Below are positions 1 through 64,000 of a DNA stretch of 64,000 nt, piece by piece. Location of the stretch: NCBI GenBank assembly GCA_001898625.1, contig MKUP01000023.1:186001-250000 (forward strand), read 5' to 3'. The position numbers and the translations under genes were made by a program. Under the pieces are notes generated by a model that was not told where the DNA came from, did not search any database, and saw only the letters and a program-made list of their open reading frames with translations. Every line of letters begins with the position of its first letter. The first letter of the stretch is position 1. This DNA is from Burkholderiales bacterium 67-32. Its GTDB lineage: Bacteria > Pseudomonadota > Gammaproteobacteria > Burkholderiales > Burkholderiaceae_B.

Positions 1-141
1 GCGGATCATCGGCTTGAAGCCGTCGTGCGCGGTCTTGGGGCCGCAGAAATCGAGCTGGACGATGTCCGAGGCGACGCGGCCGTCCTTCATGGCCGCGGCC
101 ACGGGGGAGTCCGCCAGGTTGGTCTTGAGCGTGACGGTCAT
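1..141 (-). CDS. Partial gene, putative 4,5-dihydroxyphthalate decarboxylase-like / binding-protein-fold protein (N-terminus only)
   Basis: Only the first 47 codons are present; the rest lies beyond the left edge. The start is an ATG 5 nt after the stop of the amidohydrolase gene, so it looks like the last visible gene of a minus-strand operon. The N-terminus has a beta-strand-like start (TLKTNLADSPV) followed by LDFCGPKTAHDGFKPMIR. That pattern recalls proteins annotated next to phthalate-type decarboxylases that share the periplasmic-binding-protein-2 fold. The neighbouring 1049-2035 gene is of that family, so a paralogue is plausible. Function is inferred from a short fragment and context only. 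Confidence 0.5.
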   Translation of the reverse strand, partial: MTVTLKTNLADSPVAAAMKDGRVASDIVQLDFCGPKTAHDGFKPMIR

Positions 142-146
142 GGGGG

Positions 147-1001
147 TCAGTCCTTCAGCACGGGGTAGAGCTTCTGCGCGGTGCCGGCCATGATCCAGTG
201 CTGGTCGGCGGCGGGCAGGAAGGCGATGTAGTCCTTGAGCGCCTTGACGATGTCGGCCAGGCTGTCCTCGGCGGCGGGGAAGTTGGAGCCCCAGGCGATG
301 CGGTCGGCGCCGAATTCCTGGACCACGCGGCCGAAGAAGGTCTCGGGCGTGGCCTTGCCGGAATACGCGGACTCGGTATTGCGGCTGCTGAGCTTGAGGT
401 AGAGATTCTTGAAGCGGGCCAGGTCGAACAGGTGCTGGGCGCCGGCATAGGGCGGGCCGCTGCTGATGTCCGGCTTCATCATGTGGTCGACGATGGCCAG
501 GGTCCCGGGAAAGGCGGTCAGCAGCTTCTCCAGCGCCGGGATGGCGGCCTTGGTGATCTGCACGCACACGGGGATGCCCAGTTCGCCCGCCAGGCCCCAG
601 GCGGGATGCAGGGCGGGGTCCTCCAGCGTGGGTGCCTGGCCCGGCATGGTGCTGCCGGTGGTGAAGATGCGCAGGCCGGCCAGACCGCGTCCGGTCCAGT
701 AGCGGATCTTCTGCGTGGCGTCGGGGGCGAGCATGTCGACCGAGTAGACGCCGGCGTAGCGCTTGGGCTGCGCGGCGATGGAGTCGGCCACGTAGGAATT
801 GTCGAAGCCGTAGGTGGTCGACGAGTGGACGATGGCGGCCTTGTCGATGCCGACGGCGTCCATGGCCGCGGCATATTGTTCGAAGGTTGCCGGCCGGGTG
901 GCGGACCAGCCCGAGCGTTCGCCGCCCAGCGGGTCGAGCGGGTAGCGGGTGGTGTCGGGCGAGATGATGTGCGGATGGATGTCGATCAGGCGTGTGGTCA
1001 T
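147..1001 (-). CDS. Amidohydrolase family 2 protein (LigI-like TIM-barrel hydrolase)
   Basis: A 284-residue metal-dependent hydrolase of the amidohydrolase-2 superfamily, which includes 2-pyrone-4,6-dicarboxylate lactonase (LigI). The N-terminal DIHPH matches the HxH metal site of strand 1. Later come VDHMMKP and WGSNFP, typical of strand-end metal and acid positions near the C-terminus. The start at MTTRLIDIHPH was preferred over an in-frame ATG five codons upstream, because DIHPH then sits at the usual distance from the start. It is clearly homologous to the 5083-5985 protein (shared NSYVAD and VYSVDML/VFSVDML blocks), so the two divergent arms carry duplicated hydrolases. A lactone or ring-opened aromatic acid is the likely substrate type; the exact one is unknown. 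Confidence 0.8.
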   Translation of the reverse strand: MTTRLIDIHPHIISPDTTRYPLDPLGGERSGWSATRPATFEQYAAAMDAVGIDKAAIVHSSTTYGFDNSYVADSIAAQPKRYAGVYSVDMLAPDATQKIRYWTGRGLAGLRIFTTGSTMPGQAPTLEDPALHPAWGLAGELGIPVCVQITKAAIPALEKLLTAFPGTLAIVDHMMKPDISSGPPYAGAQHLFDLARFKNLYLKLSSRNTESAYSGKATPETFFGRVVQEFGADRIAWGSNFPAAEDSLADIVKALKDYIAFLPAADQHWIMAGTAQKLYPVLKD

Positions 1002-1048
1002 GGCGGTGTCGCGCAAAGAATGGGTGTCGTCGGAAAGGCCGCGCCGGG

Positions 1049-2035
1049 TCAGGCGCCGACGTCGATGAACATGTCGTCGACGGCGTAGCGCTTCTTGAGC
1101 AGGCCTTGCTGGTGGCAGTAATTCATCATGGCCTCGATGGACGGCCGGTTGGCCTCGATGCCGTAGGGCAGGGGATCGCCCACGATGCGGCCCATGGCGC
1201 GGTAGTGCTCGTCCTTGTCCGATACCGATTCACCGGCGGCGAGCTGGCGCAGGTAGATGTTTTTCGAGGCCAGGAAGGCGTCGTACAGGGCCTTGCCCAG
1301 CCACGGGTGCCGGGCCAGCACTTCGTCCTTGACGGTGATCAGGCCGTGCACGGGATAGATGCCGGTCTTGCGGTACCACTCGGCCTCGAGCCGGTCGGCA
1401 TCAGGGAACATTTCGAGGTATTCCGGCGGCTTGATGCGTCCGCCCGCCTGCCAGCCGTCGGCCGGCGCGCCGGCGCGGCCGATGCCGGCGTTGTCGGTGA
1501 ACGCGGCGGAAAGGTAGCCGCTGGCCATCAGGTCCACCAGCGACTTGCCGTCCCGGGCCTGCTCGACGTTGGGCGGCAGTTGCAGCGAGGAGACGTGTTC
1601 CTCGTCGTCCACCACCCAGGTGATGCGCGAGTTGTCGACGCCGTAGTCGTTGGTCAGGATGCCGCGCGTCCAGATGCCGGTGGTGACCGAGTAGGCGCGC
1701 ACGCCCGCGCGCTTGCCTTCGAGGTCGCGCGGTTCGCGGATGCCGGCATCGTCGCGGTAGACCAGGCCGGCGTGGTGGAAGCGGCGGAAGATGAAGACGG
1801 GCAACGCCTTGAACGGGGCGCCGGCCTCGCGGGCGATCATGTAGGTGGCGGGAGCCATTTCGCAGACGTCGAATTCGACGTCGCGCACCATGCGCCGGAA
1901 GGCGGCGATGATGGGCTTGATCTCGACGAAGTCCGGCTGGACACCGTCGATGGGCACGTCGCCGCGCTTGAGCGCGGCGGTGTGGCCGTAAGTGGCGATG
2001 GCAATTTTCAGGGGCAGGGGTTGCTTGGATGTCAT
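1049..2035 (-). CDS. 4,5-dihydroxyphthalate decarboxylase-like protein
   Basis: A 328-residue protein resembling the Pht5/OphC-type 4,5-dihydroxyphthalate decarboxylases. These are built on a periplasmic-binding-protein-like fold but act in the cytoplasm. Family-like blocks are KIAIATYGHTAALKRG at the N-terminus, FDVCEMAPATYMIA near residue 60, and FRRFHHAGLVYR followed by a segment on entry into the protein core. No signal peptide is seen, unlike the Bug receptors nearby. It lies in the operon Bug receptor, RraA-type aldolase, this gene, amidohydrolase. Many proteins of this family are uncharacterised, so the substrate should not be assumed to be 4,5-dihydroxyphthalate itself. Confidence 0.72.
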   Translation of the reverse strand: MTSKQPLPLKIAIATYGHTAALKRGDVPIDGVQPDFVEIKPIIAAFRRMVRDVEFDVCEMAPATYMIAREAGAPFKALPVFIFRRFHHAGLVYRDDAGIREPRDLEGKRAGVRAYSVTTGIWTRGILTNDYGVDNSRITWVVDDEEHVSSLQLPPNVEQARDGKSLVDLMASGYLSAAFTDNAGIGRAGAPADGWQAGGRIKPPEYLEMFPDADRLEAEWYRKTGIYPVHGLITVKDEVLARHPWLGKALYDAFLASKNIYLRQLAAGESVSDKDEHYRAMGRIVGDPLPYGIEANRPSIEAMMNYCHQQGLLKKRYAVDDMFIDVGA

Positions 2036-2075
2036 GGCTGCTTGGTCGGAGGGAAGGCGGGAATGGTGTGGAGGG

Positions 2076-2783
2076 TCAGGCGTCCAGCTTGGCCAGATCC
2101 TCTGCGCAATCGACGTAAAGGAGGCCGGCGGCTTCGAGGCCCTGGCGCATGTTGGCCACGTCCAGCGACAGCTCGCCCGCCAGGTAGCGCTTGCGCGACT
2201 TTTCTTCCTTGGCGGTGCGCTGGCGCGCCAGCTCCAGCGTGCGGGCGATCTCCAGGCGCGGCACGACCACCACGCCGTCGTCGTCCGCCACGATGGCGTC
2301 GCCCGGGTTCACGTTCATGCCGGCGCACACCACCGGCAGGTTGACGTGGCCCAGCGTGGCCTTGACCGTGCCGCGTGCGGAGATGGCGCGCGACCAGACG
2401 GGAAAGCGCATCTCGGTCAGCGTCCGCACGTCGCGGCAGCCGGCGTCGATGACCACGCCCTGGATGCCGCGCGTCTTGAGCGAGGTGCAGATCAGGTCGC
2501 CGATCATGCCGTCGGTGTTCTCGCACATGACGCCGACCACCAGGATGTCGCCGGGTCGGCATTGTTCGATGGCCGCGTGCAGCATCCAGTTGTCGCCCGG
2601 CGCGGTCAGGGCGGTCACGGCCGATCCGGCGATGCTGGCGCCGGCGTAGATGGGGCGCAGGTACGGCGCCATCAGACCGGCGCGCCCAATGGCCTCGTGC
2701 ACGGTGGCCACGCCGTGCGTGGCCAGCTCGGCGATGAGGTCCTGCGGGCCGCGCGGGATGTTGCGTACGACGACGTTCTTCAT
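2076..2783 (-). CDS. RraA / HMG-CHA aldolase family protein (LigK-like)
   Basis: A 235-residue protein of the RraA-like fold that includes 4-hydroxy-4-methyl-2-oxoglutarate / 4-carboxy-4-hydroxy-2-oxoadipate (CHA) aldolases such as LigK, GalC and ProA. The signature IDAGCRDV is at residues 112-119, with R117-D118 matching the Arg-Asp pair that binds substrate and metal in this class II aldolase. PGDNWMLHAA near residue 62 supplies the other active-site loop. The start MKNVVV is 11 nt after the upstream Bug gene. With the LigJ-like hydratase at 5982-6989, it could form the last two steps to pyruvate plus oxaloacetate. The length and C-terminal helix fit aldolases better than RNase E inhibitors. 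Confidence 0.78.
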   Translation of the reverse strand: MKNVVVRNIPRGPQDLIAELATHGVATVHEAIGRAGLMAPYLRPIYAGASIAGSAVTALTAPGDNWMLHAAIEQCRPGDILVVGVMCENTDGMIGDLICTSLKTRGIQGVVIDAGCRDVRTLTEMRFPVWSRAISARGTVKATLGHVNLPVVCAGMNVNPGDAIVADDDGVVVVPRLEIARTLELARQRTAKEEKSRKRYLAGELSLDVANMRQGLEAAGLLYVDCAEDLAKLDA

Positions 2784-2794
2784 GTTGCTCTCGG

Positions 2795-3784
2795 TCAGTT
2801 GATGGGGATGTTCGCCTTCTCGATCACCGCCTTCCATTTGGCGATGTCGGCCTTCATCAGGGCGCGCGATTCGTCCACGCCCAGGGCATAGGGTTCGGAA
2901 TTCATTTCGCGCAGCTTCTGCGCGACTTCGGGCGAATTGACGGCGGCCACGAAGGCCTGGTTCAGCTTGTCGATGATGGCGCGCGGCGTGCCCTGGCGGA
3001 TCGACACGCCGTTCCACGACGCGACCACGTAGCCGTCCAGGCCGCTTTCGGCGGTGGTCGGCACGTCCGGCAGGTTGGCATTGCGGCTGTCGGCCGAGAT
3101 GGCCAGCGCGCGCACCGCGCCGCTCTTGATCGAGGACAGCATGGGCGGCACGAAGTCGAAGCCCACGTCGATGTCGCCGGAGCGTACGCCGGTCAGCAGC
3201 GCGGCACTGGTCTTGTAGGGAATGGTCTCGGCCTTGATGCCCGCCACCGACTTGAACAGCTCGGCACCCAGGTGCTGGCTCGACCCGACGTTGGTGGTGC
3301 CCAGGCTTAGCTTGCCGGGGTTGGCCTTGGCATAGGCGATGAGTTCCTTCAGGTTATGAAAGCGCGAATCGGGCTTGACCGTCAGGATCAGGTTGAACCT
3401 GGACAGCGTGGCGACCTGGGTGAAGTCATCCACGATGCTGTAGGGCAGGTCCTTGACCAGCGTCTGGGTGATGGCCGTGCCGTTGCCGCCCTGCACGAGC
3501 GTGTAGCCGTCGGCGGGGGCTTGCAGGCCGGCCTGGAATGATTGCACGCCACCCGCGCTGGGCTTGTTGTCGATCACGATCTGCTGGCCCAGGATTTCGC
3601 TGACCTTCTGCGTGACCACGCGCGCGGTCAGGTCGCCGATGCCGCCGGGGCCGTAGGGCAGGTACATCCGGATCGGCCGATCCGGATAGTCGGCCGCGGC
3701 GGCCGGAGGGGGAATGCCGGCCGACAGCGCGGCGGCGAAGAGAACGGCGGGGTACTTCAGCATGCGCAATGCGGGGAATGTCAC
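2795..3784 (-). CDS. Bug/TctC-family periplasmic solute-binding protein (first gene of left arm)
   Basis: A 329-residue tripartite tricarboxylate transporter receptor. I chose the GTG start at 3784 because a GGAG lies 7 nt upstream of it; the ATG seven codons later has no comparable site. The N-terminus is a Sec signal peptide ending near AAAADYPDRPIR. Family blocks follow: LPYGPGGIGDLTAR, the NKPSAGG loop, PADGYTLV and PYKTSAALLTGVRSGDIDVGF. No permease is encoded nearby, so this is an orphan receptor that would borrow a TctAB or act in sensing. It is a close paralogue of the divergent Bug protein at 4059-5039 (both have SSQHL/STQHL-type and KWKAVIE blocks). Confidence 0.9.
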   Translation of the reverse strand: MTFPALRMLKYPAVLFAAALSAGIPPPAAAADYPDRPIRMYLPYGPGGIGDLTARVVTQKVSEILGQQIVIDNKPSAGGVQSFQAGLQAPADGYTLVQGGNGTAITQTLVKDLPYSIVDDFTQVATLSRFNLILTVKPDSRFHNLKELIAYAKANPGKLSLGTTNVGSSQHLGAELFKSVAGIKAETIPYKTSAALLTGVRSGDIDVGFDFVPPMLSSIKSGAVRALAISADSRNANLPDVPTTAESGLDGYVVASWNGVSIRQGTPRAIIDKLNQAFVAAVNSPEVAQKLREMNSEPYALGVDESRALMKADIAKWKAVIEKANIPIN

Positions 3785-3871
3785 GGCTTGTCTCCTTGTC
3801 CCGGCGTTCGGGGTGCGCCGATGTGGATGTCGTACTGGCGAGGATGGTTGCATGCGAGGCGCCGGGGGTCT

Positions 3872-3971
3872 ATTGAGTAAAACTTCCTCGGGGTTGAGCG
3901 GATGGTTAAGACGGTCTCGCGAAACGGCCGGGGTTGAGCGTTTCCTCAAGTCACCGGAAGCATTACTCAAT
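3872..3971. promoter_or_regulatory. Divergent promoter/operator region with nested repeats
   Basis: The 274-bp gap between the two divergent Bug genes holds several ordered repeats. CGGGGTTGAGCG occurs twice, 40 bp apart, ending at 3900 and 3940. The second copy starts an inverted repeat TTGAG-N6-CTCAA at 3934-3949. An outer pair, ATTGAGTAA at 3872-3880 and TTACTCAAT at 3963-3971, brackets them. This is what an operator for a cooperatively binding regulator of both arms could look like. No regulator gene is encoded beside it, and no strong sigma-70 boxes stand out. Confidence 0.4.
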
Positions 3972-4058
3972 GGATGCGCGCGCCTGGCCGCCGCAGAATG
4001 CGGAATGCCTGCGCGGACCCGGTGCCCGTACGCGGGCCCACAAGATCCAGGAGACGCC

Positions 4059-5039
4059 ATGCACCCCAGGAATGTTCTTGCCCGAGCGGGAGGCGCGGCG
4101 GTGCTCGCGCTGGCCGCGGCGGGCGTGTATGCCCAGGGCCAGCCTTATCCTTCCAAGCCGATCACCATCGTCGTGGCCTTTGGCCCCGGCGGCGCGGGCG
4201 ATCTCGTCACGCGCAAGGTGGCGCAGGCCATGTCGGCGCGCATCGGCCAGCCGGTGGTGGTTGAGAACAAGCCGGGCGCCGGCGCGGCGGCCGCGGCCGT
4301 GGCGGTGGCCCAGGCCCGCCCCGATGGCTATACGGCGCTGTTGACCGGCAATGGCACGGCCATCAGCTCCGTGCTGTTCAAGAGCCTGCCGTACAGCCTG
4401 TCGCGCGACTTCCGGCACGTCTCGTCCGTGGCTTCGTTCGACCTGGCGCTGATTACCGACGGCAGCTCGCGCTTCAAGTCGGTGGCCGACGTCATCGCCT
4501 ACGCCAAGGCGAACCCGGGCAAGCTCAACATCGGGACCTCGCGCATAGGCAGCACGCAGCATCTGGCGGCCGAGCTGTTCAAGTCCATGGCCGGCATCGA
4601 CGCCGTCAGCATTCCGTACAAGACCACGGGCGACATGATCGCGGCCGTGCGCGCGGGCGACGTGCAGGTGGCGTTCGAAGTGCTGTCGCCCATCCTGGGC
4701 CAGTTATCCGCCGGCAGCGTCAAGGCCATCGGCGTGACGTCCGCCCGGCGCTTTCCTGGCCTGCCGGACGTACCCACGGTGGCGGAAGGCGGCGTGCCGG
4801 GCTTCGAGGCTTCGTCCTGGGCCGGCATCAGCGTGCCCGCAGCCACGCCCGCGCCGGTGGTCGAGCGCCTGTCGCGCGAGATCCGAGCGGCGGTGGAGTC
4901 GCCCGAGGTCCAGTCTTCGCTGGAAGCCATGGGCTATGTGGCCAGTGCCAGCACGCCGGCCGAGATGACCGCGCGCATCGAGCGCGACGCCGCGAAGTGG
5001 AAGGCGGTCATCGAGACCGCCGAAATCCCGTTGCAATAA
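4059..5039 (+). CDS. Bug/TctC-family periplasmic solute-binding protein (first gene of right arm)
   Basis: A 326-residue Bug receptor starting at ATG 4059 with GGAG 5 nt upstream. The signal peptide (MHPRNVLARAGGAAVLALAA...) ends around VYAQGQ. Typical family features are VVAFGPGGAGDLVTRK, VVENKPGAG, PDGYTALL and SIPYKTTGDM. It opens the plus-strand arm with two amidohydrolase genes. It resembles the divergent 2795-3784 protein more than the other five Bug proteins in this window, with shared GNGTAI and AYAKANPGKL blocks. The pair therefore looks like an inverted duplication that has diverged. The ligand is probably a carboxylic aromatic acid or a breakdown product, by context only. Confidence 0.9.
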   Translation: MHPRNVLARAGGAAVLALAAAGVYAQGQPYPSKPITIVVAFGPGGAGDLVTRKVAQAMSARIGQPVVVENKPGAGAAAAAVAVAQARPDGYTALLTGNGTAISSVLFKSLPYSLSRDFRHVSSVASFDLALITDGSSRFKSVADVIAYAKANPGKLNIGTSRIGSTQHLAAELFKSMAGIDAVSIPYKTTGDMIAAVRAGDVQVAFEVLSPILGQLSAGSVKAIGVTSARRFPGLPDVPTVAEGGVPGFEASSWAGISVPAATPAPVVERLSREIRAAVESPEVQSSLEAMGYVASASTPAEMTARIERDAAKWKAVIETAEIPLQ

Positions 5040-5082
5040 ACCGCGACCCCGTTTTCCACACGCCATCCAGGACAGGCACCGC

Positions 5083-5985
5083 ATGAAGCGCAGAGTCGTA
5101 GACATCCACCCGCACGTCATCAGCACCGATACCCGCGCCTATCCGCGCGATCCGTTGTGGGGCCGGCCATCGGTGTGGTCGCAGGAGCGGCCCGCCAGCA
5201 CGGAACAATTGCTGCAGGCCATGGACGAGGCGGGCGTGGCCCGGGCCGCCATCGTGCAGGCATCGACCTGCTACGGCCATGACAACAGCTACGTGGCCGA
5301 TGCGGTGGCGGCGCATCCCGATCGTTTCACCGGTGTCTTTTCCGTGGACATGCTGGTGGCCGACGCGCCCGCGCGCATGCGGCACTGGGTGGGGCGCGGG
5401 TTGACGGGGCTGCGCCTGTTCACCGCGGGCAGCACCGTGGAAGGGCAGGTTCCCGGCCTGGACGATCCGCGCAGCTTTCCCGCATGGGACTGCGCCGCCG
5501 ACCTGGGCCTGCCGGTGTGCGTGCAGATGCGCATCGCCGGCGTGCCGCAGCTGCGGGTGCTGCTGGCGCGCTATCCGCGCGTGCCCATCGTGCTCGACCA
5601 TTTCTTCGCGCTGCCGCTGGACGAAGGGCCGCCCTACGCGTCGGCGCAGGAGCTGTTCCGCCTGGCGGCGCATCCGAACGTCCATTTGAAGCTGACCCCG
5701 GTCATCCTGGCCAAGGCGCATCTGGGCCAGGCCAGTCCGCAATCCTTCTTCGGGCGCGCGCTGGCCGAGTTCGGCGCCGCGCGCATCGCCTGGGGCTCGA
5801 ACTTCCCCGCCACCGCGGGATCGCTGAAAACCCTCCTGGACGAGGCGCAGCAGGCGCTGGCCTGGGCGGGCGACGACGATCTCGCCTGGATCTTCCACCG
5901 GACGGCTGAACGCCTGTATCCGGCATTGCGGGCCGATGCCGGCCCGACCACGACTCACGACGACAGGAGCAAGGAGTCCGCATGA
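5083..5985 (+). CDS. Amidohydrolase family 2 protein (paralogue of 147-1001)
   Basis: A 300-residue metal-dependent hydrolase of the LigI/ACMSD-related amidohydrolase group. The start MKRRVVDIHPH puts the HxH metal motif at residues 9-11. VLDHFFALPL mid-sequence and WGSNFPAT near the C-terminus are the other family positions. Several N-terminal blocks are shared with the left-arm protein (for example HDNSYVADAVAAHP and FSVDML). The gene is 43 nt after the Bug receptor and overlaps the next gene by 4 nt, so the three are co-transcribed and probably act on one pathway. Confidence 0.8.
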   Translation: MKRRVVDIHPHVISTDTRAYPRDPLWGRPSVWSQERPASTEQLLQAMDEAGVARAAIVQASTCYGHDNSYVADAVAAHPDRFTGVFSVDMLVADAPARMRHWVGRGLTGLRLFTAGSTVEGQVPGLDDPRSFPAWDCAADLGLPVCVQMRIAGVPQLRVLLARYPRVPIVLDHFFALPLDEGPPYASAQELFRLAAHPNVHLKLTPVILAKAHLGQASPQSFFGRALAEFGAARIAWGSNFPATAGSLKTLLDEAQQALAWAGDDDLAWIFHRTAERLYPALRADAGPTTTHDDRSKESA

Positions 5986-6989
5986 TCATCGATTGCCACG
6001 GTCACTACACGACCGCGCCCGAAGCCTTGAACGAGTACCGGCGCCTGCAGGTGTCGGCCTGCGAATGCGGAAAGTGCGAGATCTTCCCGCGCCCCGTCAT
6101 CTCGGACGACCAGATACGCGAAAGCCTGGAGACCAAGCAACTGCGCATCCAGCGCGAACGCGGCACCGACCTGACGATCTTCTCGCCGCGCGCGGTCGGC
6201 ATGGGCCACCACATCGGCGACCTGCAGACCAGCAACGAATGGGCCATCGTCTGCAACGACCTCATCCATCGCGCCTGCCAGCTGTACCCGGAGAAATTCG
6301 CGGGGGTCTGCCAGTTGCCGCAGAGTCCGGGCGTGGAGCCGGCCAAGTGCATACCCGAGCTCGAACGCTGCGTGAAAGAGCTGGGCTTCATCGGCTGCAA
6401 CCTGAACCCCGATCCCACGGGCGGCTACTGGAAGGATCCGCCGCTGCACGACAAGTGGTGGTATCCGCTGTACGAGAAGATGGTCGAGTTGGACGTGCCG
6501 GCCATGATCCACGTGAGCGGTTCCTGCAATCCGCATTTCCATGCGACCGGCGCGCACTACATCAACGGCGACACGACCGCCTTCATGCAGTTCTTGACGT
6601 CCTCGTTGTTCAAGGATTTCCCGACGCTCAAGTTCATCATCCCGCACGGCGGCGGCGCGGTGCCCTATCACTGGGGGCGCTATCGCGGACTGGCGCAGGA
6701 CATGGGCCTGCCGCCGCTCAAGGAACTGCTGCTGCAGAATGTGTTCTTCGACACCTGCGTCTACCATCAGCCGGGCATAGACCTGCTGCTGAAGGTGATC
6801 CCGCCGGAGAACATCCTGTTCGCGTCCGAGACCGTGGGCGCGGTGCGCGGGGTGGACCCCGAGACCGGCCATCACTTCGACGATACGCGCCGCTACATCG
6901 ACGCCGCCGACCTGGGCGACGCCGACAAGGCGAGCATCTACTCGGGCAATGCCTACCGGGTGTACGGCAGGCTGAAGAACCGGGCCTAG
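5982..6989 (+). CDS. ligJ: 4-oxalomesaconate hydratase-like amidohydrolase
   Basis: A 335-residue protein that follows the LigJ family closely. It starts MIIDCHGHYTTAP with the HxH metal site at residues 6-8, has LNPDPTGGYW, then PLHDKWWYPLYEKM, PHGGGAVPYHWGRY and ending GNAYRVYGRL. LigJ adds water to 4-oxalomesaconate to give 4-carboxy-4-hydroxy-2-oxoadipate, the substrate of the RraA-type aldolase encoded at 2076-2783 on the other arm. The start ATG overlaps the previous stop (ATGA). The gene ends 4 nt inside the convergent tolC gene. A related hydratase for a substituted analogue is the main alternative. Confidence 0.75.
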   Translation: MIIDCHGHYTTAPEALNEYRRLQVSACECGKCEIFPRPVISDDQIRESLETKQLRIQRERGTDLTIFSPRAVGMGHHIGDLQTSNEWAIVCNDLIHRACQLYPEKFAGVCQLPQSPGVEPAKCIPELERCVKELGFIGCNLNPDPTGGYWKDPPLHDKWWYPLYEKMVELDVPAMIHVSGSCNPHFHATGAHYINGDTTAFMQFLTSSLFKDFPTLKFIIPHGGGAVPYHWGRYRGLAQDMGLPPLKELLLQNVFFDTCVYHQPGIDLLLKVIPPENILFASETVGAVRGVDPETGHHFDDTRRYIDAADLGDADKASIYSGNAYRVYGRLKNRA

Positions 6990-8299
6990 CGCAGCAGCCC
7001 GTTGACCTGCCGGACGTCGTCTTCCGACAGGATGCCGGACGCGGCCTTCAGCCGCAGGCCCGACAGCAGCGCGTCGTAGCGCGCCTTGGCCAGGTCGCGT
7101 TCGGTCGAATAGAGCTGCTGCTGGGCGTTCAGCACATCGATGTTGATGCGCACGCCCACTTCATAGCCGGTCTTGTTGGCATCCAGCGCGCTGCGGCTGG
7201 AGACTTGCGCCGCCTCCAGCGCGCGGACCTGGGCCAGCCCGGCGTTCACGCCCTGGAACGCGACGCGCGTGTTCTGGATCGCGGCCCGGCGGGCGACCTC
7301 CAGGTCGTTGCGGGCCTTCTCGGACAGCGCGACGGCCTCGTCCACCTTGGACGTGGTGCCGAAGCCGGCGAAGATGGGCACCGAGACCTGCACGCCCACC
7401 GAGCGCGTGGTGTAGAAATCGTTGACCACGGTCTGCCCGACCAGGCCGCGCGTGCGCGCCACGTTGGCGGCCAGATCGACCGCGGGGTAGTGCCCGCTCT
7501 TGGCGATTTCTATGCCGCGCTTGGCGATCTCGCTATTGAGGGTGGCCTGGGCGACCGCCAGGTTGTTGGCCGTGGCCTGTTCGGTCCAGGCGTCGATCCG
7601 GGCCGGCTGCGGCGCGGGCACGTTGACGGTGGGCGGTAGCTTGGCCAGGTCGCCCGAGGGCGCGCCGATGATCTGCTGCAGCGCGCCGATGCGGACCGCC
7701 AGGTCGGACTCGGCCTGGATCTCCTGGGCCTGGGCCAGGTCGTAGCGCGCCTGGGCCTCGTAGGTGTCGGTGATGGTGGCCGTGCCGATCTCGAAATTGC
7801 GCTTGGCCGATTCGAGCTGTTCCGAGATGGCGATTTTCTGGGCGCCGATGAAGGCCAGGTTGTCCTGCGCCGCCAGCACGTCGAAATAGGCCTGCGCCAC
7901 CCGCAGGATCAGGTCCTGGCGCCCCTGGGCGAGCTGGGTTTCGCCGACGGCCACCTGCAGCTTGGACTGTTCGTAGGTCTGCCAGCCCGACCAGCGGAAC
8001 AGCGGCTGGATCAGTTGCAGCGTATAGGTTTCGTTCGTGTAGGTCACGCCCGGCAGGCGGGTCGTGGAGGCCTCGCCGCGGCTGCCGGCGAGCGAGATGG
8101 CGGGCAGCAGCGAGGCACGCGCCTGGGGCAGTTTTTCAAGCGTGGCGGTATAGGCCGAGCGCACCGACGCGAAGGTCGCATCGTTGGCCAGCGCCGACTG
8201 GTAGGCCTGCTCCAGGTCCAGTGCCGCGACCGCAGGAACGAAAGCGCAGGCGCCGAACAGCGCGCATAGCGTCTGGACGTAGTACGGCCTGGCGCGCAT
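6986..8299 (-). CDS. tolC: TolC family outer membrane efflux protein
   Basis: A 437-residue type I secretion / efflux outer membrane channel. A signal peptide (MRARPYYVQTLCALFGACAF...) is followed by the TolC repeat start DLEQAYQSALANDATFASVR. Two homologous helical halves follow (LPQARASLLPAISL and YDLAQAQEIQAESDLA regions). The C-terminal half begins with GHYPAVDLAANVAR and ends NVLNAQQQLYSTERDLAKARYD, the classic TolC tail. I used ATG 8299 (GGAG 9 nt upstream) rather than an in-frame GTG two codons earlier. No inner-membrane pump or adaptor gene is adjacent, so it probably serves several systems, as TolC does in relatives. Confidence 0.93.
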   Translation of the reverse strand: MRARPYYVQTLCALFGACAFVPAVAALDLEQAYQSALANDATFASVRSAYTATLEKLPQARASLLPAISLAGSRGEASTTRLPGVTYTNETYTLQLIQPLFRWSGWQTYEQSKLQVAVGETQLAQGRQDLILRVAQAYFDVLAAQDNLAFIGAQKIAISEQLESAKRNFEIGTATITDTYEAQARYDLAQAQEIQAESDLAVRIGALQQIIGAPSGDLAKLPPTVNVPAPQPARIDAWTEQATANNLAVAQATLNSEIAKRGIEIAKSGHYPAVDLAANVARTRGLVGQTVVNDFYTTRSVGVQVSVPIFAGFGTTSKVDEAVALSEKARNDLEVARRAAIQNTRVAFQGVNAGLAQVRALEAAQVSSRSALDANKTGYEVGVRINIDVLNAQQQLYSTERDLAKARYDALLSGLRLKAASGILSEDDVRQVNGLLR

Positions 8300-8315
8300 G
8301 GGCACGAAGCTCCGC

Positions 8316-8996
8316 CTAAAACTTGAACTTGGAAACGGTGACGCCGCGCAGGGGCTTGACCAGGGTTTCGAACAGCGAGGTGGTCTCGAAGCTGGCGGCC
8401 GTGGTGCGCGTGATGAGCAGGGTGGTCATGACCGGGGCCTGGCCGACGATGATGGCCAGCCGGCCGCCCACGCGCAGTTGGTATTTCAGGCTGTCGGGTA
8501 CCTCGGGCACCGAGCCGGTGACGAGGATGGCGTCGTATTCGGTCGAGCCCCAGCCCTTGCTGCCGTCGCCCACCTGGACGGTGGCGTTGGCGATGCCGGC
8601 GCGCTTCAGGTTGGCCTGGGCGAAGGCGGCCAACTTGGGCAGGATCTCGACCGAGGTGACCGTCTGGGCCTGGCTGGCCAGCAGCGCCGTCTGGTAGCCC
8701 GAGCCGGTGCCGATCTCGAGCACGCTGTCGGTGGGCTTGAGCGCGAGTTCCTGCAGCAGGCGCGCTTCGACCTTGGGCGCGAGCATGCATTCGCCGCTGT
8801 CGTAGTCGTCGAGCCGCAGCGGGATCTCGGTGTCGGCGAAGGCGAGGGTGCGCAGCGCGGGCGGCACGAACTCCTCCCGCTTCATCTTGAACAGCAGTTC
8901 CAGCACCTTGGGGTCGAGGACGTCCCAGGGGCGGATCTGCTGTTCCACCATATTGAAGCGGGCGTGTTCGACGTCGGGAAGGGAAGCAGCGTTCAT
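8316..8996 (-). CDS. Protein-L-isoaspartate O-methyltransferase family protein
   Basis: A 226-residue SAM-dependent methyltransferase of the Pcm family. Motif I is VLEIGTGSGYQTALLA near residue 82, preceded by the Pcm-type N-terminal helix ARFNMVEQQIRPWDV. Motif II/III is YDAILVTGSVPEVPDSL and the acidic post-motif is VQVGDGSKG. Classic Pcm has a conserved P-A-(F/Y)-D..I...A; here it reads YDAILVTGSVPEVP, so specificity may differ. The start MNAASLPDVEHARF was chosen although its ribosome site is weak. The gene is 16 nt upstream of tolC on the same strand and probably co-transcribed with it. Confidence 0.85.
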   Translation of the reverse strand: MNAASLPDVEHARFNMVEQQIRPWDVLDPKVLELLFKMKREEFVPPALRTLAFADTEIPLRLDDYDSGECMLAPKVEARLLQELALKPTDSVLEIGTGSGYQTALLASQAQTVTSVEILPKLAAFAQANLKRAGIANATVQVGDGSKGWGSTEYDAILVTGSVPEVPDSLKYQLRVGGRLAIIVGQAPVMTTLLITRTTAASFETTSLFETLVKPLRGVTVSKFKF

Positions 8997-9045
8997 GGCA
9001 GGACTTGGGCAGGAAACCGTAACAAAACGAACCATTCTAACCGGG

Positions 9046-9345
9046 TCAGAACGGCTTGGCGACCGTGGTTGCGTGACGGACCTCGGGCGGCTTGGCGAAG
9101 TAGTTGCCCACCAGCGCGCGCCAGGCCTTGAAGTCTTCCGAGCCCCGGAAGTGCACGGTGTGGTCTTCCAGCGTTTCCCACTGGACCACGAGCAGGTAGG
9201 CGTTGGGATCCTCCAGCGTCTGGTGCAGTTCCATGCCGTGGCAGCCCTTGGCCCGCTGGAACAGCGGAGCGGCTTCCTGGACGCCGGCCTCGAATTTTTC
9301 CTGGGTGCCGGGCTGGATTTCGATGTGAGCGAGTTCGTAGATCAT
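9046..9345 (-). CDS. Putative quinol monooxygenase (ABM domain)
   Basis: A 99-residue single-domain protein of the antibiotic-biosynthesis-monooxygenase (dimeric alpha-beta barrel) family. Recognisable are the first strand MIYELAHIEIQPGTQEKFEAG, the helix AAPLFQRAKGCHGMELHQ, and the core LLVVQWETLEDHTVHFRGSEDF. The latter contains the W-E-x-x-E-x-H pattern found in YgiN-like quinol monooxygenases and related heme-degrading proteins. It needs no separate cofactor domain. It lies alone between pcm and the divergent thiD, about 115 bp from thiD, so a shared divergent promoter region is likely. Substrate unknown. Confidence 0.8.
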   Translation of the reverse strand: MIYELAHIEIQPGTQEKFEAGVQEAAPLFQRAKGCHGMELHQTLEDPNAYLLVVQWETLEDHTVHFRGSEDFKAWRALVGNYFAKPPEVRHATTVAKPF

Positions 9346-9461
9346 GGTTGGCCTTCCACAGAACGGCCTGCCATGTTACCCGCGTTCGCGCGCGGCCGGC
9401 GGACTATACTGGCGGCGTGCGTCGCCCGCGGGGCGGCGCGTTTCGTTTCCAGAGGATCGCC

Positions 9462-10286
9462 ATGTCTGCCGTTCGCCCCATTCCCAAGGCCCTGACCATC
9501 GCGGGCGTGGACCCCTCGGGCGGCGCCGGGGTGCTGGCCGACGTCAAGGCCATGAGCGCGCTGGGCGCATACGCCTGCGGCGTCATCGCGGCGCTGACCG
9601 CGCAGAACACCCAGGGTGTGACGGGCGTGCTGCCGGTTGATCCCGCCTTCGTCGCGCAGCAGATCGACACCTTGTTCGCCGACGTGCCGGCCGACGCGGT
9701 CAAGATCGGCATGCTGGGCAGCCGGCCCGTCACCCAGGTCGTGGGCGAGCGGCTCGCGCACTGGAAACCGCCGCACGTGGTGCTCGATCCCGTCATGATC
9801 GCCAAGAGCGGCGACGCCCTGCTGGCGCGCGACGCCATCGGCGCGCTGCGGGAAGTGCTGATGCCGCAGGTGACGATGATCACGCCCAACCTGCCGGAGG
9901 CCGGCGTGCTGCTCGAGCAGCGGCCGGTGGAGACGGTCAAGGAGATGCGGCGCGTGGCCGAGCGGTTGCGCGAACAACTGGCCCACAACGGCCATCGCTG
10001 GGTGTTCCTGAAAGGGGGGCACTTGCCGGGCGACATGGCCATCGACCTGCTGCACGACGGCGACCAGATGATCGAACTGGCCGCACCGCGCATCGATACT
10101 CGCAACACCCACGGCACGGGCTGCACCCTGTCGGCCGCGCTGGCGGCGCTGCTGCCCCAGGCGCAGGACGTGCCCGAGGCGGCACGCCGGGCCAAGCACT
10201 ACCTGACCGAGGCCATCCGCCACGCCGACCGGCTGGGCGTGGGCTCGGGCAACGGGCCGGTGCATCACTTCCACGGGTGGTGGTAG
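9462..10286 (+). CDS. thiD: Hydroxymethylpyrimidine / phosphomethylpyrimidine kinase ThiD
   Basis: A 274-residue ribokinase-fold kinase that phosphorylates HMP and then HMP-P to HMP-PP for thiamine synthesis. The N-terminal AGVDPSGGAGVLADVK is the HMP-kinase glycine motif. VLDPVMIAKSGDALL and TPNLPEAGVLL match the family. The anion-hole/catalytic motif NTHGTGCTLSAALAA is near residue 212. The start is ATG 9462 with GAGGA 5 nt upstream. It has no TPP riboswitch that I can see, unlike thiC at 23569-25482. The AbiE module begins 200 bp downstream. Confidence 0.95.
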   Translation: MSAVRPIPKALTIAGVDPSGGAGVLADVKAMSALGAYACGVIAALTAQNTQGVTGVLPVDPAFVAQQIDTLFADVPADAVKIGMLGSRPVTQVVGERLAHWKPPHVVLDPVMIAKSGDALLARDAIGALREVLMPQVTMITPNLPEAGVLLEQRPVETVKEMRRVAERLREQLAHNGHRWVFLKGGHLPGDMAIDLLHDGDQMIELAAPRIDTRNTHGTGCTLSAALAALLPQAQDVPEAARRAKHYLTEAIRHADRLGVGSGNGPVHHFHGWW

Positions 10287-10336
10287 CGGTAGTTCTGGCG
10301 CAGGATAATGATTCAACGGGCGTTTCGTCCTGGATT

Positions 10337-10385
10337 TATAATATAAGCTACGCCCGTCCTGAGGACGGGCGTAGCTTATATTATA
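10337..10385. promoter_or_regulatory. Inverted repeat 1 upstream of the AbiE-like operon
   Basis: A perfect inverted repeat with 23-nt arms (10337-10359 and 10363-10385) around a 3-nt centre. The central 11 bp, GTCCTGAGGAC, are nearly identical to the centre of inverted repeat 2. The outer arm contains TATAAT. In characterised AbiE systems the antitoxin AbiEi binds two inverted repeats upstream of its own gene and represses it; this arrangement matches. An alternative role is as a terminator for thiD, but there is no continuous T-tract. Confidence 0.75.
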
Positions 10386-10433
10386 TTTAAAGATCTTGCA
10401 AGCGTTCGTGTCGCAGGAATGAAAAGGGATAGA

Positions 10434-10480
10434 TCCTGGCTTTATAATGACGTCCTAAGGACGTCATTATAAAGCCAGGA
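10434..10480. promoter_or_regulatory. Inverted repeat 2, covering the AbiE promoter and ribosome binding site
   Basis: A second perfect inverted repeat with 23-nt arms (10434-10456 and 10458-10480) and a single central base. Its core, GTCCTAAGGAC, differs by one base from the core of inverted repeat 1. The two centres lie 96 bp apart. The left arm contains TATAAT at 10443-10448, a likely -10 box. The right arm ends in AGGA, 4 nt before the antitoxin ATG at 10485, so the Shine-Dalgarno lies inside the arm. Protein binding here should block transcription. In any RNA starting upstream, hairpin formation would hide the ribosome site. Confidence 0.78.
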
Positions 10481-10484
10481 CATT

Positions 10485-11402
10485 ATGCACCTATCCAAAG
10501 CGGTGCTCCTTTCTTTGGGTGAACTCGATGGCGCCATCGTTTCACCCTATGTGATCGGTCTGATCCTCTGGCGGCTTTACCGCGGCAGAGAGTTTCGTGG
10601 CGAATCGCTCGGCCTCGGGAAGGTTCATCCTGAAAAGAAGGACGTCACCCGCGCAATCGACCAACTGGCCAAGGCTGGCGTATTGGATGCCGTGGGAGCG
10701 GTCGTTTCACCACGCATGTATGCGCTGCTGGGTCGAACCGCCCTGCAGCCGGCCGAGATCGTCTGCAGCGCCGATCCCTTTTGCTATGTGTCCCATCTGA
10801 GTGCCATGGAGCACCATGGCCTCACGGACAGGTTGCCCGCAGTCTTGCATATCACCCGGCCGGCTCCTCGCGCTTGGAGCCAGTTTGCCAGGGAGCGCAT
10901 GCGCGGCGATTACGGCGAAGACTATGAGATGGCACTGAAGGCAGGGATGCCGAGCTTGGCGCGGCCGGTTTTTGCAAAGAAAATCGGAGGCCGGACCGTC
11001 ATCGAATTCAACAGCTTGCATTTGGGTGCGTTCAGAACCGTGCGGGGGAGTCCCCTGCGTGTCGCGACCTTGGGGCGCACTTATCTCGACATGCTCGAGC
11101 AGCCGGGACTATGCGGGGGAATGTGGCATGTGTTGACGGTCTTTCGTTCCCATGCGTCCGCGAATCTGGCGACGATCGTGGACGAGGTGGAGCGGCACGG
11201 CAAAGCCATAGACAAGGTCCGGGCAGGCTACATCCTCGAAGAGTTCTGCGGGCTTGCGCATCCGATCTTCCGCGAATGGGTTCGTCTGGCTGCCCGAGGA
11301 GGATCACGCAGGCTCGACCCCAAGGAAGAGTACCGTCCGAATTATTCGGCTCGCTGGTGCTTGTCCCTGAATGTCGACTTTCTGGACGATCCCGATGCGT
11401 AG
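10485..11402 (+). CDS. Type IV TA system AbiEi-like antitoxin / transcriptional regulator
   Basis: A 305-residue protein of the COG5340/AbiEi type. An N-terminal winged-helix-like region (residues 1-75) is followed by the family segment FCYVSHLSAMEHHGLTDRLP near residue 105. The C-terminal antitoxin domain contains TLGRTYLDMLEQPGLCGGMW, which matches the conserved R-T-x-x-D-x-x-x-x-P-x-L-C-G-G pattern. It probably represses its own operon through the two 23-bp repeats upstream and neutralises the toxin without direct contact, as known for AbiE. It overlaps the toxin gene by 8 nt (ATGCGTAG). The gene is visibly less GC-rich than its neighbours, in line with acquisition. Confidence 0.8.
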   Translation: MHLSKAVLLSLGELDGAIVSPYVIGLILWRLYRGREFRGESLGLGKVHPEKKDVTRAIDQLAKAGVLDAVGAVVSPRMYALLGRTALQPAEIVCSADPFCYVSHLSAMEHHGLTDRLPAVLHITRPAPRAWSQFARERMRGDYGEDYEMALKAGMPSLARPVFAKKIGGRTVIEFNSLHLGAFRTVRGSPLRVATLGRTYLDMLEQPGLCGGMWHVLTVFRSHASANLATIVDEVERHGKAIDKVRAGYILEEFCGLAHPIFREWVRLAARGGSRRLDPKEEYRPNYSARWCLSLNVDFLDDPDA

Positions 11403-12288
11403 CCTGGCCGAATGGGTGGAAGCGGAGATCGATCCCGTTCGCGGGCTGATCAGGCAAGGAATGCATGCGGTGATGCTGGCTACGGCTCGGCTTGATGGCA
11501 GGTTTCCGGCCATGGTCATGAAAGGGGGCGTATTGATGGCCGTGCGATATGGAAGCGCACGGTTTACGACGGACGTCGACTATTCGACCACTGCCCGTTT
11601 GGACGAAATGGATGTGGCCATGTTCGTCGGCGATCTTGCCGCGCGGTTGCAGGGAGAGGCGGATGCGCTGGATTACGACATGGCCTGCCGCATCCAGGGA
11701 CATCGGGTCAATCCTCCGCGCCCCGAGGCAACGTTCCCCACGCTTCAGGTCAAGGTGGGCGTGGCGCGGTTGAGCAGGGCGGCCGAACTGCGGCGGCTGC
11801 ACGCAGGGATGGCTCCGCATGCTTTTTCCATCGACTACAGCTTCAACGAATGGCCTGCTGCGACCGAAGTGATCGCCGTCGAACACGGGACGCCTATCCG
11901 GACCTATGACCTGACCGACCTGATCGCGGAAAAATATCGTTCCTTGCTGCAGCAGACGGTGCGCAATCGTACGCGCTACCAGGACGTCTACGATCTGCAT
12001 TTGCTGCTGGCCGGATGCGGCGAAATCGACGGCGTGCTGTGCGCGGCGGTCCTGGCGAAGCTTATGCGCTCTGCCGAGGGCAAGTTGCCGGTGCCGACAG
12101 GAATGGAAATGAGGGACGAGGGGTTGATCGCGCGGACACGAGAGCGCTACAGCGAGCTCGAGCAACTGGTTGATGCTCCGCCGCCATTCATGCTGGCATA
12201 CGAGGCGGTCAGAGTGTTCTATGAGGCGTTGCCGTGGCCTGCGCCCCGGGCGCCTGTTCCTGCGCCCGCAGCCGGATCTGCCGGGTAA
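11395..12288 (+). CDS. Nucleotidyltransferase AbiEii/AbiGii-family toxin
   Basis: A 297-residue DNA-polymerase-beta-like nucleotidyltransferase. Motif I is MKGGVLMAVRYGSARFTTDV, with G44-G45 and the metal-binding pair D60-x-D62. A later conserved block is AEKYRSLLQQ with K180, then RYQDVYDL with R194 and D197/D200, matching the third motif of AbiEii/MenT-type toxins. Such toxins use nucleotides to modify tRNA or other targets and stop growth, often upon phage infection. Translation is coupled to the antitoxin. The last about 18 residues are Pro/Ala-rich (from PWPAPR) and are read from DNA antisense to the LysR gene, so the original C-terminus was probably shorter or different. Confidence 0.82.
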   Translation: MRSLAEWVEAEIDPVRGLIRQGMHAVMLATARLDGRFPAMVMKGGVLMAVRYGSARFTTDVDYSTTARLDEMDVAMFVGDLAARLQGEADALDYDMACRIQGHRVNPPRPEATFPTLQVKVGVARLSRAAELRRLHAGMAPHAFSIDYSFNEWPAATEVIAVEHGTPIRTYDLTDLIAEKYRSLLQQTVRNRTRYQDVYDLHLLLAGCGEIDGVLCAAVLAKLMRSAEGKLPVPTGMEMRDEGLIARTRERYSELEQLVDAPPPFMLAYEAVRVFYEALPWPAPRAPVPAPAAGSAG

Positions 12289-13159
12289 GCATGGCCATGA
12301 AGGCTGCCGCCGCCGGATTCAGCGGCCGGCGCGGATGGACCACCGACACCACCTGCCGTATCAACCGGGGCGAGACGATGGCGTGCGCCTGCAGGATGCC
12401 GGCCCGCAGCCGGTCGTGCACGGCGATGCGCGGCAGGATCGTCGCCAGTTGATTCTGCTCGACCAGCTTGACCACGGTGACCAGGGAGTCGACTTCCAGC
12501 GAGGGGGCCAGTTCGACGTTGTCGTGCTGGGCGAAGCTGTCGATGATGTGGCGCAGGCCGTGGCGCCGCGTGGTCAGCACCAGCGACAGGTTCTGCGAGG
12601 CGATCTGGCCCAGCGTGAGCCGCGCGGGCAGGTTGCCCGCGTGCCGCGTGCCGGTGATCAGCACCAGTTCCTCGTCCACGATGTGGTCCACGCTCAGCGC
12701 CAGCGGCCGGCGCGGCTTGTTGATGATGGCGGCGTCGAGCTGCCCGCCGGCCACCCAGTCGCTGAGCGTGGCGCTGTAGCCATCGGCCACGGTGACCGAG
12801 ACCTTGGGATGGCTGGCCGAGAACTTGGTCATGGTCTCGGCCAGCACGCCTTCGGTGATGGAGGCGATCAGGCCGATGTTGACGTGGCCGGCGATTTCTC
12901 CGTCGTTGCACAGGACTTCGTCGCGGGCCTGCGAGAAGTCGCGCATGATGGGCAGGAACAGCCGGTACATGTGCCGCGCCGTGGCGGTGGGCAGCATGCC
13001 CTGGGGGCTGCGTTCGAACAGCCGCTGCCCGACTTCCTGTTCGAGCTTGGAGATCTGCATGCTGAGCGCGGGCTGGACGATGTTCAGCCGGCGCGCGGCC
13101 TTCGTGACGGTGCCTTCCTCGAACAGGCAGATGAAGTATTGGATTTGCCGGAATTCCAT
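12209..13159 (-). CDS. LysR family transcriptional regulator (of the downstream catabolic operon)
   Basis: A 316-residue LysR-type regulator. The N-terminal winged HTH is MEFRQIQYFICLFEEGTVTKAARRLNIVQPALSMQI (positions given for its core), followed by the linker helix and an effector domain with IGLIASITEGVLAETM. It is divergent from the Bug-MR-UbiD-ThDP operon starting at 13395 and is the obvious candidate for its control. Its 3' end overlaps the toxin gene on the other strand by 80 bp. The last about nine residues (ending PHRTL) are read from the AbiE side, so this regulator seems to have lost its own stop when the module arrived. Confidence 0.9.
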   Translation of the reverse strand: MEFRQIQYFICLFEEGTVTKAARRLNIVQPALSMQISKLEQEVGQRLFERSPQGMLPTATARHMYRLFLPIMRDFSQARDEVLCNDGEIAGHVNIGLIASITEGVLAETMTKFSASHPKVSVTVADGYSATLSDWVAGGQLDAAIINKPRRPLALSVDHIVDEELVLITGTRHAGNLPARLTLGQIASQNLSLVLTTRRHGLRHIIDSFAQHDNVELAPSLEVDSLVTVVKLVEQNQLATILPRIAVHDRLRAGILQAHAIVSPRLIRQVVSVVHPRRPLNPAAAAFMAMLTRQIRLRAQEQAPGAQATATPHRTL

Positions 13160-13202
13160 GTCGAGCCCAGGTGTTCAGTTTTTCTGATGGGGATCATAAA
13201 AA

Positions 13203-13333
13203 GCCATGAATGAATGGCCTCTGATGACGGTCCCTGTATGGTGAATTATCGCTGCTCTGCCCAAGGAAGAACGCGCATTTACCTTGTCTTTATATTCAGA
13301 AAAATTGATATAGACAATAATTAAATATTAATT
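13203..13333. promoter_or_regulatory. AT-rich divergent control region, LysR to catabolic operon
   Basis: The 235-bp gap holds a clear drop in GC content. AATTAA-ATA-TTAATT at 13319-13333 is a 15-bp inverted repeat, and GCCAT-N6-ATGGC at 13203-13218 lies close to the LysR start. LysR proteins usually bind a T-N11-A type palindrome about 50-70 bp before the regulated start codon, and the AT-rich repeat lies 62 bp before the Bug ATG at 13395. Exact -35/-10 boxes are not assigned because several AT-rich hexamers compete. Confidence 0.4.
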
Positions 13334-13394
13334 GAACTGATTATGACGCGATCTTAGACTCTCGCTCCACAAGAAAGAGAAGTGGAGACGCGAG

Positions 13395-14387
13395 ATGACC
13401 CGTACCCCCTTGCCCCGGCGCGCCCTGGCGGCGTTGGCCGCGGCCGGCCTGGCCCTGGTGCTGCCCGGGACCGCCCTGGCGGCGGCCGATACCTATCCCT
13501 CCAAGCCGCTGCGCATCGTCGTGCCCTATCCGACCGGCGGCTTCAACGACACGCTGGGGCGGCTGGTGGCGGCCAAGCTGCACGAGGCCTGGGGCCAGCC
13601 CGTCATCGTCGAGAACAAGCCGGGCGCGGGCACGCAGATCGGTTCGGGGGCCGTGGCGCGGGCGCCGGCGGACGGCTACACCTTGCTGGTCGTGCAGTTT
13701 CCGTTCGCCGCGAATCCCTGGCTGTACAAGAAGCTGCCCTACGACACGGTCAAGGATTTCACGCCGGTGATACTGGCCGGGCGGTCGCCCATGCTGCTGG
13801 TCGTGAATGCCGAGTCCAGCCTGCGCTCGGTGGCCGACGTGCTGGCGGCGGCGCGGGCCAAACCCGGCAGCCTGAACTACGGCACCTCGGGCGACGGCTC
13901 CTCCAATCACCTGGCGATGGAGCGCTTCGCCGGCATGACCGGCGTGACGATGACGCCGGTGCCCTACAAGGGAAGCACGCCGCTCTTGACGGACCTGGCC
14001 GGCGGCCAGGTCGGCCTGGCCTTCGATGCCTTCCCCCATGTGCTGCCCTTCATCCAGTCGGGCAAGGTCAAGCCGCTGGCGATCGCCGATGCGCGGCGGT
14101 CGGCGCTCATGCCGGAACTGCCCACCGTTTCCGAGGCGGGCGTGCCCGGCTACGAAGTGTCGTCCTGGCACGGATTCGTGGTGCCGGCCGGCACGCCCCG
14201 TCCCGTGGTCGACAAGCTCAATGCCCAGCTCGAGGCGATTCTGGCCATGGGGGACGTGCGCAAGGTCTTCCAGCAGCAGGGCGTGGTGCCCGACGGCGGA
14301 AGCCCGGAGGCGTTCCGCATTTTCATCGCCGGGCAGATGGACCTCTGGAAACAGGTCGTCCGGCAGGCCGGGATCGTGCCGCAATGA
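13395..14387 (+). CDS. Bug/TctC-family periplasmic solute-binding protein
   Basis: A 330-residue Bug receptor and the first gene of the mandelate-like operon. The signal peptide runs from MTRTPLPRRALAALAAAGLA to around ALAAADTY. Family blocks are IVVPYPTGGFNDTLGR, VIVENKPGAGTQIGS, ADGYTLLVVQ and PVPYKGSTPLLTDLAGGQVG. The PxxxGGFND variant is shared with the second Bug protein of this operon (15580-16563), so they are operon paralogues with probably related ligands. It overlaps the next gene by 4 nt (ATGA). The presumed ligand is the starting acid of the pathway. Confidence 0.9.
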   Translation: MTRTPLPRRALAALAAAGLALVLPGTALAAADTYPSKPLRIVVPYPTGGFNDTLGRLVAAKLHEAWGQPVIVENKPGAGTQIGSGAVARAPADGYTLLVVQFPFAANPWLYKKLPYDTVKDFTPVILAGRSPMLLVVNAESSLRSVADVLAAARAKPGSLNYGTSGDGSSNHLAMERFAGMTGVTMTPVPYKGSTPLLTDLAGGQVGLAFDAFPHVLPFIQSGKVKPLAIADARRSALMPELPTVSEAGVPGYEVSSWHGFVVPAGTPRPVVDKLNAQLEAILAMGDVRKVFQQQGVVPDGGSPEAFRIFIAGQMDLWKQVVRQAGIVPQ

Positions 14388-15541
14388 AGACGGCCGCTCC
14401 GCTGGTGGTGCGCGACGTGCAGGCCTACGCCACCTCGTTTCCGGTTCCCGCCTCCAGCAGCGTGACGTTGGGCGTCGGGCGGGTGATCAAGCGCGATGCC
14501 GTGGTGGTCAAGGTGACGACCGAATGCGGACTGGTGGGATACGGCGAATCGCATCACGGGCGCGCCCACACCACCATCGCCCATTTCGTGAACAACGCGC
14601 TGCGGCCGTTCGTGGTGGGCCGCGACGCGGCCGACGTGAACGGGATCTGGCATCACATCTACATGCGCCAGCTCGCCAGCCACGGCCTGGGCGCCGCCTG
14701 CGCGATGGCCATGAGCGGCATCGACATGGCGCTTTGGGACATTCGCGGCAAGGCTGTCGGCTGGCCGCTGCACAGGCTGCTGGGCGGCGCCGCGCGGGCG
14801 GTTCCCGCCTATGCCGGGGGCGTCGCGCTGGGGTGGCAGGATCCCGCCGCCCTGGTGGAGGAGGCGCGCCGCCACATCGAGGCCGGATACCGCGCGGTGA
14901 AGCTGCGGCTGGGGGACAGCGTGGTGCGCGACCTGGCCCGCGTGCGGGCCGTGCGGGAGGCCTTCGGCGGCGAGCTGATCATCCTGGCCGATGCCAATAC
15001 CGCCTATGGGGTGGACGAGGCGCGCGCCGTGATGCCGGGGCTGGACGAACTGGGGGTGGGCTGGCTGGAAGAGCCTTTCCCTCCGCACGACCATCGCAGC
15101 TATGCGCAGGCCCGGACCTTCGGGCGGGTGCCGCTGGCGGCGGGCGAGAACCACTACACCCGCTACGAGTTCAACCGGCTCGTGGATGACGGCGTGGTCA
15201 CCGTATTGCAGCCCGACCTGTCCAAGGCGGGCGGCATCACCGAGACGCTGCGCATTGCCGCGATGGCGTCTGCCCACAAGCTGCCGGTGCACCTGCATTC
15301 GTCGATGACGGGCATCAATCTGGCCGCTTCCGTCCACGTGCTGGCCGCCGTGGACAACGGTGGGTATTTCGAGGCGGATGTCTCGCGCATGAATCTGTTT
15401 CGCGATCGCCTGACGAGCACGCCGTTCGAGATCGGTGACGACGGCTGTGTCCGGCCGCTGGAGGGGCCGGGCCTGGGCGTGGAGGTGGACGAGGACTTCC
15501 TGCGCGCCCATCCGGCCATCGAAGGGCCGGCCTACGTATGA
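14384..15541 (+). CDS. Mandelate racemase / muconate lactonizing enzyme family protein
   Basis: A 385-residue enolase-superfamily enzyme. After the N-terminal capping domain, the barrel carries AVKLRLG with K173-L-R175, metal ligands D203 (ADAN), E229/E230 (WLEEP) and E255 (AAGEN), then D278 (QPDLSKAGG) and H303/H305 (PVHLHSS). The Asp-His dyad fits the mandelate racemase subgroup. The characterised racemase has K-x-K and uses its second Lys as the S-specific base; here that position is Arg. So it may be a dehydratase, an epimerase with other chemistry, or an R-specific enzyme rather than a true racemase. It is the first enzyme of an operon that otherwise mirrors the mandelate pathway. Confidence 0.82.
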   Translation: MKTAAPLVVRDVQAYATSFPVPASSSVTLGVGRVIKRDAVVVKVTTECGLVGYGESHHGRAHTTIAHFVNNALRPFVVGRDAADVNGIWHHIYMRQLASHGLGAACAMAMSGIDMALWDIRGKAVGWPLHRLLGGAARAVPAYAGGVALGWQDPAALVEEARRHIEAGYRAVKLRLGDSVVRDLARVRAVREAFGGELIILADANTAYGVDEARAVMPGLDELGVGWLEEPFPPHDHRSYAQARTFGRVPLAAGENHYTRYEFNRLVDDGVVTVLQPDLSKAGGITETLRIAAMASAHKLPVHLHSSMTGINLAASVHVLAAVDNGGYFEADVSRMNLFRDRLTSTPFEIGDDGCVRPLEGPGLGVEVDEDFLRAHPAIEGPAYV

Positions 15542-15579
15542 CGCAGCAATCCATTAAATAGACAAACGGAGACAGAAAC

Positions 15580-16563
15580 ATGCACTTCTCGACGTGGATC
15601 AGGATCGCCGCGGGCGCCGCGGCTCTGGCGGCAACCGCGCCCGCCCTGGCGGACCGCGTGGCCGACGCTTACCCGGAAAAACCCATACGCATCATCGTTC
15701 CCTATACGCCGGCGGGTTTCAACGATGCCATGGCGCGCGTGTTCGCGCGCAAGTTGCAGGAAAGCTGGCACCAGCCGGTCATCGTCGAGAACAAGCCGGG
15801 CGCGGGCACCATCATCGGGACCGAGCACGGCGTCCGCGCCGAGCCCGACGGCTACACGCTGGTGGTGGTGGGCTTCCCGCTGGTGGCCAACCAGTTCCTG
15901 TACAAGAAGCTGCCTTACGACTCGGTCAAGGATGTGGCGCCGGTGATCCTGGGCGCGCGTTCGCCCAACCTGCTGGTGGTCAGCGCGAGCTCGAGCATAC
16001 GCAGCGTGCAGGACCTCGTGGCCGAGGCCCGGCGCCGCCCGGGCAAGCTCAACTACGCGACCGCCGGCAACGGCACCTCGAACCACCTGTCCATGGAGTA
16101 CTTCAAGAGCGTGGCGGGCATCGACCTCGCGCAGGTGCCCTACAAGGGCAGCGCGCCCATGGTGACCGACCTGCTGGGCGGCCAGGTTGATGTGATGTTC
16201 GACAACATGCCGCACGTGCTGCCGCATGTGCGCGCGGGCAAGATGCGCGCGCTCGGCATCACCGGTGCGAAGCGCTCGCCGCTCGCGCCCGATCTTCCCA
16301 CCATCGCCGAGCAGGGCTATCCCGGCTTCGAGGTCGCAGTCTGGTACGGCCTGGGCGCCCCGGCCCGCACGCCGCCCGCCATCCTGGCCAAGCTGAACCG
16401 GGAACTGAACCGGATCCTGGCGACCGACGAGGTCAGGAAGATTTTTGCCGACCAGGGCGTGGAGCCGCTGGGCGGATCGCTGGAGGACTTCTCGGCCTAT
16501 TTCAAGGAGCAGTCCCAGCGCTGGTCCAAGGTCGTGCATGACGCCAAGGTGTCCCTGGAGTAG
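15580..16563 (+). CDS. Bug/TctC-family periplasmic solute-binding protein
   Basis: A 327-residue Bug receptor, the second in this operon. The signal peptide (MHFSTWIRIAAGAAALAATA) ends near ALADRV. Typical blocks are IIVPYTPAGFNDAMAR, VIVENKPGAGTIIGT, PDGYTLVVVG and QVPYKGSAPMVTDLLGGQVD. Like the 13395 protein it has the AGFND loop variant and an N-H-L-(A/S)-M-E block, so the two came from one duplication. The gap of 38 nt to the enolase-family gene and the 32 nt to the UbiD gene suggest one transcript. No TctA/TctB partner is encoded here. Confidence 0.9.
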   Translation: MHFSTWIRIAAGAAALAATAPALADRVADAYPEKPIRIIVPYTPAGFNDAMARVFARKLQESWHQPVIVENKPGAGTIIGTEHGVRAEPDGYTLVVVGFPLVANQFLYKKLPYDSVKDVAPVILGARSPNLLVVSASSSIRSVQDLVAEARRRPGKLNYATAGNGTSNHLSMEYFKSVAGIDLAQVPYKGSAPMVTDLLGGQVDVMFDNMPHVLPHVRAGKMRALGITGAKRSPLAPDLPTIAEQGYPGFEVAVWYGLGAPARTPPAILAKLNRELNRILATDEVRKIFADQGVEPLGGSLEDFSAYFKEQSQRWSKVVHDAKVSLE

Positions 16564-16595
16564 GGGAGCCGGCGCAATTGACGAGGAAAGGAACG

Positions 16596-18032
16596 ATGAC
16601 AGGCAAGAAAAGGCCCCGGGACATGCGGCAGTGGCTGGCGCACCTGGCGCAGACGGACAGGCTAGCGGTTCTGCGCGAGGGCGTGCCGCTCAAGCACACG
16701 CTGGCGGCCATGGCCAAGCTGCTGGACGGCCACAAGGTCGCCTACTTTCCTCGGCCCGGCGGCCATGCCATGCCCGTGGTATCGGGTTTCATGGCGCAGC
16801 GCGGCTGGATCGCCGAGGCGCTGGGGGTGGACTCGGCCGGACTGCTGGCGGCCTTTCGGACGGCGGCCGAATCGCCGCTGCCGTGGCGCGAGATCGAGGG
16901 CGCCTCGGCGCCCTGCCAGGAGGTCGTGCTGCGCGACGTCGATCTGTTGGCGCAACTGCCCATTCCCACCCACAGCGAGTTCGACAGCGGCCCGTACATC
17001 ACCGCCGGCATGGTGATCGCGCGCAATCCCGTCACGGGCGTGCAGAACGTCTCGATCAACCGCATCCAGGTGCATGCGCGCGATCGCATGGCCATCCTGA
17101 TGCTGCCGCGCCACCTGCACGCGTTCTACCAGGACGCGGAGGCACGCGGCCTGGAATTGCCGGTGGCCGTGGTGATCGGCGCCGATCCGCTGACGCTGCT
17201 GGCTTCGCAGGCCATCACGCCCATCGACTACGACGAGTTGGAGATCGCCGGCGCCCTGCACGGCGAACCGCTGGAAGTCGTCAAGTGCCTGACCAACGAC
17301 GTGCGCGTCCCGGCCCGTGCCGAGATCGTGATCGAGGGGCGGCTGCTGCCGGGCGTCCGGGAGGAGGAAGGGCCGTTCGGCGAATTCCCGCGCTACTACA
17401 GCGCCAAGGAAAAGCGCGAGGTGATCGCGGTCGATGCCGTCACGCACCGGCGCGGTCCCATTTTCCACACTATCGTGCCAGCCGAACTCGAGCACCTGCT
17501 GCTCGGGGCCATCCCGCGCGAGGCCACGCTGCTGTCGCACCTGCAACGCAGCTTTCCCGGCGTGCTGGACGTGCACCTGAGCATGGGCGGGGTGGGGCGC
17601 TACCACCTGTTCGTCAAATTCAGGAAGCGCCGCGAGGGCGAGCCCAAGAACGTGCTGCTGTGCGCGCTGGGGGCGCACTACGATCTCAAGCAGGTGATCG
17701 TGGTGGACGATGACGTCGACGTGCACGATCCCAAGCAGGTCGAGTGGGCGGTGGCCACGCGCTTCCAGGCCGACCGCGACCTGGTGGTGATCGGCGGCGC
17801 CCAGGGATCGGTGCTCGACCCGTCCACCACCGTGGGCGTGGACGATATCGAGAACCTGCCGCCGGCCCTGCAGGGCATCAGCGCCAAGATGGGGCTGGAT
17901 GCCACGCGGCCTATCGCCTATGCGGGGCACGTTTTCACCAAGGTCAGGATCCCGGGCGAAGCGGAGATAGACATCGCCGCACAGATCGTGCCCAATGCCG
18001 TGGTCGACTGGGAAACCGGCGCGGTCGGTTAG
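16596..18032 (+). CDS. UbiD family (prenyl-FMN-dependent) decarboxylase
   Basis: A 478-residue UbiD-fold decarboxylase. The prFMN site residues can be read: the N-V-S-I-N-R block at 151-156, and the EEGPFGEFPRYY block with E258 and E263, spaced five apart like the catalytic Glu pair of Fdc1. The C-terminal helix GLDATRP and KVRIPGE are also family-typical. UbiD enzymes reversibly decarboxylate aromatic or unsaturated acids and need prFMN from a UbiX partner, which is not encoded in this window. I chose ATG 16596 because AGGAAAGG precedes it; an upstream in-frame TTG was rejected. Its place between receptor and oxidase suggests it trims a carboxylate from a pathway intermediate. Confidence 0.88.
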   Translation: MTGKKRPRDMRQWLAHLAQTDRLAVLREGVPLKHTLAAMAKLLDGHKVAYFPRPGGHAMPVVSGFMAQRGWIAEALGVDSAGLLAAFRTAAESPLPWREIEGASAPCQEVVLRDVDLLAQLPIPTHSEFDSGPYITAGMVIARNPVTGVQNVSINRIQVHARDRMAILMLPRHLHAFYQDAEARGLELPVAVVIGADPLTLLASQAITPIDYDELEIAGALHGEPLEVVKCLTNDVRVPARAEIVIEGRLLPGVREEEGPFGEFPRYYSAKEKREVIAVDAVTHRRGPIFHTIVPAELEHLLLGAIPREATLLSHLQRSFPGVLDVHLSMGGVGRYHLFVKFRKRREGEPKNVLLCALGAHYDLKQVIVVDDDVDVHDPKQVEWAVATRFQADRDLVVIGGAQGSVLDPSTTVGVDDIENLPPALQGISAKMGLDATRPIAYAGHVFTKVRIPGEAEIDIAAQIVPNAVVDWETGAVG

Positions 18033-18051
18033 CGGCGCACGAGGAATGATG

Positions 18052-19266
18052 ATGACCCTGGCTTCCATCCTGTCCACCGGCGACCTGGAGCGGGCCGCGC
18101 GGCGGCGCCTGCCTCCGAGTGTGTACGGCTATGTCTCGGGCGGCTCGGAAACCGAAAGCGCGCTGCGGGGCAATCGCCAGGCTTTCGATGCCTGGCGGTT
18201 CGTGCCGCGCTTCCTGGTGGACGTGTCGCGCCGGTCCCAGGCCACGGGTCTGTTCGGCACGCAGTATGCCGCGCCGTTCGGCATCGCCCCCATGGGCGTG
18301 GCCGGCATCTGCGGCTTCGACGGCGATCTCGCGCTGGCGCGCGCGGCGGCCGCAGCCCGGGTGCCCTTCGTATTGAGCGGCGCGTCGACCACGCCCATGG
18401 AGCGCGTGCTGGAGCAGGCGCCGGGAAGCTGGTTCCAGGCCTATGTCCCGTCCAATCGCGAACTGATCGGCGCCTTGCTGGCGCGAGCCGAACGGGCCGG
18501 CGTCCCGGTGCTGGTGGTGACGGTGGACGTGCCGATCGCCTCGACGCGCGAGGTGGAGCTGCGCAACGGCTTCAGCCTGCCGCTGCGGCTCACGCCGCGA
18601 CTGGTGGCGGGCGGCCTGGCCCGGCCGCGCTGGCTGGCGCAGACCTTTCTGCGGACGCTGCTGCGCCAAGGCATTCCGCGGTTCGAGAATTTCTCCGCGG
18701 TGCGCGGCAATCGCATCATCACGGCGGCGTCCGGCGACCACCGCGCGGGACGGGCCGCGCTGTCGTGGGACGACCTGGCCTGGGTGCGCGACCGCTGGCG
18801 CGGCCGGCTGGTGATCAAGGGCCTGCTGCATCCGGAGGATGCCGGGCGCGCCCAGGCCATCGGCGCCGACGGCATCATCGTCTCCAACCACGGTGGCCGG
18901 CAGCTCGACGGCGCGCAGGCGCCGCTCGATGCCCTGCCCGCCATCGCGGCCGCGGCGCCGCGGCTGGCGATCATGGTCGACAGCGGCTTTCGCCGCGGTA
19001 CCGACATCCTGAAAGCCCTGGCGCTGGGCGCCGATTTCGTCTTCATCGGACGCCCCGCCATGTACGGCCTGGCCGTGGGTGGCCAGGCCGGCGTCGCCCA
19101 TGTGCTGGCCCTGCTCAAGCGCGAGATCGACGTCGACCTCGCCTTGCTGGGGTGCGCCGATGTCGCGGGCCTGGACCGCAGGCATCTGGTCCGCCCCGGC
19201 CCGCCATCCGAATTCCGCATCCCTTCCGGAGATTGTTCATGCCCCTGCTCGACGCCCGCCATCTGA
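18052..19266 (+). CDS. FMN-dependent alpha-hydroxy-acid oxidase/dehydrogenase (MdlB-like role)
   Basis: A 404-residue protein of the lactate/mandelate/glycolate oxidase family. Active-site residues are visible: Y25 (YGYVSGG), Y131 (FQAYVP), K256 (VIKGLLH), H280 and R283 in SNHGGRQLDG, then DSGFRRG (310-316) and GADFVFIGRP for the FMN phosphate. It would oxidise a 2-hydroxy acid to a 2-keto acid. Three ATG codons in tandem are possible; 18052 has GAGG 7 nt upstream. The stretch WLAQTFLRTLLRQG (195-208) falls in the membrane-binding loop position known from membrane-associated mandelate and lactate dehydrogenases. The last 28 nt overlap the aldehyde dehydrogenase gene. Confidence 0.88.
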   Translation: MTLASILSTGDLERAARRRLPPSVYGYVSGGSETESALRGNRQAFDAWRFVPRFLVDVSRRSQATGLFGTQYAAPFGIAPMGVAGICGFDGDLALARAAAAARVPFVLSGASTTPMERVLEQAPGSWFQAYVPSNRELIGALLARAERAGVPVLVVTVDVPIASTREVELRNGFSLPLRLTPRLVAGGLARPRWLAQTFLRTLLRQGIPRFENFSAVRGNRIITAASGDHRAGRAALSWDDLAWVRDRWRGRLVIKGLLHPEDAGRAQAIGADGIIVSNHGGRQLDGAQAPLDALPAIAAAAPRLAIMVDSGFRRGTDILKALALGADFVFIGRPAMYGLAVGGQAGVAHVLALLKREIDVDLALLGCADVAGLDRRHLVRPGPPSEFRIPSGDCSCPCSTPAI

Positions 19267-20690
19267 TCGATGGATGCTGGCAGCCTTCCACCGACGGCCG
19301 CACGGCCGCTAGCATCGACCCTGCCACGGGCGAGACCATCGGCACGTTGGCCGATGGCGGCCGCGCCGAGGCGCAGGCGGCCATCGCCGCCGCCCGCCGC
19401 GCCTTCGACACGACGCCCTGGCCGCAAAGTCCGCGCGTGCGGCAGAACGTCCTGCTGCAATGGGCCGACCGGCTCGAACGCCGCACCGATCTGGCGGCGC
19501 TGCTGACGCGCGAGAACGGCAAGGTGCTGCGCGAGGCGCGCGGCGAGATGGCCGGTGCCATTTCCGAGATCCGCTACTACGCGGGGCTGGCGCGCCACAT
19601 GCCCGGGCACTTCATGGAAGTGGAGCCCGGCGCCTATGCGGCCACGCTGCGCGAGCCGGCCGGCGTGGCGGCGCTCATCATTCCCTGGAATGCCCCGGTC
19701 GTGCTGCTGATCCGGGCGCTCGCGCCCGCGCTGGCGGCCGGATGCGCCACCATCGTCAAGCCCGCGCAGCAGACCGCGCAGATCACGGCGGCGGTGTTGC
19801 AGGAGCTGGCGCAGGTGCCCGGCCTGCCGCCCGGTGTGCTGAACCTGGTGTGCGAGACCGGCAGCGACGCGGCCAGGGAACTGGTCGCCTCGCCCGAGGT
19901 GGATGTGCTGAGCTTCACCGGCTCCAACCTGGTCGGCCAGCACATCATGGCGGCGGCCGCGCCGACGATGAAGAAGCTGTCGCTGGAGCTGGGCGGCAAG
20001 TCGTGCTGCCTGGTCTTTCCCGATGCCGACATCGAAGCCACCGCCCGCCAACTGGCCGCGGCGGCCACCATCATTTCCGGGCAGCAGTGCACGGCCGCGC
20101 GGCGCGTGCTGGTCCATGCCTCGCGCCTGGACGAGATGAAGCGTGCCTTGACGCAGGCCCTGTCCGCCATCGTGGTCGGTCCGGGTTCCGACGAGGCCTC
20201 GGGTATGGGCCCGCTGATCGATGGGCAGGCGGTGCGTACCGTGGACGAGGCCGTCCAGCGCGCGCTGGACGAATGCGACGAAGTCCTGCTGCGTGGCGGG
20301 CGGCCGCGGGGGGCGCTGGCCGGCGGCAGCTATCTGACGCCCACGCTGGTCGCGCATCGCGACAGCTCGGCCTTCTTCTGCCAGGAGGAAATCTTCGGTC
20401 CCTTCGTGGTGCTCGAGTCCTTCGACGACGAACGCGAAGCGGTGCAACGCGCCAATCACACGGTGTACGGGCTGTCCGCCAGTGTCTGGACCGCCGACGG
20501 CGACCGCGCACTGCGCGTCGCGCGCGCCCTGCGCAACGGCACGGTCTGGATCAACGACCACAACCGCCTGTTCGCCGAGGCGGAAACCGGTGGCTATCGC
20601 CAGAGTGGACTGGGCCGGCTGCATGGCTACGAGGGGCTGGGCGATTTCCTCGAAACCAAGCACATCTATCGCAGCGCGGGCGTGGTCTGA
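19239..20690 (+). CDS. Aldehyde dehydrogenase (MdlD-like role)
   Basis: A 483-residue NAD(P)-dependent aldehyde dehydrogenase. Catalytic residues are N151 (IPWNAP), K174, E250 (LELGGKS) and C284 (SGQQCTAARR); the cofactor motif FTGSNLVGQ is near 226. The start ATG 19239 has GGAG 7 nt upstream and lies inside the end of the hydroxyacid oxidase gene, so translation is probably coupled. In the operon it follows the oxidase and precedes the ThDP decarboxylase, which fits oxidation of the aldehyde that the decarboxylase would make. The natural substrate is unknown; benzaldehyde-type or aliphatic semialdehydes are both possible. Confidence 0.92.
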   Translation: MPLLDARHLIDGCWQPSTDGRTAASIDPATGETIGTLADGGRAEAQAAIAAARRAFDTTPWPQSPRVRQNVLLQWADRLERRTDLAALLTRENGKVLREARGEMAGAISEIRYYAGLARHMPGHFMEVEPGAYAATLREPAGVAALIIPWNAPVVLLIRALAPALAAGCATIVKPAQQTAQITAAVLQELAQVPGLPPGVLNLVCETGSDAARELVASPEVDVLSFTGSNLVGQHIMAAAAPTMKKLSLELGGKSCCLVFPDADIEATARQLAAAATIISGQQCTAARRVLVHASRLDEMKRALTQALSAIVVGPGSDEASGMGPLIDGQAVRTVDEAVQRALDECDEVLLRGGRPRGALAGGSYLTPTLVAHRDSSAFFCQEEIFGPFVVLESFDDEREAVQRANHTVYGLSASVWTADGDRALRVARALRNGTVWINDHNRLFAEAETGGYRQSGLGRLHGYEGLGDFLETKHIYRSAGVV

Positions 20691-20719
20691 GGCGTCCAAT
20701 GAGATTTCAAGGAACCGAC

Positions 20720-22387
20720 ATGAGTGGAACATCCGAGGCGCGCAGCGGCGGCCGGATCCTGGTGGATGCGCTGCGGACGCACGGCGTGGACACCGCCTTT
20801 TGCGTGCCGGGCGAGAGTTTCCTGGCCGTGCTGGACGCGCTGTACGAGGCGCGCGACGCGATACGGCTGGTGGTCTGCCGCCAGGAGGGCGGGGCGGCAC
20901 ATATGGCCGAAGCCTATGGCAAGCTGACCGGCGAGCCCGGGATCTGCTTCGTGACGCGCGGGCCGGGCGCGACCAATGCCAGCATCGGCATCCATACCGC
21001 GCGGCAGGATTCGACGCCGCTGATCGTGTTCGTCGGCCAGGTGGCGCGCGGCGACATGGGGCGCGAGGCCTGGCAGGAAATCGACTTCCGCCACATGTTC
21101 GGCACCCAGGCCAAGTGGGTGGACCAGATCGACGATGCGCGCCGCATTCCCGAGTACGTCAGCCGCGCCTTCCACGTGGCGACCTCGGGCCGCCCCGGCC
21201 CGGTGGTGCTGGCGCTGCCGGAGGACATGCTGGCGGAGATGGCGGTGGCGGACGACGCTCCGCGCTACCGGCGCATCGCGCAGGCGCCCGCGGCGCGGGA
21301 CATGGCGGATCTGGCGGCCCTGCTGAGCGAGGCTCGCCGGCCCATGATGCTGCTGGGCGGGGGAGGCTGGTCGCACGCCGCCTGCGGGAACCTCGAGCGC
21401 TTCGCGCGCGCCTTCGACCTGCCCGTGGCCTGCACCTTCCGGCGGCAGGACCTGTTCGACAACCGCAACGACCGCTACGTGGGCGAGGCGGGCCTGGGCA
21501 TGGATCCGCGCCTGGCCGGCCGCATCGGGCAGGCCGACCTGATCGTCGCGGTCGGGCCTCGTCTGGGCGAGACGTCGACCAACGGCTACGCGCTGCTGGA
21601 CGTCCCCCGGCCACGCCAGAAGCTGGCGCACGTCCACCTGGACGCGGGCGAACTGGGGCGCGTCTACAGCGCCGACGTCACCATCAACGCCGACATGGCG
21701 TCCTTCGCATCGGCTGCCGCGCAACTGGCGCCCGCCGCGCCGCCCGCCTGGGCCGACTGGACGGCGCAGGCCCGCGCGGACTACCTCGACAACCTGCGGC
21801 ACGCGCCCATGGCGGGGCCCGTGGACCTGGGCGAGGTCATGGCCCACGTGCGCGACGTGCTGCCGCCCGAGGCCATCATCACGAATGGGGCCGGCAACTA
21901 TACGCTATGGGTGCAGCGCTTCTACCAGTACCGGGGCTGGCGCACGCAGCTCGCGCCCACCAGCGGGACCATGGGCTACGGCGTGCCGGCGGCCATCGCG
22001 GCCAAGCTGGTCCATCCCGATCGGCCCGCGGTCTGCTTCGCGGGGGATGGCTGTTTCCTGATGAATTCGCAGGAAATGGCGACGGCGGTCCAGTACGGCG
22101 CGAACGCCGTGTTCATCGTGGTGGACAACGGGATGTACGGCAGCATACGCATGCACCAGGAGCGGCATTACCCGGGCCGGGTGCACGGCACCGATCTGCG
22201 CAATCCCGATTTCGTCGCGCTGGCGGCGGCCTACGGACTGCACGCCGAGCAGGTTCTGGCGACCGCCGATTTCCCCGCCGCGTTCGCCCGGGCATTGGAG
22301 GCCGGCAGGCCGGCGCTGCTGGCGCTGAAGACCGACCCCGACGTGATCTCGCCGCGGGCGACGATCGCCAAGCTGCGGCAAGGGTGA
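20720..22387 (+). CDS. Thiamine diphosphate-dependent 2-keto acid decarboxylase / acetolactate synthase-like enzyme
   Basis: A 555-residue three-domain ThDP enzyme. The activating glutamate is E56 in CRQEGGAAHMAEAYGK. The central FAD/DHAP-synthase-like domain spans roughly 190-330. The ThDP motif GDG starts at 442 and ends with N470 (VVDNGMYG). The N-terminal VPGESFL loop is more like acetolactate synthase-related proteins than classic benzoylformate decarboxylase, which has active-site His residues. By context it would decarboxylate the 2-keto acid made by the oxidase, giving an aldehyde for the dehydrogenase. A lyase or carboligase role is the alternative. It is the last gene of the operon and converges on thiG with a 17-nt gap. 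Confidence 0.85.
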   Translation: MSGTSEARSGGRILVDALRTHGVDTAFCVPGESFLAVLDALYEARDAIRLVVCRQEGGAAHMAEAYGKLTGEPGICFVTRGPGATNASIGIHTARQDSTPLIVFVGQVARGDMGREAWQEIDFRHMFGTQAKWVDQIDDARRIPEYVSRAFHVATSGRPGPVVLALPEDMLAEMAVADDAPRYRRIAQAPAARDMADLAALLSEARRPMMLLGGGGWSHAACGNLERFARAFDLPVACTFRRQDLFDNRNDRYVGEAGLGMDPRLAGRIGQADLIVAVGPRLGETSTNGYALLDVPRPRQKLAHVHLDAGELGRVYSADVTINADMASFASAAAQLAPAAPPAWADWTAQARADYLDNLRHAPMAGPVDLGEVMAHVRDVLPPEAIITNGAGNYTLWVQRFYQYRGWRTQLAPTSGTMGYGVPAAIAAKLVHPDRPAVCFAGDGCFLMNSQEMATAVQYGANAVFIVVDNGMYGSIRMHQERHYPGRVHGTDLRNPDFVALAAAYGLHAEQVLATADFPAAFARALEAGRPALLALKTDPDVISPRATIAKLRQG

Positions 22388-22404
22388 CGGGGCCGGGCGT
22401 GGCC

Positions 22405-23190
22405 TTACGACTGGATCAGCCCCGCCGTCGGTGAACTGGGCGATCCGCTGTACAGCTTCTTCGGCATGCGGCCGGCCAGGAAGGCCTCGCGCCCGGCTTC
22501 CACGCCTTTCTTCATCGCGCTGGCCATCAGGATGGGATCCTTGGCTGCGGCGATGGCGGTGTTCATCAGCACGCCGTCGCAGCCCAGTTCCATCGCGATC
22601 GCCGCATCGGAAGCCGTGCCTACGCCCGCATCGACGATGATGGGCACATTGGCTTGGTCGATGATCAGCCGCAGGTTCCACGGATTCAAGATGCCCATGC
22701 CCGAGCCGATCAGCGAGGCCAGCGGCATGACTGCGATGCAGCCGATCTCTTCCAGCATGCGGGCCTGGATGGGATCGTCGGTGCAGTACACCATGACCTT
22801 GAAGCCATCCTTGACCAGCGTTTCAGCGGCCTTGAGCGTTTCGGGCATGTTGGGGAACAGGGTGTGCGAGTCGCCCAGCACTTCCAGCTTCACGAGATCG
22901 TGTCCATCCAGCAGTTCGCGCGCCAGGCGCAGCGTGCGCACGGCGTCGTCGGCCGTGTAGCAGCCGGCGGTATTGGGCAGGATGGTGTATTCGCTGGGCG
23001 GCAGGTAGTCCAGCAGGCTGGGTTCGCCGGCGTTCTGGCCGATGTTGGTGCGGCGGATGGCCACGGTGACGATGTTGGCGCCGCTGGCGTCGATGGCGGC
23101 CTTGGTCTCGTCGAAGTCCTTGTACTTGCCGGTGCCCACCAACAGGCGGGAGGAGTAGGTCTTGCCGGCAAGGGTGAATGTGTCTGTCAT
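22405..23190 (-). CDS. thiG: Thiazole synthase ThiG
   Basis: A 261-residue TIM-barrel enzyme that builds the thiazole phosphate of thiamine from deoxyxylulose 5-phosphate, dehydroglycine and ThiS thiocarboxylate. The Schiff-base lysine is K101 in [22 protein letters not shown] and [14 protein letters not shown] are family signatures. ThiS and ThiO/ThiH are not encoded next to it, so the sulfur carrier must be elsewhere. The gene is on the same strand as thiC but separated from it by the 259-bp inverted-repeat element, which may cut or modulate cotranscription from the thiC riboswitch. Confidence 0.95.
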
Positions 23191-23239
23191 GAGGAAATCC
23201 TGGAAGCTTGCGTGTTCATTGCGGCATCTGTGGTGCATG

Positions 23240-23498
23240 CGGCGGGCATAGGCCGCGGCGGCGCCGGGCGGGCCGGGGGGCGCGGCGACGGTCCAGGTCC
23301 CGGCTGCGCCGGGACTTCCCGGGTCCGGAGACGAAATCGGGGCGGGCGAAAAACTCGCGCGGGGACAGTCCCCCGGACTGTCCCTACTGCCGCGCTCAAA
23401 CAGTTTCGCCCTTGCTTCCCCGATTTCGTCTCCGGACCCGGCTGGCCCAACGCCACGCCCCCCGGCCCGCCCGGCGCCGCCGCGGCCTATGCCCGCCG
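23240..23498. repeat. 259-bp element with perfect 43-bp terminal inverted repeats
   Basis: This fills the 378-bp thiC-thiG gap, which holds no gene. The arms 23240-23282 and 23456-23498 are exact reverse complements and almost pure G/C. Inside are a second perfect pair of 22 nt (23321-23342 and 23418-23439, with GTCCGGAGACGAAATCGG) and a central hairpin GGGACAGTCC-CCC-GGACTGTCCC at 23362-23384. The nested structure could fold as a long cruciform or RNA hairpin between the two thi genes. No transposase or clear target duplication is visible, so it is either a non-autonomous element or a genus-level dispersed repeat. Confidence 0.85.
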
Positions 23499-23568
23499 GA
23501 GCGTCTTCATGTGTAGCGGACCAGGGCACATGCCATCTGGCCAGTGTATCAAGTGGCCTTCAGGTCAC

Positions 23569-25700
<2,132 letters not shown>

Positions 25701-25709
25701 ACGGGCGTA

Positions 25710-25738
25710 AGTATAGGCTGGCGGCGGCCAATGTCCAA
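25710..25738 (-). promoter_or_regulatory. Sigma-70-like promoter of the thiC riboswitch
   Basis: On the minus strand TTGGAC (25733-25738) and TATACT (25710-25715) are separated by exactly 17 nt. A start around 25703 would place the transcript a few nt before the aptamer P1, as expected for a THI-element leader. Confidence 0.75.
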
Positions 25739-25772
25739 CGCGCATCTCTTGCGCGTTGCACCATGACGCGTG

Positions 25773-26498
25773 TCAGGATTGCAGGCCCGGTCTGGCCGAC
25801 TCGGCCAGCAATCGTTCCTGCACGCGTTGGGCGGTTTCCATCACATGCTTGCGCATGAGGCGGGCGGCTTCGTCGGCCTGCAGGGACACCGCCGCCTGGA
25901 ACAGTTTTTCGTGTTCGTTCTCGCGGCCTTTGCGGTGCTCGGCCGTGATGCGCGAGTAGCGGCGGTAGTAGGTGGAGGCTTCGAACATCTGGTTGCAGTA
26001 GTCGATCATCCAGCGCGACCGGCAGCCGGCGATGAGGGCGGTGTGGAAATCCCGGTGCGCGGCTTCCCATTCGGGATTCTCGCGTGGGCCGGCTTCGCCT
26101 TCCAGGTAGCGGTCCAGCCGCGTCAGGCGGTGATAGGCCTGGACCAGTCCCTGCACCCAGGTCTGGTCCGCGTAGTCGATGGAGGCACGCAGGGCGATGT
26201 CGTTGAGCCAGGAGCGGGTGCGCGAGAGTTCTTCCAGATGCGCGCCGCCGAAGTTGGGCACCGCGAAGCCGCGCCGGTCGTGCTGGATGACCAGGCCTTC
26301 GCGCGACAACCGCGTCAGAGCCTCCCGCAGCGGGGCCAGGCCGACGTCGTAGCGTTCGCTCAGTTGGCGGGTGCCCAATTTCTGGCCGGGCGCGTAGTGG
26401 GCGTCCACGATGTCGCGCCGCAGACGCTCGTAGGTCTGGGAGGCGAGGGTCGCGGGCACGGTGCGGCCGATGGGAAGGGAGTTGTCGGATTCCAGCAT
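25773..26498 (-). CDS. GntR family transcriptional regulator (FadR-type)
   Basis: A 241-residue regulator. The N-terminal winged HTH has QTYERLRRDIVDAHYAPGQKL and LSERYDVGLAPLREALTRLSREGLV (core motif), and the C-terminal all-helical FCD domain has EWEAAHRDFHTALIAGCRS with the His/Asp pattern of metal-binding FadR-type effector domains. It is divergent from the Bug-deacetylase-SDR operon beginning at 26646. The gap between them contains ATCGATAAA palindromes near both start codons, so this protein probably controls both directions. The effector is unknown and might be the acid bound by the Bug protein. Confidence 0.92.
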   Translation of the reverse strand: MLESDNSLPIGRTVPATLASQTYERLRRDIVDAHYAPGQKLGTRQLSERYDVGLAPLREALTRLSREGLVIQHDRRGFAVPNFGGAHLEELSRTRSWLNDIALRASIDYADQTWVQGLVQAYHRLTRLDRYLEGEAGPRENPEWEAAHRDFHTALIAGCRSRWMIDYCNQMFEASTYYRRYSRITAEHRKGRENEHEKLFQAAVSLQADEAARLMRKHVMETAQRVQERLLAESARPGLQS

Positions 26499-26509
26499 GA
26501 TGGTCAGAT

Positions 26510-26636
26510 TTTATCGATAAATCATACACAGCCTGGGACGTGTGCTGGGCCGAAGCATCTACGGGTTTCTCCGAGGTTTTGCTTTTCACATGTGATCGAT
26601 AAAAATAAAAAAGATGTATTTTTTATCGATAAAAAA
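26510..26636. promoter_or_regulatory. ATCGATAAA palindromes, likely GntR operators
   Basis: Three related sites lie in the 147-bp divergent gap. TTTATCGATAAA at 26510-26521 is a perfect 12-bp palindrome 12 bp from the gntR ATG. GATCGATAAAAA at 26594-26605 is a half-conserved copy. At 26619-26636 an 18-bp perfect palindrome TTTTTTATCGATAAAAAA sits immediately before the AAGGAG ribosome site of the Bug gene. Repression of both genes by occupancy of the outer sites is the simplest reading. Confidence 0.65.
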
Positions 26637-26645
26637 GGAGAGGCA

Positions 26646-27617
26646 ATGAAAACGATCCGATGGTGGGGGCTGGCCGCGATGATGGCGCTGGGCCCGCTCG
26701 CATACGGGCAGGCGCCCTATCCGTCGCATCCGATCCGGGTGGTCGTTCCGTTCGGGGCGGGCGGGACGCCGGATACGGTGGCGCGGCAACTGGCCGCCGA
26801 GATGGACAAGCGGTTGAAGACCCGCGTGGTGGTGGACAACAAGCCCGGCGCCAACGGCGTCATCGGAGCGGCCGACGTGGCCAAGGCCGCGCCCGACGGC
26901 TACACCTTGCTGCACGTGACGACGTCGTTCGTCATCAATCCCTATGTCTACAAGAAGCTGCCCTACGACATCGGCAAGGATTTCGTGCCGGTGGTGAACG
27001 TGGCGACGGGCACGGGGTACCTGCTGATGGTCAATCCCGCGCTGCCGGTGCGCACGGTGGCCGAACTGGTCGACTATGGCCGCAAGGCCGCCAAGCCGAT
27101 CACCTATTCGTCGCCGGGCATCGGCAATACCCTGCACCTGGCGGGTGAACTGTTCGCCGCGCGTGCCGGCATGAGCATGCTGCACGTGCCGTACAAGAGC
27201 GCGTCGCAGGCGTTGAACGCGGTGGCGGCGGGCGACGTGGACATCATGTTCATCCCGCCGACGATCGCGCTGCCCTATGTCCAGTCGGGCAAGGTGCGCC
27301 CCCTGGGCTTCACCGGCGAACAGCGCACGCCCGAGTATCCCGATGCGCCGACCATGGCGCAGGCGGGCGTTGCCGACTTCGTGCTGCCGGCGGCCTGGCA
27401 GGGCCTGTTCGCACCGGCCGGAACGCCGCAGGCGGCGATCGACACGATCGCCGCCACGGTGCGCGACATCGTCGCCCAGCCGGCGTTCGCCAAGATGCTG
27501 CGCGACGGCGGCTATGAACCCGACCCGCGCGCCGGCAAGGCATTCGCCGAACTGGTGCGCGCCGATTCAGCCCGCTATGCCGAAGCCGTCAAGCGTGCCG
27601 GCATCGAAGCCCAATGA
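26646..27617 (+). CDS. Bug/TctC-family periplasmic solute-binding protein
   Basis: A 323-residue Bug receptor with ribosome site AAGGAGAGGCA before ATG 26646. The signal peptide MKTIRWWGLAAMMALGPLAY ends near GQAPYP. Family blocks are VVVPFGAGGTPDTVAR, VVVDNKPGANGVIGA, APDGYTLLHV and HVPYKSASQALNAVAAGDVD. It is the first gene under the GntR operators and is followed by a deacetylase-like and an SDR gene, which should act on the imported compound. It uses the GTPDTVAR loop, different from the AGFND pair at 13.4-16.5 kb, so a different ligand class is expected. Confidence 0.9.
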   Translation: MKTIRWWGLAAMMALGPLAYGQAPYPSHPIRVVVPFGAGGTPDTVARQLAAEMDKRLKTRVVVDNKPGANGVIGAADVAKAAPDGYTLLHVTTSFVINPYVYKKLPYDIGKDFVPVVNVATGTGYLLMVNPALPVRTVAELVDYGRKAAKPITYSSPGIGNTLHLAGELFAARAGMSMLHVPYKSASQALNAVAAGDVDIMFIPPTIALPYVQSGKVRPLGFTGEQRTPEYPDAPTMAQAGVADFVLPAAWQGLFAPAGTPQAAIDTIAATVRDIVAQPAFAKMLRDGGYEPDPRAGKAFAELVRADSARYAEAVKRAGIEAQ

Positions 27618-27648
27618 TCCGATGACTCTGATCGAACGAGGAACCAAC

Positions 27649-28551
27649 ATGGATGTATTGAACCTGCACGCCGGCGCGACCGAGATCCATCCGCCCGCCG
27701 GCTTCCTGCTGCCCGGTGGCAAGCGCATCGGCGTGGTTTTCCGCATGGCCTACGAGTGGTGGTCGGACGGCGCGTGGCCCGGCATCGGCCCCATGGGCAA
27801 TCCGCTCAAAGGCGGTATCCCTGACTTGAACGCGGTCGGCTGGGCCGAGTACGGCCACCGGCGCGGTGTGCATCGCGTGCTGGAGGCGCTGGCCCGCAAC
27901 GGCGTCCGGGCCTCGATCCTGGTGAGCGGGATCATGGCCGAGCGCTATCCGGAAGAGGTCAAGGGCATCGCCCAGGCCGGCCACGACGTGGTCGCGCATT
28001 CGTATGCGATGGACGTGATCCCCGCCTATCTGGACGAGGCGCAGGAGCGCGACAACATCCGCCGCACGACCGACCTGATCGCGGCGGCGACGGGTCAGAC
28101 GCCGCTGGGGTGGATCAGCCCGCGTGGTACGCCCAGCCATCGCACGGCGCGCCTGCTGGCGCAGGCCGGCTATCTCTGGCATGGCGATACGCTGAACGAC
28201 GACATGCCCTACCTGGTCGACTTCGGCGGCCACGCGATCGTGGCCGTGCCCGGCACCATGGAGGTGAACGACCTGCCGCTGGTGATGCGCCATGGCCAGC
28301 CGCCCAGCGCCATGGTGGACATCTTCGAGGACTGGCTCGACTACGTCCGCAAGTGGGAGCGCACGCCGCAGAAGATCGATCCCACGGTGCATGCCCACGT
28401 ATGCGGGCGCCCGGCGGGGATGGCGGCGTTCCAGCGGCTGCTGGAGATCGCCACGGCGGCGGATGACATCTGGATAGGCACGCGCGCCGAACTTGCCCGG
28501 CATCTGATGCAGGCCATCGGCCGGCCTGTGCCGGTCCACCAACAGGCGTAG
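27649..28551 (+). CDS. Polysaccharide deacetylase (NodB-fold / PuuE-like) family protein
   Basis: A 300-residue protein with the carbohydrate esterase 4/NodB fold. The N-terminal strand IGVVFRMAYEWWSDG occupies the place of the usual T-F-D-D motif, followed by LEALARNGVRASILVSG (T/F-V-x-G strand), HDVVAHSYAMDVIPAYL with the H-x-x-x-H type metal site, and SPRGTPSHRTARLLAQAGYLWHGD. The classic first Asp-Asp is not present as TFDD, as in PuuE allantoinase-like members that act on cyclic amides. It probably is a cytoplasmic C-N hydrolase for the ligand of the Bug receptor. No signal peptide is seen. Confidence 0.75.
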   Translation: MDVLNLHAGATEIHPPAGFLLPGGKRIGVVFRMAYEWWSDGAWPGIGPMGNPLKGGIPDLNAVGWAEYGHRRGVHRVLEALARNGVRASILVSGIMAERYPEEVKGIAQAGHDVVAHSYAMDVIPAYLDEAQERDNIRRTTDLIAAATGQTPLGWISPRGTPSHRTARLLAQAGYLWHGDTLNDDMPYLVDFGGHAIVAVPGTMEVNDLPLVMRHGQPPSAMVDIFEDWLDYVRKWERTPQKIDPTVHAHVCGRPAGMAAFQRLLEIATAADDIWIGTRAELARHLMQAIGRPVPVHQQA

Positions 28552-28563
28552 GCGGGGAGACTC

Positions 28564-29343
28564 ATGGATTTGCAGATTCGCGGCCGAAAGGCCATCGTGT
28601 GCGCGTCCACCCGCGGGTTGGGGCGGGCGTGCGCCGCTTCGCTGGCGCGCGAGGGCGTGCACGTCGTGATCAACGGGCGGTCGCCGGATTCGGCCGCCGC
28701 TGCGGCCAAGGAACTGGCCGCCGAAACCGGTGGTGTCGTGCGCGCGGTCGCGGCGGACATCAACACCGACGCGGGCCGTGCTGCGCTGGTGTCGGCGTGC
28801 CCGGATGCCGACATCCTGGTGACGAACAACGAGGGGCCGGCGCCGGGCCGCTTCGTGGATTGGGAACGCGAGGACTACCTGCGCGCGATCGAAGCCAACA
28901 TGCTGGCGCCCGCCCTGCTGATACGTGCGGTGTTGCCCGGCATGCGGGCCAGGGGATTCGGCCGCATCGTCAACATCACTTCGGCCATGGTGAAGTCGCC
29001 CAGCCCGGCCATGGGCTTGTCGACGTCCGCGCGCACCGGCCTGACGGCATTGTGCAAGGCCATCTCGCGCGAGGTGGTCGCCGACAACGTCACCATCAAC
29101 AACCTGCTGCCCGAGCGTTTCGACACCGACCGCCAGCGCTTCATGGCCGAGCGCATGGTGCGCGAGCAAGGCCTGAGCTATGAAGAAGCGAGGCAGCGCA
29201 TCGTCGATACCATCGCGGCCGGCCGGCTGGGGCAGCCGAGGGAGTTCGGCGATGCCTGCGCCTTCCTATGCAGCGTGCAGGCGGGCTATCTGTCGGGGCA
29301 GAACCTGCAATTGGATGGAGGATCGTATCGCGGCGTGTTCTGA
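28564..29343 (+). CDS. SDR family oxidoreductase with altered Tyr-Lys site
   Basis: A 259-residue short-chain dehydrogenase/reductase. The cofactor motif is ASTRGLGRA (residues 14-22, TGxxxGxG type), the NNAG block reads TNNEGPAPG, and S140 is the catalytic serine in NITSAM. Where Y-x-x-x-K is expected, the sequence reads S153-T-S-A-R157, so the catalytic Tyr and Lys are both missing. The block TINNLLPERFDTDR is typical of a FabG-like subfamily that also lacks this Tyr. It may bind NAD(P) without classic SDR chemistry. It is the third gene of the GntR-linked operon, 12 nt after the deacetylase gene. Confidence 0.82.
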   Translation: MDLQIRGRKAIVCASTRGLGRACAASLAREGVHVVINGRSPDSAAAAAKELAAETGGVVRAVAADINTDAGRAALVSACPDADILVTNNEGPAPGRFVDWEREDYLRAIEANMLAPALLIRAVLPGMRARGFGRIVNITSAMVKSPSPAMGLSTSARTGLTALCKAISREVVADNVTINNLLPERFDTDRQRFMAERMVREQGLSYEEARQRIVDTIAAGRLGQPREFGDACAFLCSVQAGYLSGQNLQLDGGSYRGVF

Positions 29344-29456
29344 ACGGTCCCGCCGGCAAAGACCGCTCGGTTTTCTTCACAGGATCCTGTGATGCGCCGG
29401 GCGGTGCGATTTTCGAGAATGCCGACATTGCCTATTCATTCAGTAAGGAGTCGAGC

Positions 29457-30401
29457 ATGTCGAAATCGTTGACCGTACTTTGCGCCGCCTTGATGGCGGC
29501 GTCGCTGGCCGCCTGCGGGGGAGGCGGTGGCGATGACTCGGGCAGTGGTGGCGGCGGGGGCGGCGGTGGTGGAGGTGGCGGCGACAGCAAGACGCTCAGC
29601 GAGAAACAGATCTGGTACGGCCACGAGACGGCGTTCTCGGCCGTGTCCCTGCACCAGGCGTTCGAACCCATGCTCGAGAACGGGATCGTCATCGGCCGGG
29701 ACGGCACGCCCGAGTGCCTGGACGGCGGGACGGTCTCGGGCGTCTGGACCGATGCGGATGACAGCGGCACCCTGTCGGCCGGGGACTCGGTGGCATTGAC
29801 CATGAACGACTGTCGCGTGTCCGACAACGGCATTCCGTTCACGGGCAAGGCGACGGTCGATTTCGACGAGGTGGAGGGCGATCTGCTGGAAGAGGAGTCG
29901 GACTGGACGCTGGCCGCCAGAGTCGCGTTGGGGGAGGGCGCGTCGTTCGATGGGACGTCCGCGTCGGGAACGGCTTCCGTGAGGGCATCCAACGACGTGA
30001 GTTCTGCCGCGCCCAAGGGGCAGCGCGCCGAGTTCAACATTCCCGCGATCGTCCTGACGGAGGACGGCGGCGCCTTGACGATGAAGTTCAAGGATTACAC
30101 CGTGGCCGTGGCCTACGATCCCAAGGCGGATGCCGATACCTATTCGCGCATCTCGTTCTCGGTCAGCGGCTCGGATCCCGTGCTCGGCCCCGACTATGCC
30201 TACGACGCGAGCATGACCGAGACGGTGCTTTTCTCGCATGAGGCGGGTGGTTTCCTGGCGGGTGCGTTCGCTACGAAGACCGCGGCCGAAACCATCACCA
30301 CCCGCTTCGTGGCGAATGGCAACGCGCCGGGCACCGTCACCTTCTCGTCCAGCCTGGGCGGCAGCAAGACGATGACCTATCGGGAGTTCGACGACCTGTA
30401 A
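29457..30401 (+). CDS. Putative lipoprotein with poly-glycine linker
   Basis: A 314-residue secreted protein of unknown function. The lipobox SLAAC puts the lipidated Cys at residue 20. It is followed directly by a Gly/Ser/Asp stretch of about 24 residues (21-43), most likely a flexible tether, then a soluble domain with paired Cys at C-L-D-G-G and N-D-C-R. Ribosome site AAGGAG lies 7 nt before ATG 29457. I do not recognise the main domain; beta-strand-rich content is suggested by alternating hydrophobic residues. It is separated by 113 nt from the SDR gene and could be transcribed alone. Confidence 0.75.
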   Translation: MSKSLTVLCAALMAASLAACGGGGGDDSGSGGGGGGGGGGGGDSKTLSEKQIWYGHETAFSAVSLHQAFEPMLENGIVIGRDGTPECLDGGTVSGVWTDADDSGTLSAGDSVALTMNDCRVSDNGIPFTGKATVDFDEVEGDLLEEESDWTLAARVALGEGASFDGTSASGTASVRASNDVSSAAPKGQRAEFNIPAIVLTEDGGALTMKFKDYTVAVAYDPKADADTYSRISFSVSGSDPVLGPDYAYDASMTETVLFSHEAGGFLAGAFATKTAAETITTRFVANGNAPGTVTFSSSLGGSKTMTYREFDDL

Positions 30402-30407
30402 TCGCGA

Positions 30408-31502
30408 TCAGTCCCCCGGCGTCAGCAGGCCCAGGTGTCCCATTAGCCGGACCAGGTCTGCCTGCCGCCGGGTCTGGGTCTTGTCGAAGATCGACCGCAA
30501 CTGCGTGCGCAGCGTGTTGAGCGAAACGCCCAGCGTTTCGGCAACGGTGGGCAGCGGGTCGTCGTGCCGGGCCAGGTGATGGGCCAGGCGGATTTCCGCG
30601 GGCGTCAGCCGGAACAGGGTACGCAGCAGCGTGCCCCTCGGGGTGGGCCGCCACTGCGGCCCCTGCGCGGCGACCAGCGCCAGGGCGTCGCCGCCGCGCA
30701 GGTCCTGGGTGAGTGGACATGGCAGGACGATGAGCCGGCCGCCGTCCGGCAACGCCAGCGAGCCGGCCGACGGCGCCTCGGCGCCGTGGCCGCAGGCCCT
30801 GTCCAGTAGCCGGCGGATGGGCTGGGGCAGGCTGGAGGCGCGGAGGCCCAGGGGGCAGTCGGGCTGTTGCAGCCAGATGCCGCCCAGGTGGTTGGACTGC
30901 ACGATGCGGCCACGCGCGGAACAGACCAGTAGCGGGAAACCGAGCCGGTCCAGCATGTGCCGCAGAAGCAGCGATTCGGCCTGTTGCTGGCGGAATCGAA
31001 GTTGCAGGTGCAAGGTGGTGCGAAGATGGGGCAGCACGGCATGCATCAACCGGGTTTCATCGTCGCTCAGTTGCGGACGGCCGTGTTCTCTTTGCACGGA
31101 AAAGGTGTAGATGCGCTCTTCGTCCTGCCCCAGCGGGAGCAAGGCATAGGTGCCCAGGCCGTTCGGTTTCAGGAATTCCTGGTAGAAGGGGTCGCGCTGC
31201 AGGCGCGCCTGGCCATGGAATTCGTAGTCCAGGTAGATGCGGCCCGCGGCAAGCAGCGGCAACGCGGCCCGGCCAGGGTCCAGGTCCTGCATCTCGTTGA
31301 AATGCGCGACCATCGCGGGCGGCATGCCGATCAGCTCGTCGAGTTCCAGCGAGTCGGTGGGCGTGTGCAGAGCCACCTGCCCGGCGCTGGCCGCGCCGAG
31401 CGACAGGCTGATGTCCCGCAGCGATTGCCGCCATTGGTCCTGCGAAAGTACGCCGTCATAAAGCCGCTCCAGCAAATGGAGCGCTGTCCCGTTCGTGTCC
31501 AT
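30408..31502 (-). CDS. LuxR-type HTH transcriptional regulator with N-terminal sensor region
   Basis: A 364-residue protein. The C-terminal LuxR HTH is LTPAEIRLAHHLARHDDPLP followed by VAETLGVSLNTLRTQLRSIF and KTQTRRQADLVRLM (about 295-355), close to the GerE fold. The N-terminal 290 residues are a sensor-like region with RFRQQQAESLLLRHMLDRL linking to a PAS-like segment (LGFPLLVCSARGRIVQSN). No phosphoacceptor receiver motif is visible, so it senses by ligand or in an unknown way. It converges on the poly-Gly lipoprotein with a 6-nt gap. Its target is unknown. Start MDTNGTALHL was chosen over longer versions lacking similarity. Confidence 0.8.
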   Translation of the reverse strand: MDTNGTALHLLERLYDGVLSQDQWRQSLRDISLSLGAASAGQVALHTPTDSLELDELIGMPPAMVAHFNEMQDLDPGRAALPLLAAGRIYLDYEFHGQARLQRDPFYQEFLKPNGLGTYALLPLGQDEERIYTFSVQREHGRPQLSDDETRLMHAVLPHLRTTLHLQLRFRQQQAESLLLRHMLDRLGFPLLVCSARGRIVQSNHLGGIWLQQPDCPLGLRASSLPQPIRRLLDRACGHGAEAPSAGSLALPDGGRLIVLPCPLTQDLRGGDALALVAAQGPQWRPTPRGTLLRTLFRLTPAEIRLAHHLARHDDPLPTVAETLGVSLNTLRTQLRSIFDKTQTRRQADLVRLMGHLGLLTPGD

Positions 31503-31627
31503 CGATATATGAGTTTTGTGTTCAGACGGACCGCCGTGGCCGCAGATGCCGGGCGGAAGGCCTGGGATGTGTCGAAGGGTAACGGCCACCATAGCCGCAA
31601 ACGAGAGGCAAGCGCAACCTTTGCGTT

Positions 31628-32557
31628 CTAGACGGGGCTGCCCAGTTCTCCCAGCCGCGCCGCGATCATGTCCACGCAGGCCTGGACGATGGGGCCGGTT
31701 TCGTCGACGTACCGGCGGCTGGCCGCGTCCGGTGCTTGCCGGCGAACGATGAACAGCGTGATGTGCATGCCCGGGTCGGTGATGGGGCGCGCGATGACCT
31801 CGCCTCGCTCCAGCTCGCGGACGATGGCGCCCAGCGGCATGACGGCCGCCGCCGCGCCGCGCAGCACCAGGTCGCGCTGGCTGGTGATGGAATGCGTTTC
31901 GCACTGGATGCGGGGCTGCGCGCCTTTCTCGAAGGCGCTGGCCTCGACCAGCCGGCGCGCGACATCGCGTTCGTTGCCCAGCACCAGCTCGTGCGCCAGC
32001 ACGTCGTCCATGGTGACGGGGCCGGTGGACGGCGCCAGATCGGCCCGGACCGTCAGCAGCAGTTGTTCCTTCAGCACCGGGGTCGTGGACAGGCCGGGGC
32101 GGGGCGCCACGGAATAGGCCAGCGCGGCATCGATGTCCTTGCGTTCGAGCGCGTCCACTAGCAGGAAGCTCGGGTTCTCGTACAGTTGCAGGTCGATGTG
32201 GGGGTACCGGCGCTTGAGGGTCAGCAGCAGGTCCGAGCCGATCAGCAGCATGATGCTGGAGGTCAGCCCCAGGTTGAAGCGGATCGGCGCGGCCTGGTCG
32301 GCGCGCCGCACGTCATCCTGGGTGCGCGCGACCAGCTCGAAGATCTGGCGCGACCGTTCCAGCAGCAGGCTGCCGGCCGGCGTCGGGTCCACGCCGCGCG
32401 AATGCCGCGACAGCAGGGGGACGCCCAGGGCCGCCTCGAGCTCGCGCATGTGCGTGCCCAGGGCCGGCTGGGCGATGTGGAGCTGTTCGGCGGCGCGGGT
32501 GATGTTTCTCGTCTCCACGACCTTGGCGAAGTACTCGAGTCGCTTCAGCGTGATCAT
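31628..32557 (-). CDS. LysR family transcriptional regulator
   Basis: A 309-residue LysR-type regulator. The HTH is LEYFAKVVETRNITRAAEQL followed by HIAQPALGTHMRELEAALG. The effector domain has FNLGLTSSIMLLIGSDLLL and LVLRGAAAAVMPLGAIV. It is on the same strand and downstream of the isochorismatase-Bug pair, after a 78-nt gap, and is the best candidate for their control. The 125-bp gap to the LuxR gene downstream has no further gene or clear motif. Confidence 0.9.
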   Translation of the reverse strand: MITLKRLEYFAKVVETRNITRAAEQLHIAQPALGTHMRELEAALGVPLLSRHSRGVDPTPAGSLLLERSRQIFELVARTQDDVRRADQAAPIRFNLGLTSSIMLLIGSDLLLTLKRRYPHIDLQLYENPSFLLVDALERKDIDAALAYSVAPRPGLSTTPVLKEQLLLTVRADLAPSTGPVTMDDVLAHELVLGNERDVARRLVEASAFEKGAQPRIQCETHSITSQRDLVLRGAAAAVMPLGAIVRELERGEVIARPITDPGMHITLFIVRRQAPDAASRRYVDETGPIVQACVDMIAARLGELGSPV

Positions 32558-32635
32558 AGGCGGCAGGCATGGGGGGATTCCGCCCTATAGTAGGCCGATT
32601 CCGCCGCGGCCGGCACCGCGGCGGAAGGCGTCGGG

Positions 32636-33601
32636 CTATTGCGTCCCGGCCAGTCCCGCGCGCTGGACCATGCCGCTGAACCGGTCGATCTCGCGCCGCA
32701 TGTAGTCCCCGTATTCGGCCAGGACGCGACCGTCGGGAACGATGCCCAGGTCGGCCAGCTTGCGCCGCACGTCGGGCTGGGCCACGGCGTGGCGGGCGGC
32801 ATCGGCCAGTTTGCGTAGGTGCTCGGGCGGTGTCCCGCGGGGCGCGAGCAGGCCGATGTCGGCGGTGAAGACGTAGCCGGGCAGGCCGCTTTCCTCCAGC
32901 GTCGGCACGTCGGGCAACTGCGCGACGCGCGCCTTGCTGGTTACGCCCAGGAACCGCAGGCGGCCCGCGCGTACCAGACCCTCGATCGAAGGCAGGCCGG
33001 CCAGCAGCATGTCGGCCGTTCCCGCCGCGACGGGGGCGGACGGTTGCTCGCGGAACGGAACGTGCATGATGTCGATGCCGGCCGAGCGCCGGATTTCCTC
33101 GAACATGACGTGGTGCAGCGAACCTATGCCTATGGTGCCGTAGGTGAGCTTGCCCGGAGCGGCCTTGGCCTGCGCCACCATCTCCTGGAACGAGTTGGCC
33201 TTCAGCGAGGGGCCGGCCGTCAGGAACAGTTGGGCCGCGCCCAGGAAGGCGATCGGCTCGAAACTGTCCATGCCCTGGTAGGGCAGCTTCTTGTACAGCG
33301 TGGGGTTGATGGTGAGCGGGCTGGAATCGGCCACCAGCAGGGTGTAGCCGTCGGGGTTGGCCTTGGCCACCGATTCCAGGGCGATGATGCTGCCCGCGCC
33401 GGTCTTGTTCTCGACGGCGATGGGCTGCCCCAGCGAGGCGGACATGTGCTGGCCCACCAGGCGCGCGATGACGTCGGGCACGCCACCGGTCGGGGCGGCC
33501 ACCACCAACTTGATCGGACGGCTGGGAAACCCGGCGTCGGCATGGCCCGCGGCGGGGGATACCGCCAGCAGCAGGGCGGCGAGAAGGCGTATCGTTTTCA
33601 T
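32636..33601 (-). CDS. Bug/TctC-family periplasmic solute-binding protein
   Basis: A 321-residue Bug receptor. The signal peptide MKTIRLLAALLLAVSPAAG ends near ADAGFP. Blocks are LVVAAPTGGVPDVIAR, IAVENKTGAGSIIAL, PDGYTLLVAD and HVPFREQPSAPVAAGTADM. It has the rarer A-P-T-G-G-V-P-D-V loop and HVPFR instead of the usual V-P-Y-K, so its ligand is probably unlike that of the other six. It starts 1 nt after the stop of the isochorismatase-family gene, so the two are cotranslated. The gene order hydrolase, receptor, LysR suggests uptake and breakdown of an amide- or ester-containing acid. Confidence 0.9.
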   Translation of the reverse strand: MKTIRLLAALLLAVSPAAGHADAGFPSRPIKLVVAAPTGGVPDVIARLVGQHMSASLGQPIAVENKTGAGSIIALESVAKANPDGYTLLVADSSPLTINPTLYKKLPYQGMDSFEPIAFLGAAQLFLTAGPSLKANSFQEMVAQAKAAPGKLTYGTIGIGSLHHVMFEEIRRSAGIDIMHVPFREQPSAPVAAGTADMLLAGLPSIEGLVRAGRLRFLGVTSKARVAQLPDVPTLEESGLPGYVFTADIGLLAPRGTPPEHLRKLADAARHAVAQPDVRRKLADLGIVPDGRVLAEYGDYMRREIDRFSGMVQRAGLAGTQ

Positions 33602-33602
33602 G

Positions 33603-34256
33603 TCAGGCCTCCACCGGTTGCGCGATGCGCGCGAGATGGGCGATGACCTCGTCCAGCGGGACGACGTCGCCATATTTCGCATCCATGTCGAGCAGGCTCT
33701 GGCGATGGGCCGCGCCCGACCGGTCGCCCACGGCCTCGGGCGCGATGATGGGGCGAAAGCCGCTCTGCACCGCGTCCACCACCGTCGCCCGTACGCAGCC
33801 GCTGGTGGTGCAGCCGGTCACGATGACGGTGTCCACGCCCTGCGAGACCAGGCGCGCGGCCAAGTCAGTGCCGGCGAAGCAGCTCGCGTATTTCTTGGAC
33901 ATGATCGAGTCGCCGTCCACGGTGTCCAGGCGCGGATCGAGGCGGACGTTGTCGCTGCCTTCCATCAGGCTGGCCATGCCGCCCATCTTCTTCTGCCAGA
34001 CGCCGGCGTCCGACAGATCGGCCCGGTAGCCCACCGTGAAGAAATGGATGGGCGCGTCGATTCGGCGGCACGCGGCGACGAGACGGTTGGTGGCGAGCAC
34101 CGCCTGCTCCAGGTCGGCGCCCAGGGGCTGCGCCGGGTCCGTGAAGCCGCGGATCATGTCGACGACGATCAGCGCGCAGTGGCGCCCGAAACCGATGCGC
34201 CGGCCGAAGCCTTTCTCCTTGAACAGGGGGTCGTCGATCTGCAAATCCTGGTCCAT
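33603..34256 (-). CDS. Isochorismatase-family cysteine hydrolase
   Basis: A 217-residue cysteine hydrolase. The Asp-Lys-Cys triad is seen in VVDMIRGFTDP, SKKYASCF and VTGCTTSGCVRATVVDA, with the cis-peptide region typical of N-carbamoylsarcosine amidohydrolase and maleamate amidase (NicF-like). This fits hydrolysis of a carboxamide or carbamoyl group, not isochorismate itself. A strong ribosome site GGAGGAG precedes the ATG at 34256. It is the first gene of a minus-strand operon with the Bug receptor. Confidence 0.88.
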   Translation of the reverse strand: MDQDLQIDDPLFKEKGFGRRIGFGRHCALIVVDMIRGFTDPAQPLGADLEQAVLATNRLVAACRRIDAPIHFFTVGYRADLSDAGVWQKKMGGMASLMEGSDNVRLDPRLDTVDGDSIMSKKYASCFAGTDLAARLVSQGVDTVIVTGCTTSGCVRATVVDAVQSGFRPIIAPEAVGDRSGAAHRQSLLDMDAKYGDVVPLDEVIAHLARIAQPVEA

Positions 34257-34386
34257 TTCTCCTCCATGGAATGTGAACGGCCACTCGGTGGCTCTGGAGG
34301 AGAATTGGACCGCGCGGGAGGCGGCCCTGTCCAAGACGGGTTTCGGCTGGAAGCCATACGCCGGGGGTATGGCTGGCGCCGGCGGG

Positions 34387-36489
34387 CTAGAACTTGTAGG
34401 TTGCGCTGGCGATGATGCTGCGGCGCGCGCCGTACCAGCAGTCCCCGCGCGACAGGCACGTCGCGACGTAGGTCTTGTCGGTCAGGTTGTTCAGGTTGAG
34501 CGCGTAGCGCCAGTGGTCGGTCTCGTACGAGACCATGGCGTCGAACAGCGTGACCGAGGGGGTGGTGGGAGCCACGCCGTCGCGGAACGAACTCATCCAG
34601 CGCACTCCGGCGCCCAGCGCGAAGCCGCTCACATCGCCCACGGCGAAACGCCACTTGCCCCATGCCGCGGCCTGGTGGCGCGGCATGCCTTCGAGCGATT
34701 TGTCCAGGTCGATGTAGTTGTAGTGCGCGATCAGGTCGAACGTGCGGGTGATCGCGCCGCGATACTCGAGCTCCAGGCCCTTGGTCTTGGTCGCGCCCAC
34801 CTGGACGGAATAGAGCGGATTGGTCGGATCGCCCGCCAACTGGTTCTTTTCCTTGAGCTGGTAAAGCGAGGCAGTGGCCATCCGCCGGCCGTCGGCCGAC
34901 TGGTGCTTGACGCCGACCTCCCACTGTTCGCCGCGCAGGGGCTTGAAGCGCGCGCCACCTTTGTCGGTGCCGGGTACCGGCGTGAACGATTCGCTGTAAT
35001 TGATGTACGGGGCCAGGCCGTTGTCGGCCACGTACATCACGCCAAGGCGCTTGGTCGTGGCATTGTCCTTCTCGTCTGCGCTGCCGGCCAGTCCGGCCGT
35101 GGTGCGGTCGTGGCGGATGCCGGCGGCCACGATCCAGTGCCTGCCTATCTTCATCTGGTCCTGCAGGTACAGGCCCGCCTGGCGCAGCGTGTAGCGCGGT
35201 TCGTCGGTCAGCTCGGGCGGCGTGTAGTTGCCGTAGACCGGATCGTAGGCGTCGATGGTGCCACCGTCGGCCGTGCCGCTGCGGCGGTCGCGGCGGTAGC
35301 GCGTCCAGTCGAAGCCCAGCAGGACCTGGTGCTGCACGACGCCGGTCTGCAGCTTGCCGGTCAGGTGCTGGTCCAGCGTGTCGACGCGCACCTTGGTGAT
35401 GGCGTCGTCCGCATAGCGGCCGATGCGGCGCTGGTTGATCGGATCGGCGGCCCAGCCGCCGGGCTCCGTGAACGCATCCGCATAGTGCGTCAGGTAGTCC
35501 ACCTTGTTGTTGGCATGGCGGAACCCCTGGCTGAAGGACCACTGGTCGTTGAAGCGGTGCTCGAACAGCCAACCGAACGAGGTGCGGCGCGAATCGTAGC
35601 GGTCGTGGCCGGGTTCGCCGATGAAGCGGCTGGTGGGGATCCTGCCGTTGGGGTTGTCGGTGCGCATGCCCGACCAGGGCATGAATTGCGCGGTCGAACC
35701 GCTTTCATCCTTCTGCCACAGGCCTTGCAGCGTGAGCGAGGTCGATGCGCTGGGGCGCCACGTCAGCGAAGGCATGACCAGGCTGCGGTTGTCCTTCACA
35801 TAATCGACCTGAGTGTCGGCATCGCGCTTGAGCGCGACGAGCCGGTACAGCCACTGTCCGTCGGCTGTCAGCGGGCCGGTCAGGTCCACCTGGGCCTGCT
35901 TGCGGCCGCGGTTGCCCAGCTGTATGCCCGCTTCGCCCTGGAACTCGGCCTGCGGGCGCTTGCTGACCATGTTGATGATGCCGCCGGTGCTGCCCTGGCC
36001 GTACAGCATGGCGGCCGGCCCGCGCAGCACCTCCAGGCGCTCCAGCGTGTAGGGTTCGGTGCGGGTGGTGCTGGTGTAGTAGTCGTAGTGCTGGCGCAGG
36101 CCGTCCAGGTACAGGGTGGGTTCGGTGCCGCGTATGCGGACCGAGTCGGCGCGCGAGTCGATACCGTAGGCGTCGGATCTCACGCCGGCCGCGTAGCCCA
36201 GCGCGTCCTGCAGATTGGTGGCCCCCTGGTCCGTCAACTGGTCGCGCGTGACCACGGTGACCGACTGCGGCGTCTCGTGCAGCGGCGTGTCCGTCTTGGT
36301 GGCGGTGGCTGAGCGCTTGGCGGCGTAGCCGTAGACGGGACCGGTGGCGGTTTCGCGCTCGGGAGTGGCTTCGACGCGGATTTCCTGCAAGGTGGCCGGT
36401 TCGGTGGTCTGCGCGGGCAGGGCGGCGGGGAGCGCGCCCAGCGCGGCGGCCAGGCCCGCGCGGCACAGTGGGGTGGAGAAGGGTGGCAT
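34387..36489 (-). CDS. TonB-dependent siderophore receptor
   Basis: A 700-residue outer membrane receptor. After a signal peptide ending at PAQTTEP, the plug domain starts with ATLQEIRVEATPE and contains DTPLHETPQSVTVVTRDQLT and GPAAMLYGQGSTGGIINMVSKRP. Then comes the beta barrel, ending ARRSIIASATYKF with terminal Phe. It lacks the extra N-terminal STN signalling domain, so it is a transport-only receptor and no sigma/anti-sigma pair is adjacent. A Fur box lies 42-54 bp upstream of the start. The siderophore is unknown. Confidence 0.95.
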   Translation of the reverse strand: MPPFSTPLCRAGLAAALGALPAALPAQTTEPATLQEIRVEATPERETATGPVYGYAAKRSATATKTDTPLHETPQSVTVVTRDQLTDQGATNLQDALGYAAGVRSDAYGIDSRADSVRIRGTEPTLYLDGLRQHYDYYTSTTRTEPYTLERLEVLRGPAAMLYGQGSTGGIINMVSKRPQAEFQGEAGIQLGNRGRKQAQVDLTGPLTADGQWLYRLVALKRDADTQVDYVKDNRSLVMPSLTWRPSASTSLTLQGLWQKDESGSTAQFMPWSGMRTDNPNGRIPTSRFIGEPGHDRYDSRRTSFGWLFEHRFNDQWSFSQGFRHANNKVDYLTHYADAFTEPGGWAADPINQRRIGRYADDAITKVRVDTLDQHLTGKLQTGVVQHQVLLGFDWTRYRRDRRSGTADGGTIDAYDPVYGNYTPPELTDEPRYTLRQAGLYLQDQMKIGRHWIVAAGIRHDRTTAGLAGSADEKDNATTKRLGVMYVADNGLAPYINYSESFTPVPGTDKGGARFKPLRGEQWEVGVKHQSADGRRMATASLYQLKEKNQLAGDPTNPLYSVQVGATKTKGLELEYRGAITRTFDLIAHYNYIDLDKSLEGMPRHQAAAWGKWRFAVGDVSGFALGAGVRWMSSFRDGVAPTTPSVTLFDAMVSYETDHWRYALNLNNLTDKTYVATCLSRGDCWYGARRSIIASATYKF

Positions 36490-36530
36490 GGGAACGATGT
36501 CCGACGTGGGTGGGAAATAAATCTTTTAAT

Positions 36531-36543
36531 GATAATTATTATC
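36531..36543. promoter_or_regulatory. Fur box of the siderophore receptor
   Basis: GATAATTATTATC is a perfect 13-bp inverted repeat that matches the core of the Fur consensus (GATAATGATAATCATTATC), with A/T extensions on both sides (36528-36547). It lies in the leader of the TonB receptor gene, as expected for iron repression. Confidence 0.85.
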
Positions 36544-36604
36544 AATTCTATTTCAATAATGAAGTTGTAAGAGTCGGATCGTTCGGGGCAGTTTGCCGAG
36601 GGCG

Positions 36605-36629
36605 AAAAAAAAGCGGCCTGAAAGGCCGC
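36605..36629 (-). terminator. Intrinsic terminator of the tupBCA operon
   Basis: On the minus strand GCGGCCT-TTC-AGGCCGC (arms 36613-36619 and 36623-36629) is followed by eight T. It lies 46 nt after the tupA stop codon. A second GC-rich hairpin (GGCCCGGC / GCCGGGCC, 36649-36669) sits just after the stop without a T-tract. Confidence 0.92.
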
Positions 36630-36674
36630 CCGGAGGAGCGCTTGGCAAGGCCCGGCGCGAGGCCGGGCCGGCCG

Positions 36675-37499
36675 TTACGGCTTGGCGTTGGGGAAGAACA
36701 ACTGCTGGCCGTCGATCTTGTAGCTGGCGATGGTCTGCTGGCCGGCCGGCGAAATGACCCAGTCCACGAACTTCTGGGCGGCCGCGACCTTGACGTGCGG
36801 ATGCTTGGCCGGATTGACCACCATCACGCCATACTGGTTGAACAGGCGCTCGTCCCCTTCCACGAGCACGGTCAGCTTGCCCCGGTTCTTGAAGCTGAGC
36901 CAGGTGCCGCGGTCCGACAGCACGTAGGCGCCGGTGGACGACGCCATGTTCAGCGCCGGCCCCATACCGCAGCCGCAGGCTTTGTAGCCGGTGCCCTTCT
37001 TGTCGTCCAGGCCGGCTTGCTTCCAGTAGCGCAGTTCGGCCGAGTGCGTGCCGCTCTTGTCGCCGCGGGAGATGAACTCGGCGTTCGCCGCCGACAGCTT
37101 CTTCAGCGCCTGGACGATGTCCTTGCCCTTGACGCCGGCGGGGTCGGCGGCGGGGCCGATCAGCACGAAGTCGTTGTACATGACCGGATAGCGCTTGACG
37201 CCGTAGCCCTCGGCGATGAATTTCTCCTCGGCGGCCTGGTCGTGCACGAACAGCACGTCGGCATCCCCGCGCCGGCCGGTGTCCAGCGCCTGGCCCGTGC
37301 CTTGCGCGACCACCTTGATGTCGATGCCGCTGGCCTTCTTGAAGGCGGGCAGCAGGTGGGCGAACAGGCCGGATTGCTCGGTCGATGTGGTCGAGGCCAT
37401 GACGATGGTTTCGGCGGCCGCGGGCAGGCTGGCCAGGGCTGCGGCCGCGGGCAGCAGACAGCCCAGGACCAGGGGGCGCAGGCGGTGGAAGAGCTTCAT
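36675..37499 (-). CDS. tupA: Tungstate ABC transporter substrate-binding protein TupA
   Basis: A 274-residue periplasmic binding protein. The signal peptide (MKLFHRLRPLVLGCLLPAAA) ends near AAAETI. The oxyanion motif TTSTEQSGLF at about residue 38 matches TupA-type proteins that bind tungstate very tightly, and SRGDKSGTH, GCGMGPALNMAS and YVLSDRGTWL follow as in the family. Related proteins may also bind molybdate or vanadate. It is the last gene of tupB-tupC-tupA, overlapping tupC by 4 nt, next to a formate dehydrogenase cluster that would use W or Mo. Confidence 0.88.
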   Translation of the reverse strand: MKLFHRLRPLVLGCLLPAAAALASLPAAAETIVMASTTSTEQSGLFAHLLPAFKKASGIDIKVVAQGTGQALDTGRRGDADVLFVHDQAAEEKFIAEGYGVKRYPVMYNDFVLIGPAADPAGVKGKDIVQALKKLSAANAEFISRGDKSGTHSAELRYWKQAGLDDKKGTGYKACGCGMGPALNMASSTGAYVLSDRGTWLSFKNRGKLTVLVEGDERLFNQYGVMVVNPAKHPHVKVAAAQKFVDWVISPAGQQTIASYKIDGQQLFFPNAKP

Positions 37500-38284
37500 A
37501 TTTTTTCTCCTTTGACGAAAAGACCGGCTTCCTCGGGCAGCGGCCCGTTGAAGAAGGCATGGACGGGAAGGTCCGCCAGGACGCGGCCCCGTTCCAGGTA
37601 GACCACGCGGCTGGCCAGGCGCTTGACCTGTCCCAGGTTGTGGCTGCTGAACACCATGGTCATCGTGCGCCCCGAGCGCGGCTGCGCGAATTCCTGCATC
37701 AAGGCTTCCACCTCGCGCTTGGCGTGCGGATCGAGATTGGCGGTGGGTTCGTCCAGCAAGAGGGCGTCCGCGTCCATGGCCCAGGCCTGGGCCAACGCCA
37801 CGCGCTGCTGCTGCCCACCGGACAGCGCCTTGGCGTTGCGGCCGGCCAGTTCGGCCATGTCGACGCGCGCCAGCGCGTCCATGGCGGACTGCCGCGCCTG
37901 GCGCCAGCCCATGCCCCGCAGCCACAGTCCCAGCGCGACATTGCTCCGTACCGAGGTGCGCAGCATGTGCGGCCGCTGGAACACCAGGGCCTGCCGATTG
38001 CGCGGCAGGCAGGAGACGGTACCCGAGGCGGGGGCGAGCAGGCCGTGCAGCACGCGCAGCAGCGTGCTCTTGCCGCTGCCGTTCGTACCGACCAGGGCGA
38101 CGCGCTCGCCCGCGTGGATGGACAGGTCGACCCCGTGCAGCGCGCGCACCTGCCCATAGTGCAGATCGACATCGCGCAGCGAGAACAAGGCCGGAGAAGG
38201 CGCCGGTTCCCGTACGTCCGCCACGGCCGGAATCGCGAGGGCCGGATCGGTGTCCAGGGGCATGATCGAGGCCGCGCGCTTCAT
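37496..38284 (-). CDS. tupC: Tungstate ABC transporter ATP-binding protein TupC
   Basis: A 262-residue ABC ATPase. Walker A is GTNGSGKST, the Q-loop is ALVFQRPHM, the signature is ALSGGQQQRVALAQAW, Walker B is LLLDEPTANLD and the H-loop is SSHNLGQ. It has a longer N-terminus (about 30 residues, Pro/Ala-rich) than typical, which may be partly untranslated. It overlaps tupB (4 nt) and tupA (4 nt), so the three form a coupled operon. Confidence 0.9.
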   Translation of the reverse strand: MKRAASIMPLDTDPALAIPAVADVREPAPSPALFSLRDVDLHYGQVRALHGVDLSIHAGERVALVGTNGSGKSTLLRVLHGLLAPASGTVSCLPRNRQALVFQRPHMLRTSVRSNVALGLWLRGMGWRQARQSAMDALARVDMAELAGRNAKALSGGQQQRVALAQAWAMDADALLLDEPTANLDPHAKREVEALMQEFAQPRSGRTMTMVFSSHNLGQVKRLASRVVYLERGRVLADLPVHAFFNGPLPEEAGLFVKGEKI

Positions 38285-39024
38285 GCGGCCGGATCCGGCA
38301 TGCGCAGCCACGCGGACAGGCCCGCGTCGCGCCGTTCGCGCCAGCGGCGCACCAGCGAGATCAGCGTGTTCAGCAGCAGCACCACGGCCAGCAGCACCAT
38401 GCCCAGCGCCACGGCCAGGGGCAGGTCGCCCTTGCTGGTCTCGAGCGCGATGGCCGTCGTCATGACCCGCGTGTAGCCTTCGATGTTGCCGCCGACGATC
38501 ATCACGGCCCCCACTTCCGAGACCGCCCGGCCGAAGGCCGCGATGAGGATGGTCAGCAGCGCGAAACGTTCATCCCAGGTCAGCAGCAGTCCGCGCATGA
38601 ACGTGCCCGCGCCCAGCGAACGCAGTTGTTCGCCATGGCTGCGGTCGGCATCCTCGACCACCTGCCGCGTCAAGGCCATGACCACCGGCAGCACCAGGAT
38701 GGACTGCGCCACCACCATGGCCTGGAACGAGAACATCCAGCCCAGAAACCCCAGCGGCCCCGAGCGCGACAGCAGCAGATAGACCAGCAGCCCCACCACG
38801 ACGGAGGGCAGGGCGAGCAGGGTATTGAGCAGCGTCAGCACGGCCCCTCGTCCCGGGAACCGCGCCACCCCCAGCCACGCCCCCAGCAGCAGCCCGGCGG
38901 CACAGGCCAGCACACAGGCACAGGCGCTGACCGCCAGCGACAACCTGACGATGTCGAGCAGGACGGGATCGAGAGAGAGGATGAGGCGCAGCGCTGTGAC
39001 CGCGCTTTCCGCAAGAGTGTTCAT
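38281..39024 (-). CDS. tupB: Tungstate ABC transporter permease TupB
   Basis: A 247-residue inner membrane permease with about six hydrophobic segments. The EAA-type loop is seen as SLGAGTFMRGLLLTWDERFALLTILIAAFGRAVSEVGAV (core around RAVSEVGAVMIVGG). This is the ModB/TupB class of permease. The start MNTLAESAVTALRL was chosen; longer versions would read into the leader with the regulatory motif. A GATATGAAGTG-type palindrome lies 51-70 bp upstream. Confidence 0.9.
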   Translation of the reverse strand: MNTLAESAVTALRLILSLDPVLLDIVRLSLAVSACACVLACAAGLLLGAWLGVARFPGRGAVLTLLNTLLALPSVVVGLLVYLLLSRSGPLGFLGWMFSFQAMVVAQSILVLPVVMALTRQVVEDADRSHGEQLRSLGAGTFMRGLLLTWDERFALLTILIAAFGRAVSEVGAVMIVGGNIEGYTRVMTTAIALETSKGDLPLAVALGMVLLAVVLLLNTLISLVRRWRERRDAGLSAWLRMPDPAA

Positions 39025-39074
39025 GCCATCTTCAAATGTGCCGCCCCAGCGTAGCGGAGTGAGGCAGACGAGGC

Positions 39075-39094
39075 GATATGAAGTGATGTGCATA
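39075..39094. promoter_or_regulatory. Shared palindromic motif, copy 1 (tup leader)
   Basis: GATATGAAGTGATGTGCATA, 51-70 bp before the tupB start. It matches the site at 47053-47072 in the fdh leader at 19 of 20 positions. It contains an imperfect inverted pair, TATG and GCATA. The upstream bases (ATACTTATG on the minus strand) could be the -10 region, so a protein bound here would block transcription. The divergent ModE-like regulator gene at 39366 is the natural candidate. Confidence 0.6.
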
Positions 39095-39100
39095 AGTATC

Positions 39101-39352
39101 CCACCCCCAAGCGGCCTTTGGCCGCTCCCCCTCAAGGGGGCGGCGCTGGCGGACCGGCAAAGCCGGATCCGCGGCGCCCTGGGTCTAGTACCCGTTTCTT
39201 GGTACGCCACACCGTTGCTACCGCTGGCAGATAACGAAGCACGGGTGCCCCAACCCAAGACAACGGTACTAGACCCAGGATGCGGAGGATCCGGCTCCGC
39301 CGGTCCTCTCGCATCGCCCCCTGGGGGGCGCGCGTCAGCGCGTAGGGGGGGG
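39101..39352. repeat. Composite GC-rich inverted repeat between tup and its regulator
   Basis: Two copies of a dispersed repeat stand head to head. The left copy (39101-39172, inverted) and right copy (39286-39350) share GCGGATCCGGCTCCGCCGGT-like and CCCCCTGGGG-like blocks. Between them an imperfect 25-bp inverted repeat (from 39178 and ending at 39280, with CCTGGGTCTAGTACC) encloses a unique core of about 50 bp. Similar single copies occur at 54744-54890 and 63227-63291. No open reading frame in it is supported. Confidence 0.8.
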
Positions 39353-39365
39353 CTATACTCCTCCA

Positions 39366-40475
39366 GTGCATCAAATCGAGCTCTCCTACACCTTCGGCGT
39401 GCCCCGCGCCAACGCCGCCTCCATCCGCAATCCGCTGATGGACCTGCTGTATGCCATCCGGGAACAGGGTTCGATCTCGGCCGCCGCCAAGGCCCTGGAC
39501 CTGTCTTATCGCCACGTCTGGGGCGAGCTCAAACGCTGGGAGAAAAATCTCGGGCACGCGCTGGTGATCTGGGACAAGGGCCAGCCGGCCCGGCTGACCG
39601 AGTTCGGCAACAAGCTGCTGTGGGCCGAGCGGCAGGCGCAGGCGCGGCTGGCGCCGCAGATCGGCGCCTTGTATGCCGACCTGGAGCGGGCCTTCGCGGT
39701 CGCCTTCGACGACGCGGCCCACGTGGTCGCCCTGCATGCCAGCCACGACGACGCGCTGGCTTCGCTGCGCGAGCACGCCGTGGCCAGCGACAAGCTGCAC
39801 CTGGACATACGCTTCACCGGCAGCGTCGACGCGATCAAGGCCTTGAACGAAGGCCGGTGCGTGATGGCAGGCTTCCACGCTCCCGCCGATTCCCCGCCGG
39901 GCTCGCTGGCGGAACGAACCTACAAGCCGCTGCTCGAACCCGGCCAGCACAAGATCATCGGCTTCGCCCGCCGCAGCCAGGGGCTGATGGTGGCGCGGGG
40001 CAACCCGCTGGGCATCGCCTCGCTGACCGATCTCGCGCGGGCCGACGTGCGTTTCGTGAATCGTCCGCTGGGCACGGGCACGCGCGTGCTGCTGGACGAA
40101 TTGCTGGCCAGGCAGGCGTTGTCGCCGTCGGCCATCCAGGGCTACGCCCATACCGAGCCGTCGCATGCGGCGGTGGCGCACGCGGTGGCCTCGGGCGCCG
40201 TGGACGCGGGCCTGGGCATCGAGGTCGCGGCCCGGGCCAGCCGGCTGGACTTCATCCCGCTGGTGTCTGAAAACTATTTCCTGGTCTGCCTGAAGTCGAC
40301 GCTGGAACTGCCGTCCACGCAAGCCTTGCTGGGCATCCTGCGCAGCGAGGCCTGGCAGCGCAAGCTGGCCGCGATGCCGGGGTACCAGCCGCAGCAAAGC
40401 GGCGAGGTGCTGTCGATGCGGCGTGTGCTGCCGTGGTGGAATTTCCGCACGCCCAAGGCCGGCAAGCGCGGCTGA
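39366..40475 (+). CDS. ModE-type HTH regulator with C-terminal substrate-binding domain
   Basis: A 369-residue one-component regulator. Residues 15-100 form a ModE N-terminal-like winged HTH (LLYAIREQGSISAAAKALDL and SYRHVWGELKRWEKNLG), and about residues 120-345 form a periplasmic-binding-like domain (QGLMVARGNPLGIASLTDLA, RFVNRPLGTGTRVLLDELL, HAVASGAVDAGLGIEVAA). Such proteins are annotated next to Tup/Mod transporters and probably sense tungstate or molybdate directly. The start is GTG; TATACT lies at 39354-39359, only 6 nt before it, so the mRNA may be leaderless. It is divergent from tupBCA. Confidence 0.82.
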   Translation: MHQIELSYTFGVPRANAASIRNPLMDLLYAIREQGSISAAAKALDLSYRHVWGELKRWEKNLGHALVIWDKGQPARLTEFGNKLLWAERQAQARLAPQIGALYADLERAFAVAFDDAAHVVALHASHDDALASLREHAVASDKLHLDIRFTGSVDAIKALNEGRCVMAGFHAPADSPPGSLAERTYKPLLEPGQHKIIGFARRSQGLMVARGNPLGIASLTDLARADVRFVNRPLGTGTRVLLDELLARQALSPSAIQGYAHTEPSHAAVAHAVASGAVDAGLGIEVAARASRLDFIPLVSENYFLVCLKSTLELPSTQALLGILRSEAWQRKLAAMPGYQPQQSGEVLSMRRVLPWWNFRTPKAGKRG

Positions 40476-40485
40476 AGCGGTCCGG

Positions 40486-41367
40486 TCAGGCGTCCTGCGG
40501 CGCGGCTCGAACGGGGCGGGGCGCCGCGGCCAGTTCCGGCTGCAGGACCAGGCGCCAGGGCGCCGTATAGCAGAGGAAATGCTTGTTGGTAGCGCGGCCG
40601 ATCGCGCACAGGCCCAGCCGCTCGGCCAGTTCGAAGCCCATCTGCGTGATGCCGCTGCGCGAGACGACGATGGGAATGCCCATCTGCGCCGCCTTGATGA
40701 TCATCTCGCTGGTGAGCCGGCCCGTGGTGTAGAACACCTTGTCGTGGCCCGCCATCCGGGCCGGGTCCTGCAGCCACATCCATCCTGCGATGGTATCGAT
40801 GGCGTTGTGGCGCCCGACGTCCTCGACGAACATCAGCATGTGCTCGCCCTGGAACAACGCGCACCCGTGCACGGAGCCGGCGGACTTGTAGGTGGTTTCC
40901 TGCCGCCGGATGGCGTCCAGCAGGCCGTAGAGCTGGCCCTGGGTGAGGCGCGCGTCGTCGGGCAGGCGGATGTCGTCGATCTCGTCCATCAACCCGCCGA
41001 AGACGCTGCCCTGGCCACAGCCGGTGGTGACCACGCGCTGGGAGGTGCGGGCTTCCAGGTCCTGGATGCCGTGGCGTGTCTGCACCGCCGCCGCCTGGAC
41101 TTCCCAATCGACGGTGACCGCCTCGACCTCGTCTATCGAGCGCACCAGGCGCTGGTTGCGCAGATAGCCCAGCACCAGCAGTTCGGGCAGGGCGCCCAGG
41201 GTCATTAGCGTGACCAGTTCGCGCTTGTCGACGTAGACGGTCAGCGACCGTTCGGCCGGGATGGAAACCGTGTCGCTCAGGCCATGTTCGTTGACGACGG
41301 TGATCTCGCGCGTCAGCGGCGCACGAGCGTCGGTCAGGAAAGGACGGTGGCGGAGCGATGCGGTCAC
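40486..41367 (-). CDS. fdhD: Formate dehydrogenase accessory sulfurtransferase FdhD
   Basis: A 293-residue FdhD homologue, which transfers sulfur from IscS to the Mo/W cofactor of formate dehydrogenase. Blocks are VVNEHGLSDTVSIPAERS, LVLGYLRNQRLV, TTGCGQGSVFG, TYKSAGSVHGCALF and FVEDVGRHNAIDTI, all family-typical. The Cys loop reads T-G-C-G-Q-G, so only one Cys of the E. coli C-x-x-C is present; in E. coli the first Cys is the important one. The GTG start overlaps the upstream stop (GTGA), which decides the start and shows translational coupling with the fdh operon. Confidence 0.92.
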   Translation of the reverse strand: MTASLRHRPFLTDARAPLTREITVVNEHGLSDTVSIPAERSLTVYVDKRELVTLMTLGALPELLVLGYLRNQRLVRSIDEVEAVTVDWEVQAAAVQTRHGIQDLEARTSQRVVTTGCGQGSVFGGLMDEIDDIRLPDDARLTQGQLYGLLDAIRRQETTYKSAGSVHGCALFQGEHMLMFVEDVGRHNAIDTIAGWMWLQDPARMAGHDKVFYTTGRLTSEMIIKAAQMGIPIVVSRSGITQMGFELAERLGLCAIGRATNKHFLCYTAPWRLVLQPELAAAPRPVRAAPQDA

Positions 41368-41738
41368 TGTTTGGGCGTGGCGGCGTCGGGCGCGGCGGTG
41401 TTGTGCGGCGCCTTGGCTGTTTCCGAAGGGGAATGCGCGCCGGCCGCTTCCAGCGGCTTGGCCTCGGGTGGCGTGTAGGCGAACGGGCCCGGATCGGCGC
41501 AAGGCGGCATGGACGCGGGCTCGTGCACGGACTTGCCGGCGGCGCGCGCGCTGGCGAAGTAGACGGACGCGGTCTTGTTCTGGGCCTGGCAGAGTTTGTA
41601 GCCGTCGACCTTGCCTGTCCAGGCGGTACGGGCGGCGGCCTCGGCCGCCTTGGCCTGGGCCTCGGGGCTGGGCGGAGGCAGCTTGGCCAGGGCCGCGGTG
41701 GAGAAGACGGCCAGCAGCAGCGCGAGGGCGGTTTTCAT
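41364..41738 (-). CDS. Small exported protein of the fdh operon, function unknown
   Basis: A 124-residue protein with a clear signal peptide (MKTALALLLAVFSTAALAK). The mature part has an Ala/Glu-rich helix (PEAQAKAAEAAARTAWTG), a pair of Cys (KLCQAQNKTASVYF and MPPCADPG) that could form a disulfide, and a Pro/Ala-rich tail. I do not recognise a family. Its place between the cytochrome subunit and fdhD, with a 4-nt overlap to fdhD, suggests a periplasmic role for the formate dehydrogenase complex. Confidence 0.75.
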   Translation of the reverse strand: MKTALALLLAVFSTAALAKLPPPSPEAQAKAAEAAARTAWTGKVDGYKLCQAQNKTASVYFASARAAGKSVHEPASMPPCADPGPFAYTPPEAKPLEAAGAHSPSETAKAPHNTAAPDAATPKQ

Positions 41739-41767
41739 GCGGGATCTCCTGGTCGAGGCCGGCGGGT

Positions 41768-42934
41768 TCAGGCGTTCGCCGGCCGGGTGTCCGGCTTCTT
41801 CTGCGCAGGCTGGGTGCGCTGGGCGGGGATCTTGCCCGCCTGGATATCGTTGTACCAGAGTTCGTGGTGCTCGCGGGCCCAGGCCTCGTCCACGTAGCCG
41901 GTCTTCATGGCCTTGTAGGCGCCTTTCATGCCTATGGTGCCCAGGTAGATGTGACCCAGGAACATGCACATCATCAGGATGGTCGCCACGGCGTGGACCA
42001 TGTGGGCGATCTGCATGGTGCCGCGGGTGTAGACCAGGCCGGGAATGACCCGGTCCAGCACCAGCCCGGAGCCGATGACGATGAAGCCCAGGAACAGCAC
42101 GCCGCCCCAGAATACGAGCTTTTCTCCGGCGTTGAAGCGGCCGGTGGGCACGTGCTGGCCGTTGAACAGTCCGCCGCCCTTGCGCAGCCAGACCATGTCG
42201 TCGCGCGTGGGCAGGTTGTCGCGGATGAAGGTGAAGAAGACCACCACCAGCGAGACCGCGAACAGCGGGCCCACGAAATTGTGGCCGGTCTTGAGCACCC
42301 AGGTCATCCAGCCGAACAGGGCGCTGCCCATGATGGGCAGCAGGAAGAACTTGCCGAAGGCCATGATCAGGCCCGAGATCGCCAGGATCACGAACGCGGC
42401 GGCATTGACCCAGTGGGCCGCCCGCTCGAAATACGTGAAGCGTTCGATCTTGCGGCCGGTCTCGGCGCCGTGGACGGTCAGCGGGCCCTTGGCGAAGTAG
42501 AACAGCGCGATGGCCACCAGCACGATCAGCAGCAGCGAACCGCCGTAGGGGATCAGCCAGTTGTTGCGCACCTGCCGCCAGGCTTCGCCGGCCGAGGTGT
42601 ATTTCGAGCCCGGGTACTGCACGAAGCGCTGGATCAGCACGCCGGCTTCCGGGGCTTCGCTGCGCGGCAGGCTGCTGTAGCCGGGCTGGCCGGAATTGAC
42701 CAGGCGCCAGTTCGGCGCGTTGTTGCCCGGCTGGACCTTGGCCCGTTCGGCGTTGGTCTGGTCGGCATAGCCCGGGTCCTGGCTGGCGTCGGGCTTGACG
42801 TCGAAGATGTTGGTGCTCTGGATGGCACCCAATGAGGTGCCGGCAGGGGGCTGCGCGGCATCAGCCGCCAGGGCGGCGGGGGATGCCAGCATGGCGCCGA
42901 ACAGCGCGAGCGCGGCAAGTAGCGACCGTATCAT
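41768..42934 (-). CDS. Formate dehydrogenase subunit gamma (cytochrome b)
   Basis: A 388-residue membrane subunit that passes electrons from the Fe-S subunit to quinone. An N-terminal signal peptide and a periplasmic stretch of about 120 residues precede the four-helix cytochrome b domain (YFERAAHWVNAAAFVILAIS, TGHNFVGPLFAVSLVVV, MVHAVATILMMCMFLGHIYL). The His residues of these helices are candidates for heme b ligands. The length and N-terminal extension match betaproteobacterial FDH gamma rather than the shorter E. coli FdnI. Confidence 0.93.
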   Translation of the reverse strand: MIRSLLAALALFGAMLASPAALAADAAQPPAGTSLGAIQSTNIFDVKPDASQDPGYADQTNAERAKVQPGNNAPNWRLVNSGQPGYSSLPRSEAPEAGVLIQRFVQYPGSKYTSAGEAWRQVRNNWLIPYGGSLLLIVLVAIALFYFAKGPLTVHGAETGRKIERFTYFERAAHWVNAAAFVILAISGLIMAFGKFFLLPIMGSALFGWMTWVLKTGHNFVGPLFAVSLVVVFFTFIRDNLPTRDDMVWLRKGGGLFNGQHVPTGRFNAGEKLVFWGGVLFLGFIVIGSGLVLDRVIPGLVYTRGTMQIAHMVHAVATILMMCMFLGHIYLGTIGMKGAYKAMKTGYVDEAWAREHHELWYNDIQAGKIPAQRTQPAQKKPDTRPANA

Positions 42935-42946
42935 GGCGACCTCCGG

Positions 42947-43180
42947 TCAGTTCACCCGGTTGTATTCGTTCTGGCCTTGCTGGGCCCGGGTCTTGAGTTC
43001 CTGTTCCCAGCTGTTCCGGTCGCCCGGCGTCCAGCCAGGCGCGGTGAAGGCCGAGACGCCGGTGCCCTTGTACGCGGGCTCGCCGTTCTGGACCTTGCCC
43101 TGGTAGAGCGACTGTTCCCGTTCGGTGCAGGCGGCGGTGCCGAGAACGAGCAGGATGGCGAGAAAGACGGTGGCTTTCAT
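42947..43180 (-). CDS. Small lipoprotein of the fdh operon
   Basis: A 77-residue protein with a lipobox (LGTAAC, Cys18). The mature part is short and polar (EREQSLYQGKVQNGEPAYKG, SWEQELKTRAQQGQNEYNR). Its ATG shares one base with the upstream stop (TGATG), so it is translated with the Fe-S subunit. No known family. It may help assemble or anchor the periplasmic FDH. Confidence 0.8.
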   Translation of the reverse strand: MKATVFLAILLVLGTAACTEREQSLYQGKVQNGEPAYKGTGVSAFTAPGWTPGDRNSWEQELKTRAQQGQNEYNRVN

Positions 43181-43824
43181 CACTTGCCTCCGGTGGTGGT
43201 GCCGCCCGGCTGGGGATTCTGCGGCGGCTGGCCGGCCTGCTTGGAGCCGTAGGCCGTGCCCCAGCCCCAGACTTCGGCGCCCTTGCCGCGCGCGACGACG
43301 CGGGTGCGGAAGATGTCGGCGATCACGTCGCCGTCGCCGCCCAGCAGCGCCTTGGTCGAGCACATCTCGGCACAGGCGGGCAGCTTGCCCTCGGCCAGCC
43401 GGTTGCGACCGTACTTCTCGAACTCCGCTTCGCTGCCATGGGCCTCGGGGCCGCCGGCGCAGAAGGTGCACTTGTCCATCTTGCCGCGCACGCCGAAGTT
43501 GCCCTGCGAGGGGAACTGCGGCGCACCGAACGGACAGGCGTAGGAGCAATAGCCGCAGCCGATGCAGGTGTCCTTGTTGTGCAGCACCACGCCTTCGTCG
43601 GTGTGGTAGAAGCAGTTGACGGGGCAGACCGCCATGCAGGGCGCGTCGCTGCAGTGCATGCAGGCCACCGAGATGGATTTCTCGCCCGGCACGCCGTCGT
43701 TCAGCGTGACCACGCGCCGGCGGTTCACGCCCCACGGCACCTCGTGCTCGTTCTTGCAGGCGGTGACGCAGGCATTGCATTCGATGCAGCGCTCCGCATC
43801 GCAGATGAATTTCATTCTGGCCAT
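43180..43824 (-). CDS. Formate dehydrogenase Fe-S subunit beta
   Basis: A 214-residue four-cluster ferredoxin subunit. Cys motifs are CIECNACVTAC (C13-C23), CMHCSDAPCMAVCP, CIGCGYCSYACP and CTFC...CAEMC. It transfers electrons from the catalytic subunit to the cytochrome. It lacks the C-terminal membrane anchor of E. coli FdnH, which is usual in this group, where the beta subunit is a short FdxH-type protein. The gap to fdhA is 10 nt. Confidence 0.94.
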   Translation of the reverse strand: MARMKFICDAERCIECNACVTACKNEHEVPWGVNRRRVVTLNDGVPGEKSISVACMHCSDAPCMAVCPVNCFYHTDEGVVLHNKDTCIGCGYCSYACPFGAPQFPSQGNFGVRGKMDKCTFCAGGPEAHGSEAEFEKYGRNRLAEGKLPACAEMCSTKALLGGDGDVIADIFRTRVVARGKGAEVWGWGTAYGSKQAGQPPQNPQPGGTTTGGK

Positions 43825-43834
43825 GGCGCGCTCC

Positions 43835-46807
43835 TTATGCCTTCTCGATGTTGCAGATGGTGGTCTTGGTTTCCTGCATCATGGTGACGCTGTCGTAGCC
43901 GTAGGTGGTACCGGTGTTGACCGCCTCGCCGCGCACGATCGGGGCCGCGCCCTCGGGGTAGTAGGCCAGGAGATCCTTGCCCTGCCAGCGGCCGGCGAAG
44001 TGGAAGGGCATGAAGGCGGTGTCCGGGCCGACCCGTTCGGTGACCAGGGCCTGCACGTTGAGCCGCGCGCCGGTGGGCGTGACCACCCAGCAGCGCGAGC
44101 CGTTGGTGATGCCGCGCTCGGCGGCCGCCTTCGGATTGATCTCGACGAAGCTTTCCTGTTGCAGCTCGGCCAGCCAGGGATTGGACCGGGTTTCGTCGCC
44201 GCCGCCCTCGTATTCGGTCAGGCGGCCGGAGGTCAGGATGATGGGGAATTTCTCGTACAGCTTGTCCTCGACGTTCTTCTGCTGCAGCGACTTGTACAGC
44301 GTCGGCAGGCGCCAGAAGGTTTTCATGTCGTCGTGGGTGGGGTACTTGGCGACGAGGTCGGGACGCGTGCCGTAGATCGGTTCGCGGTGCTGCGGGATGG
44401 GATCGGGGAAGTTCCAGACCACCGCGCGCGCCTTGGCGTTGCCGAAGGGGTGGCAGCCGTGGTTCTTCATCACCACGCGGATGATGCCGCCGGACAGGTC
44501 GGTCTTCCAGTTCTTGCCCTCGGCCGCGGCCTTCTCGGCGTCGGTCAGTTCGTCCCACCAACCGAGCTTCTTCATCAGCACGTGGTCGAATTCCGGATAG
44601 CCGGTGGGGATGTCGGCGCCCTTGGAGTGCGAGCCGTCTTCGGCCAGCAGGTTGACGCCGTTGCGCTCCACGCCGAAGTTCGCGCGGAAGTTGCCGCCGC
44701 CGTCCATGACATGGCGGGAGGTGTCGTACAGGTTGGGCGAACCGGGGTGCTTGAGCTCGGGCGTGCCGAAGCAGGGCCAGGGCAGGCCGAAGTAGTCGCC
44801 CTGGATGTCGTAGCCGGTTTCCTTGTCGACCACGCTGCCCTTGGCGCGCAGGGTCTTGACGTCGAAGGCGTGCATCAGCCGCATGTGGGCCTTGAGCCGT
44901 TCCGGGCTTTGGCCGGTGTAGCCGATGGTCCAGTTGCTGCGGTTGATCTCGCGCAGGATGTCCTCGATCACCGGCTCGTCCTGACCCTTGACCTTCTGCA
45001 TCTTGTAGTTCTTGCACAGCTCGGTGCCGAAGCCGAGTTTCTGCGCGAGCTGGTACATGATCATGTGGTCGGAGCGGCTGTCCCACAGCGGATCGATGAC
45101 CTTCTCGCGCCATTGCAGCGAGCGGTTCGAGGCGGTACAGGAGCCGCTGGTCTCGAACTGCGTGGCCGCGGGCAGCAGGTAGACGGCGCGGTTGGGGTTC
45201 AGGTCCTCGCTCTTGCCGGGCATGGCCGCCATCGCGGCGGTGGCCGACGGGTACGGATCGACCACGACCAGCAGGTCGAGCTTGTCCATGGCCCGCTTCA
45301 TTTCCAGGCCGCGCGTCTGCGAGTTGGGCGCATGGCCCCAGTAGAAGACGGCGCGCAGGTTGGAGTCCTGGTCGATGACGTCGTTCTTTTCCAGTACGCC
45401 GTCTATCCAGCGCGAGACGGTGATGCCCGATTTGGTCATCATCGCGGGCGAGGCGTAGCGGCCTTTGATCCAGTCGTAGTCGACGTCCCAGACCTTGGCG
45501 AAGTGGCGCCACGAGCCCTCGGCCAGGCCGTAGTAGCCGGGCAGCGAATCGGGGTTGGGGCCGATGTCGGTCGCGCCCTGCACGTTGTCATGACCGCGGA
45601 AGATGTTGGCGCCGCCGCCGGATACGCCGACGTTGCCCAGCGCGAGCTGCACGATGCAGGAGGCGCGCACCATGGCGTTGCCGATGCTGTGCTGGGTCTG
45701 GCCCATGCACCACACCAGCGTGCTGGGGCGGTTCTCGGCCATGGTCTTGGCGACGTTGTAGCAGGTGGCCTCGTCCACGCCGCAGGCATCCAGGACCTTG
45801 TCCGGCGTCCACTTGGCCAGGACGTCGGCCTTGACCTGGTCCATGCCGTAGACGCGGTCGTTGATGTACTTCTTGTCTTCCCAGCCGTTCTTGAAGATGT
45901 GGTACAGCACGCCGAACAGGAAGGGGATGTCGGTGCCGGACCGGATGCGGACGTAGTGGTCGGCCTTGGCGGCCGTGCGGGTGAAGCGGGGGTCGGCGAC
46001 GATGACCTTGCAGCCCTTTTCCTTGGCGTGCAGCAGGTGCAGCATGGACACCGGGTGGGCCTCGGCGGCGTTCGAGCCGATGTACAACGCAGCCTTCGAG
46101 TTCTGCATGTCGTTGTACGAGTTGGTCATGGCCCCGTAGCCCCAGGTATTGGCTACGCCGGCGACCGTGGTCGAATGGCAGATGCGCGCCTGGTGGTCGC
46201 AGTTGTTGCTGCCCCAGAAGCTCATGAACTTGCGCAGCAGGTAGGACTGCTCGTTGTTATGCTTGGACGAGCCGATCACGTAGACCGAGTCCTGGCCGCT
46301 TTCCTTGCGCAACTGGAGCATGCGGGCCGAGATTTCGTCCAGCGCGGTGTCCCAGCTGATGCGCTGGTACTTGCCGTCGACCAGCTTCATCGGATAGCGC
46401 AGGCGGTGCTCGCCGTGGCCGTGCTCGCGCACCGAGGCGCCCTTGGCGCAGTGCGCGCCCAGGTTGATGGGCGAATCGAACACCGGTTCCTGGCGGACCC
46501 AGACGCCGTTCTCGACCACGGCGTCGATCGCACAGCCCACCGAACAGTGCGTACAGACGGTGCGCCTGACTTCGACCTTGCCCTTGCCGATGCCGGCCTT
46601 CTGGTCGCTGTCGGCCGCGCCGGCCTTCCTGACCAGGCCGAGCTGCGTGGCGGCGAGCCCCGCGCCGACGCCCAGGCCAGAGCGGCGCAGGAAGGTGCGG
46701 CGGTCCATGGTGGGCAGCGCGTGGGCCATGCCGCGGCGCAGGCTGTGGACGAACGAGGAAGAAGCTGCGCCGGAGTCGCCGGCGCCCGTTTTCTTGGTCA
46801 GCAACAT
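43835..46807 (-). CDS. Formate dehydrogenase catalytic subunit alpha (Cys type, TAT-exported)
   Basis: A 990-residue molybdopterin enzyme. The twin-arginine motif is D-R36-R37-T-F-L, after a 34-residue extension that is typical of the group; the GGAG 6 nt upstream supports M1. The [4Fe-4S] ligands are C85, C88, C92 and C120. The active-site residue is C210 followed by H211 in HQARICHSTT, encoded TGC, so no selenocysteine is used. Later blocks such as GVSGGGANIFRGHDNVQG match periplasmic respiratory FDH. It oxidises formate to CO2 on the outer side, with Mo or W bis-MGD; the adjacent tupBCA favours W. Confidence 0.97.
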   Translation of the reverse strand: MLLTKKTGAGDSGAASSSFVHSLRRGMAHALPTMDRRTFLRRSGLGVGAGLAATQLGLVRKAGAADSDQKAGIGKGKVEVRRTVCTHCSVGCAIDAVVENGVWVRQEPVFDSPINLGAHCAKGASVREHGHGEHRLRYPMKLVDGKYQRISWDTALDEISARMLQLRKESGQDSVYVIGSSKHNNEQSYLLRKFMSFWGSNNCDHQARICHSTTVAGVANTWGYGAMTNSYNDMQNSKAALYIGSNAAEAHPVSMLHLLHAKEKGCKVIVADPRFTRTAAKADHYVRIRSGTDIPFLFGVLYHIFKNGWEDKKYINDRVYGMDQVKADVLAKWTPDKVLDACGVDEATCYNVAKTMAENRPSTLVWCMGQTQHSIGNAMVRASCIVQLALGNVGVSGGGANIFRGHDNVQGATDIGPNPDSLPGYYGLAEGSWRHFAKVWDVDYDWIKGRYASPAMMTKSGITVSRWIDGVLEKNDVIDQDSNLRAVFYWGHAPNSQTRGLEMKRAMDKLDLLVVVDPYPSATAAMAAMPGKSEDLNPNRAVYLLPAATQFETSGSCTASNRSLQWREKVIDPLWDSRSDHMIMYQLAQKLGFGTELCKNYKMQKVKGQDEPVIEDILREINRSNWTIGYTGQSPERLKAHMRLMHAFDVKTLRAKGSVVDKETGYDIQGDYFGLPWPCFGTPELKHPGSPNLYDTSRHVMDGGGNFRANFGVERNGVNLLAEDGSHSKGADIPTGYPEFDHVLMKKLGWWDELTDAEKAAAEGKNWKTDLSGGIIRVVMKNHGCHPFGNAKARAVVWNFPDPIPQHREPIYGTRPDLVAKYPTHDDMKTFWRLPTLYKSLQQKNVEDKLYEKFPIILTSGRLTEYEGGGDETRSNPWLAELQQESFVEINPKAAAERGITNGSRCWVVTPTGARLNVQALVTERVGPDTAFMPFHFAGRWQGKDLLAYYPEGAAPIVRGEAVNTGTTYGYDSVTMMQETKTTICNIEKA

Positions 46808-46822
46808 GCCGTGCTCCGGTGG

Positions 46823-47029
46823 TTAGACCAGCGTGGACTTGTAGTAGCGCTTGACGTGATCGGTCACGCTGTAGCCGCCGCCCCGTTCGGGGGCGGGCTT
46901 GGCGTCGGCTTGCGGGGCCGGGTCGGGGCGCAGCGAGGGCGCGACGGCGGCTCCGACGGCAGCGGCGCCCGCGGTGGCGGCACCTACGAAGAAACCCCGG
47001 CGGGATAGGTTGGCGGCGGTCTTGGGCAT
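46823..47029 (-). CDS. Small TAT-signal protein at the head of the fdh operon
   Basis: A 68-residue protein with a twin-arginine motif (LSRRGFFVG) and hydrophobic stretch AATAGAAAVGAAVAP, then a Pro/Ala linker and YSVTDHVKRYYKSTLV at the end. The start ATG 47029 has GGAG 6 nt upstream. It is a known companion annotated as a formate dehydrogenase region TAT target. It may help export of the alpha subunit. The gap to fdhA is 15 nt. Confidence 0.85.
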   Translation of the reverse strand: MPKTAANLSRRGFFVGAATAGAAAVGAAVAPSLRPDPAPQADAKPAPERGGGYSVTDHVKRYYKSTLV

Positions 47030-47052
47030 CTCTGTCTCCGTTGGGGCTGGCA

Positions 47053-47072
47053 GATATGAAGTGCTGTGCATA
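47053..47072. promoter_or_regulatory. Shared palindromic motif, copy 2 (fdh leader)
   Basis: GATATGAAGTGCTGTGCATA, 24-43 bp before the start of the first fdh gene. It differs by one base from the copy in the tup leader (39075-39094). The following palindrome GTAACCGGTTAC at 47084-47095 is next to it. Both may set the regulation of the fdh operon. Confidence 0.6.
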
Positions 47073-47149
47073 CTGTACCCCCGGTAACCGGTTACAGGCA
47101 ATGCCGCAAGCCATTCCGGGCCTCGGGTATACCCTCGACCGTAGCGCTT

Positions 47150-47779
47150 TCAGGGCAGCATGTCGAAGCCCTGCGCCTCCACGCTGGCGAAGGCCCGTGT
47201 GAACTCGCCCAGCGCCGCGTAGAAGCGGGCGCGCGGGTGGGCCGAGAGGGCGTCGCACATGGCGGGTACCCACGGCAGCAGGTGGTCGCCGAAGAATTTC
47301 CGCTGGTTGGCCAGGTGGCACTGCCCGGCGTCGTCCCCGGCGATCAGGTAGCGCATGACTTCGCACAGGTAGGCGATGTGGTCCTCGGTCTCGGGCATGG
47401 CCGGATCCCGGGCAAGGTCCAGGGCGGCGAGGTCGTTCCTCAGCCCGATCAGCGATTTCTCGTTCAGGAAACCGTTCAGGTAGTGCGAGCCGTACAGGTA
47501 GACCTCGGGCTTGCCCAGGCCGCCGAACAGGGCTTCGTATTCGTCGCGCAGCGCCGTATCGTCGGCAGCCTGCGCCGCGGCCACGAGGTCGCGCCACGGG
47601 GTTTCCAGGAAGGCGCCCGCCATGGGGGCCTCGGTGGCCGCCGCGCGCAGGCTGGCCGCGAAGGCCGCGTCGGGCGGCGCGTAGAACAGGCGGGCCAGCA
47701 CGCCGTAGAGTTCGGCCCGGGCGATCTCCTCGTCGAGCGAGGCCGAGCCGATGTCGGCAGGGGAGATGGATGCGTTCAT
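47150..47779 (-). CDS. TorD/DmsD-family chaperone for formate dehydrogenase
   Basis: A 209-residue all-helical redox-enzyme maturation protein. Family blocks are ARAELYGVLARLFYAPPD, EYEALFGGLGKPEVYLYGSHY with the E-x-x-x-L-F...P-x-x-S pattern, and ETEDHIAYLCEVMRYLIAG with the E-x-D-H motif. It should bind the TAT signal of FdhA until the cofactor is loaded. It overlaps the polyferredoxin gene by 4 nt and precedes the fdh leader. Confidence 0.9.
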   Translation of the reverse strand: MNASISPADIGSASLDEEIARAELYGVLARLFYAPPDAAFAASLRAAATEAPMAGAFLETPWRDLVAAAQAADDTALRDEYEALFGGLGKPEVYLYGSHYLNGFLNEKSLIGLRNDLAALDLARDPAMPETEDHIAYLCEVMRYLIAGDDAGQCHLANQRKFFGDHLLPWVPAMCDALSAHPRARFYAALGEFTRAFASVEAQGFDMLP

Positions 47780-49869
47780 AGGTCCGTGATGCGTGTCTGG
47801 TTGGCGCCCGAGTACAGGTCGATCACGCGGCAGTCGCCGCACATCTTCAGTCGTTCCCGGCCCGCGCCCTGGAACATCGGGTGGCTGCCCAGCCGCTCCA
47901 GCATGGCCTCGATGGCCTTCTGCGTGCCGAAGGCCTTGCCGCAGCGTACGCAGTGATGGGGGGCCGTCTCGTTCAGCACGAGGGGCCGGGCGCGTTCGGG
48001 TGTGGGCAGCAGGCGCGGCACGAGGGCGAGCGCGCTCTCGGGACAGGTTTCGACGCACAGGCCGCACTGCACGCAGTTCTTTTCCAGGAAGCGCAGCTGG
48101 GGCGCGTCCGGGTTGTCGAGCAGGGCGCTGGACGGACAGGCTCCCACGCAGCTCATGCACAGCGTACAGGCGTCCTTGTCGATGGCCAGGCTGCCGACGG
48201 GCGAGCCGCTGCCCGGCGGGCCGCCGGGCAGGGCGATCTCGTCCCGCGCGGCCGGGGCGTGGGCGATCAGGTGGTCCAGCGCGAGGTCCAGCGTGCTGCG
48301 TTTCTCGCGCACCATGGCGAAGCGCGCCGACGCGGCCGGCACGCCGGGGCGGTGCGCCGCCAGTTCGCGCAGCGCCGCATCCAGCGCCTGCGGGGTATCG
48401 GGGCGCAGCAGGTGCAGATGCGGTCCCGGATAGCCCAGGCCGTCGAGGATGGTCTGGCCCAGCGCGAGTTGCGCGGCCAGATTGTCCAGGTACTGCGGCG
48501 CTTCCTCGGCCGTGGCCAGGATGGCGACCTGCGAGGCGCCCAGCGCGACGGCGCCCAGCCACGCTTCCAGGCCGAGGCTGGCGGTATGCCAGACGCCCAG
48601 CGGGATGACGTTGGCGGGCAGGCCCTGGGCCCTGCCCAGGCTGGCGTCGCGGCCCAGGCGTTCGATCATCGCGCGGCCGGCCTCCTGGCTGTGCACCAGC
48701 ACGACGGGGGCCTGGCCGCCCGCCCGTGCGTAGGTGGACAGCAGCGTGCGCAGCACCGTGCCCTGGTCCGTCATGCGCGGATAGGCATAGGTGATCGCGC
48801 CGGTCGGGCACGCGGTGGTACAGGCGCCGCAGCCCACGCACAGGTTGGGGTTGACCTTGATCTGCTGGCGCGCCTTGTCGCTCTCGATGGCGCGGGCCGA
48901 GCAGATGTCGATACAGGCGCGGCAGCCGATCGTGTCGTTGCGGCTGTGTGCGCACAGCGACTGCTTGTAGTCGAAGAACTTGGGCTTCTCGAATTCGCCG
49001 ACCAGCTCGCGCAAGCGCAGGAGCGGCACCGGGTCCGTGCCGTTCCAGGCGAAATAGCCCTGCGGCGGCGCATGCTGCTCGAACAGCGTTCGGCCGCCCA
49101 GCTCCAGGACCAGGTCGAAGCGCGCTTCCTGCCGTTCGGGGGCGCGGGCGAAGTCGATCGCGCCCGCGGTCGTACAGGATGCCACGCAGGCACGATGGTC
49201 GCGGCAGCGGTCGCGGTCGATCTGGTAGTCGAGGCCGATCGCTCCTTCGGGGCACGCGGCAAGACAGGCGTTGCAGCGCGTGCACAGGTCGAGGTCGATG
49301 GGGTTGTCCTGCACCCAGGCCAGGTCGAACGCGCCCAGCCAGCCTCGCAGCGATTCCACGCGGCCGGCCAGCACGGGATGGCGCCGTTCCTGGTTCGCGC
49401 CCGCCGCGCCGGGGCCGCGCGCGAGGATCGTGACGTCGAGCGTGTCGTCCAGCATGGCCGCGGCGCGTTCGGCCTCGTCCAGCGGGCCGACGATGAGCAG
49501 CCGCCCCGCGCTGCGATAGCTGACCGTGGGGACCGGTTCGGGATCGGGCAGCCGCGCGGCCGCCAGCAGCGCGGCCAGCTTGGGCATGGCCTTCGAGGCG
49601 TCGCGGCTCCAGCCTCCGGTTTCACGGATGTTGACGAAGCGTACCGGAGCGACGGCGGCCTCGGTGTGTTCGCCGATCTGGGCGAACAGGCGTTTTTCCT
49701 GCGTACAGGCGACGGTGACGGGCGCGCTGCCTGTCACGGCCTGTTGGAAGGCGCCGGCTTCGTGGCGGCAGAGCGTGGAGTGCAGAACCAGCTTTTCGTC
49801 CAGGGCCGTGCCGAGCGCATCGGCGTCCAGGGGCATGGTCTTGTTGCAGTCGCAGATCAGTGTAGGCAT
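47776..49869 (-). CDS. Large 4Fe-4S polyferredoxin protein
   Basis: A 697-residue soluble protein with at least five cluster motifs: CTRCNACLAACP (about 195), CRDHRACVASC (about 222), CVGCGACTTACP (about 345), CTLCMSCVGACP (about 570) and CVQCGLCVETCP (about 605). The C-terminal CVRCGKAFGT...CGDCR looks like a zinc- or Fe-bound pair. Such proteins are annotated near FDH as ferredoxin subunits of unknown role. It may carry electrons to or from formate dehydrogenase or serve cofactor maturation. It has no signal peptide, so it acts in the cytoplasm, unlike the exported FDH. It is coupled to the torD gene (ATGA). Confidence 0.88.
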   Translation of the reverse strand: MPTLICDCNKTMPLDADALGTALDEKLVLHSTLCRHEAGAFQQAVTGSAPVTVACTQEKRLFAQIGEHTEAAVAPVRFVNIRETGGWSRDASKAMPKLAALLAAARLPDPEPVPTVSYRSAGRLLIVGPLDEAERAAAMLDDTLDVTILARGPGAAGANQERRHPVLAGRVESLRGWLGAFDLAWVQDNPIDLDLCTRCNACLAACPEGAIGLDYQIDRDRCRDHRACVASCTTAGAIDFARAPERQEARFDLVLELGGRTLFEQHAPPQGYFAWNGTDPVPLLRLRELVGEFEKPKFFDYKQSLCAHSRNDTIGCRACIDICSARAIESDKARQQIKVNPNLCVGCGACTTACPTGAITYAYPRMTDQGTVLRTLLSTYARAGGQAPVVLVHSQEAGRAMIERLGRDASLGRAQGLPANVIPLGVWHTASLGLEAWLGAVALGASQVAILATAEEAPQYLDNLAAQLALGQTILDGLGYPGPHLHLLRPDTPQALDAALRELAAHRPGVPAASARFAMVREKRSTLDLALDHLIAHAPAARDEIALPGGPPGSGSPVGSLAIDKDACTLCMSCVGACPSSALLDNPDAPQLRFLEKNCVQCGLCVETCPESALALVPRLLPTPERARPLVLNETAPHHCVRCGKAFGTQKAIEAMLERLGSHPMFQGAGRERLKMCGDCRVIDLYSGANQTRITDL

Positions 49870-49889
49870 GGGCGCTCTGGAGAGCCCGG

Positions 49890-50522
49890 CTACCTGGAAG
49901 GACCGGGCTCGGGAAAGTCGAAATGCGTCTGGCCGTCGCTGGGCGTATGGCCTGTGGATGCGCCAGACTCTAGCACGGAACCTTGGGCGCGATCATCGGC
50001 CCGGGCCTCGCTCTCGGGGTCTTGGCCGGGCGCCGCATCGCCGGAAGGCGGGGCGGGATCGTCCTGGACCAGGGCCAGCACACGCGCGCTGACCATCTGC
50101 CTGAGCGTGGATTCGGGCAGCTTCTCGGGCGAGGAATAATCGTCGATGTAGACGTCCAACCCGTCCATGACGTTGTAGTGCGGATCGGAGAAAAGCTTCT
50201 TGAGCGCGGCAAGCTTGACGTCGGGTTCGACCGCCGGCTGCATGAAGGCGGAGAAGTCGGAGTCGTGCGTCAGCGCAGCCAGGTCTTCCCGCGTCGGCGC
50301 GGGCGGGAGCTCGGCGGCGATGTCCGGCGCCTGCGCCGCGCCGGCAGGGCGGTCCGCGGGTTCGTCGGCGGGAAGGTCCTGCGCAGGCGTAGCCGGCGTG
50401 GCCTCGCGCGGACCCGGCCCGGTTTCGGGATCGGCGTCGGTGGGGGGCTCGTCCACGCCTGTCCGCGACTGGGCCTTGCGCCGCGACCAGCGGCCGAGGA
50501 AGCCTGCGCCGTCGTCGTTCAT
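49890..50522 (-). CDS. DUF3306 family protein
   Basis: A 210-residue protein with the family start FLGRWSRRKAQS, a long acidic Pro/Ala-rich linker, and the conserved block FMQPAVEPDVKLAALKKLFSDPHYNVMDGLDVYIDDYS. DUF3306 genes travel with DUF3305 and formate dehydrogenase, and no function is established. It overlaps the DUF3305 gene by 4 nt. Confidence 0.88.
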   Translation of the reverse strand: MNDDGAGFLGRWSRRKAQSRTGVDEPPTDADPETGPGPREATPATPAQDLPADEPADRPAGAAQAPDIAAELPPAPTREDLAALTHDSDFSAFMQPAVEPDVKLAALKKLFSDPHYNVMDGLDVYIDDYSSPEKLPESTLRQMVSARVLALVQDDPAPPSGDAAPGQDPESEARADDRAQGSVLESGASTGHTPSDGQTHFDFPEPGPSR

Positions 50523-51076
50523 GGTTCTTCGGTGTTCTTGCGCCTGCCGGTGCTGACCGACGCCGGGTTGCCGAAGCGGTCCTGCAGCGGCACGAAGCTG
50601 ACCGGGCGCCGCTTGCGCTTGGGCTCGGCCACGTAGTGCTCCGCCACGAAGCCGCGCAGCCACCCCACGATGTCGGCGGGGGCGGGCACTTGTTCAACGG
50701 TTTCCTGCGCGTCCAGCAGGCGGCCCGCGTGGTAGTAGCTGAGCGTGACCAGCTCCGGCCGCGCCAGCGGTTCGTCGTCCAGGCCGGCGGCTTCCTCCAT
50801 CCGCCACATCACGAACCAGCAGGGCGCCTCGGTCGTGGCGTTCAGGTAGTAGCCCTCGGCGTCGTCCTTGAACAGCTCGACCGCGAAGCCGGGATGCAGC
50901 CAGAGTTCGCCGTGCGCGTCCTTGCGCAGCCGGTGGGGCGCGCCGCCGAACGCCGGCTCGTCGGCCACCACGTCCGCCAGCGTCCACCGCCAGGGCTGCC
51001 ACCGGCTCATCGGGCCGTGGACGCGCTCCTTGCGCATGATCACGGCGACGTCGATGCGGGGAGCCTGGCTGGTCAT
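50519..51076 (-). CDS. DUF3305 family protein
   Basis: A 185-residue protein with the family pattern VAVIMRKERVHGPMSRWQPW, LHPGFAVELFKDDAEGYYLN and PCWFVMWRMEE. It is paired with DUF3306 in formate dehydrogenase loci, with no known biochemical role. It starts 11 nt after mrp. Confidence 0.88.
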   Translation of the reverse strand: MTSQAPRIDVAVIMRKERVHGPMSRWQPWRWTLADVVADEPAFGGAPHRLRKDAHGELWLHPGFAVELFKDDAEGYYLNATTEAPCWFVMWRMEEAAGLDDEPLARPELVTLSYYHAGRLLDAQETVEQVPAPADIVGWLRGFVAEHYVAEPKRKRRPVSFVPLQDRFGNPASVSTGRRKNTEEP

Positions 51077-51087
51077 GGCGGCCTCGG

Positions 51088-52176
51088 TCAGGAGTCGGCG
51101 CTGATGGAGATGGTGGGGAACTTGGACGAGAAGTCCTTGTTCCGGGCGGCGATGGCCACGGCCACCTGGCGCGCGACGGTCTTGTACAGGCCGGCGATCT
51201 CGCCGTCGGGGTCGGCCACCACCGAGGGCTTGCCGCTGTCGGCCTGCAGGCGGATGTTGATGTCCAGCGGCAGCGCGCCCAGGTAGGGGGTGTCGTATTC
51301 GGCCGCCATCTTCTTGCCGCCCTCGGCGCCGAAGATGTGTTCGACGTGTCCGCACTGGCTGCACACGTGCACGGCCATGTTCTCGACCACGCCCAGGATG
51401 GGCACGCCCACCTTCTCGAACATCTTGATGCCCTTGCGCGCGTCCAGCAGCGCGATGTCCTGCGGCGTGGTGACGATGACGGCGCCGGTCATGGGCACGC
51501 GCTGGCTGAGCGTGAGCTGGATGTCACCGGTGCCGGGGGGCATGTCGACGATCAGATAGTCGAGGTCTTTCCAGTTGGTTTGCCGCAGCAATTGCTCGAG
51601 CGCCTGCACCGCCATCGGGCCGCGCCAGATCATCGCTTCGTCGTGGGCGACCAGGAAGCCGATGGACATGACCTGCACGCCGTAGTTCTCGAGCGGCTCC
51701 ATGGTCTTGCCGTCGTCGCTGACGGGGCGTGCGTCGATGCCCATCATGAGCGGCTGGCTGGGGCCGTAGATGTCGGCGTCGAGCAGGCCGACGCGCGCGC
51801 CTTCGGCCGCCAGCGCCAGGGCCAGGTTGACCGCCGTGGTGCTCTTGCCCACGCCGCCCTTGCCCGAGGCGACGGCGACGATGTTCTTGACGCCCTGCAG
51901 CAGCGGCACGCCGCGCTGAACCGCGTGGGCGATGATCTCGCTGCGCACGTTGGCGCTGACGTTGGCGACGCCGGGCACGGTACGGGCCGCCGCGATCAGC
52001 GCGCTGCGCAGGGCGGGGACCTGACTCTTGGCGGGATAGCCGAGCAGGACGTCGAAAGAGACGTCGCCGCCGTTGATCTCGATGTTCCTGATCGATCGCG
52101 TCGAGACGAAGTCCTTGCCGGTATTGGGATCGACGACGGTTTGCAGGGCCTGGAGCAGGGTTTCGGAAGTGGCCAT
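51088..52176 (-). CDS. mrp: Mrp/ApbC family Fe-S cluster carrier ATPase
   Basis: A 362-residue P-loop protein that carries and transfers [4Fe-4S] clusters. The N-terminal MIP18/DUF59-like domain is FDVLLGYPAKSQVPALRSAL, the deviant Walker A is ASGKGGVGKST near residue 113, followed by LLDADIYGPSQP, and the C-terminal C-x-x-C is HVCSQCGHVE. It might load clusters into the FDH and ferredoxin proteins of this locus. Confidence 0.94.
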   Translation of the reverse strand: MATSETLLQALQTVVDPNTGKDFVSTRSIRNIEINGGDVSFDVLLGYPAKSQVPALRSALIAAARTVPGVANVSANVRSEIIAHAVQRGVPLLQGVKNIVAVASGKGGVGKSTTAVNLALALAAEGARVGLLDADIYGPSQPLMMGIDARPVSDDGKTMEPLENYGVQVMSIGFLVAHDEAMIWRGPMAVQALEQLLRQTNWKDLDYLIVDMPPGTGDIQLTLSQRVPMTGAVIVTTPQDIALLDARKGIKMFEKVGVPILGVVENMAVHVCSQCGHVEHIFGAEGGKKMAAEYDTPYLGALPLDINIRLQADSGKPSVVADPDGEIAGLYKTVARQVAVAIAARNKDFSSKFPTISISADS

Positions 52177-52290
52177 GGGAGTGGGGCGGACTCATGAGTG
52201 GGACGCTGCGTGTCGCAGGCCGATGAGGGATATTAGACCACCAGCCCGCGGGCGGCGAAATCCTTGGACGCCTCGTCTATACTCAGCCGC

Positions 52291-52878
52291 ATGATCGACA
52301 AGGACTCCATTACCGGCTTGATCCTGGCGGGTGGGCGCGGCAGCCGCATGGGCGGCGTCGACAAGGGCCTGCAGAACTACCAGGGCATTCCGATGGCCAT
52401 GCATGCGCTGCTCAGGCTGGGGCCCCAGGTGGGGCAGGTCCTGGTCAACGCCAACCGCAACCTGGCGGCCTACGAATCCATGGGCGTGCCGGTGTGGCCC
52501 GATGCGCTGCCCGACTACGCGGGGCCGCTGGCCGGGTTCCTGACCGGGCTCGAGCATTGCGAGACCGATTACCTGGTCACCGTACCCTGCGATACCCCCA
52601 AGTTTCCCGAGGACCTCGTCGCCCGCCTGGCTGGCGAGCTGTCAGCGGCCGGTGCCGAGATCGCCATGGTGGCCACCCGCCAGGACGGCGCCGTGCGCAC
52701 CCAGCCCGTGTTCTGCCTGCTGCGGGCGGAGCTGCTGGACAGCCTCGTGGCGTTCACCGCCGCGGGGGGACGCAAGATCGACAAGTGGACCGCCACCCAT
52801 CGCTGTGTCGAGGTCCTCTTCGACGACCCCGCGGTTTTCGCGGGTGCCAACACGATCGCCGAATTGCAGCAGCTTTGA
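52291..52878 (+). CDS. mobA: Molybdenum cofactor guanylyltransferase MobA
   Basis: A 195-residue enzyme that joins GMP to molybdopterin to make the MGD cofactor needed by FDH. The nucleotide-binding motif is [19 protein letters not shown] at residues 10-28. The Asp of PCDTPKF is the metal-binding position. TATACT at 52278-52283 is only 7 nt before the ATG and there is no ribosome site, so a leaderless transcript is possible. It is the first gene of mobA-moeA-mobB. Confidence 0.93.
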
Positions 52879-52882
52879 TGCC

Positions 52883-54175
52883 ATGAACGACAAGCCCGCC
52901 CCCTCGCTAGAAGAAATCTCGTCCTGTGTCAGCGGCTACGACCCGAACGCGTTGCCGGTCGAGCAGGCCCGCGAGTTCATCGCCCGGCTCGTGCCGCGCG
53001 TGGAGGGCGTGGAGATGTTGGCGCTGCGCTCGGCGATGGGGCGCGTGCTGGCGCGCGACATCGTGTCCGACATCGACGTGCCGGCCCACGACAACTCGGC
53101 CATGGACGGCTACGCGTTCTATGGTTCCGACCTGGCCGCCGGTGGCGACACGGTCCTGCAGGTCGTGGGCAGCGGCCTGGCGGGCAACGGCTATACGGGC
53201 AGCGTCGCGCCCGGGCAGTGCGTGCGGATCATGACCGGCGCCACCATGCCCGACGGGCTCGATACCGTGATTCCGCAGGAATTCGTCCGGCAGGATGGCG
53301 ACCGCGTTGTCGTGCCCGCCGGCGCGGTCAAGACCGGCGAGAATCGCCGGCTGGCGGGCGAGGACCTGGCCCGGGGCGATGTGGCGCTGTCGGCCGGCCG
53401 CGTGCTGCGCCCGGCCGACCTGGGCATGCTGGCTTCGCTCGGCCGCGCCGAGGTGCCGGTCTGGCGCCGCCTGCGCGTGGCGTTCTTCTCCACCGGCAGC
53501 GAGTTGCGCTCGATTGGCGAGACGCTCGACCCGGGCTGCGTGTACGACAGCAACCGCTACACGCTGTGGGGCATGCTCCAGCGGCTGGGCGTCGAGGTGC
53601 TCGACATGGGCGTGGTGCACGACGATCCGCAGGCGCTCGAGTCCGCGTTCCGCGACGCCGCCGCGCAGGCCGACGTGGTCATTACGTCGGGCGGCGTGAG
53701 CGTGGGCGAGGCCGACTACACCAAGGCCATCATGGCCAAGCTGGGCGACGTGCTGTTCTGGCGCATCGCCATGCGGCCGGGCCGCCCGATGGCCATCGGC
53801 CGCATCGCGACCGGCGGACGCAGCGCCATCCTGTTCGGCCTGCCCGGCAACCCGGTGGCCGTGATGGTGACCTTCTACGCGCTGGTGCGCGACGCCCTCC
53901 TGGCCATGGCCGGCGCGCCGGCCCAGCCGCTGCCCATGCTGCGCGCGGCCAGCGCGGGCGCCATCCGCAAGAAGCCGGGGCGCACCGAATACCAGCGAGG
54001 CATCGTCACGCCCGCCGCCGGAGGCGGCTGGGAGGTGCGCATCACCGGCTCGCAGGGGTCGGGCATCCTGCGCAGCATGAGCCAGGCCAACGGCCTGGTC
54101 GTGCTGGGGCACGAGCAGGGCAGCGTGGCGGCCGGCGAACTGGTCGACGTCCTGCCTTTCGACGGACTGATCTGA
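52883..54175 (+). CDS. moeA: Molybdopterin molybdotransferase MoeA
   Basis: A 430-residue enzyme that inserts molybdate (or tungstate) into adenylylated molybdopterin. Blocks are DVPAHDNSAMDGYAF, IMTGATMPDGLDTVI, STGSELRSIGE, DSNRYTLWGML and ITSGGVSVGEADYTK, all standard for MoeA. It starts 4 nt after mobA and overlaps mobB by one base. Confidence 0.95.
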   Translation: MNDKPAPSLEEISSCVSGYDPNALPVEQAREFIARLVPRVEGVEMLALRSAMGRVLARDIVSDIDVPAHDNSAMDGYAFYGSDLAAGGDTVLQVVGSGLAGNGYTGSVAPGQCVRIMTGATMPDGLDTVIPQEFVRQDGDRVVVPAGAVKTGENRRLAGEDLARGDVALSAGRVLRPADLGMLASLGRAEVPVWRRLRVAFFSTGSELRSIGETLDPGCVYDSNRYTLWGMLQRLGVEVLDMGVVHDDPQALESAFRDAAAQADVVITSGGVSVGEADYTKAIMAKLGDVLFWRIAMRPGRPMAIGRIATGGRSAILFGLPGNPVAVMVTFYALVRDALLAMAGAPAQPLPMLRAASAGAIRKKPGRTEYQRGIVTPAAGGGWEVRITGSQGSGILRSMSQANGLVVLGHEQGSVAAGELVDVLPFDGLI

Positions 54176-54705
54176 TGACGCGCGTCCTGGGGCTGGCCGG
54201 CTGGAGCGGAGCCGGTAAAACCACATTGCTGACGAGGCTGCTCCCCGCCCTGCGGGAGAAGGGCTACAGCGTGTCGACGCTCAAGCACGCCCACCATTCG
54301 TTCGACATCGACAAGCCGGGCAAGGACTCCCATCGGCACCGCGAGGCCGGCGCTGGGGAAGTGCTGGTCGCCTCGGGCAGCCGCTGGGCGCTGATGCACG
54401 AACTGCGCGGCGAGGCCGAGCCCCGCCTGGGCGAGCTGCTGAACAAGTTTGCGCCCGTCGACTTCATCCTGGTCGAGGGCTTCAAGCGCGATCCGCACAT
54501 CAAGATCGAGATCCACCGCGCCGTCAACGGCAAGCCGTGGCTGTATCCCGACGACGCCAGCATAGGCGCCGTCGTCAGCGACGTGCCCCCCGCCGGCCAG
54601 GCATCGCTGCCCTTCGTCGACCTGGACGACCTGCCCGGCATCGCCAACCTGGTCGTGGACCTGGCCTGGCCCCTCGACCGAACCTTGGCCGCTCTGAGCG
54701 CTTAA
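54175..54705 (+). CDS. mobB: Molybdopterin-guanine dinucleotide biosynthesis protein MobB
   Basis: A 176-residue P-loop GTPase with Walker A GWSGAGKTTL, TLKHAHHSFDIDKPGKDSH, and VEGFKRDPHIKIEI. It supports MobA in MGD formation. Coupled to moeA by TGATG. Confidence 0.94.
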   Translation: MTRVLGLAGWSGAGKTTLLTRLLPALREKGYSVSTLKHAHHSFDIDKPGKDSHRHREAGAGEVLVASGSRWALMHELRGEAEPRLGELLNKFAPVDFILVEGFKRDPHIKIEIHRAVNGKPWLYPDDASIGAVVSDVPPAGQASLPFVDLDDLPGIANLVVDLAWPLDRTLAALSA

Positions 54706-54743
54706 CAGACCCCATTCATCAGCCTGTTGGTTGCCCGGGCACT

Positions 54744-54890
54744 GCGGATCCGGCTTTGCCGGTCCGCTGGTGCCGCCCCCTGGGGCTCGGCGCCGGGCCG
54801 CCCCAAGGCGGGCCCCGGCCCCCTCGGGGGGCTGCCGCGTAGCGGCTGGGGGCTCACCATGCTGGGCGCGCGTAAGCGCGTAGGGGGGGG
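54744..54890. repeat. Dispersed GC-rich repeat, copy 2
   Basis: The gap between mobB and glxR holds a copy of the same repeat as at 39101-39352 and 63227-63291. GCGGATCCGGCTTTGCCGGT, CCCCCTGGGG-like and GCGCGTAAGCGCGTAGGGGG blocks are recognisable, with an extra GC-rich insertion in the middle. Its right edge provides the stop codon of the downstream dehydrogenase gene on the other strand. Confidence 0.8.
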
Positions 54891-54891
54891 C

Positions 54892-55794
54892 CTAGCCTAG
54901 TCGTTTAATCAGGGACGAGGTGTCCCAGCGGCTGCCGCCCATCTGCTGCACGTCGGCATAGAACTGGTCGACCAGCGCCGTGACGGGCAGCCGCGCGCCA
55001 TTGTTGCGGCTTTCGTCCAGCACCAGGCCCAGGTCCTTGCGCATCCAGTCCACCGCGAAGCCGAAGTCGAACTGGCCGTCCACCATGGTCGCGCCGCGGT
55101 TCTCCATCTGCCAGCTTTGCGCCGCTCCCTTGGAGATCACGTCCAGGACGAGCTTCATGTCCAGCCCGGCCTTCTGGCCGAATGCGATGCCCTCGGACAG
55201 TCCCTGCACCAGTCCGGCGATGCAGATCTGGTTGACCATCTTGGCCAACTGGCCGGCGCCGGGTTCGCCGAGCAGGGTGACGGCCCGGGAGTAGGCCTGC
55301 GCCACGGGCTTCATGCGCTCGAACGCGTCGGCGTCGCCGCCGCACATCACCGTGAGCACGCCATTGACCGCGCCGGCCTGGCCGCCCGAGACGGGGGCGT
55401 CGATGAAGGCGACTTCCTGGTCCTGGGCCGCGGCGTGCAGCTCGCGCGCGACCTTGGCCGAGGCCGTGGTGTGGTCGACCAGCAGCGAGCCGGGCTTCAT
55501 GCCCGCCAGGGCGCCGTCCGCGCCCAGCACGACGCTGCGCAGGTCGTCGTCGTTGCCGACGCACAGGAAGACCATGTCGGCGTCCTGGACGGCTTCGCGC
55601 GGCGTTGGCGCGTGGCTGCCGCCGAATTCCTGCACCCAGTCGCGGGCCTTGGACGGGGTGCGGTTGTAGACCCGGACCGCATGCCCGGCCTGGGCCAGGT
55701 GACCGGCCATGGGAAAGCCCATGACGCCCAGGCCGATGAAGCTGACGTTGAGCGGGGCGGTGCTGTCGTAGGTCTTGGTGCCAATCGATGCCAT
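54892..55794 (-). CDS. NAD(P)-dependent beta-hydroxyacid dehydrogenase (GlxR/HIBADH family)
   Basis: A 300-residue dehydrogenase of the tartronate-semialdehyde reductase / 3-hydroxyisobutyrate dehydrogenase family. The Rossmann motif is VSFIGLGVMGFPMAGHLAQA at residue 17, followed by the substrate-binding FIDAPVSGGQAGAVNG and the catalytic Lys block AGQLAKMVNQI. It is separated from the upstream tctA by an intrinsic terminator, so it has its own promoter. The last codons lie at the edge of the dispersed repeat. Confidence 0.9.
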   Translation of the reverse strand: MASIGTKTYDSTAPLNVSFIGLGVMGFPMAGHLAQAGHAVRVYNRTPSKARDWVQEFGGSHAPTPREAVQDADMVFLCVGNDDDLRSVVLGADGALAGMKPGSLLVDHTTASAKVARELHAAAQDQEVAFIDAPVSGGQAGAVNGVLTVMCGGDADAFERMKPVAQAYSRAVTLLGEPGAGQLAKMVNQICIAGLVQGLSEGIAFGQKAGLDMKLVLDVISKGAAQSWQMENRGATMVDGQFDFGFAVDWMRKDLGLVLDESRNNGARLPVTALVDQFYADVQQMGGSRWDTSSLIKRLG

Positions 55795-55823
55795 GCTGAT
55801 TCTCCATTGCCAGAGGCAAGTAT

Positions 55824-55852
55824 AAAAAAAGGCGCCCGGAGGCGCCTTTTTT
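55824..55852. terminator. Intrinsic terminator after tctBA (bidirectional type)
   Basis: GGCGCC-CGGA-GGCGCC (55831-55846) is flanked by A7 on the left and T6 on the right, so it can terminate in both directions. On the minus strand it ends the tctB-tctA transcript 29 nt after the tctA stop. Confidence 0.92.
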
Positions 55853-55880
55853 CTTGCAGCCGCCGAAGCGGCTGGTGTCG

Positions 55881-57383
55881 TCAGTCTTCGACGAAGGTTT
55901 CTTCGCGCTTCTTGCGGATCGCGGGCGAGGCCACGATCAGGACCAGGATGACGGCGATGACCAGCAGGGTCGCCGACAGCGGGCGGGTCACGAAGGTCGT
56001 GAAGTCACCACGCGACAGGAGCAGGGCGCGGCGGAAGTTCTCTTCCATCATGGGGCCCAGCACCAGGCCCAGCAGCAGCGGAGCACCTTCGCACTTCAGC
56101 TTGGACCAGGTGTAGCCGATCAGGCCGAAGGCTGCCGTCATCCAGATATCGAACACGTTGTAGTTCAGCGTGTAGACACCGATCGAGCAGATCAGCAGGA
56201 TGGCCGGGAACAGGATGGGGTAGGGAACCTTCAGCAGCTTGACCCAGATACCGATCAGCGGCAGGTTCAGGATCACCAGCATCAGGTTGCCGATCCACAT
56301 CGACACGATCAGGCCCCAGAACAGGTCCGGGTTGCTGGTCATGACCTGGGGACCAGGCTGGATGTTGTGGATGGTCATGGCGCCGACCATCAGGGCCATG
56401 ATCGCGTTACCCGGGATACCCAGCGTCAGCAGCGGGATGAAGGAGGTCTGCGAGCCGGCGTTGTTGGCCGATTCCGGACCCGCCACGCCGCGGATGTTGC
56501 CCTTGCCGAAGCTGGAGGGATCCTTGGCGAGCTTCTTTTCCACCGTGTACGAGGCGAACGACGACATCACCGCACCGCCGCCAGGCAGGATGCCCAGGGC
56601 CGAACCGATGGCCGTGCCGCGGATGATGGCGGGCGCAGCTTCCTTGAGGTCGGGCCAGGTGGGATACAGGTGGCCGATCTTGTCCAGGAAGACTTCGCGT
56701 TCTTCTTTCTGCTCGACGTTGTTAATGATTTCCGAGAAGCCGAACACGCCCATCGCGACCGCGGCGAAGTCGATGCCGTCGGTCAGTTCGGGGATGCCGA
56801 ACGAGAAGCGAGCTACGCCCGAGTTCACGTCCGTGCCGACCATGCCGATCAAGAGACCCAGCAAGATCATGCAGATGGCCTTGACCAGCGAACCCGACGC
56901 CAACACGACCGCGCCGACCAGGCCCAGGCACATCAGCGAGAAGTATTCCGCAGGACCGAACTGGAAGGCCACTTCGGCCAGCGGGGGCGCGAAGGCGGCG
57001 ATCAGCAGCGTACCCACGCAGCCGGCGAAGAACGACCCGATGGCCGCAATGGCCAGCGCCTGTCCGGCGCGGCCGTTCCGCGCCATCTGGTAGCCATCCA
57101 GGCAGGTCACCACCGCGGAGGTTTCTCCGGGCAGGTTGACCAGGATGGCGGTGGTCGAACCGCCGTACTGGGCGCCGTAGTAGATGCCGGCCAGCATGAT
57201 CAGGCCAGCTACCGGCGGCAGCGCGTAGGTGATGGGCAACAGCATCGCGATGGTCGGAACGGGACCCAAGCCGGGCAGCACGCCCACCAAGGTGCCGATC
57301 AGGCAACCGAGAAATGCGTAGATGATGTTCTGAAACGAAAGCGCCGTTTCAAAACCCAGTGCCAAGTGCTCTAACACTTCCAT
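55881..57383 (-). CDS. tctA: Tripartite tricarboxylate transporter permease TctA
   Basis: A 500-residue large membrane subunit with about twelve helices. The TctA signatures are FLGCLIGTLVGVLPGLGPVP, GIYYGAQYGGSTTAILVNLP and the mirrored PGGGAVMSSFASYTVEKKL. It is the only TctA in this window and may be shared by the seven Bug receptors. It follows tctB by 12 nt. Confidence 0.96.
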   Translation of the reverse strand: MEVLEHLALGFETALSFQNIIYAFLGCLIGTLVGVLPGLGPVPTIAMLLPITYALPPVAGLIMLAGIYYGAQYGGSTTAILVNLPGETSAVVTCLDGYQMARNGRAGQALAIAAIGSFFAGCVGTLLIAAFAPPLAEVAFQFGPAEYFSLMCLGLVGAVVLASGSLVKAICMILLGLLIGMVGTDVNSGVARFSFGIPELTDGIDFAAVAMGVFGFSEIINNVEQKEEREVFLDKIGHLYPTWPDLKEAAPAIIRGTAIGSALGILPGGGAVMSSFASYTVEKKLAKDPSSFGKGNIRGVAGPESANNAGSQTSFIPLLTLGIPGNAIMALMVGAMTIHNIQPGPQVMTSNPDLFWGLIVSMWIGNLMLVILNLPLIGIWVKLLKVPYPILFPAILLICSIGVYTLNYNVFDIWMTAAFGLIGYTWSKLKCEGAPLLLGLVLGPMMEENFRRALLLSRGDFTTFVTRPLSATLLVIAVILVLIVASPAIRKKREETFVED

Positions 57384-57395
57384 GGAGGGCTTTCC

Positions 57396-57860
57396 TTAGT
57401 TCAAACCGAGAAACGAAGGCCACAGCGGGAAGATCAGACCCAGGCCGACAATGAAGATGAAGTGGACGGCGATCACCAGGCAGATGCCGTTGATGATGGC
57501 GGTTTTCCACTTGAATTCGTGGCTGGCCATGCTGGACAGCAGCACGAGCAGGAACGACGACACGTACACGCCCAGAGGACGCAGCAGGATGCCGAACAGC
57601 ACCACGTTGCCCAGGATGACGCCCGTGGTCTTGAGGTTGAACTTCGGGATTTCCGTGGGTTCAGCCTTGGGCGACAGGCCGGAGATGCCGATGATCGCAC
57701 CGAGGATCGCCAGGATCACGCCCAGCCAGAACGGGAAGTAGCCCGGTCCCATCTTGGCTGCCGTACCCATCTGGTAATCGACGGCGAACCCGGCAAAGAA
57801 TAGCCCGAGGAAGACGAACATCACCCCGGACCAGAAATTTTGTTTTGACTGAATGCGCAT
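57396..57860 (-). CDS. tctB: Tripartite tricarboxylate transporter small subunit TctB
   Basis: A 154-residue membrane protein with four hydrophobic segments. The start is MRIQSKQNFWSGVMFVFLG with AGGAG 10 nt upstream. It precedes tctA, which is the usual TTT order, but no tctC is in the operon. The divergent small LuxR-type gene is a candidate regulator. Confidence 0.92.
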   Translation of the reverse strand: MRIQSKQNFWSGVMFVFLGLFFAGFAVDYQMGTAAKMGPGYFPFWLGVILAILGAIIGISGLSPKAEPTEIPKFNLKTTGVILGNVVLFGILLRPLGVYVSSFLLVLLSSMASHEFKWKTAIINGICLVIAVHFIFIVGLGLIFPLWPSFLGLN

Positions 57861-57971
57861 TGGAAGTGGGCTCCTATCTGACTTCACTTGCAAGGCCGGC
57901 ATGTTAGCTCACGCGAAGCAGGCGTGAATAACGAAATTGCCCGCAATGAGTCGGGGTTTTCCCGAAAAATG

Positions 57972-58006
57972 ATGGATCGGCACAACTTTGTGCCAAATTG
58001 ATCCAT
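57972..58006. promoter_or_regulatory. Compound palindrome between tctBA and the LuxR-type gene
   Basis: ATGGATC at 57972-57978 and GATCCAT at 58000-58006 enclose an inner inverted repeat GGCACA-ACTT-TGTGCC (57979-57994). The nested symmetry marks a likely operator for the divergent genes. The rest of the 265-bp gap holds a TTGACA at 58031 without a clear -10 box. Confidence 0.5.
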
Positions 58007-58125
58007 ATGACGTTCAGACTCCTGTCAGCCTTGACAGCTTTTTCGCATCGGAACTGTCGTGCCAGACTTCCCCTTGGGGGCGCAAGACCCCGCCCATGAC
58101 TAGCTTATCAATGAAGGGGAGCACG

Positions 58126-58428
58126 ATGAAGTCGATGCACGGGTGGCAGGATGGCCAGGAACGCGGCAGGTCCCTGACGCCGCGGGAACGCGAAGTCATG
58201 GACCTGTTGGTCGAGGGGCGTGCCAACAAGGTGATCGCCGATCGGCTGGGCATATCCATCCGGACCGTGGAGGTCCATCGCGCGCGGGTGCTGGCCAAGC
58301 TGGGCGCGCGCAACGCGGTCGAACTGGTCTGGCGGATGCACACGCACAAGATGGCCGTGGTGGCCGAGATGCAGGGCCTGCGGGTGGCCGAGGGCGGCGC
58401 GGATGGCTGGGACCGCCGCGCCGATTGA
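58126..58428 (+). CDS. Small stand-alone LuxR/GerE-type HTH protein
   Basis: A 100-residue protein that is essentially one LuxR HTH domain: LTPREREVMDLLVEGRANKV then IADRLGISIRTVEVHRARVL and AKLGARNAVELVWRM. It looks like the output domain of a FixJ/NarL response regulator without the receiver. I chose ATG 58126 with GGGGAG upstream; earlier ATGs at 58096 and 58111 remain possible. It is divergent from tctBA. Confidence 0.75.
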   Translation: MKSMHGWQDGQERGRSLTPREREVMDLLVEGRANKVIADRLGISIRTVEVHRARVLAKLGARNAVELVWRMHTHKMAVVAEMQGLRVAEGGADGWDRRAD

Positions 58429-58434
58429 GCAGGA

Positions 58435-58454
58435 GGCCGGACCTGCATCCGGCC
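58435..58454. terminator. Possible hairpin terminator between convergent genes
   Basis: GGCCGGA-N6-TCCGGCC lies in the 32-bp gap between the LuxR-type gene and the convergent Bug gene. No T-tract follows on either side, so termination would be weak or Rho-assisted. Confidence 0.4.
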
Positions 58455-58460
58455 CCCCGC

Positions 58461-59456
58461 TCAGTTCAGCTTGGCGCCCGAGATCCTGACGATCTCGGCG
58501 TACTTGCGCAGGTCGGACCGCACCAGTTCGGCCAGCGACGCGGGCGTACCGGGCGCAGCGTCCGAGCCCATGCCGGCCAGGCGCTGGCGCATGTCGGGGC
58601 TGCCGAGCGCCTGCGCATATTCATCATGGAGTTTTTGCACCACGTTTTCGGGCGTGTGCGCCGGCGCGAAGATCCCGAACCAGGTTCCCAGGTCGAAGTC
58701 CGGCACGCCGGCCTGCATCATGGTCGGCACCTCGGGCAGCAGGCGCGACCGGGCTGCCGTGGTGACCGCAAGGGCCTTGAGCTTGCCCGCGGCGATCAGC
58801 GGCGAGGCGGCGGCGAGGTTGTCGAACATGAAGTCGGTCTGCCCGCTCATCAGCGCCACTTGCGCAGGCGTGGCGCCGGCATAGGGGATGTGCGCGGCAA
58901 ATACGCCGGCGCGGGTCTTCAGGAGTTCCCCCGCCAGGTGCCCGGCACTGCCGTTGCCGCCCGAGCCCATGTTGAGCTTGCCCGGGTTGCGCCGTGCGTA
59001 GCCGATCAGGTCCTGCACGGTCTGGATGCCCAGCCTGGCGGACGTGGCGGGGTTCATCACCAGGACGTTGGGCACCGACGCCACGAGCACGACGGGCGCG
59101 AAGTCCTTGACCGGATCGTAGGGGATGGACGGAAAGAGCGCCGGGTTGATCGCATGCGTGGCGACCGCCCCCATCACCAGCGTGTAGCCGTCCGGAGCCG
59201 CCTTGGCGACGAGGTCGGCGCCGATGTTGCCGCCGGCGCCCGGCCTGTTCTCGACGATCATGGGCTGGCCCAGCGCGGGACGGACCTTTTCGGCCAGCGC
59301 GCGCGCCATGATGTCCAGCGGACCACCGGGGGGATACGGGACGACGAAGCGGATGGGGCGCGTGGGATAGGCGGCGTCCTGCGCGGCAGCCGGTCCGGAC
59401 AGGCCGGCCGCCGCGATCATCGCGCCGCAGGCGAGCAAGGCCCGGCGTCGGTTCAT
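58461..59456 (-). CDS. Bug/TctC-family periplasmic solute-binding protein
   Basis: A 331-residue Bug receptor. The signal peptide MNRRRALLACGAMIAAAGLS ends near AAAQDAAYP. Blocks are FVVPYPPGGPLDIMAR, IVENRPGAGGNIGAD, PDGYTLVMG and HIPYAGATPAQVALMSGQTD. It follows msrA after a 13-nt gap. It is the Bug gene closest to tctBA but on the other side of the LuxR-type gene, so it could be the receptor of that transporter. Confidence 0.9.
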   Translation of the reverse strand: MNRRRALLACGAMIAAAGLSGPAAAQDAAYPTRPIRFVVPYPPGGPLDIMARALAEKVRPALGQPMIVENRPGAGGNIGADLVAKAAPDGYTLVMGAVATHAINPALFPSIPYDPVKDFAPVVLVASVPNVLVMNPATSARLGIQTVQDLIGYARRNPGKLNMGSGGNGSAGHLAGELLKTRAGVFAAHIPYAGATPAQVALMSGQTDFMFDNLAAASPLIAAGKLKALAVTTAARSRLLPEVPTMMQAGVPDFDLGTWFGIFAPAHTPENVVQKLHDEYAQALGSPDMRQRLAGMGSDAAPGTPASLAELVRSDLRKYAEIVRISGAKLN

Positions 59457-59469
59457 GAGAGGCGTTCCT

Positions 59470-60015
59470 TCAGGATTGCTTGAGCTTGTGGGCGAAGTTC
59501 TTGCGCATCTTGGCTACCTTGGGTGCGACCACGAAGGCACAATAGCCCTGGCCGGGATTGCGCAGGAAGTAGTCGCGGTGGTAGTCCTCCGCCGGCCAGA
59601 CCGTGGCGGGCGGCAGCAGCCGGGTCACGATGGGCGAGCCGAACACCTGGCGCGCCTCCAGGTCGGCGATGACTTCGCGCGCCGCCTCTTCCTGGGCCGG
59701 GGACTGCCAGAAGACGGCCGAGCGGTATTGCGGCCCGACGTCGTTGCCCTGGCGATCCACGGTAGTCGGGTCGTGCGAGGCGAAGAAGATCTCCAGCAGT
59801 TCGTGGTAGGTGACGGCGGCAGGATCGTAGGTGACGGTGACGACCTCGATGTGGCCGGTATCGCCGTCGCAGATCTGCTCGTACGTGGGGTGGTCCACGT
59901 GCCCCCCGGCATAGCCGGAATCGGCGCGCAGCACGCCCTCGATCTGCTGGAACACGGCTTCGATACACCAGAAGCAGCCACCGCCGAACACGGCTGTCTC
60001 GACTTGTGCGGGCAT
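59470..60015 (-). CDS. msrA: Peptide methionine sulfoxide reductase MsrA
   Basis: A 181-residue MsrA that reduces methionine-S-sulfoxide. The catalytic motif is GGGCFWCIEAVF with the active Cys at 14, and GYAGGH, YDPAAVTYHELLEIFF and HDPTT are family blocks. It is a single-domain MsrA without MsrB fusion. Confidence 0.95.
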   Translation of the reverse strand: MPAQVETAVFGGGCFWCIEAVFQQIEGVLRADSGYAGGHVDHPTYEQICDGDTGHIEVVTVTYDPAAVTYHELLEIFFASHDPTTVDRQGNDVGPQYRSAVFWQSPAQEEAAREVIADLEARQVFGSPIVTRLLPPATVWPAEDYHRDYFLRNPGQGYCAFVVAPKVAKMRKNFAHKLKQS

Positions 60016-60118
60016 GATCGTCCTCTTGAAGAGAGCCGGCGCCAGGAGCGCCCATGACGATAGTGTATGCGCTCCAGGCAGGCCGCCGGAGCGGCCTGGC
60101 GGTCAGTCCACAGGGGTG

Positions 60119-60445
60119 TCAGGGCTTCAGCGTCAGGATCCACTGAGCCAGTTTGCGCGCCTCGTCGTCGCTGACGGCGTTCTGGGCGGGCATGGGAATG
60201 GCGCCCCACTTGCGGAAGCTGCCCTTGCGGATGGAGGCGACCAGCTTGTCGGCCGCTTCGGCGTCCGAGGCATAGCGCTCCGCCACGCTCTGGTAGGCGG
60301 GGCCGACGCGTTTGGCGGCAACGTCGTGACAGGCCATGCAGTTCTTGGCCTTGGCGAGATCGAGTCCGGTGGTCTGCGCTCCTGCGGTCGTGTGGAGGGC
60401 GGCCAGGGCCACCCATGCGCCCAGGCTGAGGGAACGAATGGACAT
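60119..60445 (-). CDS. Class I c-type cytochrome
   Basis: A 108-residue periplasmic cytochrome. A signal peptide (MSIRSLSLGAWVALAALH) is followed by the heme motif CMACH at residues 36-40, VGPAYQSVAERY, and the axial Met in IPMPAQNAVSDDEARKLAQWIL. It resembles cytochrome c551/c552. It lies alone, 103 nt before msrA. Confidence 0.92.
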   Translation of the reverse strand: MSIRSLSLGAWVALAALHTTAGAQTTGLDLAKAKNCMACHDVAAKRVGPAYQSVAERYASDAEAADKLVASIRKGSFRKWGAIPMPAQNAVSDDEARKLAQWILTLKP

Positions 60446-60650
60446 GAAGGATTCTCCGTTGAATGCCGCGCGAAGTGCGTATTTTTCGACGGGGCAGTAT
60501 ATACAACCGAATTCGGCGTACCCGGGATTCGGGACCGCCTGCGTCGATCTGTCACAGGGGGTTGGGACAAGGGGCGTTATGATCGCCACTGTTCGACAGA
60601 CACCGTGGCCGGGCAGGCGCCCGGCCTTTCCTTGAAAGGCGCGCGCAAAC

Positions 60651-61433
60651 ATGTTGGTTCACCCGCAGTTTTCTCCCATCGCGTTCGAGATCGGACCCCT
60701 GGCGGTGCGTTGGTATGGCCTCATGTACCTGGTCGCGTTCCTCCTGGCCTGGACCCTGGGCCGCTGGCGCATCCGCCACGGCAAGACCGCGCTAACGACG
60801 CGCGACCTGGACGACCTCCTGTTCTACAGCGTGCTGGGTGTCGTGCTCGGCGGGCGCCTGGGCTATGTGCTGTTCTACAAGCCGGCCTATTACCTGGCGC
60901 ATCCGCTGGAGATCCTCGCGGTCTGGCATGGCGGCATGTCGTTCCACGGAGGATTGCTGGGTGTGCTGCTGGTCATGGCGCTGTTTGCGCGGCGCCGTGG
61001 GTTCCGTTTCCTGCAGGTGGGCGATTTCGTCGCGACGTTGGTACCGCTGGGGTTGGCGGCGGGGCGCCTGGGCAATTTCATCAACGGCGAGTTGTGGGGA
61101 CGGGCGACGACCGTGCCGTGGGGCATGGTGTTCCCGCAGGCGGGCGACGGTGTCGCGCGCCATCCCTCGCAGTTGTATGAGGTGGGCCTGGAAGGCTTGG
61201 CCCTGTTCGCGTTGGTCTGGCTGTTCGCCAGCAAACCCCGGCCGGTGGGCCAGGTCAGCGGCGTCTTTCTGATGGGCTACGGATTCTTCCGCTTCATGGT
61301 GGAATACACCCGGGAGCCGGACAGCTTCCTGGGCATCCTGGCGGGAGGGTTGAGCATGGGGCAGTGGCTATCGCTGCCCATGGTGCTGGTGGGGCTTGCG
61401 CTGTTCGTTTGGGCGCGCCGGCCGGCGGCCTGA
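60651..61433 (+). CDS. lgt: Prolipoprotein diacylglyceryl transferase Lgt
   Basis: A 260-residue inner membrane enzyme that lipidates the lipobox Cys of lipoproteins (such as those at 29457 and 42947). The Lgt signature is [14 protein letters not shown] near residue 137; HGG of [10 protein letters not shown] and the C-terminal [13 protein letters not shown] complete it. The leader contains two overlapping hairpins (60607-60626 and 60624-60640), the second holding the AAGG ribosome site. Confidence 0.96.
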
Positions 61434-61464
61434 GCCGCGCGGCCGGCCCGCATGGCCTGTCGGC

Positions 61465-62205
61465 CTATTGCAGATAGACCGTGCCGCGCACCGATACCGA
61501 CACCGACGACTTGCCGCCTTCCAGCGGCAGGTCGGCCGCCTTGGCTTCCATGGCGGGAGCCGCCATCGCGTAGGCGCGCGGCATGGGCGTGACCGTGCCG
61601 CTGCCGCTCAGGTCCAGCTGCTTGACCGCATAGCCCGAGAATCCGAATGCCTTGGCGGCCTGGGTCGCCCGCGTGGTGAAGGCCTTGGCCGCTTCGGCCA
61701 GCAGGCGCTGTTCCTCGGCCTCGCGCGCCTCGCGCGACAGCGAGAACGACACGTTCGAGACCGCCATCTGGCGGCTCAGTTCGCCGGCCAGCTTGGAGGC
61801 GGCGCCGAAGTCCTTGGACTCCAGGATCAGTTCCGCGCGTCCGCGCCACGTGGTGATACGGCCGTTGCGGTCGGTGTTGGCCCAGACGTTGTAGTTGCCG
61901 CTGCGCGCGGTGACCGCGGTGTTGCGCTTGGCCTCGGCCAGCGTGGCCTCGAGCAACTGGTTGAGCTGCTGCGACAGCTTGGCCTGGTCATTGCCCTCGA
62001 TCTCGTTGGCGAGCGTGATGGTCACCTTGTCCTGCGCCACTTCCGAGGTGGCGGCGGCCGACAGCGACAGCGTCGGCCGGTCGGGCTTGGCGGCGTCCGG
62101 CGCGGCCTGGGCGACGGCGATGGACGACATCGCGGCCGAGACGGCCAGTGCCGCGCCGCACAGGGCGCGGCGCATCGTGGGAGCGAGGGTGGGGCGGTAA
62201 GCCAT
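61465..62205 (-). CDS. SIMPL (DUF541) domain periplasmic protein
   Basis: A 246-residue exported protein. The signal peptide ends near VAQAAP. The SIMPL domain starts with RPTLSLSAAATSEVAQDKVT and has LSREAREAEEQRLLAEAAKAFTTRA mid-sequence, like YggE. Relatives affect oxidative stress and copper or membrane biology, with no defined chemistry. Confidence 0.88.
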   Translation of the reverse strand: MAYRPTLAPTMRRALCGAALAVSAAMSSIAVAQAAPDAAKPDRPTLSLSAAATSEVAQDKVTITLANEIEGNDQAKLSQQLNQLLEATLAEAKRNTAVTARSGNYNVWANTDRNGRITTWRGRAELILESKDFGAASKLAGELSRQMAVSNVSFSLSREAREAEEQRLLAEAAKAFTTRATQAAKAFGFSGYAVKQLDLSGSGTVTPMPRAYAMAAPAMEAKAADLPLEGGKSSVSVSVRGTVYLQ

Positions 62206-62274
62206 GGTGTGAGTCCTTGTTCTGATTGATGGAAGGGCTGACCCCGTGCACCGCGACCCGGACCGCGGCGCTCG

Positions 62275-63096
62275 TCAGGCCCCCGTCAGCGCGGTGACAG
62301 CCTTGTATAGCATATAGGCCGCCAGCAGCATCAACAGGTAGGCGAAGATGCGTTTCAGCGAACGCACCGGCAGCTTGTGCGCGGTATGGGCACCCACCGG
62401 TGCCAGCAGCACGCTGGAAACGATCAACACGATCAGCCCCGGCCAATAGACATACCCGAGCATGCCGGGTTGCCCGCTGGGATGCTGCATGCCTGACCAG
62501 ATGTAACCCGCGGTATTGGCCAGCGCGATGGGAAAACCCAGCGCGGCCGAGGTGGCCACGGCGTTGTGCAACGGGACGTTGCACCAGGTCATGAAAGGGA
62601 CGGAAACAAAGCCGCCGCCGGCACCGACCAGTCCGGACAGGAAACCGACGCCGGTCCCCGCCGCCGAGGTGCCCAGCGTACCCGGCATCTGGCGGCTGGG
62701 CTTGGGCTTCTTGTCGAGCAGCATCTGGATGGCCGAATACCCCACGAACACCGCGAACACCAGCGCCAGCCATCCGGTCTTCAGCGTCGAGAACACCGCC
62801 CCGCCGGCAAGCAGTCCGCCGATCACCAACCCCGGCGCGAAGCGCGCCACGATCTCCCACCGCACCGCGCCGCGCTTGTGGTGCGCGCGCACGCTGGAAA
62901 TCGACGTAAACAGAATGGACGCCATCGACGTCGCGATCGCCGCATGCACCACCAGTTCAGGCGGCAGGCGCTGCCAGGTGAACAGCATGGTCAGGAAGGG
63001 CACCATGATCATGCCCCCGCCTATGCCGAGCAGCCCCGCGGCAAAGCCGGTGCAGGCCCCAAGTACGAGCAAGGCAACGATAAACAATGGATCCAT
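62275..63096 (-). CDS. TSUP family (TauE/SafE) membrane transporter
   Basis: A 273-residue membrane protein with about eight helices in two repeats: CTGFAAGLLGIGGGMIMVPF at the start and GTGVGFLSGLVGAGGGFVSVPF in the second half, each with the G-G-G-x-x-x-V-P-F signature of the sulfite exporter family. Substrate could be sulfite or organosulfonates. It is on the same strand as the SIMPL gene. Confidence 0.9.
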   Translation of the reverse strand: MDPLFIVALLVLGACTGFAAGLLGIGGGMIMVPFLTMLFTWQRLPPELVVHAAIATSMASILFTSISSVRAHHKRGAVRWEIVARFAPGLVIGGLLAGGAVFSTLKTGWLALVFAVFVGYSAIQMLLDKKPKPSRQMPGTLGTSAAGTGVGFLSGLVGAGGGFVSVPFMTWCNVPLHNAVATSAALGFPIALANTAGYIWSGMQHPSGQPGMLGYVYWPGLIVLIVSSVLLAPVGAHTAHKLPVRSLKRIFAYLLMLLAAYMLYKAVTALTGA

Positions 63097-63226
63097 GTTG
63101 AAGTCTTGACGATAGTTGGTAAATCGGTGGACGCGTCCCTTCTCCCCAAGACGCATCCTTCGTTCTAGTTCTAGCACCGAAAAAAACTACCTCGGCAACA
63201 CCCCCCCGCCCCATCCAGGGCACAGC

Positions 63227-63291
63227 GGATCCGGCTCCGCCGGTCCGCCAGTGCCGCCCCCTGGGGGGCGCGCGAAGCGCGTAGGGGGGGG
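63227..63291. repeat. Dispersed GC-rich repeat, copy 3
   Basis: GCGGATCCGGCTCCGCCGGT, CCGCCAGTGCCGCCCCCTGG and GCGCGAAGCGCGTAGGGGGG blocks form the shortest copy of the family found at 39101-39352 and 54744-54890. It lies between the TSUP gene and the 6S RNA terminator. The rest of 63097-63226 has nothing I can assign. Confidence 0.8.
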
Positions 63292-63293
63292 TC

Positions 63294-63327
63294 AAAAAAA
63301 AACCGGAGCATAGCGTATATGCTCCGG
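63294..63327 (-). terminator. Intrinsic terminator downstream of 6S RNA
   Basis: On the minus strand CCGGAGCATA-N5-TATGCTCCGG (arms 63303-63312 and 63318-63327) is followed by nine T. It ends the zapA-6S RNA transcript. Confidence 0.93.
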
Positions 63328-63335
63328 GTCGGATA

Positions 63336-63513
63336 GGATCCCCGCCTGTGTCGCTAGGCCGGCATCTTGAACCGGGGTTCAAGGTGGTCGCGGTCAGCCG
63401 CGCTTCGGGTTCGTCTGACGGAGAGACGATCACACCCGCGGGCAATTTCCACAACCTCATGCCATAAGCATGGGTCCAAGAAATATAAGGCCAAACACGA
63501 GCACGGCAGGGAA
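63336..63513 (-). ncRNA. ssrS: 6S RNA
   Basis: The minus strand downstream of zapA carries the conserved 3' block ACCTTGAACC-CC-GGTTCAAGA (63363-63386), which matches the classic 6S hairpin. CCCTGCC (63505-63511) can pair with GGCGGGG (63340-63346) as the closing stem, and GCCTTATATTTC recalls the 5' bulge side of E. coli 6S. The position after zapA is the usual one in proteobacteria. TATGAT at 63519-63524 fits a -10 box. The length of about 178 nt is normal. 6S RNA binds sigma-70 RNA polymerase in stationary phase. Ends are approximate. Confidence 0.85.
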
Positions 63514-63567
63514 AGCTGATCATACGCGTTTGTGCCGCACAGAAAAGTACCGCACAAACATCAAAAC

Positions 63568-63870
63568 CTAAAATAACTTCTCTTGGGCCCCCAGGGCTGC
63601 ATCGACCATGCGATGCATGTCCTCGATTTTACGCTTGTAGTCGCCGACTGCAAGTCGTGAGTCGGGAGAATTCGCATTCATCAACTCGGCGGCCAATTGC
63701 AATGCCGCCATCACCGCGATGCGCTCGGTGCCCGCCACCTTGCCGCCGGCCTTGATGCGCTGCATGGCCCGATCGACCATCGTCGCCGCAGTCAGCAGCG
63801 CTTCCTTTTCCGAGGGTTCGCAGGCCAGCGGATAATCCTTGCCGAGGATCGTGACGTCAAGACGTTCCAT
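63568..63870 (-). CDS. zapA: Cell division protein ZapA
   Basis: A 100-residue FtsZ-associated protein. MERLDVTILGKDYPLACEPSEKEAL and MVDRAMQRIKAGGKVAGTERIAVMAALQLA (core) match ZapA, followed by the coiled-coil DYKRKIEDMHRMVDAAL. It overlaps the upstream gene by 14 nt. The 6S RNA follows. Confidence 0.93.
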   Translation of the reverse strand: MERLDVTILGKDYPLACEPSEKEALLTAATMVDRAMQRIKAGGKVAGTERIAVMAALQLAAELMNANSPDSRLAVGDYKRKIEDMHRMVDAALGAQEKLF

Positions 63871-64000
63871 ATAGACTCCGAGCGCCCGGGTCGGCGCCTT
63901 CTGATCCAGGGGAGGAAGCGTTGTCCGGTGCATCGGCGTCGCCCTCGACTTCCTCGGCGGGCTCTTCACCGCCGGGCAGGCGCGCCAGCACGCCCTCGAC
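63857..64000 (-). CDS. Partial gene upstream of zapA (ZapB/TIGR02449-like, C-terminus only)
   Basis: The last 47 residues of a protein that runs off the right edge. It ends VEGVLARLPGGEEPAEEVEG followed by an acidic, low-complexity tail and a stop 14 nt inside zapA. The LARLPG motif with an acidic tail and the position before zapA fit the small coiled-coil proteins annotated there in betaproteobacteria. Function is not visible from this fragment. Confidence 0.55.
   Translation of the reverse strand, partial: VEGVLARLPGGEEPAEEVEGDADAPDNASSPGSEGADPGARSLYGTS

Follow-up and report, generated by a model that had tools for sequence, protein, structure and literature searches.

Genes and Features of the Locus

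The window analyzed here is the whole 64,000-nucleotide stretch of contig MKUP01000023.1 from Burkholderiales bacterium 67-32. It carries a tungstate uptake operon (tupBCA) and a formate dehydrogenase operon (fdhX-fdhABC), both on the minus strand, and a regulator gene on the plus strand between them. Judged by its closest named relatives, the genome is Pigmentiphaga-like. The features concerned are listed below, with the evidence for each in brackets.

36675..37499, minus strand: tupA, tungstate-binding protein (NF041772 at 238 bits, below the cut-off of 400; PBP_like_2)
37496..38263, minus strand: tupC, ABC ATPase, start codon uncertain (PF00005)
38281..39024, minus strand: tupB, tungstate ABC transporter permease (NF038017 over cut-off)
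39075..39094, no strand: predicted operator 1, core TATGAA-N6-TGCATA at 39077-39094, upstream of tupBCA (genome search and relatives)
39100..39350, no strand: dispersed inverted-repeat element that separates operator 1 from the regulator gene
39366..40475, plus strand: regulator, 369 aa, divergent from tup (PF00126, PF12727, NCBIfam, tree, model)
40486..41502, minus strand: fdhD, FdhD sulfurtransferase, real start probably internal (PF02634)
41768..42934, minus strand: fdhC, cytochrome b gamma subunit (TIGR01583 over cut-off)
43180..43824, minus strand: fdhB, 4Fe-4S subunit
43835..46807, minus strand: fdhA, formate dehydrogenase catalytic (Mo/W-pterin) subunit (PF00384, PF01568, PF04879; TIGR01591 below cut-off)
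46823..47029, minus strand: fdhX, formate dehydrogenase region Tat target of 68 aa, the gene that directly follows operator 2
47053..47072, no strand: predicted operator 2, core at 47055-47072, upstream of fdhX-fdhABC (genome search and fdh loci)
47150..47779, minus strand: torD-like chaperone gene, upstream of operator 2 (PF02613)

The tupB product also gave 172.7 bits against NF041773, below the cut-off of 320, and the window TupA retains STTSTE and RGDKSGT. A longer open reading frame for fdhX (46823-47101) reached 40.1 bits with TIGR02811, below the cut-off of 48.45, and Pfam gave no match for fdhX. For fdhB, a longer frame at 42947-43780 was rejected as the wrong one, the real frame being 43180-43824. 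The element at 39100-39350 has 69 matching pieces in the genome, counting both strands and partial copies; since this region is a dispersed repeat, the apparent shared control region is limited to the DNA between the operator and tupB.

A Rare Palindromic Motif in Two Leaders

The 20-mer GATATGAAGTGMTGTGCATA lies at 39075-39094 and again at 47053-47072, the copies differing at 1 of 20 bp. An earlier sequence-only reading of this DNA had noted both copies and placed them in the leaders of minus-strand operons, and our analysis agrees on both points. Copy 1 is upstream of tupB, whose ATG (39024, minus strand) stands 50 bp from its end. Copy 2 sits between the TorD-like chaperone gene and fdhX, both on the minus strand, and 23 bp separate its end from the ATG of the 68-aa Tat-target gene (47029, minus strand), which is followed by fdhA. 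The motif is an imperfect palindrome of TATGAA, a 6-bp spacer and TGCATA (TATGCA on the other strand), and its general core can be written TATGMA-N6-TKCATA with a spacer of variable sequence; the spacer GTGMTG is common to the two window copies, while in relatives the tup and fdh spacers differ.

The search for further copies proposed in the sequence-only reading found the motif to be rare rather than common in unrelated places. With up to three mismatches allowed, the 20-mer had 2 matches in the 64-kb window vs. 0 in 100 shuffles, and the whole genome (6.66 Mb in 34 contigs, 99% complete) likewise held 2 matches, with 0 for the reversed control. Chance occurrence, or a motif that is simply common, was ruled out by these genome counts for the 20-mer and, for the core beside the regulator gene, by the 80 relatives described below. 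Recent duplication of one promoter was also ruled out, the flanks of the two copies being without match. Looser forms are less specific: TATGNA-N6-TNCATA gave 3 sites in the genome and 2 for the reversed control, the third site (C25:361784) lying between a second regulator gene and an operon for an fdsGBA-type NAD-formate dehydrogenase. TATGMA-N6-TKCATA with one mismatch allowed gave 14 sites and 3 for its reversed control. Beyond the two exact sites and the fds site, 11 one-mismatch sites remain; 9 of these regions were read by eye (all except C10:741089 and C23:357353), and no tungsten or molybdenum gene was recognized in them. One of the one-mismatch sites fits the BoxR operator; it adjoins a boxC-like gene and also a gene for a BoxR-like protein, in which an HTH is combined with a shikimate-kinase domain.

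The Regulator and Its Clade

In silico analysis of the regulator with Pfam revealed HTH_1 (PF00126) at residues 25-81 and PBP_like (PF12727) at residues 141-325. The helix-turn-helix is of the LysR type (41.1 bits against PF00126, cut-off 26.6), and the LysR substrate-binding domain PF03466 was not found at E 0.001, PF12727 standing in its place; Pfam detected neither TOBE nor HTH_17. The ModE HTH model TIGR00637 gave 39.8 bits, below the cut-off of 98.5, and the Mop model TIGR00638 had no match at E 0.001 in this genome or in two genomes of the same genus that carry both sites. The protein had been described from sequence as a ModE-type regulator; that description stands for the ModE-like HTH and fails for the rest of the protein, which is without a TOBE domain, has a PF12727 PBP_like sensor and belongs to a clade beside an fds-linked one. 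The predicted structure, a confident model (mean pLDDT 91, pTM 0.74), found full-length LysR-type proteins as its best Foldseek matches, at TM 0.4-0.5 and with the domains placed differently.

In a tree of 57 proteins, midpoint-rooted and with bootstrap values not fully settled, the regulator falls in a clade of 41 rows (support 97/95) whose labelled rows are all tup-linked. The other 16 rows are a 14-row fds or fdh clade (100/99), L233, which is tup-linked, and L234. The window regulator lies outside the fds-linked clade and is thus a relative of FdsR, not FdsR itself. It is approximately 34-43% identical to fds-linked proteins in the family sample, and fds-clade proteins have the core within one mismatch near their own genes in 19/23 cases, compared with about 1% of shuffles. 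The genome of the window holds three regulator/formate dehydrogenase neighborhoods: the regulator at the fdsGBA site is 40% identical to the window protein, and a third paralogue adjoins another formate dehydrogenase (NuoE/F-like plus molybdopterin subunits; L256). Both of these paralogues, like the window regulator, have a LysR/ModE-like HTH followed by PBP_like.

Two positions differ between the clades. Residue 128, just before a sensor-domain helix, is D in 32/32 tup-clade rows and G in 13/13 fds-clade rows, with 6 of 51 rows left out because they belong to neither set, while residue 266 is mostly S in the tup clade and T in the fds clade. For TupA, residues R118, T124 and D170 are described (PMC5517513). 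When alignments of the regulator and of TupA were compared with hhalign, a weak match (probability 14.5%) paired R145/T151 of the window TupA with R233/T239 of the regulator; the sensor residues at the TupA R118/T124 positions are kept in both clades, and so they do not tell the ligand.

The Predicted Operator in Relatives

Loci of regulator relatives were examined using the best 80 of 347, many of whose stretches end at contig ends. Tup genes were present in 76 of these 80 and an fdhA orthologue in 12. The exact core was found upstream of the regulator gene, between 400 bp before and 40 bp inside it, in 68/80 loci, and in 75/80 with at most one mismatch; random control windows from the same loci had it in 0.6%. 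Only the 6-bp spacing was seen, arms spaced by 3, 4, 5, 7, 8 or 9 bp giving 0/80 exact matches. Five loci had no site near the regulator: in L014, L058 and L064 an exact core is present at another place of the locus, and L059 and L063 have a one-mismatch match only. Site and tupB could both be placed in 71 loci, and in 57 of these the gap between the end of the site and tupB is 36-58 bp. The distance from site to regulator start ranges from 11 to 294 bp and is 11 bp in 39/75, so that in these the right arm overlaps the regulator start codon.

Similar results were obtained in wider samples, with the reservation that genome and locus counts are not phylogenetically independent. In an independent order sample, the exact core was present in 14 of 24 regulator loci and the core with at most one mismatch in 20 of 24, whole loci of about 4 kb being scanned. 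Among 25 named regulator-bearing genomes, 24 have TATGMA-N6-TKCATA (1-4 sites each, 50 in total, vs. 4 for the reversed pattern) and one is without any exact core. In the 101-genome family sample, the strict form TATGAA-N6-TGCATA occurred in 8/8 genomes with a close regulator relative vs. 13/93 others, although 61 of those 93 still hold a more distant regulator match; its reversed control gave 9 sites over all 101 genomes. The 13 other genomes have 16 strict sites, of which one, at the FdsR-fds locus L097, has a gene of the tup, fdh, fds or aor kind no more than 1.5 kb away. A Diaphorobacter plasmid encodes a regulator 47% identical to the window protein and has two sites altered alike: TATGCTCCAGAGTTCATA stands before a TupA-like gene and departs from the core at one position, and TATGCTCAAGCGATCATA, ahead of the fdh genes, has two mismatches.

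The association extends to the fdh operon. FdhA orthologues, defined by a match at E 1e-200, were found in 12 of the 101 family genomes, and the exact core lay upstream of fdhA in 8/8 with a close regulator relative vs. 0/4 without. The best core match at those four loci had 2-4 mismatches, and three of the four genomes do hold distant regulator relatives (28-36% identity). Among fdh loci from regulator-bearing genomes, 22 in number with three duplicates of the same genomes, the exact core was present in 19/19 distinct loci, or in 17/17 without L173 and L176, which had been found through the motif. In 16 rows fdhX could be identified, and there 21-28 bp separate it from the site. The fdh and tup sites are some 340 kb apart in Polaromonas C04 and some 820 kb apart in Burkholderiales 8X. 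The earlier proposal that a single operator joins tupBCA to the fdh operon is therefore supported in the Burkholderiales genomes examined, where the operator follows the regulator gene, including two in which fdh and tup are unlinked. On these comparisons, the neighboring regulator very probably binds at the 20-bp motif; there is good comparative support for one regulon that joins tungstate uptake to formate oxidation, and its response to metal is likely.

Aldehyde Oxidoreductases and Other Possible Targets

No tungsten aldehyde oxidoreductase (AOR) match was found in the genome of the window. Among the 399 genomes of the order sample, AOR (PF02730) was present in 40, the regulator in 25 and both in 14, vs. 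2.5 expected, the regulator cut-off of E 1e-80 also admitting the fds-side tree rows L233-L236, of which L233 is itself tup-linked. Among the best 30 of 47 AOR matches, the core with at most one mismatch preceded aorA in 10/13 regulator-bearing genomes and in 3/17 others (Fisher 0.0017), which leaves 3/13 AOR loci of regulator-bearing genomes without it. Pooled aorA loci had a site in 26/43, a figure that mixes loci found through the regulator or the motif with the order sample and counts one site twice, as L046 and as L169.

In relatives, 15 regions with 17 extra core sites outside the tup/fdh block were examined. Ten of the 17 precede AOR (4), fdhX-fdhA (2), fds (1), NAD aldehyde dehydrogenase (2) or a molybdenum hydroxylase (1). 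The AOR operons are those of Curvibacter, Ottowia, Comamonadaceae 2FH and Parazoarcus; the fdsGBA site is in Curvibacter and has no neighboring FdsR, and the aldehyde dehydrogenase sites are in Rhodoferax and Parazoarcus. The molybdenum hydroxylase site is in Ottowia (L170), and on its account the regulon need not be tungsten-only. The other 7/17 sites (L171, L175, L178, L179, L180, L181, L182) have no tungsten, molybdenum or aldehyde dehydrogenase gene adjacent, and that of L180 stands before a boxC-like gene. Aldehyde dehydrogenase was rejected as a general target. In a smaller set 4/5 loci had the site; after widening (19 matches in 38 genomes, L289 and L296 being unscored because of their ends) the exact core was found in only 5/17 scored orthologous loci, or 3/15 without L278 and L285, first found through the motif. 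These sites, always 204-227 bp upstream, are lineage-restricted.

Putative Promoter Positions and a Proposed Mechanism

Candidate promoter elements, all of them weak consensus matches, were placed at both operons of the window.

39048..39053, minus strand: TACGCT, putative -10 for tup, located 23 bp past operator 1, which thus lies upstream of the -10
47072..47101, minus strand: TTGCCT-N18-TACAGT, putative fdhX promoter; operator 2 begins within the -10 and would lie over the start site

Across relatives, the tup class has TACGMT 23 bp beyond the site (offset +41, z 3.2, 48 dereplicated loci), the fdh class TACAGT/TACATT, which shares one base with the start of the site (offset -5, z 5.8, 16 dereplicated loci) and the aor class AACAAT 9 bp before the site (z 3.8, 25 loci). 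The -35 of the fdhX promoter is weakly supported, and for the aor and tup classes the highest-scoring -10-like position coincides with the operator's own end, which is part of the motif.

These positions suggest that at tup the operator would occupy an activator-like place, upstream of the putative -10, and that at fdh and aor it would cover the region just after the -10, a repressor-like place. Bound there, the protein would activate tup and block fdh and aor, and the simplest logic would be one of opposite signs. We consider it probable that one operator-regulator system governs tungstate uptake together with tungsten or molybdenum enzymes, that its sensor reads tungstate and that it acts with opposite signs at tup and at fdh/aor. 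The enzymes under the operator would be the membrane formate dehydrogenase in this genome and, in relatives, AOR and NAD-formate dehydrogenase, with NAD aldehyde dehydrogenase in some lineages. The PBP_like sensor would most likely read intracellular tungstate (or molybdate/tungstate), and tungstate is favored because tup is the commonest partner of the regulator and because the motif precedes AOR. The metal-free regulator would keep uptake on and hold the enzymes off, and metal binding would reverse both; if it is indeed the metal-free form that binds, this would make a sensible logic of tungsten economy.

Comparison With Known Systems

E. coli ModE and its relatives have an HTH similar to that of the window regulator, as the TIGR00637 score indicates, and the ModE operator has two arms and a short gap similar to those of the window operator. 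However, ModE senses through TOBE domains, which the window regulator lacks, and its operator arms are TATAT-like, while those of the window are TATGMA and TKCATA. TunR of Desulfovibrio, which has a tungstate-responsive regulon, combines a recombinase-like DNA-binding domain with a ModE-like sensor.

TaoR of Desulfovibrio vulgaris, apparently the tupR (DVU3193) of PMC10102598, is a regulator of aor and tungstate uptake (PMC11980592, PMC10102598) and, like the window regulator, consists of an HTH and a PBP-like sensor. TaoR-like proteins have HTH_17 (PMC11980592), while the window protein has a LysR/ModE-like HTH instead. TaoR is the closest precedent, with another DNA-binding domain. The HTH_17 of TaoR-like proteins is excisionase-like. 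A regulon with both tup and aor, as for TaoR, is indicated in relatives by the motif. TaoR is reported to activate aor and repress tup (Rajeev et al. 2019), and that work may also give predictions for related proteins.

FdsR of Cupriavidus necator, the regulator of the fds genes, resembles the window system in governing a formate dehydrogenase operon, in the position of the fds-linked clade beside the tup-linked one and in the common operator core. By gene context it is a regulator of the same kind as the window protein, and its domain plan is presumably HTH_1 plus PF12727. For C. necator FdsR/P_H16_RS03165, a 4.5-fold induction by formate with a Km of 130 uM is given (PMC7057948, Table 1). 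FdsR thus differs from the window regulator in being formate-inducible (PMC7057948) and in its place beside fds rather than tup. No report of an FdsR regulon with tup, AOR or a membrane formate dehydrogenase was found.

Alternative Explanations

The inducibility of FdsR by formate keeps formate a live rival signal. The operator and regulator would be the same, but the signal would be formate or another small carboxylate, and an FdsR-type regulator would raise both formate dehydrogenase and the tungstate supply. The shared domain plan and 34-43% identity of the window regulator and the fds-linked proteins, the occurrence of the same core in the fds-linked clade and the location of two of the three paralogues of this genome next to formate dehydrogenases without tup are all in line with this. 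However, it fits poorly with the predominance of tup over fdhA among the close relatives and with the presence of the motif before AOR, a tungsten enzyme without formate chemistry, while the split of the clades at residues 128 and 266 is consistent with different ligands; we regard a formate signal as rather unlikely. Far more improbable, in our view, is that the site is that of a classical ModE (HTH plus TOBE), or of some other regulator, and that the neighboring gene is incidental. An HTH-TOBE protein is encoded near the AOR site of one relative (L174), and some sites contain TGCA-N6-TGCA, the BoxR operator, two matches being at boxC-like genes. Nevertheless, the arms are often TGAA/TTCA rather than TGCA, and sites at fdh and aor go together with the regulator; a classical ModE as the binder in this genome is ruled out by the lack of a TIGR00638 match.

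A third possibility concerns the direction of control. The regulator could affect uptake and enzymes alike, as a general tungsten on-switch, in which case the promoter geometry proposed above would be wrong, and the dependence of the promoter positions on weak consensus matches lends this some weight. On the other hand, the site keeps different distances from the genes (36-58 bp before tupB, mostly 21-28 bp before fdhX), the conserved hexamers are placed differently, and TaoR of Desulfovibrio is said to act with opposite signs on aor and tup. We therefore believe that control in one direction is unlikely and prefer a tungstate-reading regulator of opposite signs.

Implications for Tungsten Metabolism in Burkholderiales

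In a literature search that covered few subscription papers, no account of this operator or of a tungsten regulon in Burkholderiales was recognized, and within the same scope no regulator of the metal supply of AOR or tungsten formate dehydrogenase was found for betaproteobacteria. Betaproteobacterial AOR and tungsten formate dehydrogenases are studied as CO2- and acid-reducing catalysts, and the operator offers a testable handle on tungsten control in this group. It also predicts which formate dehydrogenases are tied to tungsten, something hard to tell from sequence. Furthermore, it poses a sharp question about ligands, as two related clades share one operator core, one of them having a formate-responsive member and the other being probably metal-responsive.

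A broader reading is offered tentatively, as a possibility that we hold with less than even confidence: aerobic and facultative Burkholderiales may possess a tungsten-gated switch built from one PBP-sensor regulator, which differs from TaoR in its DNA-binding part, and one operator in opposite promoter positions, whose FdsR sister changed its ligand. If this is true, tungsten scarcity would turn uptake on and keep both the tungsten formate dehydrogenase and the tungsten aldehyde oxidoreductase off, and in some lineages the regulator would also act on the tungsten-free NAD aldehyde dehydrogenase as a stand-in. With scaffold and operator unchanged, the FdsR sister would have exchanged an oxyanion for formate as its ligand, or formate for an oxyanion, and a single genome would contain three possibly cross-talking regulator/formate dehydrogenase pairs. 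In related bacteria the motif also stands before further enzymes of tungsten or molybdenum, so that metal supply and metal-enzyme production appear to be wired together.

Related regulators and core sites

Besides the tup-linked protein (window 39366-40475), the genome encodes two more regulators of its kind, each divergent from its own, different NAD-linked formate dehydrogenase operon:

L086, 5571-6671 and 6816 onward: regulator and divergent formate dehydrogenase operon
L256, 4921-10697: regulator and divergent formate dehydrogenase operon

A plasmid of Diaphorobacter sp. HDW4B (L297) carries a cluster in which an fdh operon is accompanied by two moeA-like genes and by the genes for a TupA-like protein and a diverged regulator; its altered putative operators form a matched pair (5961 and 12712).

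The core (TATGMA-N6-TKCATA) was also found at other molybdenum or tungsten enzyme loci. In Ottowia beijingensis (L170), an exact site at 4493 is flanked by a GAF/Fis-type regulator gene and by a molybdenum hydroxylase operon encoding 2Fe-2S and MoCoBD subunits. In L174 a gene for a ModE-like HTH-TOBE protein (2434-3237) lies about 1.2 kb from a tungsten aldehyde oxidoreductase operon with a core site. In two genera, core matches directly precede boxC-like genes (L261 2942, one mismatch; L180 4592, exact). These are probably BoxR operators, whose motif has the same TGCA-N6-TGCA spacing.

Leader regions of the window

A dispersed inverted-repeat element of about 250 bp (39100-39350; 69 matching pieces in the genome, counting both strands and partial copies) separates the putative tupBCA operator from the regulator gene. 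Amid the inferred -35 and -10 of fdhX lies a perfect 12-bp palindrome, GTAACCGGTTAC (47084-47095), with identical or close variants in four other loci (L003-L006).

Putative operator and regulator start codon

In 39 of the 75 tup/regulator loci, the right arm of the operator overlaps the regulator start codon (GTGCATA), for example at L048 3307 and L076 9990. This arrangement suggests that the regulator controls its own expression.
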